Source of the DNA: Granulicella sp. L56
Lineage (GTDB): Bacteria; Acidobacteriota; Terriglobia; Terriglobales; Acidobacteriaceae
NCBI RefSeq assembly: GCF_009765835.1
Contig: NZ_LMUS01000006.1
Location: 888,438 to 952,437 of the forward strand
Length of the DNA stretch: 64,000 bases
Direction: 5' to 3'
The notes under the pieces are model-generated. The model ran no database searches. It had not been told where the DNA came from and was given only the letters and a program-made list of their open reading frames with translations. This document shows positions 1 through 64,000 of the stretch, piece by piece. Every line of letters starts with the position of its first letter. The stretch's first letter is position 1. The translations under genes were made by a program, and so were the position numbers.

Positions 1-2
1 CT

Positions 3-212
3 GGATTTGCTCTGTGGCTTGTAACTTGGGCAGAACTTGGAACACCAATGACTTCAAAAATATTCTTCTTCTCACTTATGCCAGTCCAATTGCTATTCGC
101 TTGCATTCTGATGATTGTTGCTGGTCGCAAGGGAGCCAAATGGTTCTACGTTCTTTCAGTGTTACCGCTTCTATGGGGTGGTGCGGTGGCATTAAGTATT
201 TTCGCAGAGTGA
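3..212 (+). CDS. small membrane protein, 3' part only
   Basis: An open frame enters from the left edge and stops at 210-212, giving 69 visible residues. The translation is strongly hydrophobic, with two likely membrane segments (around FFFSLMPVQLLFACILMIVA and WFYVLSVLPLLWGGAVAL) separated by a short basic loop (GRKGAK). An internal ATG at 48 could start a 54-residue protein, but the frame stays open upstream, so the true start is probably outside the window. The base composition is lower in G+C than in the genes that follow. I do not recognise a family. Confidence 0.5.
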   Translation, partial: GFALWLVTWAELGTPMTSKIFFFSLMPVQLLFACILMIVAGRKGAKWFYVLSVLPLLWGGAVALSIFAE

Positions 213-257
213 TATCGATGAAGATAGGCATTTCACCACAAGAGAACTTTCCATCCT

Positions 258-348
258 GCCGGGTGCGGGTGCCCCATATCTCGATTTTGAGATGTGGGCA
301 TTCGCGCCACGCGCGAACCGCCTTCCCTAACCCAGCCCCACACACCGC
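258..348. repeat. intergenic hairpin repeat, copy A
   Basis: About 90 bp that recur almost unchanged at 1965-2051. The core is an imperfect palindrome: 273-282 (CCCATATCTC) pairs with 289-298 (GAGATGTGGG), with one T-G wobble and a GATTTT loop. Short C/G-rich runs flank it. The two copies lie in the same orientation on either side of the amine oxidase gene. It has the size and structure of a REP-like element; a role in transcription termination is possible but unproven. Confidence 0.85.
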
Positions 349-405
349 TCGGAGCCCCTGCAAAGAGTGGGAGAGTAAAACTCCCCCCAGCAGCATCCAA
401 TCCAA

Positions 406-1935
406 ATGCAATCCGACATCCTCATCCTCGGAGCCGGCATGTCCGGCCTCACCGCCGCCCGCACCCTCGCCGAAGCAGGCCGCTCCGTCACCATCCTCGA
501 AGCCAGCAGCCGCGTAGGCGGACGCATCCACACCGTCCGCGAAGGCAGCGAGATCATCGAGCTAGGCGCCGAGTTTCTCCACGGCAAGCCGCCCGAACTC
601 TGGTCCCTCATCGAAGAGGCCAACCTCGAAACCTATGAACTCGACGGCGCGATGCTCACCTACGCAGACGGCCGCCTCCAGTCCCGCAACGAAGAAGAGG
701 AATCCACCCCCATCCTTGAAAAAATCGAAGCCAAGTTGGAGTCCTTAGCCGAACCAGACCAAACCTTCGCCGAATACCTAGCCCAACACCCCATCCCTGA
801 AGCTCAGCGCCAGGCCGTCATCGGCTACGTCGAAGGCTTCAACGCCGCCGACCACCGCATCATCAGCACCCACGCCCTCGGCCTCCAGCAAGCCGCCGAA
901 GAAGCCGTCGAAGGCGACCGCCTCTTCCGCATCAAGAACGGCTACGACCGCCTCCCCCAATTCCTCGCGCAAAAGTTCACCGAAGCAGGCGGCACCCTCA
1001 TCCTTAACACTCTTGCCGAGCGCATCGACTGGACGCCCCACCACGTCCGCATCACAGCTCAGCGCGACGGCCAGCCCATCACCTTCGAGGCCGCCCAAGC
1101 CGTCATCACCCTGCCCCTCGGCGTCCTCCAGCAAAACTCCGTCACCTTCAGCCCCACTCCCGACGCCCTCCACCAAGCCAACCGTCTCCGCATGGGCAAC
1201 GCCCGCCGCTTCACCCTCGTCTTCCGCGAGCCCTTCTGGAAGCACCTCCAACCCGCAGACCTCCGCAATAAAAGTCACAAGAAAGGTCACGGTAGAAGTA
1301 GCGATGAAAGTTACGGAAGTAGCGAGGATAGGTACGGAAGTAGCGAGGATAGGTACGGAAGTAGCGAGAATAGGTACGGAAGTAGCGAGGATAGAAGCAG
1401 CGATCAAACTGTCATCCTGAGCGAAGGCGGCGCTTCTGCTGCCGCAGTCGAAGGACCTGCGGTTCTTCCGCACCGGCAATCATCTTCAGAAAACAGCCCC
1501 CTCGCCAACCTCAGCTTCCTGCTCTCCTTCGCCTCCATGCCCCCGGTCTGGTGGACATCCCACCCCACCCCCAGCAACACCCTCACCGGCTGGATCGGCG
1601 GCCCACGCTCCACCGCCCTCGCCAACCTCACTCCCGACCAGCTAGCCGAAGCCGCCTGCAAAACCCTCGCTGAAATCTTCTCCCTCAACCCCGCCGACAT
1701 CCGCGACCAGCTCCTCTCCTGCCACACCCACGACTGGCAGCACGACGCCCTCACCCGCGGAGCCTACAGCTACGTCGCCGCCGGAGCCCTCGACGCCTGC
1801 GCGAAGATGACCCTCCCCGCAGCCGAAACTCTCTACTTCGCCGGAGAGCACACCGACACCACCGGCCACTGGGGAACCGTCCACGCCGCCATCCGCTCCG
1901 GCCTTCGAGCCGCCAGCCAAATCCTCCACCCATAG
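406..1935 (+). CDS. FAD-dependent amine oxidase family protein with repeat insertion
   Basis: A 509-residue flavin amine oxidase (monoamine/polyamine oxidase type). The N terminus has the Rossmann dinucleotide motif GAGMSG (residues 9-14), followed by VTILEAS and RVGGRIHT, the usual FAD contacts. The C terminus has the second FAD motif [20 protein letters not shown] near residues 477-496. The substrate cannot be read from the sequence. Residues about 289-367 are an unusual hydrophilic insertion: four copies of a YGSSEDR heptad followed by a translated copy of an intergenic repeat. It separates two normal parts of the substrate domain and keeps the frame open. The gene stands alone, flanked by two copies of a hairpin repeat. 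The enzyme may be active with a long surface loop or may be impaired. Confidence 0.85.
1312..1394 (+). repeat. four tandem 21-bp repeats inside the amine oxidase gene
   Basis: The unit tacggaagtagcgaggata plus two G's is repeated four times with a 21-bp period (starts at 1312, 1333, 1354 and 1375) and very few changes. Because 21 is a multiple of three, the array translates as YGSSEDR heptads without breaking the reading frame. A degenerate partial unit lies just upstream (about 1290-1311). Confidence 0.9.
1410..1475 (+). repeat. tgtcatcctgagcgaa-type repeat inside a coding region
   Basis: The stretch starts tgtcatcctgagcgaagg and ends in gcagtcgaaggacctgcgg. It resembles the short repeats at 55491-55523 and 62399-62440, which lie between genes, but here it sits inside the amine oxidase gene directly after the 21-bp tandem array and is translated. 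Assigning it to the same family rests on the shared tgtcat...cc/gaagga...tgc pattern seen by eye. Confidence 0.6.
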
Positions 1936-1964
1936 CGCAAGTAAATATGTCGATACTGTCTGGA

Positions 1965-2051
1965 GCCGGGTGCGGGTGCCCCATATCTCGATTTTGAGAT
2001 GTGGGCCTTCGCGCCGCGCGCGAACCGCATTCCCTCACCAGCCCACACCGC
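1965..2051. repeat. intergenic hairpin repeat, copy B
   Basis: Second copy of the repeat at 258-348, in direct orientation. The first ~60 bp are nearly identical, and similarity continues to a shared acaccgc end. The hairpin arms are 1980-1989 and 1996-2005 around a GATTTT loop. It lies 30 bp after the stop codon of the amine oxidase gene. Confidence 0.85.
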
Positions 2052-2109
2052 CCGCCAAATCCTTCACCCCTGGCCTCAGGTATGCTCTCCTTGCACCGCA
2101 ACCCGTAAA

Positions 2110-2343
2110 ATGACCGCCCTCATCCTCCTGCTCATCGCCGCCGCCTATATCCTTCTGGGAACCTTCCACCTCGCTGCACCCGGCAAAGTCCTCCCCATCT
2201 ACCGCTTCCTGCTCGGCCGTCGTCTATTCGCAAAAAACGCCAGCCGCTTCGAACAGGTCACACGCACCAACTGGAAGCTCATGGGCGCGGCCTACATCCT
2301 CTTCGGCATGCTCCTGGTCTGGTCCCTGCGTTCCAGCTTCTGA
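2110..2343 (+). CDS. small two-helix membrane protein
   Basis: A 77-residue protein starting at ATG 2110. There are two predicted membrane helices, residues 1-22 (ALILLLIAAAYILLGTFHLA) and about 56-73 (LMGAAYILFGMLLVWSL), joined by a basic loop rich in Arg and Lys. I do not recognise a named family. An upstream in-frame start at 1999 would add the translated hairpin repeat and is unlikely. It is transcribed in the same direction as the amine oxidase gene but separated from it by the repeat. Confidence 0.6.
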   Translation: MTALILLLIAAAYILLGTFHLAAPGKVLPIYRFLLGRRLFAKNASRFEQVTRTNWKLMGAAYILFGMLLVWSLRSSF

Positions 2344-2510
2344 ACTTCGACACCGGCAAAACCTGTCAAGCCCCAAAACCCCTCAAAGTCTTCGAAACAA
2401 ACGAGATATAGTTTGCAGATTAGTTTCACTCCAACCGCTATACTTGTAATAGCAGGGAAAGTCTGCGCTCTGCGTACGGTTTCTTGTTTAGAATGAACAC
2501 TTTAAACGTA

Positions 2511-2592
2511 AACCTTTTAGATAGAAGACTTTACAAAATAAACCCTTTCGATGCAAGACTTTGGGTACTTTACCCCGGGGGGAGGGGTACCC
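2511..2592. repeat. direct repeats and GC-rich hairpin before the agmatine deiminase gene
   Basis: Two 22-bp direct repeats (2511-2532 and 2541-2562, 18 of 22 positions equal, ending gaagacttt/caagacttt) occur with a 30-bp period. A GC-rich palindromic block follows at once, with gggtac at 2563-2568 pairing with gtaccc at 2587-2592 around accccgggggg. The rest of 2344-2510 holds no gene that I can see. The block may be a repeat element or the leader of the next gene. Confidence 0.5.
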
Positions 2593-2640
2593 TGCCAAAG
2601 TAGAACAAACGATACCGCAGCGAAGAACAGGGACACCGCG

Positions 2641-3732
2641 ATGACGACACCAAGCGACCAGAACTACCGCATGCCCGCCGAGTGGGCTCCCCACGCCGCC
2701 ACCTGGATCGCCTGGCCCCATAACGCCGAAGACTGGCCGGGAAAATTTCAGCCCATTCCCTGGGTCTACGCCGAGATCGCTCGCCATCTCTCCTGCTGCG
2801 AAGACGTCCACATCCTCGTCAACGACCTCCCCGCCGAGCGCCGAGCCACCGGCCTGTGCCAGCGTGCCGGAGCCAACATGGCGCGGCTGCACTTTCACCA
2901 CTGGCCAACGGACCGTGTCTGGCTCCGCGACTCCGGACCGATTTTTGTTAAGAATCCCAAAGGCGAACTAGCCATCACCAACTGGAAGTTCAACGCCTGG
3001 GCAAAGTACGACAACTGGCATCGCGACGACCAAATCCCGCAGCACGTAGCCAAACACTACGACATGCCCCAGTTCAAACCCGAGATCACCGCGACCTTGG
3101 TAGATTCCAAAGCCAAGCCGCATCGCCTTGTCCTCGAAGGCGGCAGCATCGACACCAACGGCGCAGGAATCCTCCTCACCACGGAAGAATGCCTCCTCTC
3201 CGAAGTCCAGCAGCGCAATCCCGGCCTCGGCGACGAAGAGTCCACCCGCAAGCATCTTGAGCAGGCCTTCCACGACTACCTCGGCATCGAAAAGACCCTC
3301 TGGTTGCACCGCGGCTGCGCCGGAGACGACACGCACGGCCACGTCGACGACATCACCCGCTTCGTCGGCGAAAACAAGATCCTCACCGCCGTCGAGCCCA
3401 ACACCCACGACGAAAATCACCTTCCCCTGGCCGAGAATCTCGACCGCCTCCGCAGCGCCCGCAACCTGAGCGGCAAGCCCTTCGAGATCGTCGAGCTCCC
3501 CATGCCTTCGCCGGTAGTCTTCGAAGGCCAGCGATTGCCCGCCAGCTACGCCAACTTCTACATTGCCAACAATCTGGTGCTGGTCCCTACCTTCAACGAC
3601 GCCAACGATCGCCACGCGCTCAACACCATCGCCTCCTGCTTCCCCGACCGCAACATCGTAGGCATCCACGCCGTCGATCTCGTCTGGGGCCTCGGCACAC
3701 TGCACTGCCTCAGCCAACAGGAGCCTGCTTGA
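2641..3732 (+). CDS. aguA: agmatine deiminase
   Basis: A 363-residue member of the agmatine deiminase/PPAD family, which converts agmatine to N-carbamoylputrescine and ammonia in the arginine-decarboxylase route to putrescine. Visible motifs are TWIAWPHN near the start, VWLRDSGPIF, LEGGSIDTNG, a GDDTHGHVDD block with the catalytic His, and the catalytic Cys at about residue 356 in LHCLSQQEP close to the C terminus. The ATG at 2641 was chosen because family homology begins at RMPAEWAPH shortly after it; the frame extends upstream to 2551 through a repeat block. No N-carbamoylputrescine amidase is adjacent, so the second step must be encoded elsewhere. Confidence 0.93.
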   Translation: MTTPSDQNYRMPAEWAPHAATWIAWPHNAEDWPGKFQPIPWVYAEIARHLSCCEDVHILVNDLPAERRATGLCQRAGANMARLHFHHWPTDRVWLRDSGPIFVKNPKGELAITNWKFNAWAKYDNWHRDDQIPQHVAKHYDMPQFKPEITATLVDSKAKPHRLVLEGGSIDTNGAGILLTTEECLLSEVQQRNPGLGDEESTRKHLEQAFHDYLGIEKTLWLHRGCAGDDTHGHVDDITRFVGENKILTAVEPNTHDENHLPLAENLDRLRSARNLSGKPFEIVELPMPSPVVFEGQRLPASYANFYIANNLVLVPTFNDANDRHALNTIASCFPDRNIVGIHAVDLVWGLGTLHCLSQQEPA

Positions 3733-3777
3733 ATCAAGAAACCAGCTAGAACATGGCATAATTTCGTAGGGGAACTA

Positions 3778-4040
3778 ATGATGCTTCAGATCAGAGATGC
3801 TGTACAAAAATCGCAGCAATATTTGGTGGATCTCTTTCCAGATGCATCGAACTCCGAATTGCAGTTGGAGAGTGCAGAACTCTCGGATGACTCAAGATTT
3901 TGGTACATCACCTTTTCTTTTGATAAATCAACTCCAACTTCTCTTCTCAAAGGCTTGAGGGAGTACAAAACCATCAAAGTCCGTGCTCAGGATGGTGAGC
4001 TTTTCGGCGCTCGAAATGGGCTTTCTTCTCAAGGCCTCAT

Positions 4041-4044
<4 letters not shown>
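3778..4044 (+). CDS. small protein partnered with a PIN-domain protein
   Basis: An 88-residue acidic protein of unknown function. The pattern (an N-terminal helix DAVQKSQQYLVDLF, then strands SAELSDDSRFWYITFSF and YKTIKVRAQDGELFGARNG) resembles a PepSY-like fold, but this is only an impression. The stop codon overlaps the GTG start of the PIN-domain gene (GTGA at 4041-4044), so the two are translationally coupled. The pair is clearly richer in A+T than its neighbours. The arrangement is like a toxin-antitoxin operon, but the protein has no recognisable DNA-binding antitoxin domain. Confidence 0.6.
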
Positions 4045-5412
<1,368 letters not shown>

Positions 5413-5440
5413 ACATTCAGAAGGATCGAGGAAAGAAATC

Positions 5441-6211
5441 ATGTCAGGTCGTCTCGCAGGAAAAGTCGCTGTCATCAGTGGATCAGGTTCAGGAATTGGG
5501 CAGGCCATCGCCATTCGTTTCGCCAGCGAAGGAGCAAGCGTCGTCATCAACGACATCAAGCCCGAGGGCGCGAATGAGACCAAGGCCAAAGCCGAGGCTG
5601 CGGGCGGAAAGGCCATCACCGTTCTGGGCGACGTCACCAAGACCGCCGACACGCACAACCTGATCGAAGAGGCCTATAAGCAGCTCGGCCGCTGCGACAT
5701 CCTCGTCAACAACGCCGGTATCGAGATCGGCGCCGACTTCTGGGACGTTACCGAGAAAGACTACGACGCCGTACTCAACGTCAATCTGCGCGGCGCCTTC
5801 TTCCTCACCCAGGCCTTCGTTCGCCGCCTACGCGACGCCAAGCAGCCCGGTCGCGTTATCAACCTCAGCTCCGTCCACGAAGACATGGTCTTCCCGCACT
5901 TCGCCAGCTATTGCGCGGCTAAGGGCGGCATGCGCATGTTGATGCGCAATCTCGCCGTCGAGCTTGGACCGCTGGGCATCACGGTCAACAATATTGCTCC
6001 CGGCGCAGTCATTACGCCGATGAACGCCAGCCTGCTCAACAATAAGCCCCAGCTTGACGCGCTTCTGGCAAATATCCCCCTGGGACGGCTGGGTACGGTG
6101 GACGATGTATCCGGAGTAGCTCTCTTCCTCGCCTCTGAGGACGGAGCCTACGTCACCGGTTCCACCTACTTCACCGACGGCGGCTTGATCCGCAACTATC
6201 ACGAACAGTAA
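5441..6211 (+). CDS. short-chain dehydrogenase/reductase (glucose 1-dehydrogenase-like)
   Basis: A classical 256-residue SDR. The NAD(P)-binding glycine motif is SGSGSGIG (residues 13-20), followed by NNAG in LVNNAGIEIG, the active-site Ser in INLSSVHED, and the YxxxK pair in ASYCAAKGG. The C-terminal ASEDGAYVTGSTYFTDGG is typical of glucose 1-dehydrogenase and 3-oxoacyl-ACP-reductase-like SDRs. The start at 5441 follows a good ribosome-binding site (gaggaaag). The substrate cannot be told from the sequence. It is downstream of tadA and may be co-transcribed. Confidence 0.85.
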   Translation: MSGRLAGKVAVISGSGSGIGQAIAIRFASEGASVVINDIKPEGANETKAKAEAAGGKAITVLGDVTKTADTHNLIEEAYKQLGRCDILVNNAGIEIGADFWDVTEKDYDAVLNVNLRGAFFLTQAFVRRLRDAKQPGRVINLSSVHEDMVFPHFASYCAAKGGMRMLMRNLAVELGPLGITVNNIAPGAVITPMNASLLNNKPQLDALLANIPLGRLGTVDDVSGVALFLASEDGAYVTGSTYFTDGGLIRNYHEQ

Positions 6212-6267
6212 GCAGCACAATAAGCGTCAAAAGGCCTCGCGCAGCGCGGAAAAGGTAAAATAGAGCC

Positions 6268-6525
6268 ATGGAACTGACCGTTTACTCGGCCTCATGGTGC
6301 CGCGACTGCCGCGAGGCCAAGCGCTTTCTCGCGAAGCACAACATCCCCTTCACCGAGATCGACATCGAAGCGACCCCCGGCGCAGCCGACGAGGTCCTCG
6401 AAAATGTCGGCAAGCGCGCCATCCCGCAGTTCGTCCTCGACGGCAAATGGATACAGCCCTATCGCCCCGGTCGTGGCTTCCTCCACGACGAAATGGCAAC
6501 ACTGTTCGGCGTCAGCAACTCGTAA
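6268..6525 (+). CDS. glutaredoxin family protein
   Basis: An 85-residue thioredoxin-fold protein. The redox motif is CRDC (residues 11-14, in SASWCRDCREAKRFL), and the cis-proline loop is RAIPQFVLDG, as in glutaredoxins that reduce disulfides with glutathione or another thiol. The length is normal for the family. It lies 33 bp before purB in the same direction. Confidence 0.85.
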   Translation: MELTVYSASWCRDCREAKRFLAKHNIPFTEIDIEATPGAADEVLENVGKRAIPQFVLDGKWIQPYRPGRGFLHDEMATLFGVSNS

Positions 6526-6557
6526 TCACCTCCAAAAAGTTCAAATAAGGAAATGCT

Positions 6558-7859
6558 ATGATCGCCCGCTACACACGCCCCGCGATGGGCAAAATTTGGT
6601 CTGACGAAAACAAGTATCGTTGCTGGCTCACCGTTGAAGCCGCCGCCTCGCAGGCGCTCGCCAAGTTCGGCCTCGTGCCGCAGGAAGCCGCAGACACCAT
6701 TCGCGACAAGGGCAACTTCACCGTGGCCCGCATTGACGAGATCGAGGCCGAGGTTCGCCACGACGTCATCGCTTTCACCACCACCGTCGCCGAGCACATC
6801 AACAACCCCGAGCACTCCCGCTGGCTGCACTACGGCCTCACGTCCACCGACGTCGTCGACACCGCGCAGGCCCTCCAGCTCAAGGAAGCCTCGGCCATCA
6901 TTCACACCGGCATCATCGCGCTGGCGGACGTCCTCAAGCGCCGCGCGGTCGAGTTCAAGCACACGCCCATCATCGGCCGTACCCACGGCGTTCATGCTGA
7001 ACCCTCGACCTTCGGGCTGAAGCTGCTTCTCTGGTACGCCGAAGTCCAGCGCAACCTCGTTCGCTTCGACACCGCTGCCGAAGACCTCCGCGTAGGCAAG
7101 CTCTCGGGCGCTGTCGGCACCTTCGGCCATCTCAAGCCCGAGCACGAAGAGGCCATCTGCGCCGGACTGGGTCTGAAGCCAGTCGCGATCGCGACACAGG
7201 TCATCCAGCGCGATCTTCACGCCGCCTACGTCGCCACCCTCGCCGTGCTAGCCAGCACCCTCGACAAGATCGCTACCGAAGTTCGCCACCTGCAACGCAC
7301 CGAGGTCCGCGAAGCCGAGGAGTTCTTCTCCGAGAAGCAGAAGGGCTCAAGCGCGATGCCGCACAAGCGCAACCCCATCGTCTCCGAGCAGATCTCGGGG
7401 CTTGCCCGCGTCGTCCGGTCGAACGCGCAAACTGCATTTGAGAACGTGGCCCTCTGGCACGAGCGCGATATCTCGCACTCCTCCGCCGAGCGCGTCATCC
7501 TGCCCGACTCCACCATCCTCATCGACTATCTGCTGGCCAAGACCACGAATCTGATCGACAAGCTGCTCGTCTACCCGGCTCGCATGTTGAAGAACCTTGA
7601 GTCCACTGGCGGTCTCATCTTCTCCGGCCAGCTTCTGCTCGACCTCACCGAGTCCGGCATGAGCCGCGAAGACGCCTACCGTCTCGTACAGGTTCACGCC
7701 ATGAACTCGTGGAAGAACGACCTTGTCTTCCGCGACGAAGTGGCCAAGGTTCCAGAGATTACCGCGCGGCTCTCTCCCGAGAAGCTGGCCCGAGCGTTCG
7801 ACTACAACCGCCAGCTTGCGAATGTGGATGCTATCTTCGCTCGCGTCTTAGGCGCTTAA
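6558..7859 (+). CDS. purB: adenylosuccinate lyase
   Basis: A 433-residue member of the fumarase/aspartase superfamily, acting twice in purine synthesis (SAICAR to AICAR, adenylosuccinate to AMP). The N terminus MIARYTRPAMGKIWSDENKY is typical of the bacterial PurB clade. The superfamily signature GSSAMPHKRNP is present with the mobile catalytic Ser, and the catalytic His lies in RTHGVHAEP. Length is normal and no domain is missing. Confidence 0.97.
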   Translation: MIARYTRPAMGKIWSDENKYRCWLTVEAAASQALAKFGLVPQEAADTIRDKGNFTVARIDEIEAEVRHDVIAFTTTVAEHINNPEHSRWLHYGLTSTDVVDTAQALQLKEASAIIHTGIIALADVLKRRAVEFKHTPIIGRTHGVHAEPSTFGLKLLLWYAEVQRNLVRFDTAAEDLRVGKLSGAVGTFGHLKPEHEEAICAGLGLKPVAIATQVIQRDLHAAYVATLAVLASTLDKIATEVRHLQRTEVREAEEFFSEKQKGSSAMPHKRNPIVSEQISGLARVVRSNAQTAFENVALWHERDISHSSAERVILPDSTILIDYLLAKTTNLIDKLLVYPARMLKNLESTGGLIFSGQLLLDLTESGMSREDAYRLVQVHAMNSWKNDLVFRDEVAKVPEITARLSPEKLARAFDYNRQLANVDAIFARVLGA

Positions 7860-7868
7860 GTCACATCC

Positions 7869-8486
7869 ATGTTTAACCCCGGCGAATTCGTGCAGCGTCA
7901 ACAGCTCGTGCAGATTGTTGACGCCGCACTCGCCAATTCCGTACACCGCAGTGGTCATCATCTAGTCTGTAAGCCCGGATGCTCACAATGCTGCATTGGC
8001 GTCTTCCCCATCGCTCACGAAGACGCAGCTCGTCTCCGTGAAGGCCTCGAGATTCTCACCCAGACCGATCCTAAGCGCGCCGCAAGGATTCGCGCTCGCG
8101 TGGCAGACTCGCTCACTCGTCTTGACCCCTGGTTTCCCGGCGACTTGCATAGTGGCATCCTCAACGAAGACTACGAGGCTGCCATTCTTTTCGAGGAGTT
8201 TGCCAACGACGAGCCGTGTCCTGTGCTGGATCTCGACCACGGCACCTGCGACCTCTACGAGCATCGCCCCATTCTTTGCCGAACCTTCGGGCCGCCGATG
8301 CGTACGGCCGAGGACAACCTCGCCACCTGCGAGCTTTGCTTCATCCATGCCAGCACCGAAGAGATCGCCGCCTGCGAGCTTGACCCCACCATCCCCGCGC
8401 AGGAAGAGGCCAGCAACGAGGCCTTCAACGCCGCGCACGGCCTCCACGGCCAAACCCTTATCGCCTACGCTCTCCGCGACGTATAG
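7869..8486 (+). CDS. YkgJ-type cysteine-cluster protein
   Basis: A 205-residue protein with the cysteine pattern of the YkgJ/Fe-S (zinc) cluster family: CKPGCSQCC near residues 36-44, then CPVLD, TCDLYEHRPILCRTFGPP and CELCF. The family is thought to bind a metal or Fe-S cluster; no firm reaction is known. It starts 9 bp after the purB stop and ends 15 bp before the UbiX-like gene, so it is probably in the same operon. Confidence 0.75.
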   Translation: MFNPGEFVQRQQLVQIVDAALANSVHRSGHHLVCKPGCSQCCIGVFPIAHEDAARLREGLEILTQTDPKRAARIRARVADSLTRLDPWFPGDLHSGILNEDYEAAILFEEFANDEPCPVLDLDHGTCDLYEHRPILCRTFGPPMRTAEDNLATCELCFIHASTEEIAACELDPTIPAQEEASNEAFNAAHGLHGQTLIAYALRDV

Positions 8487-8501
8487 GCGATAATCAAGAC
8501 A

Positions 8502-9101
8502 GTGCTCGAAGCCCGCAACATCACGCTAGCCGTCACCGGAGCCAGCGGCTCCATCTATGCCGCGGAGATTCTCCGCGCTCTCGCCGCCGATGCTCGCGTG
8601 GCAAAGGTCAATTTTGTCGTCTCCGACAGTGCCCTTCGCGTTTTCGCCGAAGAGTTACAGCTCAGCGGACGCAACGGGCTCGCCGAAAAACTTCTCGGTG
8701 CGCCTAACCCCAAGGTCCAGCAACATCCTGAGAGCGATATCGGCGCCAACATTGCCAGCGGAAGCTACCCCACCGGCGCTATGGTTATCCTTCCCTGCTC
8801 GATGGGGACGCTTGCCGCCATCGCCAACGGCCTGGCCTCGAATCTCATTCAGCGTGCCGCCGATGTCTGCCTCAAGGAGCGCCGTCCGCTATTGCTATGC
8901 GTCCGGGAGACTCCCCTCAACCGCATCCATTTGCGCAACATGCAACTTGCATCGGATGCCGGAGCGGTGATCTTTCCCGTCATCCCTACGCTCTATAACC
9001 ACCCGCAAAACACTACTGAGATGGCCCGCCAGTTCGTCAACCGGGTCCTCGCCCATATCGACCTGCCGCAGCCCGGCGCATATCAGTGGCAGCCAGACTG
9101 A
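8502..9101 (+). CDS. ubiX: UbiX family flavin prenyltransferase
   Basis: A 199-residue flavoprotein beginning at GTG 8502. The N-terminal FMN-binding motif VTGASGSIYAAEILRAL, the internal PCSMGTLAAIANGLASNLIQRAADVCLKE-type core (typical PCSM/NLI..AA..LKE pattern) and CVRETPLNRIHLRNM match UbiX, which makes the prenylated FMN cofactor of UbiD-type decarboxylases. No ubiD gene is in the window, so the client enzyme is elsewhere. Confidence 0.9.
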   Translation: MLEARNITLAVTGASGSIYAAEILRALAADARVAKVNFVVSDSALRVFAEELQLSGRNGLAEKLLGAPNPKVQQHPESDIGANIASGSYPTGAMVILPCSMGTLAAIANGLASNLIQRAADVCLKERRPLLLCVRETPLNRIHLRNMQLASDAGAVIFPVIPTLYNHPQNTTEMARQFVNRVLAHIDLPQPGAYQWQPD

Positions 9102-9108
9102 CGTTGCG

Positions 9109-10068
9109 CTAGTGTTCCGCCGGAAAGGTCTTCTCTCCGCCCTGCACTGGCGGTTCAGCTTTCAGAAAATCCACCGTGCTCCGCACCACCGACTTTGCGC
9201 AGGTCGCCGGGGTCAGATGCCCACAGCCCTCCATTACGTTCAAAACCGAGTGGGGAATATCCTGATGGATCGTCTGACCGACGGACAACGGAATCAGCTC
9301 GTCCTGCGCTCCCCAGACAACCAGCGTGGGGGGCTGCATATTGTTCAGACGAAAGTCGAGCAGATCATGACCATTGGTCATCGACACCATGCTGCGCCGG
9401 ATGACCCATGCATTTCGTTGCAGCTTGCGCATGGCAGCCCTTGCAACAAAATCTGGCATCGGCTTGGGATATGGTGTCAAGATCGCCATCAACTGGCGCA
9501 CTCCTGCAACGTCGTCCGGCGTAAATAACTCCGGCCCGAAGGTCGCGGGAAAATAAACTCCTGCGCTGTCGTAGACCACCAGGCGGTTGACTACCTGTGG
9601 ATGGTCCAGCGCCAGTTTCATCGCAATCCAGCCACCCATCGACCAGCCACCAACATCTGCGCGCGTCAGATGGACGGCCTGCATAAACTGCACGACCGCC
9701 GCCTCTTCCATAGAGATGGAGTAGCTTGCGTCAGGACGGTCCGAACGACCGTAACCGGGAAGATCAGGCGCATAGACATGAAAGCCTCGAGCCGCGAGCG
9801 CTGGAATTATGGGCGCCCAATCGTCACCACGCGCACCCAGGCCATGAATCAGTAACAGTGGAATCCCCTCAGCCCCACCGGAAGGAGATGCCTCCAGGTA
9901 ATGCATCTTATAGCTGCCAACCTGAATATATTTGCTGTGTACGCCTTCACGCCACAGATCAAAACGAAGCGTCTGGTCTGCCAGTTGAAGCGGAAAGCAG
10001 TAGACGATCCCTGCCGCGGCGGCACTTACCAATAGCAAAAGAACGACAACTCGAAGTCCACGCCTCAT
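9109..10068 (-). CDS. alpha/beta hydrolase with N-terminal membrane anchor
   Basis: A 319-residue alpha/beta-hydrolase. The N terminus (residues 6-24, VVVLLLLVSAAAAGIVYCF) is a signal peptide or single membrane anchor. The oxyanion segment is LLLIHGLGARGDDW, the nucleophile elbow is GGWSMGGWIA (Ser), the acid is likely in WGAQDELIPL, and the His in GCGHLTPAT. The substrate is unknown; lipase, esterase or C-C hydrolase activity are all possible. It is convergent with ubiX, only 7 bp apart, and about 25 bp downstream of the nitroreductase gene on the same strand. Confidence 0.85.
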   Translation of the reverse strand: MRRGLRVVVLLLLVSAAAAGIVYCFPLQLADQTLRFDLWREGVHSKYIQVGSYKMHYLEASPSGGAEGIPLLLIHGLGARGDDWAPIIPALAARGFHVYAPDLPGYGRSDRPDASYSISMEEAAVVQFMQAVHLTRADVGGWSMGGWIAMKLALDHPQVVNRLVVYDSAGVYFPATFGPELFTPDDVAGVRQLMAILTPYPKPMPDFVARAAMRKLQRNAWVIRRSMVSMTNGHDLLDFRLNNMQPPTLVVWGAQDELIPLSVGQTIHQDIPHSVLNVMEGCGHLTPATCAKSVVRSTVDFLKAEPPVQGGEKTFPAEH

Positions 10069-10092
10069 CGTACTGTCGCTCTCCCTGCCTCT

Positions 10093-10743
10093 TTATTTCA
10101 ACGGCTTGCCGAACTCTTCTCCGAACACGGTATGCGCCATGTCGAAGCGGCCGCCATAGAACTTGTCCTCACCCTTGAGATGGCCCACGCCGAGCAGCGC
10201 TACCACCAAATAGCTCAAGGGGAGACGCAACACCTCGTGCACCTTGTCCTGTTCAAAGCCTTCCATCGGCGCAGTGTCGTAGCCCATGACCTCGGCCATC
10301 AGCATCATGTGGGTAAGGGCGATCATCACCATCTTGTTCAGCCAGCCATGCATCTGGTCGCTGCTAAAGCCGGAGAGATAATTGGTGACGCTGCTGCGAG
10401 CCTGCGCGGCATAACTCTCCGGCATCCCGCCTTCGCGGCCCTGTTGCAGCATCAGGTCGATATCTTTTCTCCACCCATCCGCGTCACCGCAGGCCACGAT
10501 GACGGCAGAGGCCTCTTCGACCTTGCCCTGGTTGTAGCTGGCGGCCCGCAGTCGCTTTTTCTGCTCCGGCGACTGCACCACGACAAAGCGCCAGGGCTGC
10601 ATGTTGTATCCGCTCGGAGCATGAAGCCCGGCATCCAGAATCTGTTGCAGATCTTCCGGGGGAATCGGCTCGCCATCGAAGCTCGGCGTTGCCCGCCTGC
10701 CCTCAATCGCTTCGCTCAATGTCTTTTTAATCTCTGCCATCAT
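10093..10743 (-). CDS. nitroreductase family protein
   Basis: A 216-residue FMN-dependent oxidoreductase. The motif RRATPSFDGEPIPPEDLQQILDAG followed by APSGYNMQPWRFVVV is the nitroreductase FMN-binding region, and VALLGVGHLKGEDKFYGGRF closes the domain. Such enzymes reduce nitro groups, quinones or flavins with NAD(P)H. I chose the ATG at 10743 (MMAEIKK) because it follows a gaaagag ribosome-binding site; the frame extends 20 codons upstream. Confidence 0.85.
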   Translation of the reverse strand: MMAEIKKTLSEAIEGRRATPSFDGEPIPPEDLQQILDAGLHAPSGYNMQPWRFVVVQSPEQKKRLRAASYNQGKVEEASAVIVACGDADGWRKDIDLMLQQGREGGMPESYAAQARSSVTNYLSGFSSDQMHGWLNKMVMIALTHMMLMAEVMGYDTAPMEGFEQDKVHEVLRLPLSYLVVALLGVGHLKGEDKFYGGRFDMAHTVFGEEFGKPLK

Positions 10744-10904
10744 CGCTCTTTCTTGTTTCTTTTTACTAATAAGTGACAAATCAACCTTTAATTGAGATGC
10801 CAATTTCAGCCTGCCAAAGTCAGGCCCGGGACAATTGAATCATTCTGCAAAAACGACTTCCAAGATAGCACTCTTCCATAAACGTCATAAGATTCGGCCG
10901 AAGC

Positions 10905-11915
10905 TCAATGAATCTCCCCCATCGACTCTTCAGTCGCATAGGGATTCTGCCCAGCCGTCTCGGCAAAGATCCAGACCCCATGGAATGCCTTGCGCAGTTC
11001 AGGGTAAGCCGCCAGCAACGCACTCGCGGCGTCAGTATTGCGCTTCTTCGCAGCAACCGAATCAGCAACCGCATCCACTTGCAGATGCGCGACGACATCG
11101 ATCTTCGGTGCGCCTAACGAATCGTCCACACCCAACCCGACAAATCGATACTCCGCCCCGTTCGCACCCCTTACGACCAAAGGTGCGGCCGGACTGATCC
11201 CATCCGAAAGCGCCGGAGGCGCAGCCGCTACCTGCTCGCCCTTCAACTTCTCCAGATGGCTGCTCTGCACAAAGCCTGTCGGCTGCAACAGGGACTGCGC
11301 CTGCTGATAGTAGAGCCATGCATTCCAATGCTCGTTGCGCGTGGCCATCGCTCGCGCCTGCGTCCAGTACCAGAGCCCATCGTGACCAGCAGCCGTAAGC
11401 GCCTTGGGATAGAAGCCCGCCATCGCCCATCGTCCCTGATCCTGCCGCAGCAGAAACGAGAGCTCCCACGAAGATGTGCCCTGAACGTCCACGATCACAA
11501 ATCCATACCGCCCCGGCAAAAGGCCGGGAATGAGAAAATCCACCTCGACGACAGACTTGTTGAGCGAACAGAAAAACTGCGCATCAGGAGCTGCCCCATC
11601 CGCATTTTTCTTCAATTGCGTGCCATCGAGCAGATAGACCTGCTCTACCGTAATCGCACCGCCCTTCAGCTTGGCTGCGGTCGCGCCCACCACGTCCCCA
11701 ATGCCGCTGAAGTCTTTCGCATACTCGGCCACGGTTGCCGCCTGCAGGCCCTTCACATCGTCAGCCTGAACCTTCGTCGCAAGACTGAGCCCCGTCGCCG
11801 CCAGCGCATTACGGTCGGTCGACGTCATTTGCGACTGCGTGGTGCACACCTCCGCCGAGGCCACTCCAGAGAACAGCAGCCCCGCCGCCAGCAACGCAAT
11901 CTTGAATCTCATCAT
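10905..11915 (-). CDS. secreted protein of unknown function
   Basis: About 336 residues with a clear signal peptide (MMRFKIALLAAGLLFSGVASA, then EVCTTQ). The mature part has no catalytic motif that I recognise. It contains recurring strand-forming segments such as RYGFVIVDVQGTSSWELSFLLRQDQGRWAMAGFYPK and AEYRFVGLGVDDSLGAPKIDVVAHL, plus a helical part (LWYWTQARAMATRNEHWNAWLYYQQAQSLL) that may be TPR-like. The start was placed at ATG 11915 after a ggtgga ribosome-binding site. It is probably periplasmic. Confidence 0.65.
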   Translation of the reverse strand: MMRFKIALLAAGLLFSGVASAEVCTTQSQMTSTDRNALAATGLSLATKVQADDVKGLQAATVAEYAKDFSGIGDVVGATAAKLKGGAITVEQVYLLDGTQLKKNADGAAPDAQFFCSLNKSVVEVDFLIPGLLPGRYGFVIVDVQGTSSWELSFLLRQDQGRWAMAGFYPKALTAAGHDGLWYWTQARAMATRNEHWNAWLYYQQAQSLLQPTGFVQSSHLEKLKGEQVAAAPPALSDGISPAAPLVVRGANGAEYRFVGLGVDDSLGAPKIDVVAHLQVDAVADSVAAKKRNTDAASALLAAYPELRKAFHGVWIFAETAGQNPYATEESMGEIH

Positions 11916-12104
11916 GATGTCCACCATGCAGTCTCGCGACGTTCTAACAACAGTCGACGAGGCCTCGAATTACTCTGACAGTCTAGTACAACCAGCCCGT
12001 CGGACAGTTAGCCGTACCACAACCTCGCCATCACGCGATAGACTTGTTGCCAGCGTCATCCGGGCAACCATGACCTCCGCAGCCCCGGCACGTCCTATAG
12101 ATCG

Positions 12105-12689
12105 ATGCAGCCTTCCGCGAAAATTCGATTGATCCTGGCTGGCACCTTTGCCGTCACCACGATGTTGCAAGGGCAGGCACAACAGACGCCGACCGCGCCG
12201 CCGCCACAGCAGCTTGCCCACGTCGCCTATGCCAACGGACAGCTCACCGTCGCCGCCAGCAACTCCAGCCTCAATCAGATCCTTCGCGACATCGCCCGCG
12301 AGACCGGAATGAAGATCACCGGTGGCGTAACCGACGAGCGCGTCTTCGGCCAGTACGGCCCAGCGGCTCCATCCAAAGTTCTTGGCGAGCTGCTCGATGG
12401 GACGGGCAGCAATATGATGCTCATGCACGCAACCGCCACCACTCCGGCTGAACTCATTCTGACCCCACGCCAGGGTGGCGTTACCCCGCCCAACCCTAAT
12501 GCCTACCGCGAGGACACTCCGCCGCCGGAAAGGCCCCAATATCCCATCACTCCCCAGCCCGAGGTCGATCCACGCGGCGGCCCCGCAAATGCCGAGCCCG
12601 CGCGGTCTCCCAACGAAGTGAAGACGCCACAGCAGATCTACGAACAGTTGGAGCGGATGCGCCAGCAGCAGCAATCAAACCCACAGTAA
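12105..12689 (+). CDS. secreted STN-like domain protein with Pro-rich tail
   Basis: A 194-residue protein with a signal peptide (residues 1-25, ending at GQAQQ). The region about 40-110 (QLTVAASNSSLNQILRDIARETGMKITG, then VFGQYGPAAPSKVLGELLDGTGSNMML) fits the secretin/TonB short N-terminal (STN) fold found in TonB receptors, secretins and FecR-like proteins. The rest is rich in Pro, Glu and Gln and ends in a charged helix (IYEQLERMRQQQQ). It is likely periplasmic; a partner is not apparent. Confidence 0.65.
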   Translation: MQPSAKIRLILAGTFAVTTMLQGQAQQTPTAPPPQQLAHVAYANGQLTVAASNSSLNQILRDIARETGMKITGGVTDERVFGQYGPAAPSKVLGELLDGTGSNMMLMHATATTPAELILTPRQGGVTPPNPNAYREDTPPPERPQYPITPQPEVDPRGGPANAEPARSPNEVKTPQQIYEQLERMRQQQQSNPQ

Positions 12690-12732
12690 AGATTGGTTGG
12701 GATTCCCCACATACAAGGGCCACCTTGAAAAA

Positions 12733-12903
12733 TCAGCCCTGAACTACCCGCGTCTGCGTCACAGTGCGGGCCGACTTCACCGCCACTTGCCGCGCGTGGA
12801 TGCGGAAGATATTGAACATCGCGATACAAACGCCATAAGCTGCCAAAACGCCAGTTGCCAGGGAAGCCAGCACCGCGCAGATCAACATAATCGACGAATA
12901 CAC
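12733..12903 (-). CDS. small single-pass membrane protein
   Basis: A 56-residue protein starting at GTG 12903, preceded at six bases by a strong ribosome-binding site (caggag). The translation begins VYSSIMLICAVLASLATGVLAAYGVCIAMFNIFRIHARQVA, which is one long hydrophobic helix followed by a basic, Thr/Val-rich tail ending at VVQG. The good ribosome-binding site and the membrane-protein composition support it as a real gene. No family assignment. It is divergent from uvrA, with 224 bp between them. Confidence 0.55.
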   Translation of the reverse strand: MYSSIMLICAVLASLATGVLAAYGVCIAMFNIFRIHARQVAVKSARTVTQTRVVQG

Positions 12904-13127
12904 AAATTACTCCTGATTCAAACCCTGACCGCGAGCCAAGACACGCCACAGCAATCGTTCAACGTTGCTATTGTTACAAATTTGGCAGTAATTACAATAA
13001 GCGGGAGACAACCCCTGTTGCTGTTTCGGATACATCTTTCCCATTTCGGGTTGCCAGCCGCCCTGTTCCCGCCTCGACCGCAAATGCCGTATCCTAGAGA
13101 CTTGGCCCACCACGGCCACAATCATCC
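12904..13127. promoter_or_regulatory. divergent intergenic region before uvrA
   Basis: This stretch separates the small membrane protein gene and uvrA and must hold promoters in both directions. It is AT-rich in the middle and contains an imperfect inverted repeat (ATTGTTAC at 12970-12977, GTAATTACAAT at 12988-12998) that might be an operator. I do not see a recognisable SOS box. No gene is visible in it. Confidence 0.35.
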
Positions 13128-16100
13128 ATGGGTATCACGCACATCACAGTCCGCGGAGCGCGCCAGCACAACCTGCGCAACGTCAACGTCAGCATTCCGC
13201 GCAATACGCTTACCGTCGTCACCGGCCTCTCCGGCTCCGGCAAATCCTCTCTTGCCTTCGATACCATCTACGCCGAAGGCCAGCGCCGCTATGTAGAGAC
13301 CTTATCGGCCTATGCCCGGCAGTTCTTAGACCAGATGGAGCGCCCCGACGTCGACGCCATCGACGGCCTCTCGCCCGCGATCTCCATCGAGCAGAAGACC
13401 ACCAGCCGCAGCCCCCGTTCCACCGTTGGCACTATCACCGAAATCTACGACTATCTTCGCCTGCTCTACGCCAGCGTCGGACAGCCGCACTGCCCTAACT
13501 GCCACCGCCCCATTACGCGCCAGTCGGCGGAGCAGATCGTCGAACGCATTGCGGCGCTTTCACCCGGCGAACGCATCACCGTCTACGCTCCTATCGTTCG
13601 CGGCCGCAAGGGCGAGTTCCGCGAAGAATTAGAGGCGCTTGACCAGCAGGGCTTCCGCGCCCGCATCGACGGCGAGATGACCGAACTCACCGAGGGAATG
13701 CGCCTGGAAAAACGCAAGAACCACACCATCGAAGCTGTGGTCGATCGCATCATCCTCAAACACCTTCCCGGCGAGACAAAATTCGACACCCGCCGCCTCG
13801 AAACCAGCGTCCTCAAAGCTCTGCAAATGGCCAAGGGGCTTGTCCTCATCGGTATTCAAGGGATGGATGAGACGCTGTACTCCTCGTCGATGGCCTGCCC
13901 CGACTGCGGCATCAACGTGCCCCGGCTGGAGCCACGCAGCTTCTCCTTCAACTCGAACTACGGTGCCTGCCCTGAATGCCACGGCCTGGGCAGCATCTAC
14001 GACTTCGACCCCGCGAAAACCATCAGCGACTGGTCCAAGCCTCTGCTCGACGGAGCGATGGGACCGGGCAGCGGCTCCGCGTATCTTCTGCGCCTCATCA
14101 AGCTCGCTGCCGACAAATACAAGATCAACCTCAAGCAGCCCTTCGAAGACCTGACGACCGAGCAGCAGAACCTCTTCCTCTACGGCCCACCAAAAGCCGA
14201 AGCAAGCCGCACTGGCTTCCACGGCATCTTCGACTACCTTCGCCGCAACCTCGAAGACACCAAGTCCGAGGGCTACCGCGAGTACATGATGCAGTACATG
14301 TCCGCGACGCTGTGCCCGCGCTGTCACGGCAAACGCCTCCGCCCCGAATCGCTCGCCGTCACCATCAACGGCGCATCCATCGCCGACTTCACAGGCCTCT
14401 CTCTCGAACGCGCCCTCGACCACGCTCGCAAGATGCACTTCACCGGACGCGACCGCATCATCGCCGACCGCCTCCAGCGCGAGATCATCGAGCGCCTCGA
14501 ATTCCTCAACGCCGTCGGCCTCAGCTACCTTGCGCTCGACCGCAGTGCCGCCACCCTCTCCGGCGGTGAAGGCCAGCGCATACGACTCGCCACGCAGATC
14601 GGCTCCCGACTACGCGGAGTGCTCTATGTGCTCGACGAGCCCAGCATCGGCCTGCACCAGCGCGACAACCAGCGACTGATCGACGCGCTCGTAAACCTCC
14701 GCGACCTCGGCAACACCGTTCTCGTCGTCGAGCACGACGAAGACACCATCCGCAAGGCCGACTACGTGCTCGACCTCGGCCCCGGAGCTGGAAAAAACGG
14801 CGGCTACCTGATCGCCGACGGCACACCACAGCAAATCATGGACAACCCGGCGTCCATCACCGGCCAGTACCTCGCCGGAAAGATTGAGATCGTAGCCCGC
14901 AAAGAGCCGCGCGCCCTCACCGGCAACTGGATCACCGTGGAAGATGCCCACTCCCACAATCTGCAAAACGTCACCGCGCACTTCCCTCTTGGCGTGATGA
15001 CGGTCATCACCGGCGTCAGCGGTTCGGGAAAATCCACCCTCGTCAACGATATTCTCTACCGGTCGCTGGCAAAAAATCTGTACGGAAGCCGCGAAGAGCC
15101 TGGCCTGCATGGCCGCGTCGTCGGCATCGACCAGCTCGACAAGGTCATCCAGATCGATCAGTCTCCCATAGGCCGCACCCCGCGTTCGAACCCGGCCACC
15201 TACACCGGCGTCTTCACCGCCATGCGCGACCTCTTCGCCATGCTGCCCGAGTCGCGCGAACGTGGCTACAAGCCTGGCCGTTTCAGCTTCAATGTGCAGG
15301 GGGGACGTTGCGAGGCCTGCCAGGGCGAGGGCCAGCGCCGCATCGAGATGAACTTCCTGCCCGACGTCTACGTCCTCTGCGAGGTATGTAACGGACGCCG
15401 TTACAATCAGGAGACGCTCTCGGTCAAATTCAACGGCTACAGCATCGCCGACCTGCTCGACCTGCCCATCGAAGATGCCGTTCCCATCCTGAAGGACATC
15501 CCTACCGTCAACGTGAGGCTGCAAACGCTGGTCGATGTCGGCCTCGGCTACATCCATCTGGGCCAATCGGCCACCACACTCTCCGGCGGCGAAGCCCAGC
15601 GCATGAAGCTGGCTCGCGAACTCAGCAAACGTCAGACCGGACGCACACTCTATCTTCTTGATGAACCCACCACCGGCTTGCACTTCGACGACGTGCGCAA
15701 GCTGCTCGAAGTTCTGCATCGCCTGACCGATCTTGGCAACACCGTCATCATCATCGAGCACAATCTCGACATCATTCGCAACGCCGACTACATCCTCGAC
15801 CTCGGCCCAGAGGGCGGCGAAGGCGGCGGGCGCATCGTCGCCCACGGCACGCCGGAGCAGATCGCTACCGTCGCTGAATCGCATACCGGCAGCTTCCTCG
15901 CCCGCCACTACAACCTCTCTGCGCAAGCCCTTGCCAGCCGCAACGGGACCAGTCATGCCGGACCTCAGCCGCTCAATATCGTTGCCGCTGCCGACCGCAA
16001 AAAAGATGCTCGCGGCAAATTCATCGTGCCGCCGAAGAAAACCGGGGTACCCTTAGCTGGCGCAGCAAAACCGGAACCAAAGGCCCCCTCTAAAGCCAAA

Positions 16101-16157
16101 TCGACTCCAAAGAAAGCTACAAAAACGAAGCCAGCGACCCGCACTAAAAAAGCATGA
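13128..16157 (+). CDS. uvrA: excinuclease ABC subunit A
   Basis: A 1,009-residue UvrA, the damage-recognition ATPase of nucleotide excision repair. The first Walker A is GLSGSGKS (33-40), the first zinc module has CPNCH and CPDCG...CPECHG, and the two ABC signatures are [12 protein letters not shown] and [12 protein letters not shown]. The second Walker A is GVSGSGKST, and the second zinc finger is CEACQGEG...CEVCNG. The last ~70 residues are an added basic, Lys/Pro/Ala-rich tail (for example [13 protein letters not shown]), which makes the protein longer than the usual ~940 residues. The stop overlaps the start of the next gene (ATGA). Confidence 0.98.
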
Positions 16158-17110
16158 GCGAAATCCCACCCAACACCTCGCACTTCGGCGACACCCCCTC
16201 ACCTGAGGCTCCCGCACCCGCCATCCCGTCGTTTCGTCCTACCGGGGCCGAAGATAAAACAGCGATCTTTCTACCCGACACGCCGAATACCTCGTCGGAC
16301 TACACGCCGCGCCGCATCCCTCACTTTGGCCACGCCATTCTCTTTATCTCTTTTGCCGGCCTCGTGCTGCTGATGTCGCAGGCCACCCTGCTGGGCTTCT
16401 TCACCCTCCACACAGCACAAAAGCTGGCCGCAGCCGCTCAGCAACCCAAACTTCTCATCGCTGCCATGGCTGTCACTTATGTGACGACGCTTCTCGTGTC
16501 ATGGTTCTTCTTCCCTCTGCTCTGGCATCGTTCCTTCCCCGAAGGGCTGCAGTGGAACTTCGCCGCCGCACGCCGCAATGCACTCAAGCTCATCAGCCTC
16601 GGCCTGGTGCTTGGCTGGACCGTCCAGGCCATCTCCAGCCTCATCCCCATGCCCAAATCCATCCCCATGGACAGCTTCTTCCACACCTCGTCCGACGTGT
16701 GGATGGTGACCCTCTTCGGCACTCTGCTCGCCCCGGCCTTCGAAGAGATTTGCTTCCGCGGCTTCCTTCTGCCCGCCTTCGCCATCGCCTACGACTGGCT
16801 CAGCCTGCCTCGCACCCCGGTCGCCCTGCAACGCTGGCAGACCACCACCAACCTCAGCACTGCTGGCTTACTGTTCTCCGCCATCGCCACCAGCATCTTT
16901 TTCGCCATGCTTCACGCCGAACAACTCGCGCACGCCTGGGGAGCGCTCATCGTGCTCTTCTGCGTCTCACTCGTCCTTACCCTCGTGCGTATCCGCACCC
17001 AATCGGTGGCCTGCTCCGCGCTGGTCCATGCCTGCTACAACCTCTCGGTCTTCATCGCCCTCTTTATAGTCACGGGCGGATACCGACACCTCGACCGCCT
17101 CGCAAAATAG
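16154..17110 (+). CDS. CPBP family intramembrane metalloprotease
   Basis: A 318-residue polytopic membrane protein. After a ~65-residue Pro-rich cytoplasmic start come several helices, then the CPBP (Abi/CAAX protease) motifs: [13 protein letters not shown] with the EE..R pair, FAMLHAEQ with a metal-binding His, and [10 protein letters not shown] with another. Family members cleave membrane proteins or prenylated substrates; the substrate here is unknown. It is translationally coupled to uvrA by a 4-bp overlap, but a functional link is not obvious. Confidence 0.85.
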
Positions 17111-17872
17111 CTATTTGAGTGGGTAGAGCTTCATATTGCGGAAGTAGACCTCGGCACCCTCGGACTGAAACAGTATCTTGCCGCTGGTAGGTGAGGGGTC
17201 GGTCCCTTCATTGACCAGCTTTCCATTGACGTATTGCTTTACGTCGTTCCCCTGCGTCACCAGCTCCAGCACATTCCACTCTCCGTGAGGCTTCTCCACC
17301 TCTCCCACCGGATCGCGATAGCCAGTCACATTTACCGACGGTCCTTTGCCAAAGCGGTCGATCTTCATCGCCTTCCCCGCCGGACCGGTGACTCGCGTGC
17401 CGTCTTTGCCCGTCAGGGCTGCACCGTCGGTCAGCCAAAAGTCGCCCGTGCCTCCTTCGGTGATCTGGAACTCAATGGAGCGCGGCCAGACCTTCTGCTC
17501 GCCCTGAATGTTGTAAAGAATGCCGCTGTCGCGGGCCTGCCCGGCGCGGCTTCCGAAGGTGCCCTCGCCCCACTTGAACTCGGCGCGCAGATAGAAGTTT
17601 TGATACTCCTTCTTCGTGATGATGTAGCCCATAGTTTTGCCTGAGACGTGGACCACGCCATGCTCCACCTGAAACACCTGGTCAGGATCGGAGTTCAGCC
17701 CCTTGCCCTCGATAAAGGTGTCGAAGTTTTTAAGGTTGGAGCCATTGAATAGAACAATCGCAGACTTGTGCGGGGGTATATTCTGCGCCATCGCCGGAAG
17801 CAGTGCTCCAGCGCAGACCGTCACCGCAATCACCTTCAACAACATAGAGCCAGTTCTTTTCCCGTAGCGCAT
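17111..17872 (-). CDS. secreted DUF1080 (3-keto-disaccharide hydrolase-like) protein
   Basis: A 253-residue protein with a signal peptide (MLLKVIAVTVCAGALLPAMAQ after a short basic start). The DUF1080 jelly-roll fold is shown by IVLFNGSNLKNFDTFI, the YQNFYLRAEFKWG strand, DSGILYNIQGEQKVWPRSIEFQI and the closing GKILFQSEGAEVYFRNMKLYPL. Members bind or hydrolyse carbohydrates, and some act on 3-keto-glycosides. It is convergent with the CPBP gene (adjacent bases) and has no sugar genes beside it. Confidence 0.85.
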   Translation of the reverse strand: MRYGKRTGSMLLKVIAVTVCAGALLPAMAQNIPPHKSAIVLFNGSNLKNFDTFIEGKGLNSDPDQVFQVEHGVVHVSGKTMGYIITKKEYQNFYLRAEFKWGEGTFGSRAGQARDSGILYNIQGEQKVWPRSIEFQITEGGTGDFWLTDGAALTGKDGTRVTGPAGKAMKIDRFGKGPSVNVTGYRDPVGEVEKPHGEWNVLELVTQGNDVKQYVNGKLVNEGTDPSPTSGKILFQSEGAEVYFRNMKLYPLK

Positions 17873-17986
17873 GGTATCTCCTGTTTCACTAAATCAAAAA
17901 CCTGATTGAAAGTTCGAAAACATCATAGCGTGGCCAGGTTTATCCTCGCGCTTGCTCCGAAATCCCCGGCTACAATCAAAGAGACC

Positions 17987-18637
17987 ATGCCAAACGATCC
18001 CCGCGCCGACCTGCTCAACCTGATTGCCACCCTCTCCTTCAAGCTGGGCGACTTTACCCTCGCCAGCGGCCAGAAATCGGACTACTACATCGACTGCCGC
18101 ACCACCACGCTTCACGCCGAGGGCGGACGTCTCTCCGGTCTCGTCTTCTATGACCTCATTCGCGAGCACATTCCGCAGGCAGAGGCGGTAGGCGGCCTGA
18201 CCATGGGCGCTGATCCTCTGGTCTCGAACACGGCCAGCGCCAGCGCCTGGGCAGTGGCCGATCATGCAGAGATCCTCGAGCTTTCTAGCGAACTCGAGTT
18301 GGAGACTGGCTCGGACCCGGCACCGAGCCTGATCCAGGGATTTCTGGTTCGCAAAGCCGAAAAATCTCATGGCACCGGACGCCGCATCGAGGGCTTCCTC
18401 AAGCCGGGCGCGCAGGTTGTCATCGTCGATGATGTCTGCACCACCGGAGGCAGCACCATTACCGCCATCGAAGCCGCCCGCGAGGCAGGAATGATCGTCG
18501 CCGGTGTGCTCTGTCTCGTAGACCGCGAACAGGGGGGCCGCGCCCACATCGAGGCCGCGGCAGCAGGAGCGCCGTTTCTCTCTGTCTTCACCGCTTCAGA
18601 CGTGCGCGCCGCACACGTTGCCCTTAAAAATTCCTAA
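17987..18637 (+). CDS. pyrE: orotate phosphoribosyltransferase
   Basis: A 216-residue PyrE, which joins orotate to PRPP in pyrimidine synthesis. The PRPP motif VVIVDDVCTTGGST is intact, along with KLGDFTLASGQKSDYYIDCR at the N terminus and FLVRKAEKSHGTGRRIEG with the catalytic loop. Between SNTASASAWAV and GFLVRK there is an acidic insertion of roughly 15-20 residues (EILELSSELELETGSDPAP) that I do not expect in the family. ATG 17987 was chosen over an upstream in-frame ATG because homology begins there. Its last bases overlap the convergent DsbD-like gene. Confidence 0.93.
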   Translation: MPNDPRADLLNLIATLSFKLGDFTLASGQKSDYYIDCRTTTLHAEGGRLSGLVFYDLIREHIPQAEAVGGLTMGADPLVSNTASASAWAVADHAEILELSSELELETGSDPAPSLIQGFLVRKAEKSHGTGRRIEGFLKPGAQVVIVDDVCTTGGSTITAIEAAREAGMIVAGVLCLVDREQGGRAHIEAAAAGAPFLSVFTASDVRAAHVALKNS

Positions 18638-20718
18638 CGAGCATCGCGGCTGATCGCTGCGAGTACAAGGTCCTTGGTCAGAAGCTCCGGCAGAACATCC
18701 GCCGGGGCGGTCTGGCTTGACGGATAGATGACATAGGTGGGGACGCCGCTCCGGTTGAGCGAGGCCAGCTCCTTCGTTATCTCCGGATCGTACTGCGTCC
18801 AGTCAGCCTTTAGCAGCGTCAACTTGTGCTCTGCCAGCTCATGCTGCACGTCAGCCGAGCGCAACACCAGCCGCTCATTGACCTGGCAGCTCAGACACCA
18901 GGCAGCCGTAAAGTCGATGAAGACAGGATGCCCCCCCGCACGGGCCTGATCCAATGCCTGCTGCGAGTAGGGCTGCCAGACCAGCGTGGTGTCCTTTGGA
19001 GAATAAAGCGATACAGCGACGGCAAGCGCTCCGAGGATGACTGCGGCGATGGCCGAACCCCAGCGCGCAGGCCAGCGTGCCAGAGCCCATCCGGCAATCG
19101 CCACCAGCAGGAAACCGACGAGCAGATACGCCATGTGATCGAGCGAACTGGCCGGGCTATAGAGCCGTCCGAAGAGCCACGCCAGCCAGATGGCCGTGAG
19201 AAAGAGCGGCACAGCCGTCAACTGCTTCAACGTCTCCATCCACTGCCCCGGTCGAGGCAGAATGCGCGTCCATGCAGGCTGAAAGCTGAGCAACAGGTAA
19301 GGCGTCGCAAGGCCAAGGCCCAACGCGGTGAAGACGGCAAAGGTAATTCCGGCCGGTTGAGCGAGAGCGAAGCCTATCGCCGCTCCCATCAGCGGCGCGG
19401 TGCACGGTGTAGCCACGATCGTGGCCAGCACACCCGTAAAGAAGCTCCCGGCAAAACCCTGCTTCTGAGCCAACTCCCCGCCGACGCTGGTGAGTGTGAG
19501 TCCAAGCTCGAACTGTCCGGCCAGCGAAAGCGCGAAGAAGAAGAGGCCGAGCGAGAGTACAGCGATGAAGACCGGAGATTGAAGCTGGAAGCCCCATCCC
19601 GCTTGCGCTCCGCCTGCTCTCAGCCCCAGCAAGACCGCCACGATGACCCAGAAAGAGACAAGGATGCCGAGCGTGTAGACGAGGCCGTGGCTGCGCAGGC
19701 GGCTTCGTTCTTCGCCCGACGACTGCACCAGGGCAAGGCCCTTGAGGAAGAGGACGGGAAAGACGCACGGCATCAAGTTGAGGATGATGCCGCCGAGGAA
19801 CGCCAGTCCAATCGCAGTGATGGTGGTGATGCCGCTGGCGCTGGACGCGGGTTTGCTTCCGGCTGCGGGAGCGACTTCGCCGGGATTGACCGCCGCGGTG
19901 AGATCGTAAGCCGTACTAGGGCTTAGTTTTATCAGTCCGTGGAGTTGGGCGGGGAGCGTTGTGAGATCCGGGGCGCGCTGGACGCGGAGACGGACTCCGT
20001 TAGGGAGAGGCTCCACGGTCTGCGGGGCGGCGTTGACGATCTGGTCCTGATCAAAGGGATAAAACTCGGCGGTGGTCTCCCTGTGGCCCGTGATGAGGGT
20101 AAGGACAAAGTCGGATTTGCCGCCCATGACGGTGAGCTTGACCTCGGCTGGAGGAGGCTGAGGGAGAAGATTAATCGCCTCGGCCAGTGCGCCAGTGGGC
20201 TGGGCAGAGGTGGCTCCCGGCGCGATGGTCAGGTTGAGGCCGAGGTGCGCTTTTCCGGGGATGCAAACCCGGGCGCAGACAAGCCAGTTAACTTTGGCGT
20301 CGAGGTGGATTTTTCCTGCTTTTAGTGACTTTTCAGCCGTGAGCAGGACGGGGAAAGTTACAGAATTCTCGTAGCCGAAGTCCATCAGCGGCTCGTTGGG
20401 AAGGCGCTGGGGAATGGGGAATTGCAAAGCTCCAGCGGTAATACCCGCTGGGAGTGTCCAGGTGATCTTTGGGGGTTCCCCAGCATCTCCGGCATTGATC
20501 CAGTAGACGTGCCAATGGGGATCAAGTGTAAACGAGAGGCCAGCCTGCAGGGTTTCACCCGGCGCGATGGTTTGCGAGGCAGTGACCAGTTGCGCTGTCA
20601 GGTGTTGGGCCTTTGCGGGACCGGGGCCGCCGTCGCCTGCTACCGTAAGCTGCGCATGGGCGGTCGGGAGAAGGAAGAGAAGGCAGACCGCAGCGAGCAA
20701 GGAGTAGCGAATTTTCAT
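18634..20718 (-). CDS. DsbD-like thiol:disulfide interchange protein
   Basis: A 694-residue three-part protein. Residues 1-22 form a signal peptide (AAVCLLFLLPTAHAQ). Residues about 25-280 are a periplasmic beta domain of the DsbD N-terminal type, with VCARVCIPG holding a Cys pair. About 290-560 carry around eight helices of the CcdA/DsbD electron-transport domain (NLMPCVFPVLFLK, ATPCTAPLMGAAIGF with the paired cysteines). The C terminus is a thioredoxin domain with CLSC in DFTAAWCLSCQVNE. It moves reducing power from cytoplasmic thioredoxin to periplasmic disulfides, useful for cytochrome c maturation. Confidence 0.88.
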   Translation of the reverse strand: MKIRYSLLAAVCLLFLLPTAHAQLTVAGDGGPGPAKAQHLTAQLVTASQTIAPGETLQAGLSFTLDPHWHVYWINAGDAGEPPKITWTLPAGITAGALQFPIPQRLPNEPLMDFGYENSVTFPVLLTAEKSLKAGKIHLDAKVNWLVCARVCIPGKAHLGLNLTIAPGATSAQPTGALAEAINLLPQPPPAEVKLTVMGGKSDFVLTLITGHRETTAEFYPFDQDQIVNAAPQTVEPLPNGVRLRVQRAPDLTTLPAQLHGLIKLSPSTAYDLTAAVNPGEVAPAAGSKPASSASGITTITAIGLAFLGGIILNLMPCVFPVLFLKGLALVQSSGEERSRLRSHGLVYTLGILVSFWVIVAVLLGLRAGGAQAGWGFQLQSPVFIAVLSLGLFFFALSLAGQFELGLTLTSVGGELAQKQGFAGSFFTGVLATIVATPCTAPLMGAAIGFALAQPAGITFAVFTALGLGLATPYLLLSFQPAWTRILPRPGQWMETLKQLTAVPLFLTAIWLAWLFGRLYSPASSLDHMAYLLVGFLLVAIAGWALARWPARWGSAIAAVILGALAVAVSLYSPKDTTLVWQPYSQQALDQARAGGHPVFIDFTAAWCLSCQVNERLVLRSADVQHELAEHKLTLLKADWTQYDPEITKELASLNRSGVPTYVIYPSSQTAPADVLPELLTKDLVLAAISRDAR

Positions 20719-20854
20719 TTGATTTAATTGTAGGACGCGGGCTGGAGTGCAAGGGTTACAAGACTTTTGCAGTACAGACGTCAATCGAAGCTTGTCGCTG
20801 ATGCTCATTAGACGCTAACCGGAACGCATTTTTCTCAAAAAAAGATGGGTGTAT

Positions 20855-21262
20855 TTAGAGAGCTGTCCGGCGATGCTCGACCATGATGCAGCGGTCCATG
20901 ACGACGTGAATACCGCCTGCCTCGGCTTTGGCGGCAGCTTCGAGGTTGAGGATGCCGGATTGGACCCAGAGATTGGGGAGGCCGAGTTGGAGCATCTCCT
21001 CCACGATGGCGGGAATGTATTTAGGCAGGCGGAAGACGTTGACGATGTCCGGCTTGACGGGAAGATCGGCGAGGCTGGGATAGCATTTCTCGCCGAGCAA
21101 GGTGTCTACAGTCGGGTTGACGGGCAGGATACGGTAGCCGTGCTGCTGCATATAGGCCGGCACGTAGTGGCTGGGCTTGCCGGGATCGGCAGACAGCCCG
21201 ACTACGGCGATGGTGGAAGACCGGGTGAGCAGGGCGTGGATGAGGGAGGGCTCGTTCATCAT
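20855..21262 (-). CDS. CoA-binding domain protein
   Basis: A 135-residue Rossmann-fold protein of the CoA-binding (YccU-like) family. IAVVGLSADPGKPSHYVPAYMQQHGYRILPVNP is the nucleotide-binding start, and DIVNVFRLPKYIPAIVEEMLQLGLPNLWVQSGI and HVVMDRCIMVEH complete it. The family binds CoA, but no reaction is established. The start MMNEPS at 21262 was chosen because the fold begins there. It lies 11 bp downstream of the DinB-like gene and probably shares its transcript. Confidence 0.85.
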   Translation of the reverse strand: MMNEPSLIHALLTRSSTIAVVGLSADPGKPSHYVPAYMQQHGYRILPVNPTVDTLLGEKCYPSLADLPVKPDIVNVFRLPKYIPAIVEEMLQLGLPNLWVQSGILNLEAAAKAEAGGIHVVMDRCIMVEHRRTAL

Positions 21263-21272
21263 GCTCGCTTTC

Positions 21273-21791
21273 TTATTTGTGCCAGATGCCCAGCAGGCGT
21301 CGCAGAACGATGAGCTCGCCAATATGATAGGCGGCGTGGTCAGCGATTAGCAGCGCTTCGCGCAGAAGGTTCTGGCCGTTGCCCCAACGGAAGGGCTTGA
21401 AGAGGTCGGCTTCGGGCTTCAGGATGAGTGCCTCGAAGTGCTCGCGGTCTTTGTGGATGGCGGCAATGGCGTGATTCCATGCCTGCGCTGACGGTGGCTC
21501 GGGGGATTTGGGCCAATAGGCATCGGGCCACTCGAGAGGCTGGTAGCCGCCGGTGGGAGGAGCGCTGAAATCGAGGATGTCGCGCTGGGCGATGCGGAGA
21601 TGCTCGAGGAGCTGCCAGGCAGAGTAGGGCAGGTTCTCGGGCACCGTGCCGCGCAGCTCGGCGGGAAAATCCTTCACCGCATCGTCGAAGGTGGCATGGG
21701 CTTGTCCGCCTTGAAGGAGCTCGGAGAGTTGCTTGCGCAGGGGTTCGTGCGGATCAGTCACGGTATTTGGCTTGGCGCTGGATTTGGTCAT
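21273..21791 (-). CDS. DinB/YfiT-like four-helix protein
   Basis: About 172 residues. LLQGGQAHATFDDAVKDFP, YSAWQLLEHLRIAQRDILDF and ADHAAYHIGELIVLRRLLG are the helices of the DinB/YfiT superfamily, with His residues in EHLRIAQ and HAAYHIGE placed to bind a divalent metal. Members are thiol-dependent or metal-dependent transferases; the substrate is unknown. ATG 21791 follows a gcagaggag ribosome-binding site; a GTG at 21818 is an alternative. Confidence 0.75.
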   Translation of the reverse strand: MTKSSAKPNTVTDPHEPLRKQLSELLQGGQAHATFDDAVKDFPAELRGTVPENLPYSAWQLLEHLRIAQRDILDFSAPPTGGYQPLEWPDAYWPKSPEPPSAQAWNHAIAAIHKDREHFEALILKPEADLFKPFRWGNGQNLLREALLIADHAAYHIGELIVLRRLLGIWHK

Positions 21792-21854
21792 AGGCTTCGG
21801 CTCCTCTGCTTGCTTCACTTTGGATGCGTCCGGGCCAACGGTCGAATCAGGAGA

Positions 21855-22589
21855 TTATTTGCGGGCCATGATGATCGCGAGCGCAGGAAAGGTGCGTAGC
21901 CAGTCCGGCGGCCTGCGCTCAACACCGAGACCGGCCAGCTGTAGCTGCTCAGCATACTCGCGAGTGAGCTTGTAGTCGGAGAGGATGACGATGCCGCCGG
22001 GCTTGAGGACGCGAACGATCTCTGCCAGAGCCTGGTTGCGGGTGGGACGGTCATAGATATTGTGCAGGCAGAGATTCGAGAGGATGACATCGAAGCTGGC
22101 ATCGGGAAAGGACATCTGCTGCGCACCTTCGCTGACAAGGGTGCAGCGCGCCGCGACGCCCTCAAGCTCAAGGTTGTGCTGCGTGGCGCCGACGGAGTTG
22201 TTGCTGAGGTCCTCTTTATTCCAGACATCGATGCCAGTGGCGTGGCCAGTGGTGAGATGGCGGGCCGCGCCTACAAGCAGCAGGCCGCGGCCGGTGCCGA
22301 CGTCGAGCACCTGCTCGTCGCCGCGCCACGCATGCAGGGCGAGCATACGGTCGCGATGAAGAAATTTGCCGTGGAGGCTGTAGAGCAGCATAAGCAGGCC
22401 CGGAACCAGCAGAAATATGGCAGGCCAAACCAGCGAGCTGCCGAGAAGGATTGCGACATTACCGATATGGAGGGTACGCGGGCCGAAGAGTGCCAAAAGA
22501 AGGCAGATGACGCCCGCGACAAGCAGGTTACGGATGACGCCGGGGGCATCGATACCGTAGTTCGGTTTGGCATTTAATGACTTGGACAT
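21855..22589 (-). CDS. membrane-anchored SAM-dependent methyltransferase
   Basis: A 244-residue protein. Residues about 20-65 form two membrane helices (LLVAGVICLLLALF and VWPAIFLLVPGLLMLLY). A class I methyltransferase domain follows: VLDVGTGRGLLLVGAA (motif I), GIDVWNKEDLSNNS, FDVILSNLCLHNIY and EIVRVLKPGGIVILSDY. The arrangement suggests a membrane-bound or lipid-like substrate. The start at 22589 follows an aaggag ribosome-binding site. I cannot name the reaction. Confidence 0.8.
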   Translation of the reverse strand: MSKSLNAKPNYGIDAPGVIRNLLVAGVICLLLALFGPRTLHIGNVAILLGSSLVWPAIFLLVPGLLMLLYSLHGKFLHRDRMLALHAWRGDEQVLDVGTGRGLLLVGAARHLTTGHATGIDVWNKEDLSNNSVGATQHNLELEGVAARCTLVSEGAQQMSFPDASFDVILSNLCLHNIYDRPTRNQALAEIVRVLKPGGIVILSDYKLTREYAEQLQLAGLGVERRPPDWLRTFPALAIIMARK

Positions 22590-22753
22590 GTACTTCTCCT
22601 TCGATGTCTTGTGGTTTTCCATCGTAAGGCAAGGAAGAGAAGCAACGTGAAAATTTTGGCTGGGGGAATACTTCCTCCCCAGCACGATGAGATTGTGGTG
22701 GATAACAACAGCGAGTTATGAATGGAAGACAGCGGCTAGATTCAGAGAGATCT

Positions 22754-23885
<1,132 letters not shown>

Positions 23886-23896
23886 ATGATTCAAGT

Positions 23897-25558
23897 TTAG
23901 TTGATTTTTCGCCTGAAGCTATAAACGAATGCCAGCGTAGTGATAAGAGCGCAGAGATAGGCGAAGAGATCGCCATGCGCGGTGTAGAAGGTAATGTCGT
24001 GCTCGTAGCCGAAGCCAGCGTGAAGAGCAGTGCGGATATGGCGCGGCGCGGAGGCTGTAACTCGACCATAGGGATCGATAACAGCGGTGACGCCGGTGTT
24101 GGTGGAGCGAAGCACCCAGCGATGGTTTTCGATGGCGCGCATGCGGACCATGTTGAGGTGCTGCCATGGCGCGCTGGTATCGCCATACCAGCCATCGTCG
24201 GAGATGTTGACGAGGACATCTGCGCCTTTGAGCACGAAGAGGCGGATCTCGTCGGCGAAGGTGGACTCATAGCAGATGAAGGTGCCGTAATGGTGACCGT
24301 CGTAGGTGAAGACCGTGCGGTGGGTGCCTGCCGATAAGTCTCCTGCTTCAGCGAGTAAGTTTCCGGCGAAGAAGAGCAGGGATTTGAAGGGAACGTATTC
24401 GCCGAAGGGGACCAAATGCATCTTGTCGTAGCGGCCAGCGAAGACGCCGTCGGGTGTAAGAAACGACGCAGAGTTGAAGCGATCGAATGACTTCGAGGCA
24501 GTGGGGTCGGAGCTACGGCCGACGCCTAAGTCGTCTACGATGACCGGCGCATTGGCCGCGCGTGCGAGCGAGGACATGCCAATGCGGAAGCGTGGATCGT
24601 CCTCAACAAAGGGCGCAGGAGCTTCGGGCCACACGATAAGGTTCGTTGGCGTTGGCGGCATCGTTTGCTGTGCAGATTGCGGGGGAACTTCGAAGACGAT
24701 GCAGGTAGTGGAAGGGAGTTCGGGGATTCCATTACAGCGATTGCGCGGAGGATGGAGGCTAAGTTGCGAGAAAGAATCGATAAGTTGCTCGACGGATGGC
24801 TCTGGGCCAGTTCTCTCCGCACCTACCGCGAGATTCTCCTGTAGCAGCGTGGCTTTGGCAGTTGTTTCAGAGTAAGTAGGCGTGTGAAAGCGATGCAGCG
24901 CAGCGACGTAAAGCAAAATGATGACTACACCGGTGATGGTAAGTGCTGGACGAGTAAATCGCCGGTCCCGAACACGGATACGAATGAGCCAGAGGGCATT
25001 GACTGCCACGATGACGAAGGACAGGCCATAGGCACCAGCGATCGGCGCGAGCCGAGTAAGGAGTGAGTTATCTACCTGAGCAATGCCTAGCTGGTCCCAG
25101 GGAAAGCCGGTGATGCGTGCGCGGGCTAACTCGACCGCGATCCAGGCGAACGGTATTAGAAGGAGTGTGGCCTGACGCCCGAAGCGGCGATGGAAGGCAG
25201 TAACGAGCGCCGCGAAGAGTGCGTGATAGAGACCGAGATACAAGCAGAAGAGAACAAGGATACCTGCGGCGATAGGTTTGGCCAGGCCACCGTAGAGATA
25301 CATCGTCTGATAGATCCAGTAGCAGTTACCGAGATACCAGACAAAGCCGCAGAGATAGCCGAGGGCCGCTCCCTGATGGAATTTGAGTGGAGCGCCAGCT
25401 TTATCGTTCGCGAGCAGCGCCCATAGAAGTGGAAGAAGCGCGATCCAGCAGAAAGCGGTTCGCCAGAGCGGCGTGGGTCCGGCGATAGGAAAGGGCAGCA
25501 CCTGAAGGATGCCGGAGAGTACGGCCATCAACCAGAGCCGCAGAGGAATTTGTCGCAT
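23897..25558 (-). CDS. lnt: apolipoprotein N-acyltransferase
   Basis: A 553-residue inner-membrane enzyme that adds the third acyl chain to lipoproteins. The first ~220 residues contain the membrane helices (for example TLLLIPFAWIAVELARARITGFPWDQLG). The C-terminal nitrilase domain has the catalytic Glu in VWPEAPAPF, Lys in YDKMHLVPFGEYVPF and Cys in GTFICYESTFADEIR. A loop of about 40 residues before the catalytic Glu (rich in Pro and Thr, around NRCNGIPELPSTTC) is longer than I expect. Its stop lies 12 bp before prfB. Confidence 0.95.
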   Translation of the reverse strand: MRQIPLRLWLMAVLSGILQVLPFPIAGPTPLWRTAFCWIALLPLLWALLANDKAGAPLKFHQGAALGYLCGFVWYLGNCYWIYQTMYLYGGLAKPIAAGILVLFCLYLGLYHALFAALVTAFHRRFGRQATLLLIPFAWIAVELARARITGFPWDQLGIAQVDNSLLTRLAPIAGAYGLSFVIVAVNALWLIRIRVRDRRFTRPALTITGVVIILLYVAALHRFHTPTYSETTAKATLLQENLAVGAERTGPEPSVEQLIDSFSQLSLHPPRNRCNGIPELPSTTCIVFEVPPQSAQQTMPPTPTNLIVWPEAPAPFVEDDPRFRIGMSSLARAANAPVIVDDLGVGRSSDPTASKSFDRFNSASFLTPDGVFAGRYDKMHLVPFGEYVPFKSLLFFAGNLLAEAGDLSAGTHRTVFTYDGHHYGTFICYESTFADEIRLFVLKGADVLVNISDDGWYGDTSAPWQHLNMVRMRAIENHRWVLRSTNTGVTAVIDPYGRVTASAPRHIRTALHAGFGYEHDITFYTAHGDLFAYLCALITTLAFVYSFRRKIN

Positions 25559-25790
25559 CGCAGATGAAGTCTAACATTCAAAACTGCTGGTTGCGATGAG
25601 TCTTATTTTCAACGATGAATGTTATCGAGTTAGATCTCCCAAAAAGGTATGCAGATAAAAATCAGACTTACAATTATTTGCAAGCCAGTAGCTACTTCTG
25701 TATCGTCAAAGATGGCATTGTAGACATTCGAGTTATAGCTACTACTGGATCTAGTGATTGGATTTATTCGATGCCCACAGGAGGTAACAA

Positions 25791-26057
25791 GTGGAAGTAA
25801 GCCGAATTATCGCTGAGATTGATGCGCAGATATCGAAGTTGCAGCAGGCCCGTACGCTGCTCGCTGGAACGACGCAGGTCGCAACCAAGGGCCCGGGCCG
25901 TCCCAAAGGACGCAAGGTTGCTGTCAAGGCAGCAGCAGTAGCACCGAAGAAGGCACCAGCGCGTAAGCGCAAGCTGAGCCCCGAAGGCCGCAAGCGCATC
26001 GCCGATGCCATGAAAAAGCGTTGGGCGGAACGGCGCAAGCAGAACGCCAAGGGCTAA
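25791..26057 (+). CDS. small basic DNA-binding-like protein
   Basis: An 88-residue very basic protein. It has an N-terminal helix (MEVSRIIAEIDAQISKLQQARTLL), an AT-hook-like stretch GPGRPKGRK, a Lys/Ala linker, and a C-terminal segment KLSPEGRKRIADAMKKRWAERRK of the type found in NUMOD3-like or histone-like small proteins. The GTG start at 25791 is fixed by an aggaggt ribosome-binding site six bases upstream. It probably binds nucleic acid; the function is otherwise unknown. A strong hairpin terminator follows it. Confidence 0.7.
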   Translation: MEVSRIIAEIDAQISKLQQARTLLAGTTQVATKGPGRPKGRKVAVKAAAVAPKKAPARKRKLSPEGRKRIADAMKKRWAERRKQNAKG

Positions 26058-26076
26058 CTCCTTAGGCTTTATAGAA

Positions 26077-26112
26077 AAAGCGCAAGCACTGTGACAACCG
26101 TGCTTGCGCTTT
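26077..26112. terminator. bidirectional hairpin terminator
   Basis: A perfect 13-bp stem (aaagcgcaagcac at 26077-26089 and its complement at 26100-26112) with a 10-base loop lies between two convergent genes. A-rich bases precede it and T-rich bases follow, so it can serve both strands. Confidence 0.85.
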
Positions 26113-26130
26113 ACCTTTGCTAATTGACTA

Positions 26131-26766
26131 TTAGCGGGTAATGATGACTTCGCGAAGACTGTCTTTCGCGAGGAAGAAGCGAAAGTTACTAAATTCGCTC
26201 AGCATGTTTTCAATCTTTCGGTTGCTGTAGACGTTGAGCAGCGGATAGTTTCCTGCACGCTGCATCTCGATGACGTCAGTGTCTGTGAGATGGTAGCGGT
26301 TGAAAGACGCCTCCGCATCCGGCGCTGCATGGAAGAATGCCAGCATAAGGCCGCCGGGCTGTAACACCTCGTGAATACGCGCGAACACTGGCGCGAGCAG
26401 AGGCTCGGGTAGGTAATCCGCCGTGTCCCAGAGGATTACTACATCGAACATGCGTCCGGAAAAATTGAGATTGGACTTAAGGAAACCTTCCACGTTGAAG
26501 CCAGCGACCTTGTCCCCTTCAGCGGGGACGACCCACTCTGGCTTCGCAGCCTCTTCGACCAGATTCGCCATATAGATGCTGTGGCCAAGACTGGTGATGT
26601 AGTTGATGTTGGTGGAGGACGTGGGACCGATATCGAGGACGCGCAGCGATTCCTGCGTGCTCAGATGCTTGAGCAACTCCTTCCATCCGCTGGAATGGCG
26701 GGGGACGCGGTTGCCCCCAGCACCCTTGGCGCTGCTTGAGCTATCGCTGCTAAAGAGATTGCGCAT
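26131..26766 (-). CDS. class I methyltransferase-like protein
   Basis: A 211-residue protein. LRVLDIGPTSSTNINYITSLGHSIYMANL is a methyltransferase motif I region, in which the usual GxGxG is replaced by GPTSSTN, and FDVVILWDTADYLPEPLLAPVFARIHEVLQPGGLMLAFFH matches the later motifs. The Ser-rich N terminus (SSDSSSSAKGAGG) is probably disordered. It lies 18 bp downstream of the bactofilin gene on the same strand, so an operon is likely. The substrate is unknown, and the altered glycine motif makes catalytic activity less certain. Confidence 0.7.
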   Translation of the reverse strand: MRNLFSSDSSSSAKGAGGNRVPRHSSGWKELLKHLSTQESLRVLDIGPTSSTNINYITSLGHSIYMANLVEEAAKPEWVVPAEGDKVAGFNVEGFLKSNLNFSGRMFDVVILWDTADYLPEPLLAPVFARIHEVLQPGGLMLAFFHAAPDAEASFNRYHLTDTDVIEMQRAGNYPLLNVYSNRKIENMLSEFSNFRFFLAKDSLREVIITR

Positions 26767-26784
26767 GTGCCCGCTTCCCTTCTC

Positions 26785-27201
26785 TTAGGCCTTCGGCTGC
26801 AGGACGAGAGTTTCTGGCGAAGTCGCGGCAGGAGCCGAAGCCGTTTGCGACGTAGAAGCAGGTTGACCCGCACCCGGCTTCAGTTCGACGCGCCCCTTGA
26901 GTATGGCACTCTCTTCGATAGAAAGCCTACCCGCGACGATATCTCCCGTAAGAGACGCCGACTGGCGCAGGTCGACGCGCCCTGTGGCCTGGACATTGCC
27001 GGTAAGCCTGCCGAAGACGATCAGATCGCGCACGATGACGTCGGCGACGATGCGCGCATCTGGACCGATGGTCAACCGATTTTCAGAAAGGGTGATGCTA
27101 CCTTCAATGTCGCAGTCCAGATAGAGGTCTTCCTGGCCGGAGATATCTCCGCGAACCACGACTGACTTACCGATAACGGTGGAACCTTCTGCTGGCTTCA
27201 T
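26785..27201 (-). CDS. bactofilin family protein
   Basis: A 138-residue cytoskeletal protein. The core TVIGKSVVVRGDISGQEDLYLDCDIEGSI followed by RLTIGPDARIVADVIVRDLIVFGRLTGNVQATGRVDL shows the repeated short strands of the bactofilin beta-helix, which polymerises without nucleotide. The tail is rich in Ala, Pro and Ser. ATG 27201 was chosen after a ggagag ribosome-binding site. Bactofilins in other bacteria shape the envelope or position proteins. Confidence 0.88.
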   Translation of the reverse strand: MKPAEGSTVIGKSVVVRGDISGQEDLYLDCDIEGSITLSENRLTIGPDARIVADVIVRDLIVFGRLTGNVQATGRVDLRQSASLTGDIVAGRLSIEESAILKGRVELKPGAGQPASTSQTASAPAATSPETLVLQPKA

Positions 27202-27370
27202 TCGATTTTGCTCTCCTCGTGACGCTGTCTGCTGCAAGTATGTCTTGCCCGAACTATACCCAAGCGCTTGTTATGAGGCAAACCGAGTAAACTTTGCAAG
27301 GGCTTTATACGTCTGACTTAGGATAGCCTGAACGGCTGCGGCGAACTAGAAGTAGAACCAGGAGTGAAGT

Positions 27371-28339
27371 TTGACAAGCGATGCGGTGGAGGGTGGTGAC
27401 GATATTTCATTTCATGCGCTGGAGCCGCAGATTCCGAGGGAACGCTTGTTGACAGGTCGCTGGTTGATGGCAGGAGCCTTAGGGCTGTGTGCCTGCCTTA
27501 CAGGACCGTGGGTGACCGCGCAAAGCGTGCCCGCAAACAAAACGGATAGCTCGGTAAACCTATTAGCGGAATCTCCACGCTCATGGGTAGTGGCTGCTGC
27601 GACAAATGAGCTGACTGCCCTTCATCATCCAAACTCTTATCTGCGCTACCAAATGCACGTCATCGACATGAAAGGCGATCAGATTCGCGATGTCATCGAG
27701 AGCAAAGACGGCACTGTCGCAAGATTGATTCTGAGGGATGGACGGCCACTGACCGAAGATGAAGACAAAGCGGAACGGCAACGCTTGAATGATATGATCG
27801 CGTCGCCATCGGATTACTTCAAGCACGTTAAGAACGATGGCGAGGGCCGGAAGCTGGCCGACCAGCTAATACGTTTGATGCCGGACGCCATGATCTACAC
27901 CTATGCGCCGGGGCAGCCGCAGACAGGCAAGAATGGCGGGATAGAGGTCGTGCTGGACTACAAGCCCAATCCAAAGTTCTCGCCCCCCAGTACGCCCGCC
28001 CAGGCGCTGACGGGACTCGAAGGTCGCGTATGGATCGACGCCAGGAGCCATCAGGTCGTTCGCATGGAAGGAACGATCTTTCGCCCTGTCAACTTCGGAT
28101 GGGGAATGCTGGCGCATATCTATCCTGGGGGGCATCTTCTGTTGGATCAGGAAAATGCCGGAAACAACCGATGGATTTTCACCAAGTTCAAAGAGGATGT
28201 CAGTGTGCGTGCCCTGATGGTGAAGACGATTCATGTTCACTCCGATGTCGAAGCAGGGTCGTTCCAGACCTTGCCCGGGCCTATCCCCTACCAGGAAGCA
28301 ATACGAATGCTGCTGGACACTCCGCTGCCTAAGAAGTAA
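27371..28339 (+). CDS. exported protein of unknown function (lipoprotein-sorting-like fold)
   Basis: A 322-residue protein starting at TTG 27371 with an aggag ribosome-binding site seven bases before it. Residues about 33-55 (WLMAGALGLCACLTGPWVTAQ) are a signal sequence after an unusually long, acidic cytoplasmic start. The mature part (YLRYQMHVIDMKGDQIRDVIESKDGTVARLIL, LEGRVWIDARSHQVVRMEGTIFRPVNFGWGML) looks like a LolA/LolB-type or outer-membrane lipoprotein-sorting beta fold. No catalytic motif is visible. Confidence 0.65.
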   Translation: MTSDAVEGGDDISFHALEPQIPRERLLTGRWLMAGALGLCACLTGPWVTAQSVPANKTDSSVNLLAESPRSWVVAAATNELTALHHPNSYLRYQMHVIDMKGDQIRDVIESKDGTVARLILRDGRPLTEDEDKAERQRLNDMIASPSDYFKHVKNDGEGRKLADQLIRLMPDAMIYTYAPGQPQTGKNGGIEVVLDYKPNPKFSPPSTPAQALTGLEGRVWIDARSHQVVRMEGTIFRPVNFGWGMLAHIYPGGHLLLDQENAGNNRWIFTKFKEDVSVRALMVKTIHVHSDVEAGSFQTLPGPIPYQEAIRMLLDTPLPKK

Positions 28340-28367
28340 ATCCTCGAACCTTCTTGTCAATTACTTC

Positions 28368-29498
28368 TCAGGCAAGCACACGAGCCCTGGCTCGAAGCGT
28401 TTGGCGGCGCACTGTCAGTGCCTCGATGCGATCGCGCTGCACAGCGTATCCCATGCCTATAGTGGTTGGGACCACGATCTCGCCTTTTTTGCTCACCGTA
28501 ACCGCAGGCTCAATGATGTCCTGCGACCAGTAGCGGCTGGAGGCGGAGACGTCGCCGGGTAAAGAGAAGTTAGGCAACGAAGAGAGCGCGATATTGTGTG
28601 CACGGCCGATTCCAGTCTCCAACATGCCGCCGCACCAGACAGGAATGCCGCGCTCCTCGGCAACGTTGTGGACGGCGATTGCCTCGCTGAAACCGCCGAC
28701 GCGGCCGACCTTGATATTGAGGATGCGGCACGATTGCATATCGATTGCGGCGAGAGCGTCGCGACGGTTGCGAATGGATTCGTCGAGGCAGATTGCGGTC
28801 TTGATGCGCTTTTGCAGCATGGAGTGGAAGTAGAAGTCGTCGTACCAGAGAGGCTGCTCGATCATAAGCAGATTGAACTGGTCCCAACTGGCGAGGTGGT
28901 CGAAATCTTTCATGCGATAGGCAGAGTTTGCGTCGCAGCTTAGCCTGATATCAGGCCAACGGGCACGGACCGCCTCGAAGATCTGCGTATCCCAGCCGGG
29001 CTTGCACTTAAGCTTGATGCGCTGATATCCAGCCGCAAGCTCGATAGCAATTTTCTCCATAAGCTGGTCGATAGTGGGTTGGATGCCGATGGAGACACCG
29101 CAAGCGATGATAGAGCGCGTGCCGCCGAGAAGCTGTGCCAGTGAAACCTGTTCGATCTGCGCCTCTAAATCCCAGACAGCGTTTTCAAGCGCTGCCTTAG
29201 CCATGCGGTGTCCACGAACCTGTCGAAAGAGACCGGGACAACTGCCGCCGCCCTGCAGCTCGACATCGAGCAGGCGTGGTGCCAGCTCTGTCTCAGTAAT
29301 GATCCACGCGGTGTCGATCATCTCGTCGCTGAAGTAGGGATGCTCACCGGCGACGCACTCGCCCCATGCGGTGCGACCATCGGATTCGATCTCGATTAGA
29401 AGAATGCGGCGTGCCGTAGTGAGGCCGAAGCTGGTCTCGAATGGATGGGCCAGCGGCATATTAATCTCACGCAGGTGGATGGCATCGATCTTGAACAT
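28368..29498 (-). CDS. enolase-superfamily o-succinylbenzoate synthase / N-acylamino acid racemase
   Basis: A 376-residue enolase-superfamily member of the OSBS/NSAR branch. Acid-base Lys164 is in IKLKCKP, metal ligands are Asp189 (CDANSAY), Glu214 (IEQPLWYDD) and Asp239 (LDESI), and the second acid-base Lys263 is in NIKVGRVGG. Such enzymes dehydrate SHCHC in menaquinone synthesis, racemise N-succinyl amino acids, or do both. No men genes are adjacent; instead a GNAT acyltransferase lies upstream on the same strand, as in the known pathway that turns D-amino acids into L-amino acids through N-succinyl intermediates. I therefore favour the racemase role but cannot exclude MenC. Confidence 0.85.
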   Translation of the reverse strand: MFKIDAIHLREINMPLAHPFETSFGLTTARRILLIEIESDGRTAWGECVAGEHPYFSDEMIDTAWIITETELAPRLLDVELQGGGSCPGLFRQVRGHRMAKAALENAVWDLEAQIEQVSLAQLLGGTRSIIACGVSIGIQPTIDQLMEKIAIELAAGYQRIKLKCKPGWDTQIFEAVRARWPDIRLSCDANSAYRMKDFDHLASWDQFNLLMIEQPLWYDDFYFHSMLQKRIKTAICLDESIRNRRDALAAIDMQSCRILNIKVGRVGGFSEAIAVHNVAEERGIPVWCGGMLETGIGRAHNIALSSLPNFSLPGDVSASSRYWSQDIIEPAVTVSKKGEIVVPTTIGMGYAVQRDRIEALTVRRQTLRARARVLA

Positions 29499-29576
29499 GG
29501 TCTCTCCTGTCTTTCGAGGATGTCGAACTGCAATTTAGAGTGCCGAGTTCGCTCACATAAATTTCTTGTCAAATCT

Positions 29577-30344
29577 TCATACTCGTGGAGCCTCGTCCCA
29601 TTGACCAAGAAGAAATGTGCCATTGCCTTCGGCGTCCCGCTCGTAGCCGATGACGGCAAGTCCGCGATGGAACGCTGCCTGGAACTCCGCCCTGTTTTGG
29701 ATTTGCAATGACTGTGCCAGGTTCCGCTGCTGAGCGTCCTGCTTCCATTGGTAGATGGCATACGGGACAATGATGCGTTCGAGAACTTTGAGGTGTGGTG
29801 CTTCTCCGTGCAGCAGTCCATTCACTCGCGGGGAGCGCAGCCACCACTCCGCGTATAGCCTATCCGTCGGCAAGCCGCCTTGCAACGGGGACGACGATGG
29901 CCCGTAGAAGTCCGGTTGGTAGCGGCGTACGATGGCGCCCAGTCGAGCGATATTGAGGTAGGCGTTCTTGATCTCCAGCGGATCGAACGTCCACTCCATC
30001 AGGTCAAAGCCGCGGGCGAGGGCGTCATCACGCTGGGCGAGTTTAAGGCGACGTCCCAAACCGGCATTGCGATATGCCGGAAGGACGGCCAGCATGTGCG
30101 AGTGGAGATAGGCATGGCCATCGCGGAAGCCGGGCAGCGACATGGCGAAGCCGATGATGATGTCTCCGTCGAAGGCGCCGATGACCTGGCCACCAATGCG
30201 ATGCGCCACCATGAAGATGCGCCGAGGAACGACATCCCCGTCGCTGTAGCCCCACGTCTCCAGTTGCAGCACAACGCAACGCTCGAACTCTTCGAGAGTG
30301 GCAAGCGGCGCAATGCGAATATCACGATATGGGCCTGTACTCAT
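29577..30344 (-). CDS. GNAT-family N-acyltransferase (COG3375-like)
   Basis: A 255-residue acyltransferase. IRIAPLATLEEFERCVVLQLETWG begins the GNAT fold, and HMLAVLPAYRNAGLGRRLKLAQRDDALARGFDLMEWTFDP holds the acyl-CoA motif (RNAGLGRRL). The WTFDPLEIKNAYLNIARLGA segment is characteristic of the large GNAT subfamily found next to OSBS/NSAR enzymes, some of which N-succinylate D-amino acids. ATG 30344 overlaps the mazG stop (ATGA), so translation is coupled to mazG. The M20 deacylase expected to finish that pathway is not in the window. Confidence 0.82.
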   Translation of the reverse strand: MSTGPYRDIRIAPLATLEEFERCVVLQLETWGYSDGDVVPRRIFMVAHRIGGQVIGAFDGDIIIGFAMSLPGFRDGHAYLHSHMLAVLPAYRNAGLGRRLKLAQRDDALARGFDLMEWTFDPLEIKNAYLNIARLGAIVRRYQPDFYGPSSSPLQGGLPTDRLYAEWWLRSPRVNGLLHGEAPHLKVLERIIVPYAIYQWKQDAQQRNLAQSLQIQNRAEFQAAFHRGLAVIGYERDAEGNGTFLLGQWDEAPRV

Positions 30345-31174
30345 GGCTTCGGCGATTTGCTCTTTGCGTGGCTCCATAGTTCTTCGAGCTGCGGCGGCGT
30401 AAGCGCCGCCAGAGCATCCGCGTTGCCTGCTGCCGATTCCATTGCGGCAAAGCGACGCCGGAATTTCGCATTGCAGGAGCGGAGGGCAGATTCAGGATCG
30501 ATCTTTAGATGGCGCGCAAGGTTAACGGCCGTGAAGAGCAGGTCCCCGAGCTCTTCTTCTGCCGCTGGAGTTGCGGGCTGCTCGCCGTTCGATAGCTCCG
30601 CTTGCAGTTCGGCGATCTCCTCTTGCAGCTTGTCGAAGAGGCCGTCTGCATTGGGCCAGTCGAAGCCCACCTTGGCCGCGCGCGAGCCTAGCTTCGATGC
30701 CTCCAGCATTGCTGGCATCGTGCGTGGAATCTCATCCAGCAGTGAAGACTGCGTTTTTGCTTTTCCTGCCTTTTCTTCGCGCTTGACCTGCTCCCAGTTA
30801 CGAAGAACAGCGTTGGAGTCAGTGGCTTCGAGATCGCCGAAGACATGCGGGTGGCGGCGGATGAGCTTGGCGTTTAGATTTGCAGCCACGTCTTCGATGG
30901 TGAAGTAGCCCACCTCAGCAGCCATCTGCGCGTAAAAGAGGACCTGTAGAAGAAGATCCCCAAGTTCGTCCTTTAGGTCGGGCCATGCGCGGCGCTCGAT
31001 GGCATCGAAGACCTCGTAGGTCTCTTCGAGCGTGTGGCGCTTGATGGTGTCGAAGGTCTGTTCGCGGTCCCAGGGGCAGCCATCAGGGCCGCGCAGACGC
31101 GCCATGATGGCGATGGATTCGGCGATGGCCTCGGCATTGGTGGGGACGGCTTCTTCTGAAGTGGACTCTGCCAT
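30341..31174 (-). CDS. mazG: nucleoside triphosphate pyrophosphohydrolase
   Basis: A 277-residue MazG. LRGPDGCPWDREQTFDTIKRHTLEETYEVFDAIE and LKDELGDLLLQVLFYAQMA are the first metal-binding EExx(D/E)/ExxD helices. A second, shorter helical pair (LQEEIAELQAEL and EEELGDLLFTAVNLARHL) matches the C-terminal MazG repeat. It hydrolyses non-canonical or excess NTPs to NMP and PPi. ATG 31174 follows a gaagg ribosome-binding site; a GTG at 31207 is less likely. Confidence 0.93.
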   Translation of the reverse strand: MAESTSEEAVPTNAEAIAESIAIMARLRGPDGCPWDREQTFDTIKRHTLEETYEVFDAIERRAWPDLKDELGDLLLQVLFYAQMAAEVGYFTIEDVAANLNAKLIRRHPHVFGDLEATDSNAVLRNWEQVKREEKAGKAKTQSSLLDEIPRTMPAMLEASKLGSRAAKVGFDWPNADGLFDKLQEEIAELQAELSNGEQPATPAAEEELGDLLFTAVNLARHLKIDPESALRSCNAKFRRRFAAMESAAGNADALAALTPPQLEELWSHAKSKSPKP

Positions 31175-31285
31175 AGCCTTCACTTTACCCGATTTCGATG
31201 TGGTCACCTGTCCGCAACTTATGGGTAATCGCGACCTGCCGCCTGCTGGGGATTGTTGACTTGAAGTTCAGAGATTCAAACGGCA

Positions 31286-31313
31286 ACGCGCCTGCTACTG
31301 GTAGCAGGCGCGT
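31286..31313. terminator. hairpin terminator
   Basis: A 12-13-bp perfect stem (acgcgcctgctac at 31286-31298, complement at 31301-31313). On the plus strand it is followed within about 10 bases by a run of eight T's. On the minus strand it lies 36 bp past the OmpA-like stop, where it would end that transcript, although the following bases are only weakly T-rich in that direction. Confidence 0.75.
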
Positions 31314-31348
31314 CATAATGTATTTTTTTTGAATGCAGCTACGAATAA

Positions 31349-32128
31349 CTACAACTGACCGTTCGGGTTTGTTGTAGCTGCGCCTGCGGCAGGTGCAGCA
31401 GGACTATTTGCCGCGTTAGACATCAGCTTGATGTTGACGCGACGATTCTGTGCACGTCCTGCCGCTGTTTGATTGCTGGCAACTGCCTGATCTTTGCCGA
31501 TGCCGATCAGATAGAACTTATGCGGCGGAATGTTGTACTTCGCAGCGAGGTAGTTTACGACTGCATCCGCGCGGCGCTGGCTGAGTTGATAGTTGTAGTT
31601 CGCGTCGCCGGTAGAGTCGGTGCCACCCGTAACTTCAAGAATGTAGCCACGAGCGCTGGTGAGATTCGAAGCGAAGTCATCGAGCTTCTTCTTGTCCGAT
31701 GAAGTCAAGGTTGACTTGTCGAAACGGAAGGTGACATCTAAATCCGACAACGGCTTGTAGTTATCCAGGTTGGCAACTACACCGGTGAGGCTATCGACGC
31801 GGTTGTAGGCTTCCTGTGCTGACTGGTTGGCCGTGTCAGCGGACTGACCGGCTGCAACGGCGTGCTGGTTGGCGGTGTCGGCAGCGGTCTGGGCTCCCGC
31901 GATGCCTTTCTGGGCTCGCTCGTCGGTGTCGACGATATTGCGATGGTCAGCGGCTGTTTTGGCGTCGAGTTCGTTGGTCTGTTGAATAAGAGGCGCGGCC
32001 TGAGAACGAACGTAGTTCTTGCTGGAGCACCCCACGGTGCAGGCAACGACGAAGGCGCTGGCGAAAAAAACGGTGCAGGCAGATCTGATCTTCATCTCAG
32101 TGCTATCTGATCGCATATTGGAGCTCAT
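31349..32128 (-). CDS. OmpA family peptidoglycan-associated lipoprotein
   Basis: About 259 residues. A signal peptide ends in VVACTVGC, a plausible lipobox, so the protein is probably anchored by lipid. A helical region rich in Ala and Gln (TAADTANQHAVAAGQSADTANQSAQEAYNRVDSL) resembles the Lpp/coiled-coil type. The C terminus is an OmpA domain: DVTFRFDKSTLTSSDKKKLDDF, then TGGTDSTGDANYNYQLSQRRADAVVNYL and GRAQNRRVNIKL, which bind peptidoglycan. The start at 32128 was chosen nine bases after an aggag site. Confidence 0.85.
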   Translation of the reverse strand: MSSNMRSDSTEMKIRSACTVFFASAFVVACTVGCSSKNYVRSQAAPLIQQTNELDAKTAADHRNIVDTDERAQKGIAGAQTAADTANQHAVAAGQSADTANQSAQEAYNRVDSLTGVVANLDNYKPLSDLDVTFRFDKSTLTSSDKKKLDDFASNLTSARGYILEVTGGTDSTGDANYNYQLSQRRADAVVNYLAAKYNIPPHKFYLIGIGKDQAVASNQTAAGRAQNRRVNIKLMSNAANSPAAPAAGAATTNPNGQL

Positions 32129-32377
32129 TGGTTTCATCTCCTGTGTGTTGATGGCAATCTTCAACACAGTAGTTGAAAGCAATTCTCTTGCCAAATAACC
32201 AAAGATCTAAGCCGCTTATTTTCAATAGAATACAAGCCGCCTGATAACTTAAGCTATGCGGCGGAGATCAAAGATCGGGAACTTTTGATTCAAAGATGCG
32301 TCAAATCTACTGAGTTGATCTGTGTGGAAGTCGCCGCGGCTTTGAGCGTCTACACTGAGACGCGAAGCTGAAATTCC

Positions 32378-34372
32378 ATGGATCTTTACCAGAAAATTCG
32401 GACCATCCCTACCCAGCCCGGCTGCTACCTCTATAAGAACGCCGAGGGCGAGGTGATCTACGTCGGCAAGGCGAAGAACCTGCGGGCGCGGGTGCGGTCG
32501 TACTTTCTGGAAGCTTCGCAGGCAAATGCGAAGACCGGCTCGCTGATGCGCGAGGCCGTCGATGTGGAGTACATCACGGTCGCCAACGAGCATGAGGCCC
32601 TCGCGCTCGAAAACAACCTCATCAAACAGAAGAAGCCCCGATTCAATATCCTTCTGCGCGATGACAAGACCTATCCCTATATCAAACTGACGCTCCACGA
32701 CCGACATCCCAAGGTCTTTGTGACACGCCGTTTGAAAAAGGATGGCTCGGCGTACTTCGGCCCTTACTTTCCCGGCAACCTGGCGTACCGGCTGGTGGAT
32801 TTAATTCATCGCAGCTTTCTTATTCCCAGTTGCAAGGTTGACCTGTCACGCTACCATCCGCGAGCGTGCCTGCAGTACTACATCAAGCGATGCCTCGGGC
32901 CTTGCGTCGAAGGACTCACCACACCTGAAGCCTATAAAGAGACCATCCGCGATGTGCAGCTCTTTCTCGAAGGGCGAACCGATGAGTTGGAGCAATCGCT
33001 GACGCGGCGCATGGAAGAAGCAGCCGAAGCGGAGCAGTTTGAGCTGGCCGGTAGACTACGCGACCAGATCGTGACCGTTCATCAGATGAACGACAAGCAG
33101 CGAATGGCGACGACCGACAATGAAGATGCAGATGTCTTCGGCTATCACTACGAGAACGAGATGCTCGCGGTAAATCTCTTTCATATGCGTGGAGGCAAGA
33201 TCGTCGACCGGCGCGACTTCTTCTGGGAAGACCTGCCGGAAGTCCTGTCGGAGACGCTGAATGAGCACAGCGCAGAGAAGAATGAGATCGAGATGCTGTC
33301 GCGGATTGAACCGGATCCAGCAGTGACAGCGCCGGAGATTGGCGAGGGTGCGGAGATGTTGCAACATGCGCCGGTATCGGAGTTGGGCGCTGCATTCAAT
33401 CCATCGGTCTTCTTCTCTGCCCTGCTGAAGCAGCTTTATCTCGACCAGAATTATGTTCCGCGATCGGTCTTTGTGCCAGTCGAATTTCCCGACCGCGTGG
33501 TGCTTGGCGAAATGCTGTCAGAGCGAACAGGAAAGCGTGTCGAGATTCTGGTGCCGCAGCGTGGAGAAAAGCGGTCACTCGTCGATCTGGTGTGCCAGAA
33601 CGCGAAGCAATCCTACGATCAGCGGTTTCGCGTGTTGCAACCCGGTATGAAGGCGATTCAGGAGGCATTGCAGGATGCGCTGACGCTGGAAGAACTGCCG
33701 CGCCGAATCGAGTGCTTCGATATCTCGCACATTCAAGGCGCGGAGACGGTAGCTTCCATGGTGGTGTGGGAAGACGGCGCCATGAAGAAGTCCGACTATC
33801 GCAAGTTCCAGGTAAAAACGGTGAGCGGCGTCGACGACTTTGCGAGTATGCGCGAGGTGATTCAGCGGCGCTACAAGCGGTTACAGGAGGACAAGAAGCC
33901 GTTCCCATCACTCATCCTGATTGACGGTGGACTTGGACAGCTTCATGCGGCGTATGCCGCGCTGGAAGAGATTGGCATCACGCTACAACCGCTCGCGTCA
34001 ATTGCGAAGCGCGAGGAGATTATCTATGTCTACGGACAGGAGAATGAGCCTGTGGTGCTGGACCGCCGCTCTCCGGTCCTGCACCTGATGCAGAAGATTC
34101 GCGATGAGAGCCACCGGTTCGCCGTCACCTACCATCGCAAACGGCGGGAGATGCGCGACCGCGATAGCGAGCTGCTGGCGATTCCAGGAGTAGGCCCGAG
34201 AACCCGGCAACGCCTGCTCGAACACTTTGGCAGCGTACACGGAATCAAACAGGCAGGGCCGGATGCATTGACTGCCGTAGTCAACGCCGCCACCGCCGAG
34301 CGAATTCGCAAGCACTTCGAGGAATCGCAGCCAGAGACATCAGGCAAGTCTGTGCTGCCGGTCTTGAACTAG
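32378..34372 (+). CDS. uvrC: excinuclease ABC subunit C
   Basis: A 664-residue UvrC, the dual-incision nuclease of excision repair. The GIY-YIG domain (PTQPGCYLYKNAEGEVIYVGKAKNLRARVRSYF) is at residues 8-40. The central UVR region lies near 200-235 (RRMEEAAEAEQFELAGRLRDQI). The RNase H-like nuclease part contains CFDISHIQGAETVASMVVWEDGAMKKSDYRKF and LILIDGGLGQLHAA, and the C-terminal helix-hairpin-helix is IPGVGPRTRQRLLEHFG. It is separated from uvrA by about 16 kb. Confidence 0.97.
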   Translation: MDLYQKIRTIPTQPGCYLYKNAEGEVIYVGKAKNLRARVRSYFLEASQANAKTGSLMREAVDVEYITVANEHEALALENNLIKQKKPRFNILLRDDKTYPYIKLTLHDRHPKVFVTRRLKKDGSAYFGPYFPGNLAYRLVDLIHRSFLIPSCKVDLSRYHPRACLQYYIKRCLGPCVEGLTTPEAYKETIRDVQLFLEGRTDELEQSLTRRMEEAAEAEQFELAGRLRDQIVTVHQMNDKQRMATTDNEDADVFGYHYENEMLAVNLFHMRGGKIVDRRDFFWEDLPEVLSETLNEHSAEKNEIEMLSRIEPDPAVTAPEIGEGAEMLQHAPVSELGAAFNPSVFFSALLKQLYLDQNYVPRSVFVPVEFPDRVVLGEMLSERTGKRVEILVPQRGEKRSLVDLVCQNAKQSYDQRFRVLQPGMKAIQEALQDALTLEELPRRIECFDISHIQGAETVASMVVWEDGAMKKSDYRKFQVKTVSGVDDFASMREVIQRRYKRLQEDKKPFPSLILIDGGLGQLHAAYAALEEIGITLQPLASIAKREEIIYVYGQENEPVVLDRRSPVLHLMQKIRDESHRFAVTYHRKRREMRDRDSELLAIPGVGPRTRQRLLEHFGSVHGIKQAGPDALTAVVNAATAERIRKHFEESQPETSGKSVLPVLN

Positions 34373-34376
34373 ACGG

Positions 34377-35222
34377 CTAGGCGCTGTATTGGCTGTACGA
34401 GCGGGAACGTTCCGGCTTGATGAGCTTGTGTGTGATGTACATGGCGGGCACCAAAAAGAAGAGCGAACCCATAACCCACATGATGACCGCACCCAGCACC
34501 TGATCGGCAAGCGGCGTGAGGTGGAAAGGATTGGGCTCCGTCAAATAGTACGAATACATAGGCCGCGTGCAGAAGGCAAGGAATGCCGAGAGCCCGGTGT
34601 TCACCACATCCGCCGACAGAAGATATAGAATCACTCCCCAGTTATAGGCGCGGCTGCCGGTAGGCCACGGCCTGACAATCGGCCACCAGAAGATCAACGA
34701 TGCAGATAAAAAGCACATGTGCTCGAAGATGTGCCAGTTCTCGTGCTCCAGGGCATAGTCGTAAGCGCCGGGAACGTGCCACGCCAAAAAGATCAGATTC
34801 ATGACCAGCCATGCGACGCGAAGACGAGTAAGCCAGTGCGTGAACCTTCGCAACGGACGATTTCGCAGTAGCGGACCAAGCACATAACGCAGTACAGGAC
34901 GAGGTAGACCACGCAGCAACGGCACTGTTGGATTACCCAGTAGGGCCAGCGGCGGAACGACCGACATCAACAACAGATGCTCGATCATGTGCGCGCTGAG
35001 CATCGCATCCGCGAACGCGTCCATGGGCGATCCGATGGCAAACCAGAGTGTTGCCATCGCCAACAGAAAGCTCCACAGTCTCCATGTTGGAAATTGCGTT
35101 GGCCGTGTCCTGCGAATTGCCAGCCATCCTCGAAAATACACGATGGAAGTGAGCACCACCATCGTCGAGAGGAACCAGGAAGGCTCCCATGCATCGAAGG
35201 TCGATTGGATATCAGCGGCCAT
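34377..35222 (-). CDS. ctaG: cytochrome c oxidase assembly factor CtaG (caa3 type)
   Basis: A 281-residue polytopic membrane protein. LSAHMIEHLLLMSVVPPLALLGNP and LIFLAWHVPGAYDYALEHENWHIFEHMCFLSASLIFWWPIV are the His-rich helices of the caa3_CtaG family, which is needed for assembly of caa3 oxidases. It is the last gene of the operon that starts at 42566, lying 12 bp after the cytochrome b-c gene. Confidence 0.9.
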   Translation of the reverse strand: MAADIQSTFDAWEPSWFLSTMVVLTSIVYFRGWLAIRRTRPTQFPTWRLWSFLLAMATLWFAIGSPMDAFADAMLSAHMIEHLLLMSVVPPLALLGNPTVPLLRGLPRPVLRYVLGPLLRNRPLRRFTHWLTRLRVAWLVMNLIFLAWHVPGAYDYALEHENWHIFEHMCFLSASLIFWWPIVRPWPTGSRAYNWGVILYLLSADVVNTGLSAFLAFCTRPMYSYYLTEPNPFHLTPLADQVLGAVIMWVMGSLFFLVPAMYITHKLIKPERSRSYSQYSA

Positions 35223-35234
35223 GCAACGGCATTT

Positions 35235-36803
35235 CTATCGCTTCTCCTGCACCGGCGATTTTTCGGACAGGTGCGATTGTCCCGACGGCTTCTTTTCGCC
35301 GGGAACAGTTGTCTCTGGAGGATTCTCTCCCATCAGAGCCCGTGAAGCGTCCTGCGCTGGCCTGAGATCGTTACCCTTCAATGTCTTCAGAAAAGCGACC
35401 AGCGCCGTGGTCTCCGCGGGACTGAGCGCATTGCCGTAGGCCGGCATGTTGCCGCCGCCCTGCAACACCTGACGCACCAGTTGATCTTCCGTCAGTCGCG
35501 TAGCAACAGAGTCAAGTTCGGGTCCTCGCTGTCCGCCTTGGCCGCCAACCTCGTGGCAGTTGCGGCACTGCTTATTTTGAAAGACGAGTGCGCCCTCCCG
35601 CTCCAGCGGCGTCCGGTCATGGATGTACTTCTGAGGAACGGTATCGCTGCTCCACGCATTCATCACCGGGCTCCACGGAGTCGTGACGCCGAGGCGGGTA
35701 AAGACACCGAGCGAGACAGCGATCACTGAGACCATCAGCACGGCAACCGGACGGCGGCTCCAGTGCTTTTCGCCTTCGCCTGCCACCAGAGGCAGCAGCA
35801 GCATCGCTCCAATGATGAGCACCGGCGCAATCAGGATGATCGGCGTCTCCATCTCGGGCGGCAACAGGGAAAGCACGGCAAAGAGCCAGAGGAACGGGCC
35901 ATCCGGCTTCGGCGTCGTCTGAATAATGGTGGGATCAGGCTGACCGGTGGGGCCGAACGGACCGAAGAAGAAGGCACATGCCATTACCGAAAGAATGATG
36001 GCAGCGGCAAAGATCGCATCCTTCCACGCACCATCCGGCACAAAGGCGATTCCCTCTTTTTCCGTCAGCGCGTGATACTCCGCTTCATAAGTGGCTTTGC
36101 GAACGATGCGCCCGGGCATCGGCCACTCATTAATTCCGAGCCGCAACACCATCAACAGATGGAGCGCAACGCCAGCCAGCAGAAGACCCGGAATAACGAA
36201 GACGTGCAGTGTAAAGAACCGCGAGAGCGTAGCGCTGCCGATGATCGGACCGCCCAGCAGGAAATGCACGAGAGGAGCGCCGATGACAGGCACGCGGCTC
36301 ATAATCGATGCGCCGATGCCAAGACCCCAGTAAGCGTCCTGATCGAAGCGCAGCACCTGTCCAGTGAAGGCCATGCCCAAAGTCAGAAGCAGAAGCAGCA
36401 CACCAATGATCCAGGTAAGCTCACGGGGAAATTTGTATGCCCCGAACATGAAGACCTGCACCATGTGGATGAGCACGATGGCGATCATGAAGTCGGAGCC
36501 CCATCCGTGCAACGCGCGCAGGAACCAGCCCAGCTCCACATTGTTATTAAGGAACTGAAGGCTGCTCCAGGCATGGTTCGCCGACGGCGTGTAAACCAGC
36601 GCCAGCAGGATGCCGGTCATGATCTGCAGAACGAACAACACTGTCGCCGCGCTGCCAAAGACGTACCACCAACTCGCTGCACTCGCGGGCACCGGATGCA
36701 CTGCCGCTTCGACGGCTGGCTTCACAAGGCCGAGACGATGCTCGAACCACTCGTACACTTCGATGCCGGCCTTCTGCAGACCTTTTTTATTTAGCTCTGC
36801 CAT
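35235..36803 (-). CDS. cytochrome b (bc complex) with fused C-terminal cytochrome c domain
   Basis: A 522-residue protein. Residues about 30-250 hold the four haem-carrying helices (FLRALHGWGSDFMIAIVLIHM and FFTLHVFVIPGLLLAGVALHLLMVL carry the two His pairs). About 270-390 correspond to the subunit-IV-like helices with the quinol-site PPEMET sequence. The C terminus adds a cytochrome c domain with CRNCH and the axial Met in GGNMPAYG. Such a fusion lets electrons pass within one chain towards the caa3 oxidase encoded upstream. It overlaps the Rieske gene by 13 bp. Confidence 0.9.
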   Translation of the reverse strand: MAELNKKGLQKAGIEVYEWFEHRLGLVKPAVEAAVHPVPASAASWWYVFGSAATVLFVLQIMTGILLALVYTPSANHAWSSLQFLNNNVELGWFLRALHGWGSDFMIAIVLIHMVQVFMFGAYKFPRELTWIIGVLLLLLTLGMAFTGQVLRFDQDAYWGLGIGASIMSRVPVIGAPLVHFLLGGPIIGSATLSRFFTLHVFVIPGLLLAGVALHLLMVLRLGINEWPMPGRIVRKATYEAEYHALTEKEGIAFVPDGAWKDAIFAAAIILSVMACAFFFGPFGPTGQPDPTIIQTTPKPDGPFLWLFAVLSLLPPEMETPIILIAPVLIIGAMLLLPLVAGEGEKHWSRRPVAVLMVSVIAVSLGVFTRLGVTTPWSPVMNAWSSDTVPQKYIHDRTPLEREGALVFQNKQCRNCHEVGGQGGQRGPELDSVATRLTEDQLVRQVLQGGGNMPAYGNALSPAETTALVAFLKTLKGNDLRPAQDASRALMGENPPETTVPGEKKPSGQSHLSEKSPVQEKR

Positions 36804-37423
36804 GTTGCACGCCCGATTTTATCCAGTGGAACAAAGTTGGCATTCTGCGCGCTGGCCGGTGTGGAGAGTGTCGGCAGTTCGCCCGCATTAATCATCAATT
36901 TGGCTCCAGCTAATCTATATTTGTATTCGAAGAGGCCACGCTCCGGCGGCCCGGCAGCACGCGATCCGTCTTCGTAGTAAGCGCCGCCGTGGCAGGGGCA
37001 GAGGAAGAGCTTCGACTCCGCGAACCATCGCACCGGGCACCCAAGATGAGCGCAGTTGATCGCAAAGACCTGGAACTGATTGCCCGATTTCCTGCGCACC
37101 CAGCAGGCTACCTTGCCGGTATCGCCATCCCATGGGGTGGTCGATGGATTTCGATAGTCTGCCAACCTCGTCTCGCCTTCAGGAAAATCGTCGACATTCC
37201 CAAGCGCGATCCAAGAATGATAGGAGCTCTTCTTCTGAATCATTGGCCCCAATAGATATCGCACGATGGGCACAGCAAGCACGACACCGACGGCGCCATT
37301 GACCAGCAGGGACATTTTGAAGAGGAAGACCCGGCGGGAATGGTCTTTCGGTCCGTTCTTCGGCTCGCTCTGCAATTTGTTCTCTTCCGGACTCAAATTG
37401 CCGGTACTATCGTGTTCGCTCAT
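36791..37423 (-). CDS. Rieske iron-sulfur protein
   Basis: A 210-residue protein: a polar start, one membrane helix (SLLVNGAVGVVLAVPIVRYLLG, about residues 37-58), then the Rieske domain with the two cluster motifs CAHLGC and CPCHGG, which together bind the [2Fe-2S] cluster through two Cys and two His. It accepts electrons from quinol in the bc complex. The start at 37423 was chosen because the acidic leader before the helix begins there. It is directly upstream of cytochrome b in the operon. Confidence 0.93.
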   Translation of the reverse strand: MSEHDSTGNLSPEENKLQSEPKNGPKDHSRRVFLFKMSLLVNGAVGVVLAVPIVRYLLGPMIQKKSSYHSWIALGNVDDFPEGETRLADYRNPSTTPWDGDTGKVACWVRRKSGNQFQVFAINCAHLGCPVRWFAESKLFLCPCHGGAYYEDGSRAAGPPERGLFEYKYRLAGAKLMINAGELPTLSTPASAQNANFVPLDKIGRATWQS

Positions 37424-37446
37424 CTGTGTCTCCGTCTTACCAGTTA

Positions 37447-38208
37447 CTACTGATGCTGTGCTGTAGGCGCTGCCGCGGGATATTGTTGACCGGGAAACTG
37501 CGTCCGGTGCGACGCCAGCCACGCCACGATGTCCGTCACTTCCTTATCGGTCATCGCATGGGAAGAAACGTCACCGCGCCAGTCAGGCATTCCCTGCCCT
37601 GGCAACCCGACAATCGTTGTCGTCCGCAGATTCTGATCGCTCACCAGCGCCAGGTAAGAAGGATCGACAATAGACCCGCGGCTGGTGTGCGCGGCTGCGT
37701 CTTTACCCTTCAACCCGGTTCCATCAGCACCGTGGCAGCTCGCACAGTAGGTCGTGAAAGCCTGCTGTCCCTGCTGAACATCGCCAGTACTGGTTGCTGT
37801 ATATGACGGGAGGGTTTGTCCCGCGAGTGTATCTGGTTTACCCCACTGACTGATCATGCCGTTCACCAGATCGTGAACCTGCTGGTCGGTCAACATGCCT
37901 CCGGCGCTCTGCGCGAAGGGCGGCATCAGAGTACCGGGAATGCCCTTCGCCGTAATGCGAAGCAGCGTGTCTTCTCCCGCAAGCGAGAGATACTCGGGAT
38001 TGGCTAGAGAGGCGGCAATGCCTTGGCGCCCGCTCTCGCCATGGCAGGCTGCGCAATTCTGTTTATAGAGCACGGCAAAATCGTGTATCTCGTCCGGACG
38101 TGGAACCTCCGGCTCGGCCTTGGGACGCCCAGGAGCGCTATTGCAGCCAAAGCTGGCGAAGGTCAACAACGAAAAAGCAACTAAAGAGAAGAGAGTCTGC
38201 GCCTTCAC
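37447..38208 (-). CDS. dihaem cytochrome c lipoprotein
   Basis: A 253-residue protein starting at GTG 38208, which overlaps the previous stop by one base (TAGTG) and has a ggggagg ribosome-binding site. The signal peptide ends LLTFASFGC, a lipobox, so it is membrane-anchored. Two haem sites are visible, CAACHGESG and CASCHGADGTG, each followed by a candidate axial Met (TLMPPFAQ; GQGMPDW). It likely carries electrons between the bc complex and the oxidase. Confidence 0.9.
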   Translation of the reverse strand: MKAQTLFSLVAFSLLTFASFGCNSAPGRPKAEPEVPRPDEIHDFAVLYKQNCAACHGESGRQGIAASLANPEYLSLAGEDTLLRITAKGIPGTLMPPFAQSAGGMLTDQQVHDLVNGMISQWGKPDTLAGQTLPSYTATSTGDVQQGQQAFTTYCASCHGADGTGLKGKDAAAHTSRGSIVDPSYLALVSDQNLRTTTIVGLPGQGMPDWRGDVSSHAMTDKEVTDIVAWLASHRTQFPGQQYPAAAPTAQHQ

Positions 38209-39056
38209 TATTCGTCCTCCCCTTCTCTCTTGTGAGCGCCTTCGAGTCCGGCGCGCAGCGTGAATGGCAGCGAGCGGAACTGCTCGGTCCGCACCTGCAC
38301 CTGAAGGTTTACGACGAAGCCGCAGACCAGCCCGAACGTAATCTGCGAGACCACAAACCATAGCCAGTCGATACGTTGATCGAGAATCGGGCTGATGACG
38401 CCAAGCGCGCTGTAAAGAATTCCTGTCCACAGAAAGGGAGCCGCGAAGCCTGCCGTAAAGATCGGCTTCCACGGAAACATGGGAAGCATCGCGCCGTAGA
38501 GCAGCCCTACCAGCAACGACGTAACGATGTGAATAGCCAAAGCCGCGAGCAGACCCTCTGGATGAAATGCCGAGAGGAATGCGTTGCTCGCATTGGCCCA
38601 GCTCACAAATCCGCCCGCAGCCAGCAGGTTCATCGAATACCAGAGGCTGTGATAGCGGATGAGGCCATAAAGCGTCGCAGGCACAACCATTGCGATACCA
38701 CCGGCGATTCCGCCCTTCACCCCAGCCATCATGGTGTAGGTCTCGTACGGCAGAACCTGCCTGTGGTCCTCGCTGAGAGGAATGCGGATGACGTTGATGC
38801 GGCGCGAGGTGATGGTCTCGATCCGCGTGGTGACAGGCACGCCTACGTGCTGCTCATGCGGCAATACCTGGCGGAACCAGCCGACCGTCGACATCAGCAT
38901 CAACACCACGCCGAGCAGGCTGATGACCCAGTTGGTCACAAGTCCCGACAGCAGCAGCGTAATACCGAGCGAGAGAACGATGGGCCACGAGGTAGGCGTC
39001 GGCAGATTCACGACTCCCTTATGGTCTTGTCCGTGTTCCGATTCAGCGACTGACAT
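38208..39056 (-). CDS. membrane protein of the bc-caa3 operon, subunit-IV-like N terminus
   Basis: A 282-residue membrane protein. The N-terminal segment (PTPTSWPIVLSLGITLLLSGLV, then LLGVVLMLMSTVGWF) resembles small subunit IV proteins of caa3 oxidases. The rest carries about four more helices in a GGIAGGIAMVVPATLYGLI-type arrangement, with no cofactor motif. Its place between coxIII and the cytochrome c gene suggests a structural subunit or an assembly factor. It is translationally coupled to the next gene. Confidence 0.6.
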   Translation of the reverse strand: MSVAESEHGQDHKGVVNLPTPTSWPIVLSLGITLLLSGLVTNWVISLLGVVLMLMSTVGWFRQVLPHEQHVGVPVTTRIETITSRRINVIRIPLSEDHRQVLPYETYTMMAGVKGGIAGGIAMVVPATLYGLIRYHSLWYSMNLLAAGGFVSWANASNAFLSAFHPEGLLAALAIHIVTSLLVGLLYGAMLPMFPWKPIFTAGFAAPFLWTGILYSALGVISPILDQRIDWLWFVVSQITFGLVCGFVVNLQVQVRTEQFRSLPFTLRAGLEGAHKREGEDE

Positions 39057-39095
39057 CGAGTGCCTTTCCAGCGTTATTGAACCTATGCAAAGTCT

Positions 39096-39692
39096 TTACC
39101 GTCCGAGAACATACACAACCGTGAACACAATGACCCAAACCGCATCGACGAAGTGCCAGTAGAGCGAGAGCACGTCCATGCGATGCGCATGCTTCTCAGT
39201 CACATGCCCGGTCAGGCCAAAAATCAAAGCGGCAATCAGCATCAGCAGACCGACGATGACGTGGGTCGCGTGCAGCCCCACCAGCGAATAGAACGTCGTG
39301 CCGAAGAGGTTCGTCTGGATCGTCAGGCCATCGACATAGATCAGGTGATACCACTCCATGCCGGTTCCGATAAGGAAGATAGCGCCGAGAACTACCGTCG
39401 TCGCAAGCCACGCATTGAACGCGCCCAGCTTACTCTTTCGCAGCGCCACTACCGCCCAGTGCAGCGTAAAGCTGCTCGACAGCAGGCAGATCGTGGTGAA
39501 GATCGGCAACTCGAGCACCTGCCGCGGAGTGGGACCACTGAGGCTTTGCCCCATGTAGAAGATGTACGCGACCACGAAGATGACGAAGATCGCCGATTCC
39601 GCAATGATCAGGCAGGCCATGCCGATCGTACCGCGGTCAGGCAGGATCCACGGCTCGTCGGACGGGTCGGGAGTAATAGGAATCGTACTCAT
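39096..39692 (-). CDS. ctaE: cytochrome c oxidase subunit III
   Basis: A 198-residue protein, the short five-helix form of subunit III. IGMACLIIAESAIFVIFVVAYIFYMG begins the fold, SSSFTLHWAVVALRKSKLGAF follows, and GLHATHVIVGLLMLIAAL and DVLSLYWHFVDAVWVIVFTVVYVLG are the typical His-containing helices. ATG 39692 was chosen because the subunit III fold starts there; the frame continues upstream without homology. Confidence 0.92.
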   Translation of the reverse strand: MSTIPITPDPSDEPWILPDRGTIGMACLIIAESAIFVIFVVAYIFYMGQSLSGPTPRQVLELPIFTTICLLSSSFTLHWAVVALRKSKLGAFNAWLATTVVLGAIFLIGTGMEWYHLIYVDGLTIQTNLFGTTFYSLVGLHATHVIVGLLMLIAALIFGLTGHVTEKHAHRMDVLSLYWHFVDAVWVIVFTVVYVLGR

Positions 39693-39702
39693 CGATAATC
39701 TC

Positions 39703-41400
39703 TCATTCGTAGTTCCAGTCAGGGTCTTCCGGATGCTTGATATCCCAGAGTGGACGGCGGCTATGGACGATCGGTGTCGTAGCGAAGTTATAGGAAGGCG
39801 GCGGCGAAGCAGTCGACCATTCGAGCGTCCACGCATCCCAGGGATCGTTGCCCGCAACCTCTCCCTTGTAATACGAATGGACCAGGTTGTAGACGAAGAT
39901 CAGCGTGGCGATAGCCTGAATGACCGCACCGACGCTGACGATCAGGTTCCATATCTCCCATCCGCGGCCCGGCTCGTAGGTATAAATACGGCGCGGCATA
40001 CCCAGCAGACCGGGGATGTGCATGAAGTCAAACGTCATGTGAAACCCGATGACCATCAGCCAGAAGTGCCATTTTCCCAGGCGCTCGCTCATCATGCGGC
40101 CCGTCGCCTTCGGATACCAGTAGTAGAAGGCGGCGAAGATCATAAACAGAATTGCGCCGACCAGAACGTAATGGAAGTGGGCCACCACAAAATAGGAGCC
40201 GGTAAGCTGCCAGTCGAATGGCGCAACTGAAAGCATGATGCCGGTCAATCCGGCGATGAGGAACTGGAACAGGAAGCCAACGCTGAACAGCATCGGAGAG
40301 GCAAAGCGGATCTTGCCGCCCCAGATCGTCGCCAGCCAGTTGAAGATCTTGATCCCGGTTGGCACTGAGATAATCATCGTCGAAAACACGAAGAAGACAT
40401 TGGCACCAGCGCCCATGCCGACGGCGAACATGTGGTGCGCCCACACGCTCAGGCTGATAAAGCCGATGCCTACCGAAGCAGCCACCATCGCCGGGTATCC
40501 GAAGATTGCCTTGCGCGAGAACACCGGGATGATCTCATTGGCAAAAGCAAAGGCAGGCAGCACGAGGATATAGACCTCAGGATGCCCGAAGATCCAGAAA
40601 AAATGCATCCACAGAATAGCCGAGCCGCCTGCTTGAGTGTCGAAGAAGTGCGAGCCAACGTAGCGGTCGAGCATCAGCATAATCTGCGCCGCCGTCAGCG
40701 GGCTGACCGCGATAAAAACCATGCTCCCCGTCACCAGATAAAGCCATGACAACAACGGCATCCGGTTCAGCTTCATGCCGGGGCAGCGCATGCAGATAAT
40801 CGTGACGACGATGTTGAGCGCCGTGCCGATGCTTCCGATGCCGCTCAACAAAATGCTCAGCGTCCAGTAATCTGTGCTGTGCCCGGGCGAGAACACCTTC
40901 GCCGTCAGCGGAGCATACGCGAACCATCCCACATCGGGGGCGCTTCCCGCTCCATAAAGACCCGACCCACCGATAAAGCTGTAGTACAGCAAAAATCCGC
41001 CAAATGCAGAGATCCAGAAGCTGAAGGCATTCAAGCGCGGAAACGCCATGTCGCGCGCACCGATCATCAGCGGGACAAGATAGTTTCCAAATCCAAACAG
41101 AATCGGCATGCCCACGAAGAAGACCATCGTGGTCCCATGCAGCGTGAACATCCGATTGAAAACTTCTGGCGAGACAAAGGTGTTATGCGGCACAGCAAGC
41201 TGAATCCGCATGACGATCGCTTCGATTCCCCCGATCACCAGGAAGGTCAGCGAGTAGGCAATGTACATCAGGCCGATCTTTTTGTGATCGACCGTGGTCA
41301 CCCAGTCGTAAAGCACCTCAAGGAATAATTGCCGCGGTTTTTCAACCGGCGTCAGATCAATTGCTTCCACCGATGAGAGGCCAGACACGGAATCAGCCAT
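39703..41400 (-). CDS. ctaD: cytochrome c oxidase subunit I
   Basis: A 565-residue catalytic subunit with haem a and the haem a3-CuB centre. FTLHGTTMVFFVGMP carries the first haem a His. WIFGHPEVYILVLPAF has the CuB His, the proton-channel Glu and the cross-linked Tyr of A-type oxidases. WAHHMFAVGM gives the two other CuB His, and YFVVAHFHYVLVG the haem a3 and haem a His. It pumps protons while reducing oxygen. The gene lies between coxII and coxIII in the operon. Confidence 0.97.
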   Translation of the reverse strand: MADSVSGLSSVEAIDLTPVEKPRQLFLEVLYDWVTTVDHKKIGLMYIAYSLTFLVIGGIEAIVMRIQLAVPHNTFVSPEVFNRMFTLHGTTMVFFVGMPILFGFGNYLVPLMIGARDMAFPRLNAFSFWISAFGGFLLYYSFIGGSGLYGAGSAPDVGWFAYAPLTAKVFSPGHSTDYWTLSILLSGIGSIGTALNIVVTIICMRCPGMKLNRMPLLSWLYLVTGSMVFIAVSPLTAAQIMLMLDRYVGSHFFDTQAGGSAILWMHFFWIFGHPEVYILVLPAFAFANEIIPVFSRKAIFGYPAMVAASVGIGFISLSVWAHHMFAVGMGAGANVFFVFSTMIISVPTGIKIFNWLATIWGGKIRFASPMLFSVGFLFQFLIAGLTGIMLSVAPFDWQLTGSYFVVAHFHYVLVGAILFMIFAAFYYWYPKATGRMMSERLGKWHFWLMVIGFHMTFDFMHIPGLLGMPRRIYTYEPGRGWEIWNLIVSVGAVIQAIATLIFVYNLVHSYYKGEVAGNDPWDAWTLEWSTASPPPSYNFATTPIVHSRRPLWDIKHPEDPDWNYE

Positions 41401-41465
41401 CGTTTCCTTTCTTCAGTCCATCAGGCCAGCGAGCTTCAATCCGGGCTGCCTGGGTGATCTGCCGA

Positions 41466-42566
41466 TTAATGAAGCGTCGTCAGGTACGCTGTGATCGCGT
41501 TCAGATCGTGATCGTTCAAATGCATAGGAGGCATCAACGCGCCGGGCTTGAACGTGTCCGGGTTATCGATCCACTTCTTCAAATTGTCTGGATTGTTCTC
41601 AACCGCACCCGAAGCAATCGTGTCGCGGCTGGCCAGATGCGTCAGGTCAGGGCCGAAGCGTCCATTGGCCGGCGTGCCCGTGACCGTATGGCAGTTGACG
41701 CAGGCGTTGTGCAGAAACACCGCGCGTCCCTCTGCAACCGCGGGATCTTCAACGGCAGGCTTCTGCTGTTGCGCTACCCAGGCCGCAAACTCCTGTGGCG
41801 TATCTGCATAGACCCGCAACAGCATCTTGGCGTGCTGCACGCCGCAATACTGTGCGCACTGTCCGAGATAAAGGCCAGGCGCCTCCGGGTCAATCCACAT
41901 GGTGTTTACGCGATTGGGAATCAGGTCCATCTTGCCCGCAAGGCGCGGGACCCAGAAGCTGTGATCAAGATCGGCTGACGACATCTCAAGATACGTCGGC
42001 GTCGGATGCGCGGGATCGCTCACCGGCACATGCAACTCGTTGGCGGTAACAATGCCCAGCTTGGGATAGCGGTACTCCCACCAGAACTGATGGCCCACCA
42101 CGACTACATCGACCGCGTCAGTCGGCTTCTTCGCATCCTGGGTAGCCAGAATCACGCGCGATGCCGTAAGAAAGAGCATGACGACGATCAGCGCCGGAAT
42201 GACAGTCCAGGCAAGCTCAATCTGATTACTGCCATAGATCTGTGTCGGCTCGTTATAGGTCAGCAGGTTGCGGTGCCGATAGCGAATTAGCGCATAGGTC
42301 AACAGACCGGCAACAATCAGAAAAATCAGGCCGGTAATGCTCAGCACGAACATCGAGAGCGTGAAGATCCAATGCGACGGCGTCCCCGCAGGAGAGAAGA
42401 TACTGGTCGAGCTTTGCGCAAAGTATGACGGAGAATGTATAAACATTCCAACCATCGCAAATCGGTGAGCAGCGACGCCAGCAGGAGATAACCCAAACGC
42501 AGAAGGAACCAGCATAAAAAAACAATTACTGGCTAGAAAGCCGATTTGTAATGCTCTGCGACCCAC
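41466..42566 (-). CDS. ctaC: cytochrome c oxidase subunit II with fused cytochrome c
   Basis: A 366-residue protein, first gene of the operon. Two membrane helices (IFTLSMFVLSITGLIFLIVAGLLTYALI and LAWTVIPALIVVMLFLTA) are followed by the CuA domain: VVGHQFWWEYRYP and the ligand set in GQCAQYCGVQHAKMLL (about residues 236-250). The C terminus has a cytochrome c domain with CVNCH (about 288-292) and an axial Met in LMPPMHLND, so this is a caa3 oxidase. Translation appears to start at GTG 42566; a start 20-40 codons later cannot be excluded. Confidence 0.95.
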   Translation of the reverse strand: MGRRALQIGFLASNCFFMLVPSAFGLSPAGVAAHRFAMVGMFIHSPSYFAQSSTSIFSPAGTPSHWIFTLSMFVLSITGLIFLIVAGLLTYALIRYRHRNLLTYNEPTQIYGSNQIELAWTVIPALIVVMLFLTASRVILATQDAKKPTDAVDVVVVGHQFWWEYRYPKLGIVTANELHVPVSDPAHPTPTYLEMSSADLDHSFWVPRLAGKMDLIPNRVNTMWIDPEAPGLYLGQCAQYCGVQHAKMLLRVYADTPQEFAAWVAQQQKPAVEDPAVAEGRAVFLHNACVNCHTVTGTPANGRFGPDLTHLASRDTIASGAVENNPDNLKKWIDNPDTFKPGALMPPMHLNDHDLNAITAYLTTLH

Positions 42567-43000
42567 GAGCGTCCTGACCTCTCATCTTTGCTGCGGCATA
42601 TCGAAGAATAAACAGCGCGCGCTTACTAAGCTGGCGAGAAAAAACCGTTTTTAAACCTTGTTCAAACCCAAGATACGCTAGAAGAAACTGATGAAGCAAA
42701 CATCAATCGAATATCGGTCGAATACGACTTCAAGACGGCCCGACGATAATCAATCATCCAATATAAGATCTCGCAAAACCTTTTTTTGACTTGATCAACT
42801 TTCATGTAAGGCAGGGATTTTCTCGCATCGCACTTCTTCGGTGGACAGATCTCACTCAGTTACCGCCAGCGGCATAACCGCACCCGTGATCCAGTATCTA
42901 CCTCCGCGATCAAAACATAACTTTATCCGGGATATTATTTTACAAAAAGATAGGTTAAGTTCTAAAAAGATACGTTAGGCTTGACTGCAAAGAGGTATTC
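42567..43000. promoter_or_regulatory. divergent promoter region between the respiratory and glycan operons
   Basis: No gene is visible in these 434 bp. The stretch is AT-rich and must contain the promoters for the caa3 operon (minus) and the GH20 gene (plus). Just before the GH20 start are two tandem 20-bp near-repeats, 42941-42960 and 42961-42980, sharing aaaaagata and gtta. Repeats spaced by two helical turns are what one expects of an activator or repressor binding site. Confidence 0.5.
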
Positions 43001-45064
43001 ATGAAGATCTGTTGTTGGACAAAGTCTTTTCTGCCTATCGCCGCCATTATCCTGACTTCTTCCATCTCGTTCAGCCAGACGGCACCCTCCAGCGAGACCT
43101 TCGCCAATAATCTGATGCCGCAGCCGGCCAGTCTGCAAACATCTTCCGGCAGCTTTGTGCTCAACGCGCAGTTCCATGCCGTCACAACCCACTTCAATGA
43201 TCCTCGTCTCGACGGTGCCATCCACCGCGCCGTGCTTCAATTGCGGCAGAAGACCGGCCTTCCCTTGTCGGTCGAGCCAGTCTCCGCCGGAACCGATGCT
43301 CCACTGACCGTCGATGTTCAAGGCGCAGGCGAAGCGATCCAGTCCGTAGACGAGAACGAATCATATACCCTTTCCGTCAATTCCACGGGCGCGCACATCG
43401 AGGCTGCAACAGTAGTCGGAGCCATGCACGGCCTCGAAACTCTCGTCCAGCTCGTCCAGCCTTCTGGCAGCGACTATGTCCTTCCCATCGTCACGATCAA
43501 CGACTCTCCTCGTTTCCCCTGGCGCGGCCTGATGATCGATTGCGGACGCCACTTCGAGCCGATGGACGTCCTCAAGCGCACCATCGACGGAATGGCAGCC
43601 GTCAAGCTCAACGTCTTCCATTGGCACCTCACCGAAGACCAGGGCTTCCGCATCGAGAGCAAGCTTTACCCACGGCTGACTGATATCGGCTCCGACGGCC
43701 TCTTCTACACCCAGCAGGACGCTCGCGACCTCGTCAGCTACGCTCGCGCCCGCGGCATCCGCGTCGTCCCCGAGCTTGAGATGCCCGGCCACAGCACCGC
43801 GTGGCAAGTTGCTTATCCCAAACTCTCCAGCGGCACCCCTCCCACCGCTGTCCGCCGCGATTTCGGCGTCTCTGACTATGCTCTCGATCCTACGCGCGAA
43901 GAGACCTATCAGTTCATCGCGCGCTTCCTTGGCGAGATGGCCACCATCTTCCCCGATCCTTATATGCACATCGGCGGCGACGAAACACCCGCTCCCGACT
44001 GGAAGACAAATCCCCGCATCGTGGCCTTCAAGAAGACGCACAATCTCAAGGACAACGCCGCGCTTCAGGCATACTTCAATACGCGCGTGCTGAAGATCCT
44101 CACCGGCCTGCACAAGCACATGGTCGGCTGGGACGAGATCCTCAACCCCGCCCTTCCTAAAGATGTCGTGATTCAGTCCTGGCGCGGCGAAGCCTCGCTG
44201 GCTCAGGGAGCAGAACAGGGCTTTCAGGGCATTCTCTCCGCACCCTACTACCTCGACGGAATGAAGTCCGCGGGCACGCATTACCTCGCCGATCCGCTGC
44301 CATCAAGCTCTCCTCTTACACCGCAGCAGCGCAAGCTCGTCCTCGGCGGAGAGATCTGCATGTGGGGCGAACAGATCGACGCAGGCATAGTCGACTCTCG
44401 CACCTGGCCTCGCACAGCAGCCATCGCCGAACGCTTCTGGTCTCCGGAAGATGTCACCAACGTGGACGATATGTACCGTCGCCTGAACGTCGTCTCCATC
44501 CAGCTCGAAGGCCTCGGCCTCCAGCACATCACGCAGGAAGACGCCAGCCTGCGCGATCTCGCCGGAACGCAGAGCATCAATCAGCTTCGCATCTTCGCCT
44601 CCGCATTTGAGCCCGTCAGCTTTGGCGAGCGCTACGAGCAGCAGAAGACCTCGCAGCTTACCGTCCTCGACCGCTTCGTCGATGCAGTCCGTCCCGATCC
44701 GCCGTCGCGCTACAAGATCGCCCATCTTACCGAAAGCTTCCTCAAGTCACCCCAGTCCGACACCGCCGATGCGGCTGCTCTGACTCACTGGTTTGAGACC
44801 GTCACCAACTCCGTGCCCACAGTAGAGAAGCAGATGCAAAGCTCACCACGGCTCGCCGAAGCACAAGAACGCGCACAGCAACTCCCCGAACTTGCAAAGA
44901 CTGCGACGGATGCGATTCACTTCCTCTCATCAGGAGCAAAAGCCCCCGCAGGTTGGAAGACGAACGCACTGGCTCAGATCGAGGCAGCGAAGAAGCCATC
45001 GGCAGTTGTGCGTTTTGTCTTCATCGATCCGCTCAGTTCACTGGTCAACGCAGTACAGGAATAG
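43001..45064 (+). CDS. beta-N-acetylhexosaminidase, GH20
   Basis: A 687-residue secreted enzyme. The signal peptide is residues 1-24 (FLPIAAIILTSSISFSQ). A GH20b-like N-terminal domain ends around MHGLETLVQLVQ. The catalytic barrel has RFPWRGLMIDCGRHFEP, KLNVFHWHLTEDQGFRIE, PELEMPGHSTAW and the Asp-Glu pair in MHIGGDETPAPDW, then WDEIL and the Trp-rich MWGEQID. It removes terminal GlcNAc or GalNAc. It is the first gene of a glycan cluster, 22 bp before the GH29 gene. Confidence 0.95.
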   Translation: MKICCWTKSFLPIAAIILTSSISFSQTAPSSETFANNLMPQPASLQTSSGSFVLNAQFHAVTTHFNDPRLDGAIHRAVLQLRQKTGLPLSVEPVSAGTDAPLTVDVQGAGEAIQSVDENESYTLSVNSTGAHIEAATVVGAMHGLETLVQLVQPSGSDYVLPIVTINDSPRFPWRGLMIDCGRHFEPMDVLKRTIDGMAAVKLNVFHWHLTEDQGFRIESKLYPRLTDIGSDGLFYTQQDARDLVSYARARGIRVVPELEMPGHSTAWQVAYPKLSSGTPPTAVRRDFGVSDYALDPTREETYQFIARFLGEMATIFPDPYMHIGGDETPAPDWKTNPRIVAFKKTHNLKDNAALQAYFNTRVLKILTGLHKHMVGWDEILNPALPKDVVIQSWRGEASLAQGAEQGFQGILSAPYYLDGMKSAGTHYLADPLPSSSPLTPQQRKLVLGGEICMWGEQIDAGIVDSRTWPRTAAIAERFWSPEDVTNVDDMYRRLNVVSIQLEGLGLQHITQEDASLRDLAGTQSINQLRIFASAFEPVSFGERYEQQKTSQLTVLDRFVDAVRPDPPSRYKIAHLTESFLKSPQSDTADAAALTHWFETVTNSVPTVEKQMQSSPRLAEAQERAQQLPELAKTATDAIHFLSSGAKAPAGWKTNALAQIEAAKKPSAVVRFVFIDPLSSLVNAVQE

Positions 45065-45086
45065 CAATATAGAAATAGAGGTATCA

Positions 45087-46514
45087 ATGTCTGAGGTTTT
45101 TCAGTCAGCGCGAGGCAAAGCCTCTTTCATACAACCCCGCACACTGCGTGGCAGACAGTCCATCCTCTGCCACGCGATAGCGGCCCTCTCTTGCCTCGCG
45201 CCACTTTCGTCCATGGCGCAGAACTTCGTCGATATCAAGCCCAGCCCCGCACAAGTGCAGTGGCAGGATCTCGAGATCGGCGTCATCATCCACTTCGGCA
45301 CCAACACCTTCCTCAACCGCGAGTGGGGTGACGGCACCGCCTCACCTTCAGTCTTCAACCCCACCCACGTCGATACCGACCAGTGGATGGAAGCCGCCAA
45401 AGCGGGCGGAGCCAGGTACGCAGTGATGGTGTCGAAGCATCACGACGGCTTCGCTCTCTGGCCTACTGAGCAGACCGATTACAGCGTCAAAAACAGTCCC
45501 TGGCTCAACGGCAAGGGAGACCTCGTCCGCATGGCCTCCGACTCCGCACACAAAGCAGGCCTCGGCTTCGGCGTCTATCTCTCTCCATGGGACCGCCACG
45601 ACAAGCGCTACCCGGACCCCAAAGCCTACGACAAGTATTACCTCGCACAACTCGATGAGCTAGCCACGAACTATGGACCGCTCACGGAGTTCTGGCTCGA
45701 TGGCGCAGGCAGCACCGGACGCACCTACGACTTCGACAGCATCATCACCGAGCTGCGCACCTATCAGCCAAACACCATGGTCTTCGCAGATGTAGGTCTC
45801 TACAAAAACGCAGACCTCCGCTGGGTCGGCAACGAAAACGGCAAGGTCCTCTTCGAGAACTGGAACGTCATCGACCGTTCCGGCTATCTTCGCTGGCGCC
45901 CGGTAGAGTCGGATACGCCGCTGCATCGCGGACATTGGTTCTGGCACCCCAACGACGAGGCCACCCTCCGCTCGGTGGACGATCTGCTCGATATCTACAC
46001 CAATACCGTGGGCCGCGGCGCTCAACTCATGCTCGGCCTCGCGCCCGACAACACCGGCCAGCTTCCCGCAGCCGATGTCCAACGCCTGCACGAGTTCGGC
46101 GCGGCTGTCCATCGCATCTACGGTCACAATCTTGTCTCCGAGCAGAGTCACGCCATCGGCACAGACGTCGCTGCCGAGCATGATGCACTCGATAACAACC
46201 CTGACACCTTCTGGGTTGCACCACCACTGCACGGCACTCTTGAAGTCCGCTTCGACAAGCCAGTTACCTTCGACCGCGCCGTCACCATGGAGAGGCTCAA
46301 CGATGGTCAGCATGTCGAGGAGTACTCCATCGAAGCCTGGCAGAACGGCGCGTGGAAACCGTTGGCGCACGCTCAGGCCATTGGCCACAAAAAGATCGAC
46401 ATCTTTCCCGCCTGCACGACGCAGCGGGTACGTCTCAACCTTATTTCGACCTCTGGAACTGCCGCGATCCGGGAGTTTCAACTCTTTGATGGCAGAACCA
46501 CTTCCCAGCAATAA
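45087..46514 (+). CDS. alpha-L-fucosidase, GH29
   Basis: A 475-residue secreted enzyme. A signal sequence lies near residues 28-45 (HAIAALSCLAPLSSMAQ) after a long polar start. GVIIHFGTNTF, AVMVSKHHDGFALWPT, LGFGVYLSPWDRHD and the nucleophile Asp in LTEFWLDGAGS are GH29 signatures. Residues from about 360 form a beta-sandwich of the F5/8 type (ALDNNPDTFW, TFDRAVTMERLNDGQHVEEYSIEAW). ATG 45087 was chosen because it lies just after the GH20 stop. It releases alpha-linked fucose; linkage preference is unknown. Confidence 0.92.
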   Translation: MSEVFQSARGKASFIQPRTLRGRQSILCHAIAALSCLAPLSSMAQNFVDIKPSPAQVQWQDLEIGVIIHFGTNTFLNREWGDGTASPSVFNPTHVDTDQWMEAAKAGGARYAVMVSKHHDGFALWPTEQTDYSVKNSPWLNGKGDLVRMASDSAHKAGLGFGVYLSPWDRHDKRYPDPKAYDKYYLAQLDELATNYGPLTEFWLDGAGSTGRTYDFDSIITELRTYQPNTMVFADVGLYKNADLRWVGNENGKVLFENWNVIDRSGYLRWRPVESDTPLHRGHWFWHPNDEATLRSVDDLLDIYTNTVGRGAQLMLGLAPDNTGQLPAADVQRLHEFGAAVHRIYGHNLVSEQSHAIGTDVAAEHDALDNNPDTFWVAPPLHGTLEVRFDKPVTFDRAVTMERLNDGQHVEEYSIEAWQNGAWKPLAHAQAIGHKKIDIFPACTTQRVRLNLISTSGTAAIREFQLFDGRTTSQQ

Positions 46515-46574
46515 CGCTATAAGCGCCGGACAGTGCATATCCAACAGGAATGACAGAGCAAGGTGCCTCCGGGT

Positions 46575-46676
46575 AGACTCGTAACCGATAATGTACGAGT
46601 CTGCCTGAGGTATCGGAGATCAGCTCAATCAGGGCGCTTCTCCTACCTATTTCCTCGTAGATTCGTCCTATCTACG
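46575..46676 (+). ncRNA. structured leader with potential pseudoknot before the GH92 gene
   Basis: In the 200-bp gap between the GH29 and GH92 genes, a perfect 9-bp stem joins agactcgta (46575-46583) and tacgagtct (46594-46602). Its loop holds ccgata (46585-46590), which is exactly complementary to tatcgg at 46611-46616, so an H-type pseudoknot or a switch between two pairings is possible. A ggaga/tctcc pair (46615-46619, 46639-46643) overlaps the second partner, and a 7-bp hairpin follows (46656-46662 with 46670-46676). Function is inferred only. Confidence 0.5.
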
Positions 46677-46714
46677 GCTTCGTAAAGTGTTAAATCTCAA
46701 TCGATGGAGTTCGC

Positions 46715-49045
46715 GTGATATCAAGAAGATCTTTTCTAGGTGGAGCTTCTGCCGCCTGTACTGTTAGCGCTATCAGAGGCACTGCCTTCGCAAGGGTAAT
46801 TCCCCACCCCAAATCGTCCCACGGCGCAAACGATCCCGCCTCTCTCGTCGACATCACCATCGGCACCGGCGGCCACGGCCATTGCTTCCCCGGCGCAGTC
46901 GTTCCCTTCGGTGCCGTCCAGCTCAGCCCCGATACCTTCACTGACGGGTGGGACTGGTGCTCCGGCTACCACATCTCCGACACCTCCATCATGGGCTTCA
47001 GCCACACCCATCTCAGCGGAACCGGCTGCGGCGACCTGCTTGACTTTCTCATCATGCCCGGCACTGGCGAATCGAAGATCGTACCCGGCTCGCGCGAAAA
47101 TCCCGACGAGGGCTATCGTTCGCGCTTTGACCACAAGGACGAGCACGCCGAGCCCGGCTATTACTCCGTTCTACTCAAGGACTACGGCATCCACGCCGAG
47201 CTGACCGCCACCGAGCGCACCGGCCTGCACCGCTACACCTTTCCTCGCGACGCCAAGACCGCACACATCATCGTCGATCTTCAACACAGCTACGGCCCAT
47301 CGAACGTCATCTCCGCATCGCTGCACAGCCCCGCGCCCGACACGCTCGCCGGCGGCCGCGTCACCAAGTCCTGGGGAGACGGCCGCGAAGCCTACTTCAC
47401 CATGCAGTTCTCGCAGAAGCCCACGCGCATCGTCTACTACAGTGATGACGCAGAGGTCCCCGCCCGCACCGAACCTTTGACCGGAAAGAACCTCAAGTGT
47501 GTCGCCTTCTTCGACCTGACTCACAATCCAGTCATCTTCGTAAAGACCGGCATCTCCGGTGTCAGCGCAGAGTCCGCCGCTAACAACCTGAAGGCCGAGT
47601 TGCCCGGCTGGGACTTCGAGCGTGTTCGTCGCAGCGCTCGCGAGAAGTGGAACAATCAACTCTCGCGCATCAATATCACCACCGAGAACGAAGCTCATCG
47701 CCGCATCTTCTATGCCGCGCTCTACCACGCCTCCGTCGGCCCTTCGCTCTTCGATGACGCCGATGGCAGCTATCGCGGCATGGACAAGCAGATCCACAAG
47801 CTCAACCCCGGACAGCGCAATTACACAACGTTCTCGCTGTGGGACACCTACCGCGCCACGCATCCTCTCTACACGCTCATCAACGCAGACCATGTGCCCG
47901 ACTTCGTCAACGCCCTCATTCTGATGGCCGAGCAAAGCCCCGCCGGAATGCCCGTCTGGCCGCTTCAAGGCACGGAGACCGGCACCATGACCGGCTATCA
48001 CTCCGCCGCCGTCATGGCGGAGGCCTGTAACAAGGGCTTCACCGGCATCGACTACGAGCGTGCCTACAAGTGCATGATGCAGCGCGCCATGGTCGACGAC
48101 TATCGCGGCCTCGGCTACTACCGTTCGAAGCATTACATCCCCTGCGACCTCGAAGAAGAGTCCGTAAGCAAGGGCTTCGAGTATTGCTACGACGACTGGT
48201 CCATCGCACACGTCGCCAAGAAGCTCGGCCACGAAGACGATGCAAAGATGTTGGCCGACCGCTCGCTCAACTATCGCAACTACTACGATCGCCAGATCAA
48301 CTTTGCCCGTCCTAAGCTCGCGAACGGCGAATGGGCTCCTGGCTTCGATCCACTCGCCATGGGCACGTCGAAAAAATGGCGCGACTTCACCGAGTCGAAC
48401 TCCTGGCAGACCACCTTCGGCATTCAGCACGACGCCGCGGGCCTCATCGAAACCCTTGGCGGACAGAAGGCCTTTCTCGCCAAGCTCGATGAGCTGTTCA
48501 ATCAACCATCCGTACTCCCGCCCGACGCTCCACCCGACATCGCTGGCCTCGTCGGTCAATACGCTCAAGGCAACGAGCCATCACACCATATCGCCTATCT
48601 CTACGTCTACGCAGGTCAGCCGCACAAGACCCAGCAGCGTATCCGCATGTTGATGGAGACGATGTACGCCGCTCTTCCCGACGGCCTGCAAGGCAACGAA
48701 GACGTAGGCCAGATGTCTTCCTGGTACATCATGAGCTCTATGGGCTTCTACCCCGTCGATCCTGTCAGCGGAAACTACATCTTCGGCACGCCGCTGTTCG
48801 ATCAGGTCACCCTTCAGCTCGGCAAGGGCAAGCAGCTTGAGATCGTCGCTCATCGCAGCGCCCCCTCGGACCAGTACATCCAGTCCGTCACCTTCAACGG
48901 CAAGCCTCACACGCGCTCGTGGTTCAACCATCGCGAGATCGTCGACGGAGCTAAAATCGAGTTCACGCTGGGCAGCCAGCCCAACCTCGAATTCGGCACC
49001 AAGGCTGAGGACATTCCACCGTCCTTCAAGCTCGAAACCGCATAA
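46715..49045 (+). CDS. alpha-mannosidase, GH92
   Basis: A 776-residue enzyme starting at GTG 46715 after a ggag ribosome-binding site. The N terminus RRSFLGGASAACTVSA is a twin-arginine signal. GH92 signatures are clear: GTGGHGHCFPGAVVPFGAVQLSPDT, GFSHTHLSGTGC, FSLWDTYRATHPLYTLI, and QGNEPSHHIAYLY with the catalytic Glu, then DVGQMSSWYIMSSMGFYPVDP. These calcium-dependent exo-mannosidases trim alpha-mannose from N-glycans and yeast mannan. It is followed 21 bp later by the GH18-like gene. Confidence 0.95.
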   Translation: MISRRSFLGGASAACTVSAIRGTAFARVIPHPKSSHGANDPASLVDITIGTGGHGHCFPGAVVPFGAVQLSPDTFTDGWDWCSGYHISDTSIMGFSHTHLSGTGCGDLLDFLIMPGTGESKIVPGSRENPDEGYRSRFDHKDEHAEPGYYSVLLKDYGIHAELTATERTGLHRYTFPRDAKTAHIIVDLQHSYGPSNVISASLHSPAPDTLAGGRVTKSWGDGREAYFTMQFSQKPTRIVYYSDDAEVPARTEPLTGKNLKCVAFFDLTHNPVIFVKTGISGVSAESAANNLKAELPGWDFERVRRSAREKWNNQLSRINITTENEAHRRIFYAALYHASVGPSLFDDADGSYRGMDKQIHKLNPGQRNYTTFSLWDTYRATHPLYTLINADHVPDFVNALILMAEQSPAGMPVWPLQGTETGTMTGYHSAAVMAEACNKGFTGIDYERAYKCMMQRAMVDDYRGLGYYRSKHYIPCDLEEESVSKGFEYCYDDWSIAHVAKKLGHEDDAKMLADRSLNYRNYYDRQINFARPKLANGEWAPGFDPLAMGTSKKWRDFTESNSWQTTFGIQHDAAGLIETLGGQKAFLAKLDELFNQPSVLPPDAPPDIAGLVGQYAQGNEPSHHIAYLYVYAGQPHKTQQRIRMLMETMYAALPDGLQGNEDVGQMSSWYIMSSMGFYPVDPVSGNYIFGTPLFDQVTLQLGKGKQLEIVAHRSAPSDQYIQSVTFNGKPHTRSWFNHREIVDGAKIEFTLGSQPNLEFGTKAEDIPPSFKLETA

Positions 49046-49066
49046 GCAAAAGAAAGGATAGGCTCC

Positions 49067-50107
49067 ATGAAGTTCGTGATCTTCTGTCTGCTGTTTGCAG
49101 CAAGCTCAGTCTTTGCCCAAACCAAGACTCTCTTCTACATGACAGATCAGTCGCAGTCGGTCCGCGACTTCATGGAGCATCAATCCAAGATCGACATCAT
49201 CGTCCCCACCTGGTACAGCGTCGATGAGACGGGCCTCGTCTACGGCGAGCCCGACCCCTCTGTCCTGCGCGTCGCCAAACAGCGCCACATCGCCCTCTTC
49301 CCCATCGTCGCGCTCTTCGACAAGGTAAAGATCCACACCTTGATGACCGATGACAAAGCACAGACAGCGATGACCGACTCCCTCATCGCCGCCTGCAAGA
49401 AAAATGGCTACGACGGCTTCCAGCTCGACTTCGAGAACATCAGCTGGAACGACCGCGACCTGCTCTCCGCCACCGTCAAACGAGTCGCCGACGCATTCCA
49501 TCAACAGCATCTTCAGCTACAGATCGCAGTCGTCCCCAATGCCCCCGGCTATCCCGGCCACACTCCCTTCAGCAAATGGATCTTCTCCGACTGGCGCGGA
49601 GCCTTCGACCTCAAAGCCATCGGCGAGTCCGTCGACCTGCTCTGCCTGATGACCTACGACCAGCACACACGCTGGACGACTCCCGGCCCGGTCGGCGGTT
49701 GGATATGGACTAATGAAAATCTCGACTATGCGTTGAAGTCCGTCCCCAAAGACAAGCTCTCCCTCGGCATCGCGCTCTACGGATACCACTGGTTCACCGG
49801 CGATCCCGGCCTCAACGAAAAAGTTCAGAAGCCCAACATCACCGCCGAATACATCAGCGCCACCAACGCCCAATTCCTTCGCGACACCTACAACGGGCAG
49901 GAGCAGTGGGACCCCGTGGACCACACCGCCTGGTTCTACTTCTATCGCGACCAGATGCGTGAGTGGATCTTCTACACCGAAAAGCGCGGCTTCGTGGATC
50001 GCTACAACCTCGCCAAAGAACAGCACCTGCAGGGAATCTGTGCCTGGGTCCTCGGCGAAGAAGACCCTGCGATCTGGAGCGTACTCCCAGACCGCGCATC
50101 CAACTGA
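49067..50107 (+). CDS. GH18-family glycoside hydrolase
   Basis: A 346-residue secreted protein (signal peptide residues 1-17, ending VFAQ). DGFQLDFENI contains the catalytic Glu and the preceding Asp of the GH18 motif DGxDxDxE, with Gln in place of the first inner Asp. VDLLCLMTYDQHTRWTTPGPVGGW and LGIALYGYHWF are the later barrel strands. The pattern is nearest to YaaH/chitobiase-like GH18 enzymes. It could be a chitinase, a di-N-acetylchitobiase or an endo-beta-N-acetylglucosaminidase; the neighbours favour action on the GlcNAc2 core of glycans. Confidence 0.82.
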   Translation: MKFVIFCLLFAASSVFAQTKTLFYMTDQSQSVRDFMEHQSKIDIIVPTWYSVDETGLVYGEPDPSVLRVAKQRHIALFPIVALFDKVKIHTLMTDDKAQTAMTDSLIAACKKNGYDGFQLDFENISWNDRDLLSATVKRVADAFHQQHLQLQIAVVPNAPGYPGHTPFSKWIFSDWRGAFDLKAIGESVDLLCLMTYDQHTRWTTPGPVGGWIWTNENLDYALKSVPKDKLSLGIALYGYHWFTGDPGLNEKVQKPNITAEYISATNAQFLRDTYNGQEQWDPVDHTAWFYFYRDQMREWIFYTEKRGFVDRYNLAKEQHLQGICAWVLGEEDPAIWSVLPDRASN

Positions 50108-50124
50108 CATCTCTAGGTGAGAAT

Positions 50125-50877
50125 CTAAGCGTTCGTCAGGTTCTCGATCATCGCGCGCACATCGTCGCTCTCGACCACAAACCGGGACTGAGCAGAAGAT
50201 CCGGCATCATCGTGCACGTCACGCCCACCATAGCGACGAGGCCCGGCAACGATCCGCCGTATCGAACCATGAAAGTGCCGTGCGCCGGTCGTTCGTGCCA
50301 CCGCCGCGGCATTCTTCAAACGCAATCCTCCACCAGCTGCGATCTCGATCCTCCCGGCAGCCTGCTCGATCAGCCGCGCCAGAGCCTTGCCTCCACTCAC
50401 AACATCGCGTTCGCCACCCGAGGTCAGCACACGCTGACAACCAGTCGCGATGACATCCTCCAACGCGTCATCAAGTGAAACAGCATGGTCAAAGGCTCGA
50501 TTAAAAGTCACTTCAAGCGGCCCAGCCATCTCCACCAGCTCATGAGTACGCTCAACATCGACAGATCCATCTTCGCGCAGCACACCTAGCACGACACCGC
50601 TCGCGCCCAGCAGGCGCAGATGCTTCAAGTCATCGCGCATCACATCAAACTCCGCATCGGTATAAACAAAGTCACCGCCGCGAGGACGCAGCAGCACATG
50701 TACCGGCAGCCCACCGCGGCTTACAGCTTCACGAATCAAGCCATGGCTCGGCGTCAGCCCACCTTCACTGAGCGCACTGCAAAGCTCAATACGGTCCGCT
50801 CCTCCGTCACGCGCGACGAGGCATGCGTCGATACTCTCGGCACACAATTCAAAGATAATCTCACGCATTACAAACAC
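50125..50877 (-). CDS. cutC: CutC family protein
   Basis: A 250-residue TIM-barrel protein: ELCAESIDACLVARDGGADRIELCSALSEGGLTPSHGLI, VHVLLRPRGGDFVYTDAEFDVMRDDL, GVVLGVLREDGSVD, EVTFNRAFDH and RVLTSGGERDV are all typical of CutC. The family was linked to copper tolerance, but that role is disputed, and it often lies among glycan genes. GTG 50877 has a gagg ribosome-binding site; ATG 50868 is an alternative. It is convergent with the GH18 gene. Confidence 0.92.
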   Translation of the reverse strand: MFVMREIIFELCAESIDACLVARDGGADRIELCSALSEGGLTPSHGLIREAVSRGGLPVHVLLRPRGGDFVYTDAEFDVMRDDLKHLRLLGASGVVLGVLREDGSVDVERTHELVEMAGPLEVTFNRAFDHAVSLDDALEDVIATGCQRVLTSGGERDVVSGGKALARLIEQAAGRIEIAAGGGLRLKNAAAVARTTGARHFHGSIRRIVAGPRRYGGRDVHDDAGSSAQSRFVVESDDVRAMIENLTNA

Positions 50878-50939
50878 ACCCGCCTCAAAGCCACTAACAC
50901 TAATATTTTCTAATCAAACACTTTGAATAAGCTATACGC

Positions 50940-50973
50940 TCAGCGTCGGCTCAAAGTTCCGAGCCGACGCTGA
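50940..50973. terminator. hairpin between the CutC and TonB receptor genes
   Basis: A perfect 13-bp stem (tcagcgtcggctc at 50940-50952, complement at 50961-50973) with an 8-base loop lies 42 bp past the TonB-receptor stop on the minus strand. No clear T-run follows, so termination may be Rho-dependent or the hairpin may protect the 3' end. Confidence 0.65.
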
Positions 50974-51014
50974 ACTAATTCACAGAGACTGCACATTACC
51001 TGACGATCGCACAG

Positions 51015-54000
51015 CTAAAACCTGTAGTGCGCGGAGAATTGCAGATGGCGCTCGCTGGAACGAATCGAATTCTGCTGTGCAATCTGGCCAAAGCCAGTGT
51101 CGTTGATGCCGATATCCGGGTTGCCATAGCTCACGATGTTGAACGCATTGAAAGCATCGAACTGGAAACCAAGCGACTGCTCTCGATAGATGTGGAAGTC
51201 CTTCATCGCCGACATATCTACGTTGAGATACCCAGGGGCGCGAACAGAGCCATTCCGGGAAGTGCCAAAGGTGTTGGATGCCGGTGCGCCAAAGGCGCAT
51301 GTACCATTGTCCACACCAGGCGTTGTGCAGGGCTGGGCAGATGGGTCTGTTCCAAACCAGTGGTAGATCGAACGATTGACGATCTTCAGCTTTCTGTACT
51401 GATTCGGCCGTTCATTGCCGTAACTGAGGGAGTTGCTGCTGACGCCGGTGGTAAGGGTCTCCGGAAAGCCCGAGTACGCCACGCCGGCAGCGGAAATCCT
51501 CCATCCGCCTACGGCTAGATCCACAATGCGATTGACGCCGTTCAGGTACTCCTGGCCTCGGCCGACAGGCAACGCATAGACGGCAGTGCCGGATACGTTA
51601 TGGGTCACGTCATATCCTGCCGGACCATAATCCGCACCGCTGTCATAGTAGTTCTGAAATGCGCCGCTGAAGCCGTTGACGTTCAATCCATAGTTGCCCA
51701 GACTGTTGGTCATTGCCTTGCTATAGGTGTAGTTCAACTTGTACTCGAGCCCATGGCTCACCCGTTGCCGCAACACCGCCTGGAGGGCGTTGTAGTTCAT
51801 CATCGCCCGCGACTCGGTAACCAGCAGAGAATTTGACCCGATGCCCAGGGCCGAATTCACGCCGATGTACTGGTTGTTGTAATACGGCGCCGAGGTCGGG
51901 TCGCCGTTGACCCGATACTGGTTCAGGTTGCCATAGTCCTCGATATGCTGCCCCTGCTCTCCGAGATATCCAACCTGAAGAGACAGTGTGCTGCTCAGCG
52001 CGTACTCCGTCGTCAGGTTCCACTGCTGCACATAGGCTGGCTGCATGTTCTTCGGATAGACGTTGAAGGTACCCCCGTTGCTGCTCGGTGAATCAAAGGC
52101 CGTCTCCGCAGTAAGCGGAGTCGGGATATCGGTGAGCGTTGGTTGCGTCAGGTTCACATTGATTGCCTGGATAAAGGGCGTAATCGAAGTCAGTCGCTGG
52201 TTGGAAGAGTTGCCTTCAAAAAAACTGGTCGCACCGTAACCACCACTAATCACGAGCCTGGGCTTTGCCTGATACGAAAATCCGAAGCGCGGCATAATCT
52301 GGCGATAGTTGTTGTCATAACATGCGCGGTTGCTGCAGAGTCCCGATCCAGCAGGCGCTCCAGCAGGGATACTGTGCGCGTACAGCACCTGACCCGTGGC
52401 TTCGTCGATATTTCCGGTTTTATTGTTGGACTCAACCCACGGCTGATCGAACTCGTACCGAACTCCAAAGTTCAAAGTGAGATCAGGAAGTACTTTGAAG
52501 TCATCGTTGATGAAACCGGCCACGCGCCATTGGCGCTGCCCGACATTGACACTGGCCAGGGTCGCGGCGACCTGACTCACACGATCCAACAGGAAGTCAG
52601 CGCCGCCATAACCCGAATTGGCGTCGTTAGGACTCTTGGTGTAATTGCCGTTGTAGTTGAGCGAACCCAGATAGCCGTTGTTGTTCGCGGTTGGGTAGTT
52701 ATTCTGGTAACGCAAAGCTTGTGCGCCGATGCTCAATAGGTGGCGGCCACGTTGCCATGTCAGGTTGTCGATGTAGCTGTAGGTGTTGTCAATCAGACCG
52801 CCGCCAAACACCGGGTTACCACCTGCAAAGATACCGCCATTGATGGTCTGGCCAGAGTAGCCCGCGTACGCCTGATTCGGGAAGGTAATTCCCACCTTGG
52901 AATTGCCCGAGTCTCCAAATTCGCCAGTCGTATCGACAGGAAAATTCTGGGCCCAGACCGTGCGCGTGAATCCGATACGGGCGGAGTTGATCAGCGCTGG
53001 CGAGAACGTGTGCACCCAGTTGACGCCGAAAAGCTTGGTTGGATACAGCGTCACCCCGGTAAAGCTGATCGCCAGCACAGGGGTTGAGCCATTGTAGGCA
53101 GTGGACATGGAATAAAAGCCGGTGAACTTATCGCTCGTCCGGGGATCAAACTCGATCTTGATATCTCCCTGATTGTTGGCCGTGAAGGTGCGTGATGGGG
53201 CCTGGTAGTTGTCGTTCACGATTCCATCGGTCGGTGTTGCGTTTGGCAGCGGGTACAACTTGGAATTTGCAAACAGGAACTTGGCAACTGGGTTAGTGAT
53301 TGGTATTCCCTTGTTATCTGCGTAGGGGGCGAAATTGTTGAGTGGATCATACAACTGCTTCGGAGTGGCTCCATCCAACAGAACGGAGAAATCGCCGTTG
53401 CGCATCGCCTGCGTAAATACGCTTGTCGAGCTGATGCCGCCCTTGTGATTCCGAGAGCCCAAGTAGTCGACGAAGAAGAACAACTTATCGCGCTTGATTG
53501 GACCACCGAAGGTTCCGCCGAACTGGTCCTGCGAGTACGGATTGACCGCAATGCTCTGGTTATTGTTTTGCCACGAGTTGGCGTTCAGCCTGTAGTCCTG
53601 CAGGTAGCCGTAAGCTGAGCCATGGAAGCTGTTAGTGCCGCTCTTGAGAACGCTCACAACTCCCGCACCATTGACATTGCCACTGTCCGTCGACGAGTTT
53701 GCGGTGATCACCTGCACCTCCTGGAGCGCCTCCGGAGCGGGACTATAAGAGATCAGGTTGTTGAACGTCTCGTTCATGTCGATACCGTCCAGCGTGTAAT
53801 TGTTGGCCTGGGCGCGATTTCCATTGAGGTTGACCGAATCGGTGTAGTAGGTGCTGCGCTCAATGCTGGTCGTTCCGCCCGTGCCAGCCGTGCTCACAGC
53901 GCCGGGAACGTAGAGCGTAATTGCCGAAAAGTCGAGGCCGTTCAAGGGAAGGTTCCGGATCATATTGGCCGTGAACGTGCTACTCAGGGTGTCATCGTTT

Positions 54001-54395
54001 GTATTAAGGATGGGCGCTGTCTCCGCCGATACCTGCACCGTCTCCGCGACGCTGCCGGCATTCAATTGCACATTGAACTTGGCGGTCTGAGCTATCTCCA
54101 GAGAGAACGTAGGCAGAGTCTGCAAGGAAAATCCATTTGCCTGCACTGTAACTTGATAAGGGCCGATCGGCAGAAACTGGATCGTGTACGCTCCCGCATC
54201 GTTCGTCGTCGCCTGGGTCTTAACGCCAGTTCCGGTATTCAGTGCCGTCACCTGTGCACCCGGAACCACAGCACCGCTTGAGTCAGTCACCACTCCCGTA
54301 ATCGATCCCGTCACCGTCTGCGCCACTGCGGGCGACACACAAAAGAGAACCGCGAGCGCACACCCGGCAAAATACTGAAAAAGCTTCGTCCTCAT
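51015..54395 (-). CDS. TonB-dependent receptor with carboxypeptidase-regulatory domain
   Basis: A 1,126-residue outer-membrane protein of the Oar/SusC-like type common in Acidobacteria. The signal peptide ends CVSPAVAQ. Residues about 28-110 are a CarboxypepD_reg domain (GSITGVVTDSSGAVVPGAQVTALNTGTGVKT). A plug follows (NLPLNGLDFSAITLYVPG, RAQNNYTLDGIDMNETFNN), and the remainder is a long barrel with many Tyr/Asn-rich strands, closing with LGFQFDAFNAFN and LQFSAHYRF. It probably imports glycan fragments made by the GH enzymes. ATG 54395 follows gtgaggaa. It is divergent from the DeoR gene. Confidence 0.92.
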   Translation of the reverse strand: MRTKLFQYFAGCALAVLFCVSPAVAQTVTGSITGVVTDSSGAVVPGAQVTALNTGTGVKTQATTNDAGAYTIQFLPIGPYQVTVQANGFSLQTLPTFSLEIAQTAKFNVQLNAGSVAETVQVSAETAPILNTNDDTLSSTFTANMIRNLPLNGLDFSAITLYVPGAVSTAGTGGTTSIERSTYYTDSVNLNGNRAQANNYTLDGIDMNETFNNLISYSPAPEALQEVQVITANSSTDSGNVNGAGVVSVLKSGTNSFHGSAYGYLQDYRLNANSWQNNNQSIAVNPYSQDQFGGTFGGPIKRDKLFFFVDYLGSRNHKGGISSTSVFTQAMRNGDFSVLLDGATPKQLYDPLNNFAPYADNKGIPITNPVAKFLFANSKLYPLPNATPTDGIVNDNYQAPSRTFTANNQGDIKIEFDPRTSDKFTGFYSMSTAYNGSTPVLAISFTGVTLYPTKLFGVNWVHTFSPALINSARIGFTRTVWAQNFPVDTTGEFGDSGNSKVGITFPNQAYAGYSGQTINGGIFAGGNPVFGGGLIDNTYSYIDNLTWQRGRHLLSIGAQALRYQNNYPTANNNGYLGSLNYNGNYTKSPNDANSGYGGADFLLDRVSQVAATLASVNVGQRQWRVAGFINDDFKVLPDLTLNFGVRYEFDQPWVESNNKTGNIDEATGQVLYAHSIPAGAPAGSGLCSNRACYDNNYRQIMPRFGFSYQAKPRLVISGGYGATSFFEGNSSNQRLTSITPFIQAINVNLTQPTLTDIPTPLTAETAFDSPSSNGGTFNVYPKNMQPAYVQQWNLTTEYALSSTLSLQVGYLGEQGQHIEDYGNLNQYRVNGDPTSAPYYNNQYIGVNSALGIGSNSLLVTESRAMMNYNALQAVLRQRVSHGLEYKLNYTYSKAMTNSLGNYGLNVNGFSGAFQNYYDSGADYGPAGYDVTHNVSGTAVYALPVGRGQEYLNGVNRIVDLAVGGWRISAAGVAYSGFPETLTTGVSSNSLSYGNERPNQYRKLKIVNRSIYHWFGTDPSAQPCTTPGVDNGTCAFGAPASNTFGTSRNGSVRAPGYLNVDMSAMKDFHIYREQSLGFQFDAFNAFNIVSYGNPDIGINDTGFGQIAQQNSIRSSERHLQFSAHYRF

Positions 54396-54559
54396 AAGAT
54401 TCCTCACTCCGTGGTACTGGCTAATTTGGCTGCTTACGCAAAAAGAAAGAAAAACAAAGGCAATCGCATCTGCTCGCCTCTTTGAAACTTCACAGCGAGC
54501 TACTGATGGCGTTGAGCATAGAAACCAGAATGGACGCATGTCAACAAATATTTTCACTA

Positions 54560-54590
54560 TTGTGCAAATAAATTACACAAATGATCATTT
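54560..54590. promoter_or_regulatory. palindromic operator candidates between TonB receptor and DeoR genes
   Basis: This AT-rich divergent region (54396-54668) contains an inverted repeat TTGTG (54560-54564) / CACAA (54576-54580) and, overlapping it, a perfect 12-bp palindrome AAATGATCATTT (54579-54590). Both are good candidates for binding by the adjacent DeoR regulator, which would let it control itself and the receptor. Confidence 0.5.
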
Positions 54591-54668
54591 AAATGTTTAA
54601 TAGTCGCCAGCAACGAATTCCGGTAACCTTATCGATACCGAGATTTGCCTTTGAAAGGACGCATCCAA

Positions 54669-55454
54669 GTGGCTGCAAAGACACACGATCGTGCAAATCA
54701 GATCCTTCACCTGCTTCTGCAGAAGGGCACCAGTAGCGTCGAAGACCTCGCCGCTACCGTTGACGCCTCATCAGCCAGCGTCCGGCGCGACCTCATCAAG
54801 CTCGAACAGCGCGGCCTGGTCCACCGCACGCACGGCGGCGTTGAGCTCGCCGGCAAGCTGACCTACGAACCCTTCCGCTTCGACGCAGCCTTCCCTCTCC
54901 GCGAAGAGCGCTTCGCCGACGAGAAGCGCCGCATCGCCATCGCCGCCGCCGAGATGGTCGCCGAAGGCGACACCATCGCGCTCTCTCCCGGCACCACCAC
55001 CACCCAGGTCGCTCGCAGCCTGCGCCATCGCGAAGGCATCCACCTCGTCACCAGCGCAGTCAACATCGGCATGGAACTCTCCAGCCAGCCCAACGCCCGG
55101 GTCACCCTTACCGGCGGCACCATCCGCTGGCCCGGTTCGTTCTCCATGGTCGGAGCCACCGCATTCCATTCCATCCAGAAGCTCTACTTCGATAAGGTCT
55201 TCATGGGAGCCACCGGCATCCATCCTGAATATGGCCTGACCGTCATCGAGTCGGACGAAGCCCTCATCCTTACAGAGATGGCAAAGCATGCACGCCAGGT
55301 CGTCGCCGTAGCCGATGCCAGCAAACTCGGCATGATCAGCACCAACAAAGTCTGCGAGCCATCTCAGATACACACCATCATCACCGACGACAGCATCGAC
55401 CCCGAGCTAGCCGAACAATTTCGCAGCCAGAACATTCACGTGCTCATCGTCTAG
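54669..55454 (+). CDS. DeoR/GlpR family transcriptional regulator
   Basis: A 261-residue repressor. The HTH is near residues 5-60 (ANQILHLLLQKGTSSVEDLAATVDASSASVRRDLIKLEQRGLVHRTHGGVEL, read in order). The effector domain has IALSPGTTTTQVARSL, LTGGTIRWPGSFSMVG and KVFMGATGIHPEYGLTVIESDEA, the DeoR sensor signature that binds phosphorylated sugars. GTG 54669 follows an aaagga site; TTG 54645 is an alternative. The gene borders the glycan cluster and most likely responds to a phosphosugar derived from it. Confidence 0.9.
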   Translation: MAAKTHDRANQILHLLLQKGTSSVEDLAATVDASSASVRRDLIKLEQRGLVHRTHGGVELAGKLTYEPFRFDAAFPLREERFADEKRRIAIAAAEMVAEGDTIALSPGTTTTQVARSLRHREGIHLVTSAVNIGMELSSQPNARVTLTGGTIRWPGSFSMVGATAFHSIQKLYFDKVFMGATGIHPEYGLTVIESDEALILTEMAKHARQVVAVADASKLGMISTNKVCEPSQIHTIITDDSIDPELAEQFRSQNIHVLIV

Positions 55455-55490
55455 AGCAAAATAGGAGTTGGTGTAGAGTCTGCCGAGTCC

Positions 55491-55523
55491 TTTGTTTGTC
55501 ATTCCCGAAGGGAATCTGCGGTT
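55491..55523. repeat. tttgtttgtcattcc-type intergenic repeat
   Basis: Starts tttgtttgtcattcccgaag; attccc gaa gggaat (55501-55515) is a perfect short hairpin. The same opening (tttgtttgtcattcc) recurs at 62399. It lies between the convergent DeoR and HemD-ANTAR genes, where it may also act as a terminator. Confidence 0.7.
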
Positions 55524-55553
55524 GCCTTCCTCCACACCAACAGCTAATCCGCT

Positions 55554-57221
55554 CTAAGCACGAAGCCCGTCAGCCGCCTGCGCCTTCTTCAGATCATCGC
55601 CCAGCACAATGGCGTCGGCAATCTCACGCATCGAGATCCGTCGCTGGCGGCTCTCTCGTTGCATCGTCCGATAAGCTTCGTCTTCGCTCATCGTCAGATC
55701 GCGCTGCAGAATGCCCTTCGCGCGGTCCACGGCCTTGCGCGTCTCCAGTCGCCCGGCCAGTTGCAGATTTTCCGTCTCCAGCCGCGTGCGCTCAATCTCT
55801 GCGCCCACCAGAAAGCCAAGCATCGAGAGCAGCCTGATCTCATTCGCTGTATGTTGATAGCTCATCTGGTGCTGCAGATTGATAACGCCGACGACCTTAC
55901 TCGCACAAAGAATAGGCGTGCACAAAATCGCCTCGAAGTGATCTTCCGGCAGATTGCGAAACATAACGAACCGCGGATCGTTCGACGCCCCCGAAGCGAT
56001 CGCCACCGGCTCGCGATGCTCCGCCACCCAGCCCGTGATTCCCTGCCCCAGCGACATGCCCAGATGGTCTACAAGGTCAGCATGAGGATTCTTCGATGCG
56101 CGCAGCACCAGCTTCTCGTTCTCCATCACATAGATGAAGCATGAGTCGCACGGAATCACCGTCGTCACAAAGTCAACGATGCTGCCCAGCACCACATGAA
56201 ACGAGTCCGCCGATGCAAGCCTGCTGCTGATCTCGTGCAAAAAGTCGATCGAGGTAAGCCCATCGCGAAATCCCGCCATCGTAGGCGTGGAGACAGCAAC
56301 GCGGCGCACCCCGGACTTCGGCTTCTCCACCGGCGCATCGTTGCTTTTATGAGAGGTCACCAGCGCACCGGCACCCGCGCTGCGTTTCCGCTCCAGGATC
56401 TTGCGGGAGTACTGCGCCGCCTCATTGACCAGGAAGCCCATCTTCGGATGCGATGGTTCAAAGTCGGGAGTGATTCCATAATGCGTCAACTCTTCCGACG
56501 TCGTAGGCCCAATCGAAACCACCACCATCGATATCAACCCGGCGCGCAGCTCCTCACGCATGACCATCTCCTCGGCTACCTGGAAGAGATGAATCACCTG
56601 CACTGCCGTCATAAACAGGACCACATCCACGCTGCCATTCGCAACGCCAAGCACGCACTCCCGCAGCGGCCCCACATCCTCAGGCAACGTCCACTGATAC
56701 ACAGGGACTTTCGTCACCTCACCACACTTCACCGTAAGCTCGGAGAGAAACTCAGGGTTCGAAGCCCCATACTCCTGCACCGCAACCCGCATCCCGCTCA
56801 ACTGGTCGCCAAACTCCGCTTCCATCGAGTGCATCATCTCGCGCCACGTATTCGGTTCAGGCGCAGTCACCGTTACCGGAATGTTTAGCTCACGCAACGC
56901 AGCAGCAGGCTTCGGTCCCCGCGCGCCGATCTTTACCGATCGCAGCGCTTCAATCAACTCTTCGCGGTTGAACTTCGTCTGGGCAATGTCCAGCAAAGCG
57001 CGCAACCCCAGGCCAGTCAAAAATACAACAAGATCGAACTTCCCATGCAGTAGTCCCTCTGCGAACTCAAGCGCCTGCTTGTTCGAGTCCAGCGGCGCTT
57101 CGCGCATCGCAGGCACGACAAAAGGTTCCCCGCCATAGGTGCGTATCAATTTCGCGATCTCTTTTGCGCGTCGCGATTCAAGCGACAGAACCCGCAATCC
57201 ATCAAAGCTCGCGTGAGTCAT
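55554..57221 (-). CDS. HemD-like / GAF / ANTAR three-domain regulator
   Basis: A 555-residue protein. Residues 1 to about 265 are a full uroporphyrinogen-III-synthase fold: LRVLSLESRRAKEIAKLIRTYG, LVVFLTGLGLRALLD, VVLFMTAVQVIHLF and VVSIGPTTSEELTHYGI. After a Ser/Lys-rich linker, residues about 320-480 are a GAF domain (ISSRLASADSFHVVLGSIVDFV, GQGITGWVAEHREPVAIA, VVGVINLQHQ). The end is an ANTAR RNA-binding domain (ETRKAVDRAKGILQRDLTMSEDEAYRTMQRESRQRR). ANTAR proteins are known antiterminators, and HemD-like domains occur in nitrite regulators such as Streptomyces NnaR. With a sirohaem reductase next door, I infer a sensor controlling nitrite/nitrate assimilation at the RNA level. Start 57221 follows ggggag. 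Confidence 0.88.
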   Translation of the reverse strand: MTHASFDGLRVLSLESRRAKEIAKLIRTYGGEPFVVPAMREAPLDSNKQALEFAEGLLHGKFDLVVFLTGLGLRALLDIAQTKFNREELIEALRSVKIGARGPKPAAALRELNIPVTVTAPEPNTWREMMHSMEAEFGDQLSGMRVAVQEYGASNPEFLSELTVKCGEVTKVPVYQWTLPEDVGPLRECVLGVANGSVDVVLFMTAVQVIHLFQVAEEMVMREELRAGLISMVVVSIGPTTSEELTHYGITPDFEPSHPKMGFLVNEAAQYSRKILERKRSAGAGALVTSHKSNDAPVEKPKSGVRRVAVSTPTMAGFRDGLTSIDFLHEISSRLASADSFHVVLGSIVDFVTTVIPCDSCFIYVMENEKLVLRASKNPHADLVDHLGMSLGQGITGWVAEHREPVAIASGASNDPRFVMFRNLPEDHFEAILCTPILCASKVVGVINLQHQMSYQHTANEIRLLSMLGFLVGAEIERTRLETENLQLAGRLETRKAVDRAKGILQRDLTMSEDEAYRTMQRESRQRRISMREIADAIVLGDDLKKAQAADGLRA

Positions 57222-57341
57222 CCATCTCCCCCAGCCAGTCTGCAATCACAAATTACTTTGCGCTGGCCACCTGTTACTCACAATTCTAGCGGCTCTGCAT
57301 CAACAATCACAGAGCCGCCGACAAAATCGTGCTGAACCGCT

Positions 57342-58181
57342 CTAGAAGATCAATCGCCCAGTCAGCACAAGGCCATGGTTATAAGCGTGATAAGTAGAAG
57401 TAGCGATCTGCATCCCTCCGCCAAACACCAGCCCCAGCCTGTCCTTCGGGTCTTTGCGCAACTTAATCCTGCTCACCATCATTCCAGGAGTTACAAAGGT
57501 CTGGTTCTTTCCATTGTTCGGCCCAAGATGGAAATAGCTCGCATTCACCTCAACCTCAGGCCAGAAGATCTTTGCCACCTGATATTGCGCGACCGTATTC
57601 CATACAATCGTTCTTCCAATCGTATGGACTGAGCCCACCGGCAAGGTTCCTCCCAGACTAGACTGAACATCGAACCGACCAAATCCTTTACCCAGAATCA
57701 ACGTTGGATTGATCGTAGTTCTGGCCGTCCCATTCTTATAACTTCCAGTCGCACCCGTAGCTGCCACTTGAAACGCAGTCGAGTAGTTTCCCTTCTCTGC
57801 GCCTCCAGCAAACGGACGATACTTCAATACCATCGAAAAATCTCCGGCTCCATCGATCGCCTTCGGAGTATTGTGCTCGACATACGGCGGCAGATTCACA
57901 TCCACCTCCGTCTTGTAGTACGGAATGAAGTTGAAACCCTTGCTATTGCCATAGTTCCACGTCGAAGTATGAGTCGAAGTCCATTGATGCAGCACATCGA
58001 CTCGCGCCAATTGCACGATACCAGACGGCGGAGCCACGACAGGCACAGCCCAGCCCGGCTGTTGAGCAGACGTCTTCCGTACTCGATCCTGCCACTTGTC
58101 GAAAAAATTATCCTGCGCGACAGTCAGTGCTCCGGACAACGCCTGCACGGAAAAAAGAACGGCTAAAATAACACGTTTCAT
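57342..58181 (-). CDS. outer-membrane beta-barrel protein, transporter-like
   Basis: A 279-residue protein with a signal peptide (residues 1-22, ending TVAQ). The remainder alternates short aromatic-ended strands (DFSMVLKYRPFAG, STAFQVAATGATGSY, TINPTLILGKGFGRFDVQSSLGGTLP, FWPEVEVNASYFHLGP) and ends with LVLTGRLIF, a terminal Phe as in outer-membrane barrels. It resembles the MetA-pathway/phenol-degradation type of barrel proteins. Its link to nitrogen metabolism rests only on position. Confidence 0.65.
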   Translation of the reverse strand: MKRVILAVLFSVQALSGALTVAQDNFFDKWQDRVRKTSAQQPGWAVPVVAPPSGIVQLARVDVLHQWTSTHTSTWNYGNSKGFNFIPYYKTEVDVNLPPYVEHNTPKAIDGAGDFSMVLKYRPFAGGAEKGNYSTAFQVAATGATGSYKNGTARTTINPTLILGKGFGRFDVQSSLGGTLPVGSVHTIGRTIVWNTVAQYQVAKIFWPEVEVNASYFHLGPNNGKNQTFVTPGMMVSRIKLRKDPKDRLGLVFGGGMQIATSTYHAYNHGLVLTGRLIF

Positions 58182-58543
58182 GGGCTCCCCTTGTAAGTGC
58201 CACAGTTAGGTACTTCGAATGAAGAGTTAGCCTCGCCCAGGGCAGCCATAGAGACAGAAATGCGTCCGGCTCGATAGTCGTGGCTTGACGCGAGAATTGA
58301 GTGTTGTTTGCTCAGGCGTAGAGCAGAAGAGTCCCATTGAAGCGGGATAGGTCGACACATCAAGGTGTCATTGAGCTGTGGGAGCTGTTACCAGTTTTGT
58401 AACATCGCAGCTCGAATGGAACAACAAACGAGCGCCTGTATAACAAAAACTTCTACTCCCCATCAAACTTTATTTGCCTCTTCCAATTCACCGCTTCGTC
58501 ACTTGCACTCATGCAAAGCCCACAGTAGTATCAAGTTCACCGA
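58182..58543. promoter_or_regulatory. hairpin-rich divergent region before the nitrite/sulfite reductase genes
   Basis: No convincing gene lies in these 362 bp. Three stem-loops follow one another: tccc/ggga around 58332-58347 (octaloop attgaagc, or hexaloop attgaa if one C bulges), gacac/gtgtc at 58354-58369 with hexaloop atcaag, and a two-part stem at 58382-58413 (gagctg/cagctc and gttac/gtaac). Tandem hexaloop hairpins are what ANTAR proteins recognise, though the loops here match the A1/G4 rule only in part. Confidence 0.45.
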
Positions 58544-58759
58544 ATGCTATTCAGCCCGATCTGGATAGCCGAAGAAGTTCAGCCCGGCACCATGCTGTGT
58601 CCCGGCTCCCACTCTCACATTGTTTCATGCTCCCTGACGAGCCTTGAATCCATCGCACCTGAGCTATCTCAGCGCGATGTTTATCTGGCCCGCATCTGGC
58701 TGCACTCAATCCAGATTGCGCTTCAGGATCTTCCGGCCTTCATCCGCCGCAGACCGTAA
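58544..58759 (+). CDS. possible small protein before nirA
   Basis: A 71-residue frame from ATG 58544 to TAA, ending 12 bp before the reductase start. About two thirds of the third codon positions are G or C, as in real genes here, and the second half (SLESIAPELSQRDVYLARIWLHSIQIALQDLP) could form helices. There is no good ribosome-binding site and I recognise no family. The same bases form several strong hairpins, so the region may instead be an RNA leader. Confidence 0.35.
   Translation: MLFSPIWIAEEVQPGTMLCPGSHSHIVSCSLTSLESIAPELSQRDVYLARIWLHSIQIALQDLPAFIRRRP
58546..58679 (+). promoter_or_regulatory. tandem hexaloop hairpins and terminator-like stem in the nirA leader
   Basis: Hairpin 1: a 9-bp stem 58546-58554 with 58561-58569, hexaloop cccgat. 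Hairpin 2: 58581-58590 with 58597-58607 (one mismatch, one bulge), hexaloop catgct. Both loops have G at position 4, as in ANTAR targets, but C instead of A at position 1. A third stem, catcgc (58651-58656) with gcgatg (58674-58679) and inner ctgag/ctcag, is followed by gtttat, like a weak terminator. The start codon is about 90 bases further on. Confidence 0.4.
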
Positions 58760-58771
58760 AGGAGATTCAGC

Positions 58772-60562
58772 ATGGAATCGCAAGCCACCACCACTCTGAT
58801 CGAGACGCCAGGCTTCTCCCTCGCGCAGCAGCAGTATCTGCAGGGCTTCTTCGCTGGCGTAGCGCAGCGTGGTGTCATGCCCTTCGTCGGCCACACCGTC
58901 GGCGGGCAGATCACCAACGACCCAACCTCCGGCCTCGTCAACCAGGCTGCCGAAGAAGCTGAGCCAACCTGGTTCGGCACACCTCTCTCCGACCTGTGCA
59001 AAGAAGAACGTTGGAAGCAGGAAGAAAACGCGCTCGACATCTGGGACAAGCTCGTCGCACACTCCAACGAAGACAAGGTACCCGCTCCCGACGATCTCTT
59101 CCGCTTCAAATTCCACGGTCTCTTCTACGTCTCTCCAGCGCAGGACTCTTTCATGCTGCGCATGCGCGTTCCCGGCGGCACCCTCAGCGCGCACCAGCTT
59201 CGCGGCCTCGCGCAGATGGCCGCCGACTGGGGCTCGGGCCGCGCCGATCTCACCACGCGCAGCAACCTCCAGATCCGCGAGTTCCAACCGAAAAATATCG
59301 TCAACGTCCTCTCCAAAATTCAGGACCTCGGCATGACCTCGCGCGGATCGGGTGCGGACAATATCCGCAACATCACCGCGTCTCCCATCACCGGCATCGA
59401 CCCGCACGAGCTCTACGACGTAGCGCCACTCGCCGACGCCCTCAACCGCTACATCCTCAACTCGCGCGATATGTACGGCCTGCCGCGCAAGTTCAACGTT
59501 GCCTTCGACAACGGCGGCTCCATCAGCGTCGTCGCCGACACCAACGACATCGGCTTCGTCGCCGTCCAGGTCAAAGAAGGCCACGGCATCCCCGCCGGCA
59601 TCTACTTCCGCATCCTGCTCTGCGGCATCACCGGACACAAGCAGTTCGCGACCGACTGCGGCCTTCTCCTGCGCCCCGATCAGACTGTCGCTGTCGCTGC
59701 AGCAATGATTCGCGTCTTCGCCGAACATGGTGATCGCACCGATCGCAAGAAGGCACGCCTCAAATACCTCATCGACAAATGGGGCGTCGAAAAGTTCATC
59801 TCCAAAACCGAAAAGCTTCTCGCCTTCCCTCTCATCCGCGTTCCCGCATCCGCTTGCGAGCCGCGCAAGCCCATCGACCGCGCCGGACACATTGGGGTGC
59901 ACGCACAGTCGCAGCCCGGCCTCCACTACATCGGCGTCTCCGTTCCCGTCGGCCGCCTGCCTGTCGATCAAATGCTATCCCTCGCGAACATCGCAGAGAC
60001 ATGCGGCACCAGCGAAGTTCGCCTCACCGTCTGGCAGAACCTCATCATCCCCAACATCCCCACAGCAAATCTCGAAGCCGCAAAGGCAGCAATCCTCACA
60101 GCCGGTCTCGCCTTTGAAGCAGGTACAGTCCTCAGCGGAACCGTAGCCTGCACCGGTAACAAGGGCTGCCGCTTCGCCGCCACAGACACAAAGACCCACG
60201 CCGTCGCGCTCGCCAACCTGCTCGATAGCCGCTTCAAGATCATGCAGCCCGTCAATCTGCACGTCACCGGTTGCTCTCACTCCTGCGCGCAGCACTACAT
60301 TGGAGACATCGGTCTCATGGGTGTCAAAGTCGGCGGCGAAGAAGGCTACCAGGTCGTCATCGGCGGCGGCTCCGACTGCGATCAGGGCATCGGTCGAGAG
60401 CTCATCCAGGCCATCAAGTTCAGCGACCTGCCACCAGTCATGGAGCAGTTCTTCCACTCCTACACCACGCAACGCATCCCGGAAGAATCCTTCCTCGACT
60501 TCACGCGCCGTCACTCCATCACCGAACTGCAATCGTTCTGCACAACACAGGAGCTCGTATGA
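58772..60562 (+). CDS. nirA: sirohaem nitrite/sulfite reductase (NirA type)
   Basis: A 596-residue enzyme containing sirohaem and a [4Fe-4S] cluster, which makes ammonia from nitrite (or sulfide from sulfite) in six electrons. The duplicated ferredoxin-like halves are visible (FHGLFYVSPAQDSFMLRMRVPGG and GLHYIGVSVPVGRL), with ADLTTRSNLQIREF for sirohaem contacts. The four cluster cysteines are in VACTGNKGC and VTGCSHSCAQHYIGDIG. An aaaggag ribosome-binding site precedes ATG 58772. The neighbours favour nitrite as substrate, but sulfite reductase cannot be excluded. The stop overlaps the next start (ATGA). Confidence 0.9.
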   Translation: MESQATTTLIETPGFSLAQQQYLQGFFAGVAQRGVMPFVGHTVGGQITNDPTSGLVNQAAEEAEPTWFGTPLSDLCKEERWKQEENALDIWDKLVAHSNEDKVPAPDDLFRFKFHGLFYVSPAQDSFMLRMRVPGGTLSAHQLRGLAQMAADWGSGRADLTTRSNLQIREFQPKNIVNVLSKIQDLGMTSRGSGADNIRNITASPITGIDPHELYDVAPLADALNRYILNSRDMYGLPRKFNVAFDNGGSISVVADTNDIGFVAVQVKEGHGIPAGIYFRILLCGITGHKQFATDCGLLLRPDQTVAVAAAMIRVFAEHGDRTDRKKARLKYLIDKWGVEKFISKTEKLLAFPLIRVPASACEPRKPIDRAGHIGVHAQSQPGLHYIGVSVPVGRLPVDQMLSLANIAETCGTSEVRLTVWQNLIIPNIPTANLEAAKAAILTAGLAFEAGTVLSGTVACTGNKGCRFAATDTKTHAVALANLLDSRFKIMQPVNLHVTGCSHSCAQHYIGDIGLMGVKVGGEEGYQVVIGGGSDCDQGIGRELIQAIKFSDLPPVMEQFFHSYTTQRIPEESFLDFTRRHSITELQSFCTTQELV

Positions 60563-62367
60563 CGATGCAAACTACCAGTCCGACTCTAGTGCCCTACATT
60601 CCCGACAACGCGCCCTTCAACAACGATCAGCGCGCATGGCTCAACGGCTTTCTCGCCGGAATCTTTTCTTCTGCGCAGCCCGCCATCGTCACCGAGGCCC
60701 CGCTGTCACTGAAGATCGCTGTGCTCTATGCCTCACAGTCCGGCACCGCCGAAGGCCTCGCACGCAAAGTCGCGAAGGATCTCAAATCCAAAGGTCACAT
60801 CGCCTCGCTCATCTCGCTCGAAGGCTACACGCCAGCTGCGCTCGCCGAAGAGCGCTACGCTATCCTCATCGCCAGCACCTACGGCGACGGCGACGCTCCC
60901 GATGCAGTCAAGCCTTTCTATGAGAAGCTCTGCATCGAGCACTTCCCCCGCTATCAGGATCTCTCCTACGCCGTGCTCGCCCTCGGCGATTCGCACTACG
61001 AACACTTCTGCAAGTTCGGCATCGACCTCGACAACAAGCTCGACTCACTCGGTGCCGTTCGTCTCCACGATCGCATCGACTGCGATGTCGATCTCGACGA
61101 TGCCTTCACAAACTGGAAGCAAGGCCTCTACTCCCGACTCGAATCCATCGTCTCCACCCGCCCGGCCAAGAACACGCCGCCGCCTTCAACAAAAATCATT
61201 GCACCCACACCAAAGACCATCGCGAGCGAAACCAGCACCTCCACCTACACTCGCGAGAATCCCTTCCTCGCGCCTCTGGTAGACAAGCACCCACTCACCC
61301 GCGAAGTCTCCAGCAAGCTCACCATGCACATGGCCTTCTCCATCGCCGACTCGAACCTGAAGTACGAGGCCGGAGATGCCTGCGGTGTCGTTCCACAAAA
61401 CGACTACCAGCTTGTCGGAGACATCATCACCATGCTGAACTTCAGCCCCCAGGCTCCCGTGCAGCTGCCAAAAGCCGGAACCACAACGCTGATCGATGCA
61501 CTCACCAACCACCTGCAGATCACTCGCCTCACCCGCAAGATGATCGAGGCCTACGCCACCATCGGCAACTGCAAGCCGCTCTTCGGTCTGCTCGTCCCTG
61601 AACAGCAGGCGCACCTCGAAAAATATACCTGCGACCGCGGCCTCATCGATCTCCTTCACGACTATCCCGGCGTCCTGCACAATCCCGCGGACCTCGTCGC
61701 CATGCTGCCCAGGCTCGCGCCGCGTCTCTACTCCATCTCATCGAGCCCCTATGCGCACGCTGGCGAAATCCACACCACCATCGCCGTCGTCCGCTATCGT
61801 TCGCACAACCGCGAGCGCGGCGGCGTCTGCTCCACCCTGCTTGCCGACCGCACCAACACAGGCGAACGTCGTGCCATCTACATTCAGCCGAACAAGAAAT
61901 TTCGTCTACCCCAGCAGTCCGACGCACCCATCATCATGATCGGCCCCGGCACCGGCATCGCGCCCTTCCGCGCCTTCCTTCATCAGCGTCGCGCTCTCTC
62001 CGCCACTGGAAAGAACTGGCTCTTTTTCGGCGAGCGCAGCGCCGCAACCGACTTCCTCTACCGCGACGAGCTCGAGTCCATGCTCAGCGACAAGCACCTC
62101 ACCCATCTCGATCTCGCCTTCTCCCGCGACCAGGAACACAAGGTCTACGTGCAAGACAAGATGCTCGAACAGGCACCGCGCTTCTGGTCATGGCTACAAG
62201 ACGGAGCCAGCATCTACGTCTGCGGCGACGCCGCCCGCATGGCGAAAGATGTCGATGCCACTCTCCGCAGCATCGTCGCCCAACAAGGCAACCTCGACGC
62301 AGAAGCCGCAACCGAATACGTCCAGACATTGAAAGACGACCACCGCTACCACCGCGACGTCTACTAA
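60559..62367 (+). CDS. NADPH-dependent sulfite/nitrite reductase flavoprotein (CysJ-like)
   Basis: A 602-residue diflavin reductase. Residues 1-50 form a short leader (FNNDQRAWLNGFLAGIFS). A flavodoxin-type FMN domain follows (VLYASQSGTAEGLARKVA, ASTYGDGDAPDAV, LALGDSHYEHFCKFG). After a Pro/Thr linker come the FAD domain (RLYSISSSPYAHAGEIHTTIAVV, GGVCSTLLAD) and the NADP domain (MIGPGTGIAPFRAFL, WLFFGER, YVCGDAARMAKDV). It takes electrons from NADPH and most likely passes them to the reductase encoded just upstream, with which it overlaps by 4 bp. Confidence 0.92.
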   Translation: MTMQTTSPTLVPYIPDNAPFNNDQRAWLNGFLAGIFSSAQPAIVTEAPLSLKIAVLYASQSGTAEGLARKVAKDLKSKGHIASLISLEGYTPAALAEERYAILIASTYGDGDAPDAVKPFYEKLCIEHFPRYQDLSYAVLALGDSHYEHFCKFGIDLDNKLDSLGAVRLHDRIDCDVDLDDAFTNWKQGLYSRLESIVSTRPAKNTPPPSTKIIAPTPKTIASETSTSTYTRENPFLAPLVDKHPLTREVSSKLTMHMAFSIADSNLKYEAGDACGVVPQNDYQLVGDIITMLNFSPQAPVQLPKAGTTTLIDALTNHLQITRLTRKMIEAYATIGNCKPLFGLLVPEQQAHLEKYTCDRGLIDLLHDYPGVLHNPADLVAMLPRLAPRLYSISSSPYAHAGEIHTTIAVVRYRSHNRERGGVCSTLLADRTNTGERRAIYIQPNKKFRLPQQSDAPIIMIGPGTGIAPFRAFLHQRRALSATGKNWLFFGERSAATDFLYRDELESMLSDKHLTHLDLAFSRDQEHKVYVQDKMLEQAPRFWSWLQDGASIYVCGDAARMAKDVDATLRSIVAQQGNLDAEAATEYVQTLKDDHRYHRDVY

Positions 62368-62398
62368 TTCCCATTGAGGTATCGAGCGTTATTTTCCT

Positions 62399-62440
62399 TT
62401 TGTTTGTCATTCCGCAGCAAAGCGAAGGAATTTGCTGTTT
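62399..62440. repeat. tttgtttgtcattcc-type intergenic repeat, second copy
   Basis: Starts tttgtttgtcattccgcagc and ends gaaggaatttgctgttt, with the inverted pairs attcc/ggaat and gcag/ctgc-like ends. It shares its first 15 bases with the copy at 55491 and resembles the copy embedded in the amine oxidase gene. It lies between the flavoprotein gene and the DmsBC-like gene. Confidence 0.7.
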
Positions 62441-62521
62441 TGAGGAACCCCTCACCATCGACATACCGCTTAAGCCTTATCAGTGATTGACAGCAACTCA
62501 CCGAAAGAAAGGAGGGAACAA

Positions 62522-64000
62522 GTGTCTCTACCTCTACAAGAACTCGCAGAGTCTTCCGCCGCTGAATCCATCGTGCGCATGACCTTCGCCGACCTCGGCC
62601 AGCCCTCCATACCCGCGGCAACCGTCGTCACTTCGCTCATCCCCACACGCGCTCTCGAAGCCGGAGAACAGTACCGCTTCCACTTCGACATGACCAAATG
62701 CATCGGCTGCCGCTCCTGCGAGATCGCCTGCAATGAGCAGAACGGCAACCCCGCCGACATTCGCTGGCGCCGCATCGGCGAAATCGAAGGCGGCACCTAC
62801 CCCGACACGCTTCGCCACTATCTCTCTATGGGCTGCAACCACTGCCTCGACGCCGAGTGCGTCAAAGGCTGCCCCGTCGACGCCTACACCAAAGACCCCA
62901 TCACCGGCATCGTCCTGCACTCCGCCGACGCCTGTATCGGTTGCCAGTATTGCGTCTGGAACTGCCCTTACTCCGTTCCGCAGTTCAACGCCGAGCGGGG
63001 AGTGGTCGGCAAATGCGACATGTGCCACGGCCGCCTCACCGACGGACACGAACCAGCCTGCGTCAACGCCTGTCCCGAAGCTGCCATCGAGATCGAAATC
63101 GTCAACACCACCGCATGGCGCATCGACTACGCCTCTGCGGAGTCGCCCGGCATGCCCGCCGCTGGCCACACCATCTCCACCACGCGCATCACGCTTCCTC
63201 CCAACTCCACCACGAAACTAGAGCGCGTAGACATAGGCCGCATCCAACCCGAGCACGCCCATCTCTCGCTCGTCTTCATGACGACGCTCATCCAGTCCGT
63301 TACCGGCTCGCTCATCTTCGCTCTGCTCTTTCGCGCAGCGCAGCCCATGCTACTCACCATCCTGCTCGTCATCACCAGCATCGCGCTCAACATCTCCGTC
63401 TTCCACCTTGGCCGCCCCGCCTATGCATGGCGAGCACTCAAGATGTGGCGCCGCTCCTGGCTTAGCCGCGAAGTCCTGCTCTTCGGCCTCTTCTTCGGCG
63501 CTATCGCCACATTCACCTTCGCCACATGGCTGCTCACGCCATCCATCGCATCGATCCTGCACAGCGCTTTCCTGCAGCATCTTCAGGTATTCTCCTTCAC
63601 CTCGAACTTGCTCACAACAATCGGCTGCGTAGCCGCCCTCTTCGGCGTCGCAGGCACCATCGCCAGTGCCTTCATCTATCTCGTTCCCGCGCGTCCCGCA
63701 TGGAACATGATCCACACACCCATCGACTTCCTTCTCAGCAGTCTGCTCATCGGTTCCACGCTTCCCATCACACTCAACTGGATCATCAAAAACCTCAACC
63801 GCATTACGCTACTGCAACCGCTCCATCTGCAAACCATCAACGCCTTTCCCGTATGGCTCACAGCCGTCGCAGCGATTCCATGGATCACCAACCATGCCAT
63901 CCGTCTCATTCGCCTCAATCGCTCCAGCCTCTTTGAAGAGCGAGCCACCGCCGAACTTCTCGGCACACAAAACTTCCGTCCCGCCGTCATCGTCACCTTC
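62522..64000 (+). CDS. fused DmsB-DmsC-like iron-sulfur and membrane-anchor protein, 3' end outside window
   Basis: 493 codons run to the window edge without a stop. The GTG at 62522 follows an aaaggaggg ribosome-binding site. Residues about 55-215 carry four [4Fe-4S] motif sets: CIGCRSCEIAC (60-70), CNHCLDAECVKGCP, CIGCQYCVWNCP and CDMCHGRL...ACVNACP. From about residue 245 there are several membrane helices of the DmsC type (FMTTLIQSVTGSLIFALLF, LFGLFFGAIATFTFATWLL, LIGSTLPITLNWII). Usually DmsB and DmsC are separate proteins. Such units feed a molybdopterin reductase, here perhaps a nitrate reductase encoded beyond the window. Confidence 0.88.
   Translation, partial: MSLPLQELAESSAAESIVRMTFADLGQPSIPAATVVTSLIPTRALEAGEQYRFHFDMTKCIGCRSCEIACNEQNGNPADIRWRRIGEIEGGTYPDTLRHYLSMGCNHCLDAECVKGCPVDAYTKDPITGIVLHSADACIGCQYCVWNCPYSVPQFNAERGVVGKCDMCHGRLTDGHEPACVNACPEAAIEIEIVNTTAWRIDYASAESPGMPAAGHTISTTRITLPPNSTTKLERVDIGRIQPEHAHLSLVFMTTLIQSVTGSLIFALLFRAAQPMLLTILLVITSIALNISVFHLGRPAYAWRALKMWRRSWLSREVLLFGLFFGAIATFTFATWLLTPSIASILHSAFLQHLQVFSFTSNLLTTIGCVAALFGVAGTIASAFIYLVPARPAWNMIHTPIDFLLSSLLIGSTLPITLNWIIKNLNRITLLQPLHLQTINAFPVWLTAVAAIPWITNHAIRLIRLNRSSLFEERATAELLGTQNFRPAVIVTF

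Follow-up and report, generated by a model that had tools for sequence, protein, structure and literature searches.

A HEM4-GAF-ANTAR protein beside nitrite assimilation genes

The window that we analysed, a 64,000-nucleotide stretch of the Granulicella sp. L56 genome, carries on its minus strand the gene for a three-domain protein, here called HGA, and on its plus strand a predicted operon that begins with a sirohaem nitrite reductase gene. The genes at the locus are:

55554..57221, minus strand: HGA (HEM4-GAF-ANTAR, putative regulator), 555 aa, from Pfam matches, orthologues and fold
57342..58181, minus strand: porin-like/outer-membrane protein gene, 279 aa, labelled from its sequence character and its alginate-porin-like replacement elsewhere
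58772..60562, plus strand: nirA, sirohaem nitrite reductase (NF007126), heading the predicted target operon
60559..62367, plus strand: CysJ-like flavoprotein reductase (TIGR01931, 599 bits, under the curated cut-off)
62483..64000, plus strand: DmsBC-like iron-sulphur/membrane electron-transfer protein, continuing past the window end

The original prediction had read the gene at 55554-57221 as a fusion of HemD-like, GAF and ANTAR domains, and Pfam bears this out. HEM4 (6.7e-35, residues 21-265), GAF (1.3e-12, residues 342-476) and ANTAR (3.6e-17, residues 487-539) all score well over their curated cut-offs, in order and without overlap, the ANTAR match on which that prediction hinged among them. 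This is the sole ANTAR domain of the 4.7-Mb genome, which is 99.9% complete. The start of HGA is the ATG at 57221, with which the orthologue starts align, and not the TTG at 57245 to which the mechanical open reading frame extends. An AlphaFold2 model built from 25 orthologues (mean pLDDT 78.7) predicts a uroporphyrinogen-III-synthase fold and a GAF fold, with a long helical region at the C-terminus; its best PDB matches are uroporphyrinogen-III synthases and GAF domains, with 3d8r as the top Foldseek match (E 1.5e-16).

Between HGA and nirA lies the porin-like gene, which had been overlooked. It is directly upstream of HGA on the same strand with a gap of 120 nt, making co-transcription of the two likely, and it is a conserved neighbour of HGA, replaced in other genomes by an alginate-porin-like gene. 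Its product has no Pfam or NCBIfam match. NirA is matched best by NF007126 (827 bits, cut-off 523), and beyond the window the DmsBC-like gene is followed by genes for a NasC-like nitrate reductase and a NarK-like transporter; the DmsBC-like, NasC-like and NarK-like names were assigned from sequence rather than from a Pfam run.

The original prediction also proposed looking for another hemD in the genome. One exists, at G000:C8:51514, and is probably the housekeeping HemD: it scores 212.7 bits with the general HEM4 model, compared with 123.2 bits for HGA, and the two are extremely distant in the tree. The NF005568 model gave HGA about 133-134 bits and the separate, true HemD 41.5 bits, with a cut-off of 273 and an HGA match running only up to position 272/381. 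An NnaR-type reading of the HEM4 part, drawn from that score, was dropped as too strong because HemE fusions of this subfamily occur elsewhere. HGA itself ends in GAF-ANTAR, whereas NnaR joins HemD to an OmpR-type winged helix. In other Terriglobia families (L235-L239), we observed this HEM4 subfamily fused to uroporphyrinogen decarboxylase in HemD-HemE proteins of 666-737 aa.

Such fusions in other acidobacteria, and the sirohaem enzyme adjoining HGA, would suit a HEM4 part that is an active uroporphyrinogen-III synthase supplying sirohaem for NirA, leaving regulation to the GAF-ANTAR part alone. We think this unlikely given the separate HemD, the clustering of the HGA HEM4 apart from the HemE-linked clade, and the related HemD domain of NnaR, which is reported to be catalytically inactive, its signal unknown (PMC6277429, PMC11162112). 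We favour a sensory role for the HEM4 part of HGA. NnaR is the nearest functional parallel for this domain, and how HemD-like domains in regulators sense has been stated, for NnaR, to be an open question (PMC11162112).

Conservation and origin of the fusion

The HGA and nirA neighbourhood recurs in more than 20 genomes of the genus, mostly with the same downstream genes. Conversely, NirA (at least 65% identity) is missing from 16 of the 17 genomes of the genus that lack an ANTAR domain, the lone exception being a 73% complete assembly. Within this one genus, nirA co-occurs near-perfectly with HGA.

Our survey covered 79 relatives from named genomes. All but two carry acidobacterial titles, the two being a MAG labelled Rhodanobacteraceae and an entry titled simply 'bacterium'. 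Fifty are intact HEM4-GAF-ANTAR fusions, with NirA as neighbour in 29, NirB in four and neither within the fetched stretch in 17, for some of these because the contig ends. The fusion is thus not found only far from nitrite/nitrate genes, the outcome that would have spoken against the original prediction, as 33/50 adjoin nirA or nirB.

The fusion is conserved across Acidobacteriaceae, and outside that family HEM4 and GAF-ANTAR are separate genes. A gp6 acidobacterium has the gene order nasC-nirB-nirD-HEM4-GAF-ANTAR (nirD read from sequence), and several Terriglobia carry HEM4 and GAF-ANTAR as adjacent separate genes. G069 belongs to the same order and another family; there, nirB is followed on its own strand by a HEM4 gene that stands alone, with a GAF-ANTAR gene on the other side. 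Because neighbours that are separate elsewhere are fused here, these arrangements argue independently for a joint function of the HEM4 and ANTAR parts, and the recurring nirB/nirA surroundings point to the nitrite genes as what they act on.

One paralogous HGA clade (10/41 rows) is never near nirA. Its members (L055, L058, L063, L064, L067-L072) lie among SPFH, SPOR, plsC and Mpl genes or in a cytochrome/two-component cluster; targets of this clade, clade B, were looked for and none was found.

Candidate leader RNAs

The original prediction placed the target RNA of HGA within 58180-58772. This interval does hold a candidate RNA, in the form of two divergent leaders, one for nirA and one for the porin-like gene:

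58583-58652, plus strand: nirA operon leader with P1-P2
58546..58569, plus strand: nirA leader hairpin P0, GCTATTCAG-CCCGAT-CTGGATAGC, loop C1/G4
58586..58601, plus strand: nirA leader hairpin P1, GGCAC-CATGCT-GTGTC, loop C1/G4
58629..58642, plus strand: nirA leader hairpin P2, GCTC-CCTGAC-GAGC, loop C1/G4, extended by TTCA/TGAA
58310-58370, minus strand: porin leader with P1-P2
58354..58370, minus strand: porin leader hairpin P1, GACAC-CTTGAT-GTGTC, loop C1/G4
58310..58324, minus strand: porin leader hairpin P2, GCTC-TACGCCT-GAGC, 7-nt loop, G4

Two hairpins with hexaloops or near-hexaloops are common to the nirA operon leader, the porin leader and the leader of an unlinked nitrite transporter gene. 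The porin pair is kept in most porin loci, and P0, the third hairpin ahead of P1, is found in the near lineage of the window. Alignment of nirA leaders from 23 loci placed conserved P1 and P2 upstream of the gene and downstream of a promoter-like element, with hexanucleotide C1/G4 loops in both hairpins of most leaders. Linkers between P1 and P2 span about 17-37 nt. In roughly one nirA leader in three, mostly Terriglobus-like ones, P2 is present and P1 is not clear.

A pair count over 15 leaders gave 91% standard pairs, with three P1 pairs changed on both sides. The P1 stem covaries (CAC/GTG, TAC/GTA, GAC/GTC, TGC/GCA); the P2 stem, GCTC/GAGC, is too invariant for a covariation test. A set of 33 P1 sequences was chosen by a pattern that fixed the loop C and G plus the inner pairs, so that only the outer pairs are a fair test, and outer pairs 4 and 5 were paired in 31/33, as A-U, G-C, G-U or U-G. 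When the loop was not forced, GCTC-N6-GAGC occurred in 38/42 nirA leaders, all 38 with C1/G4 loops, and the best upstream hexaloop hairpin was C1/G4 in 18/31 versus 7% in shuffles, counts that come from related sequences and so are not independent.

We built a covariance model, R1, from 15 nirA leaders and scanned it over 100 genomes. Besides nirA leaders, R1 matched a site in the Granulicella sp. L56 genome immediately ahead of nirC, an FNT nitrite/formate transporter gene (site E 0.01; gene Pfam 1.5e-66), a site thereby found blind, and the nirB leader of G069, 1.9 kb from that genome's GAF-ANTAR gene (E 0.0034). A few further weak matches were taken as chance. In G329 the cluster itself contains the FNT gene, placed between regulator and porin, with a P1/P2 pair in the FNT leader.

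The pattern CACCNNGNNGTG-N12-42-GCTC-N6-7-GAGC has only three matches in the Granulicella sp. L56 genome, in the leaders of nirC, porin and nirA; it was written after the leaders had been seen, and so shows that the genome has no other match rather than being an independent discovery. Reversed controls gave no match in this genome and 17 across 61 genomes. No motif was found in the nirB leader of G061, a genome with a GAF-ANTAR gene elsewhere, an Rfam search returned nothing relevant, and a search for canonical A1/G4 dual hexaloops ahead of nirA found none. A class-wide C1/G4 loop pattern was set aside as mostly background outside the family, judging by its reversed control. The canonical A1 loop is confined to an extra hairpin in a few lineages: upstream of P1, the nirA leaders of L059, L319 and L320 have AACGCC-ACCGAY-GGCGTT, with an A1/G4 loop.

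A consensus scan of 58160-58900 found no intrinsic terminator, such as P2 overlaps in known ANTAR RNAs, and a consensus scan for a standard sigma-70 promoter found none. By its folding energy the nirA leader does not stand out (z -1.2). Left unconstrained, several nirA leaders fold at minimum energy with the P2 arms in other pairings, and forcing P2 costs about 0.5-6 kcal/mol; such alternative pairing would suit a switch, although energies alone are weak evidence. Many leaders also have a further, seemingly covarying helix 3' of P2 ahead of nirA (58640-58700; variants CATCGC/GCGATG, CACCG/CGGTG and CGCAG/CTGCG), possibly the structure that competes in a switch.

That the scan found no terminator would also suit direct translational control of the leaders by HGA, in place of antitermination. 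The distance from P2 to the start varies from about 50 to >100 nt, and mycobacterial ANTAR RNAs overlapping ribosome sites have been reported (mentioned in PMC8934654). Still, P1 and P2 are clear of the ribosome site in every leader read and characterised ANTAR systems act on termination, leaving this account doubtful. It is very unlikely that the repeats serve a different nitrogen regulator as DNA operators, with HGA merely nearby: the near-invariance of GCTC-N6-GAGC is as expected of an operator, but both hairpins lie downstream of the promoter-like element, the loop keeps its asymmetric C..G where P1 stems vary on both sides, the loop-plus-stem format and G4 fit RNA bound by ANTAR domains, and the motif tracks HGA or GAF-ANTAR genes.

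RNA recognition and comparison with known regulators

Characterised ANTAR RNAs have A1/G4 loops. The pair of hexanucleotide-loop hairpins in the leader is present in nirA, nirB and nirC, the porin P2 loop having 7 nt, and the loops have G4; position 1 is C in every nirA P2 loop of the set above and mostly C in P1. In the EutV-RNA structure, R142, K149, E160 and Y164 hold G4 and M172 plugs the loop (PMC8934654). Equivalents of the four G4-contact residues are kept in 41/41 HGA orthologues, the M172 equivalent is Arg in 41/41, and the R177 equivalent is Ser or Thr in nearly all. The same Arg is found in the G069 GAF-ANTAR protein, whose neighbour nirB has C1/G4 loops, and Met is kept at the loop-plug position in several sister-lineage GAF-ANTARs. 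Our guess is that the Met-to-Arg swap explains C1 in place of A1.

We consider it likely, from these sequence comparisons, that HGA is an ANTAR RNA-binding regulator of nitrite/nitrate assimilation with a HEM4 and GAF sensory part and a variant dual-hexaloop RNA. The nirA, porin and nirC leaders are its probable candidate targets, and a probable RNA target is what is new over the original prediction, which had tied HGA to transcription elongation of the sirohaem enzyme. The tie to that enzyme is now stronger than position alone would make it because of the conserved leaders, the nirA co-occurrence and the unfused neighbours in sister lineages; the parts of the prediction on tetrapyrrole or nitrite sensing by the HemD-like domain and on an elongation output are more tentative, the latter given that no intrinsic terminator was found.

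HGA would recognise a leader RNA of two short hairpins (three in the nirA leader of the window) with loops of 6-7 nt, G4 and usually C1. Antitermination is the known action of the ANTAR family, and an HGA dimer may bind the hairpins in nascent RNA and allow read-through when the cell is to assimilate nitrite/nitrate. The signal would come from the HEM4 domain, perhaps on binding hydroxymethylbilane, uroporphyrinogen III or a similar sirohaem-supply intermediate, and the GAF domain perhaps reports redox or nitrogen oxides. P2 binding is probably in competition with another fold lying further 3' in the leader. As no intrinsic terminator was found, Rho-dependent termination, pausing or translation may be the step affected. 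Since HGA is downstream of the porin leader, it probably controls its own transcript. We offer only tentatively the fuller scheme, in which a HemD-derived sensor of sirohaem-precursor/nitrite status would drive an ANTAR domain on a separate C1/G4 RNA class via the Met-to-Arg plug, controlling a three-transcript nitrite regulon (porin plus regulator, nirA-nas operon and nirC) without an intrinsic terminator.

HGA resembles NasR, the nitrate-sensing ANTAR antiterminator of Klebsiella, in its ANTAR output and in the leader of a nitrate/nitrite assimilation operon. The sensor of NasR is a nitrate-sensing NIT domain, whereas HGA has HEM4 and GAF, C1/G4 leader loops and no intrinsic terminator that we found. 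NasS-NasT, of Paracoccus, Bradyrhizobium and others, likewise pairs an ANTAR protein with nitrate/nitrite genes and leader RNA, but there a separate sensor, NasS, holds NasT (PMC3795266), whereas the putative sensors of HGA are fused to ANTAR. Enterococcus EutV shares with HGA the G4-contact residues and has the dual hexaloop RNA and G4 read-out proposed for HGA; it differs in a REC sensor, A1/G4 loops, a short linker and P2 embedded in the terminator, and lengthening the linker by 20 nt abolished eut antitermination (PMC8934654). The candidate HGA leaders differ in loop, in linker length and in the terminator. NnaR, the actinobacterial HemD-OmpR regulator of nitrite/nitrate assimilation, has a HemD-like N-terminal domain as HGA does and a DNA-binding winged helix in place of GAF and the RNA-binding ANTAR, and it has been reported only from Actinomycetes (PMC11162112).

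Our literature search, which covered a limited collection of papers, found none joining ANTAR, GAF and uroporphyrinogen-III synthase. Because a HemD-like domain is here joined to an RNA-binding output for which a candidate RNA is defined, signal, binding and output can each be tested in vitro. If our reading of HGA is right, the ANTAR family would gain a sensor type and a loop class, and a widespread group of soil bacteria a probable switch for nitrogen assimilation. Sister lineages also carry tandem GAF-ANTAR proteins (L019, L165-L168, L173-L176), of which L176 looks like REC-GAF-ANTAR.
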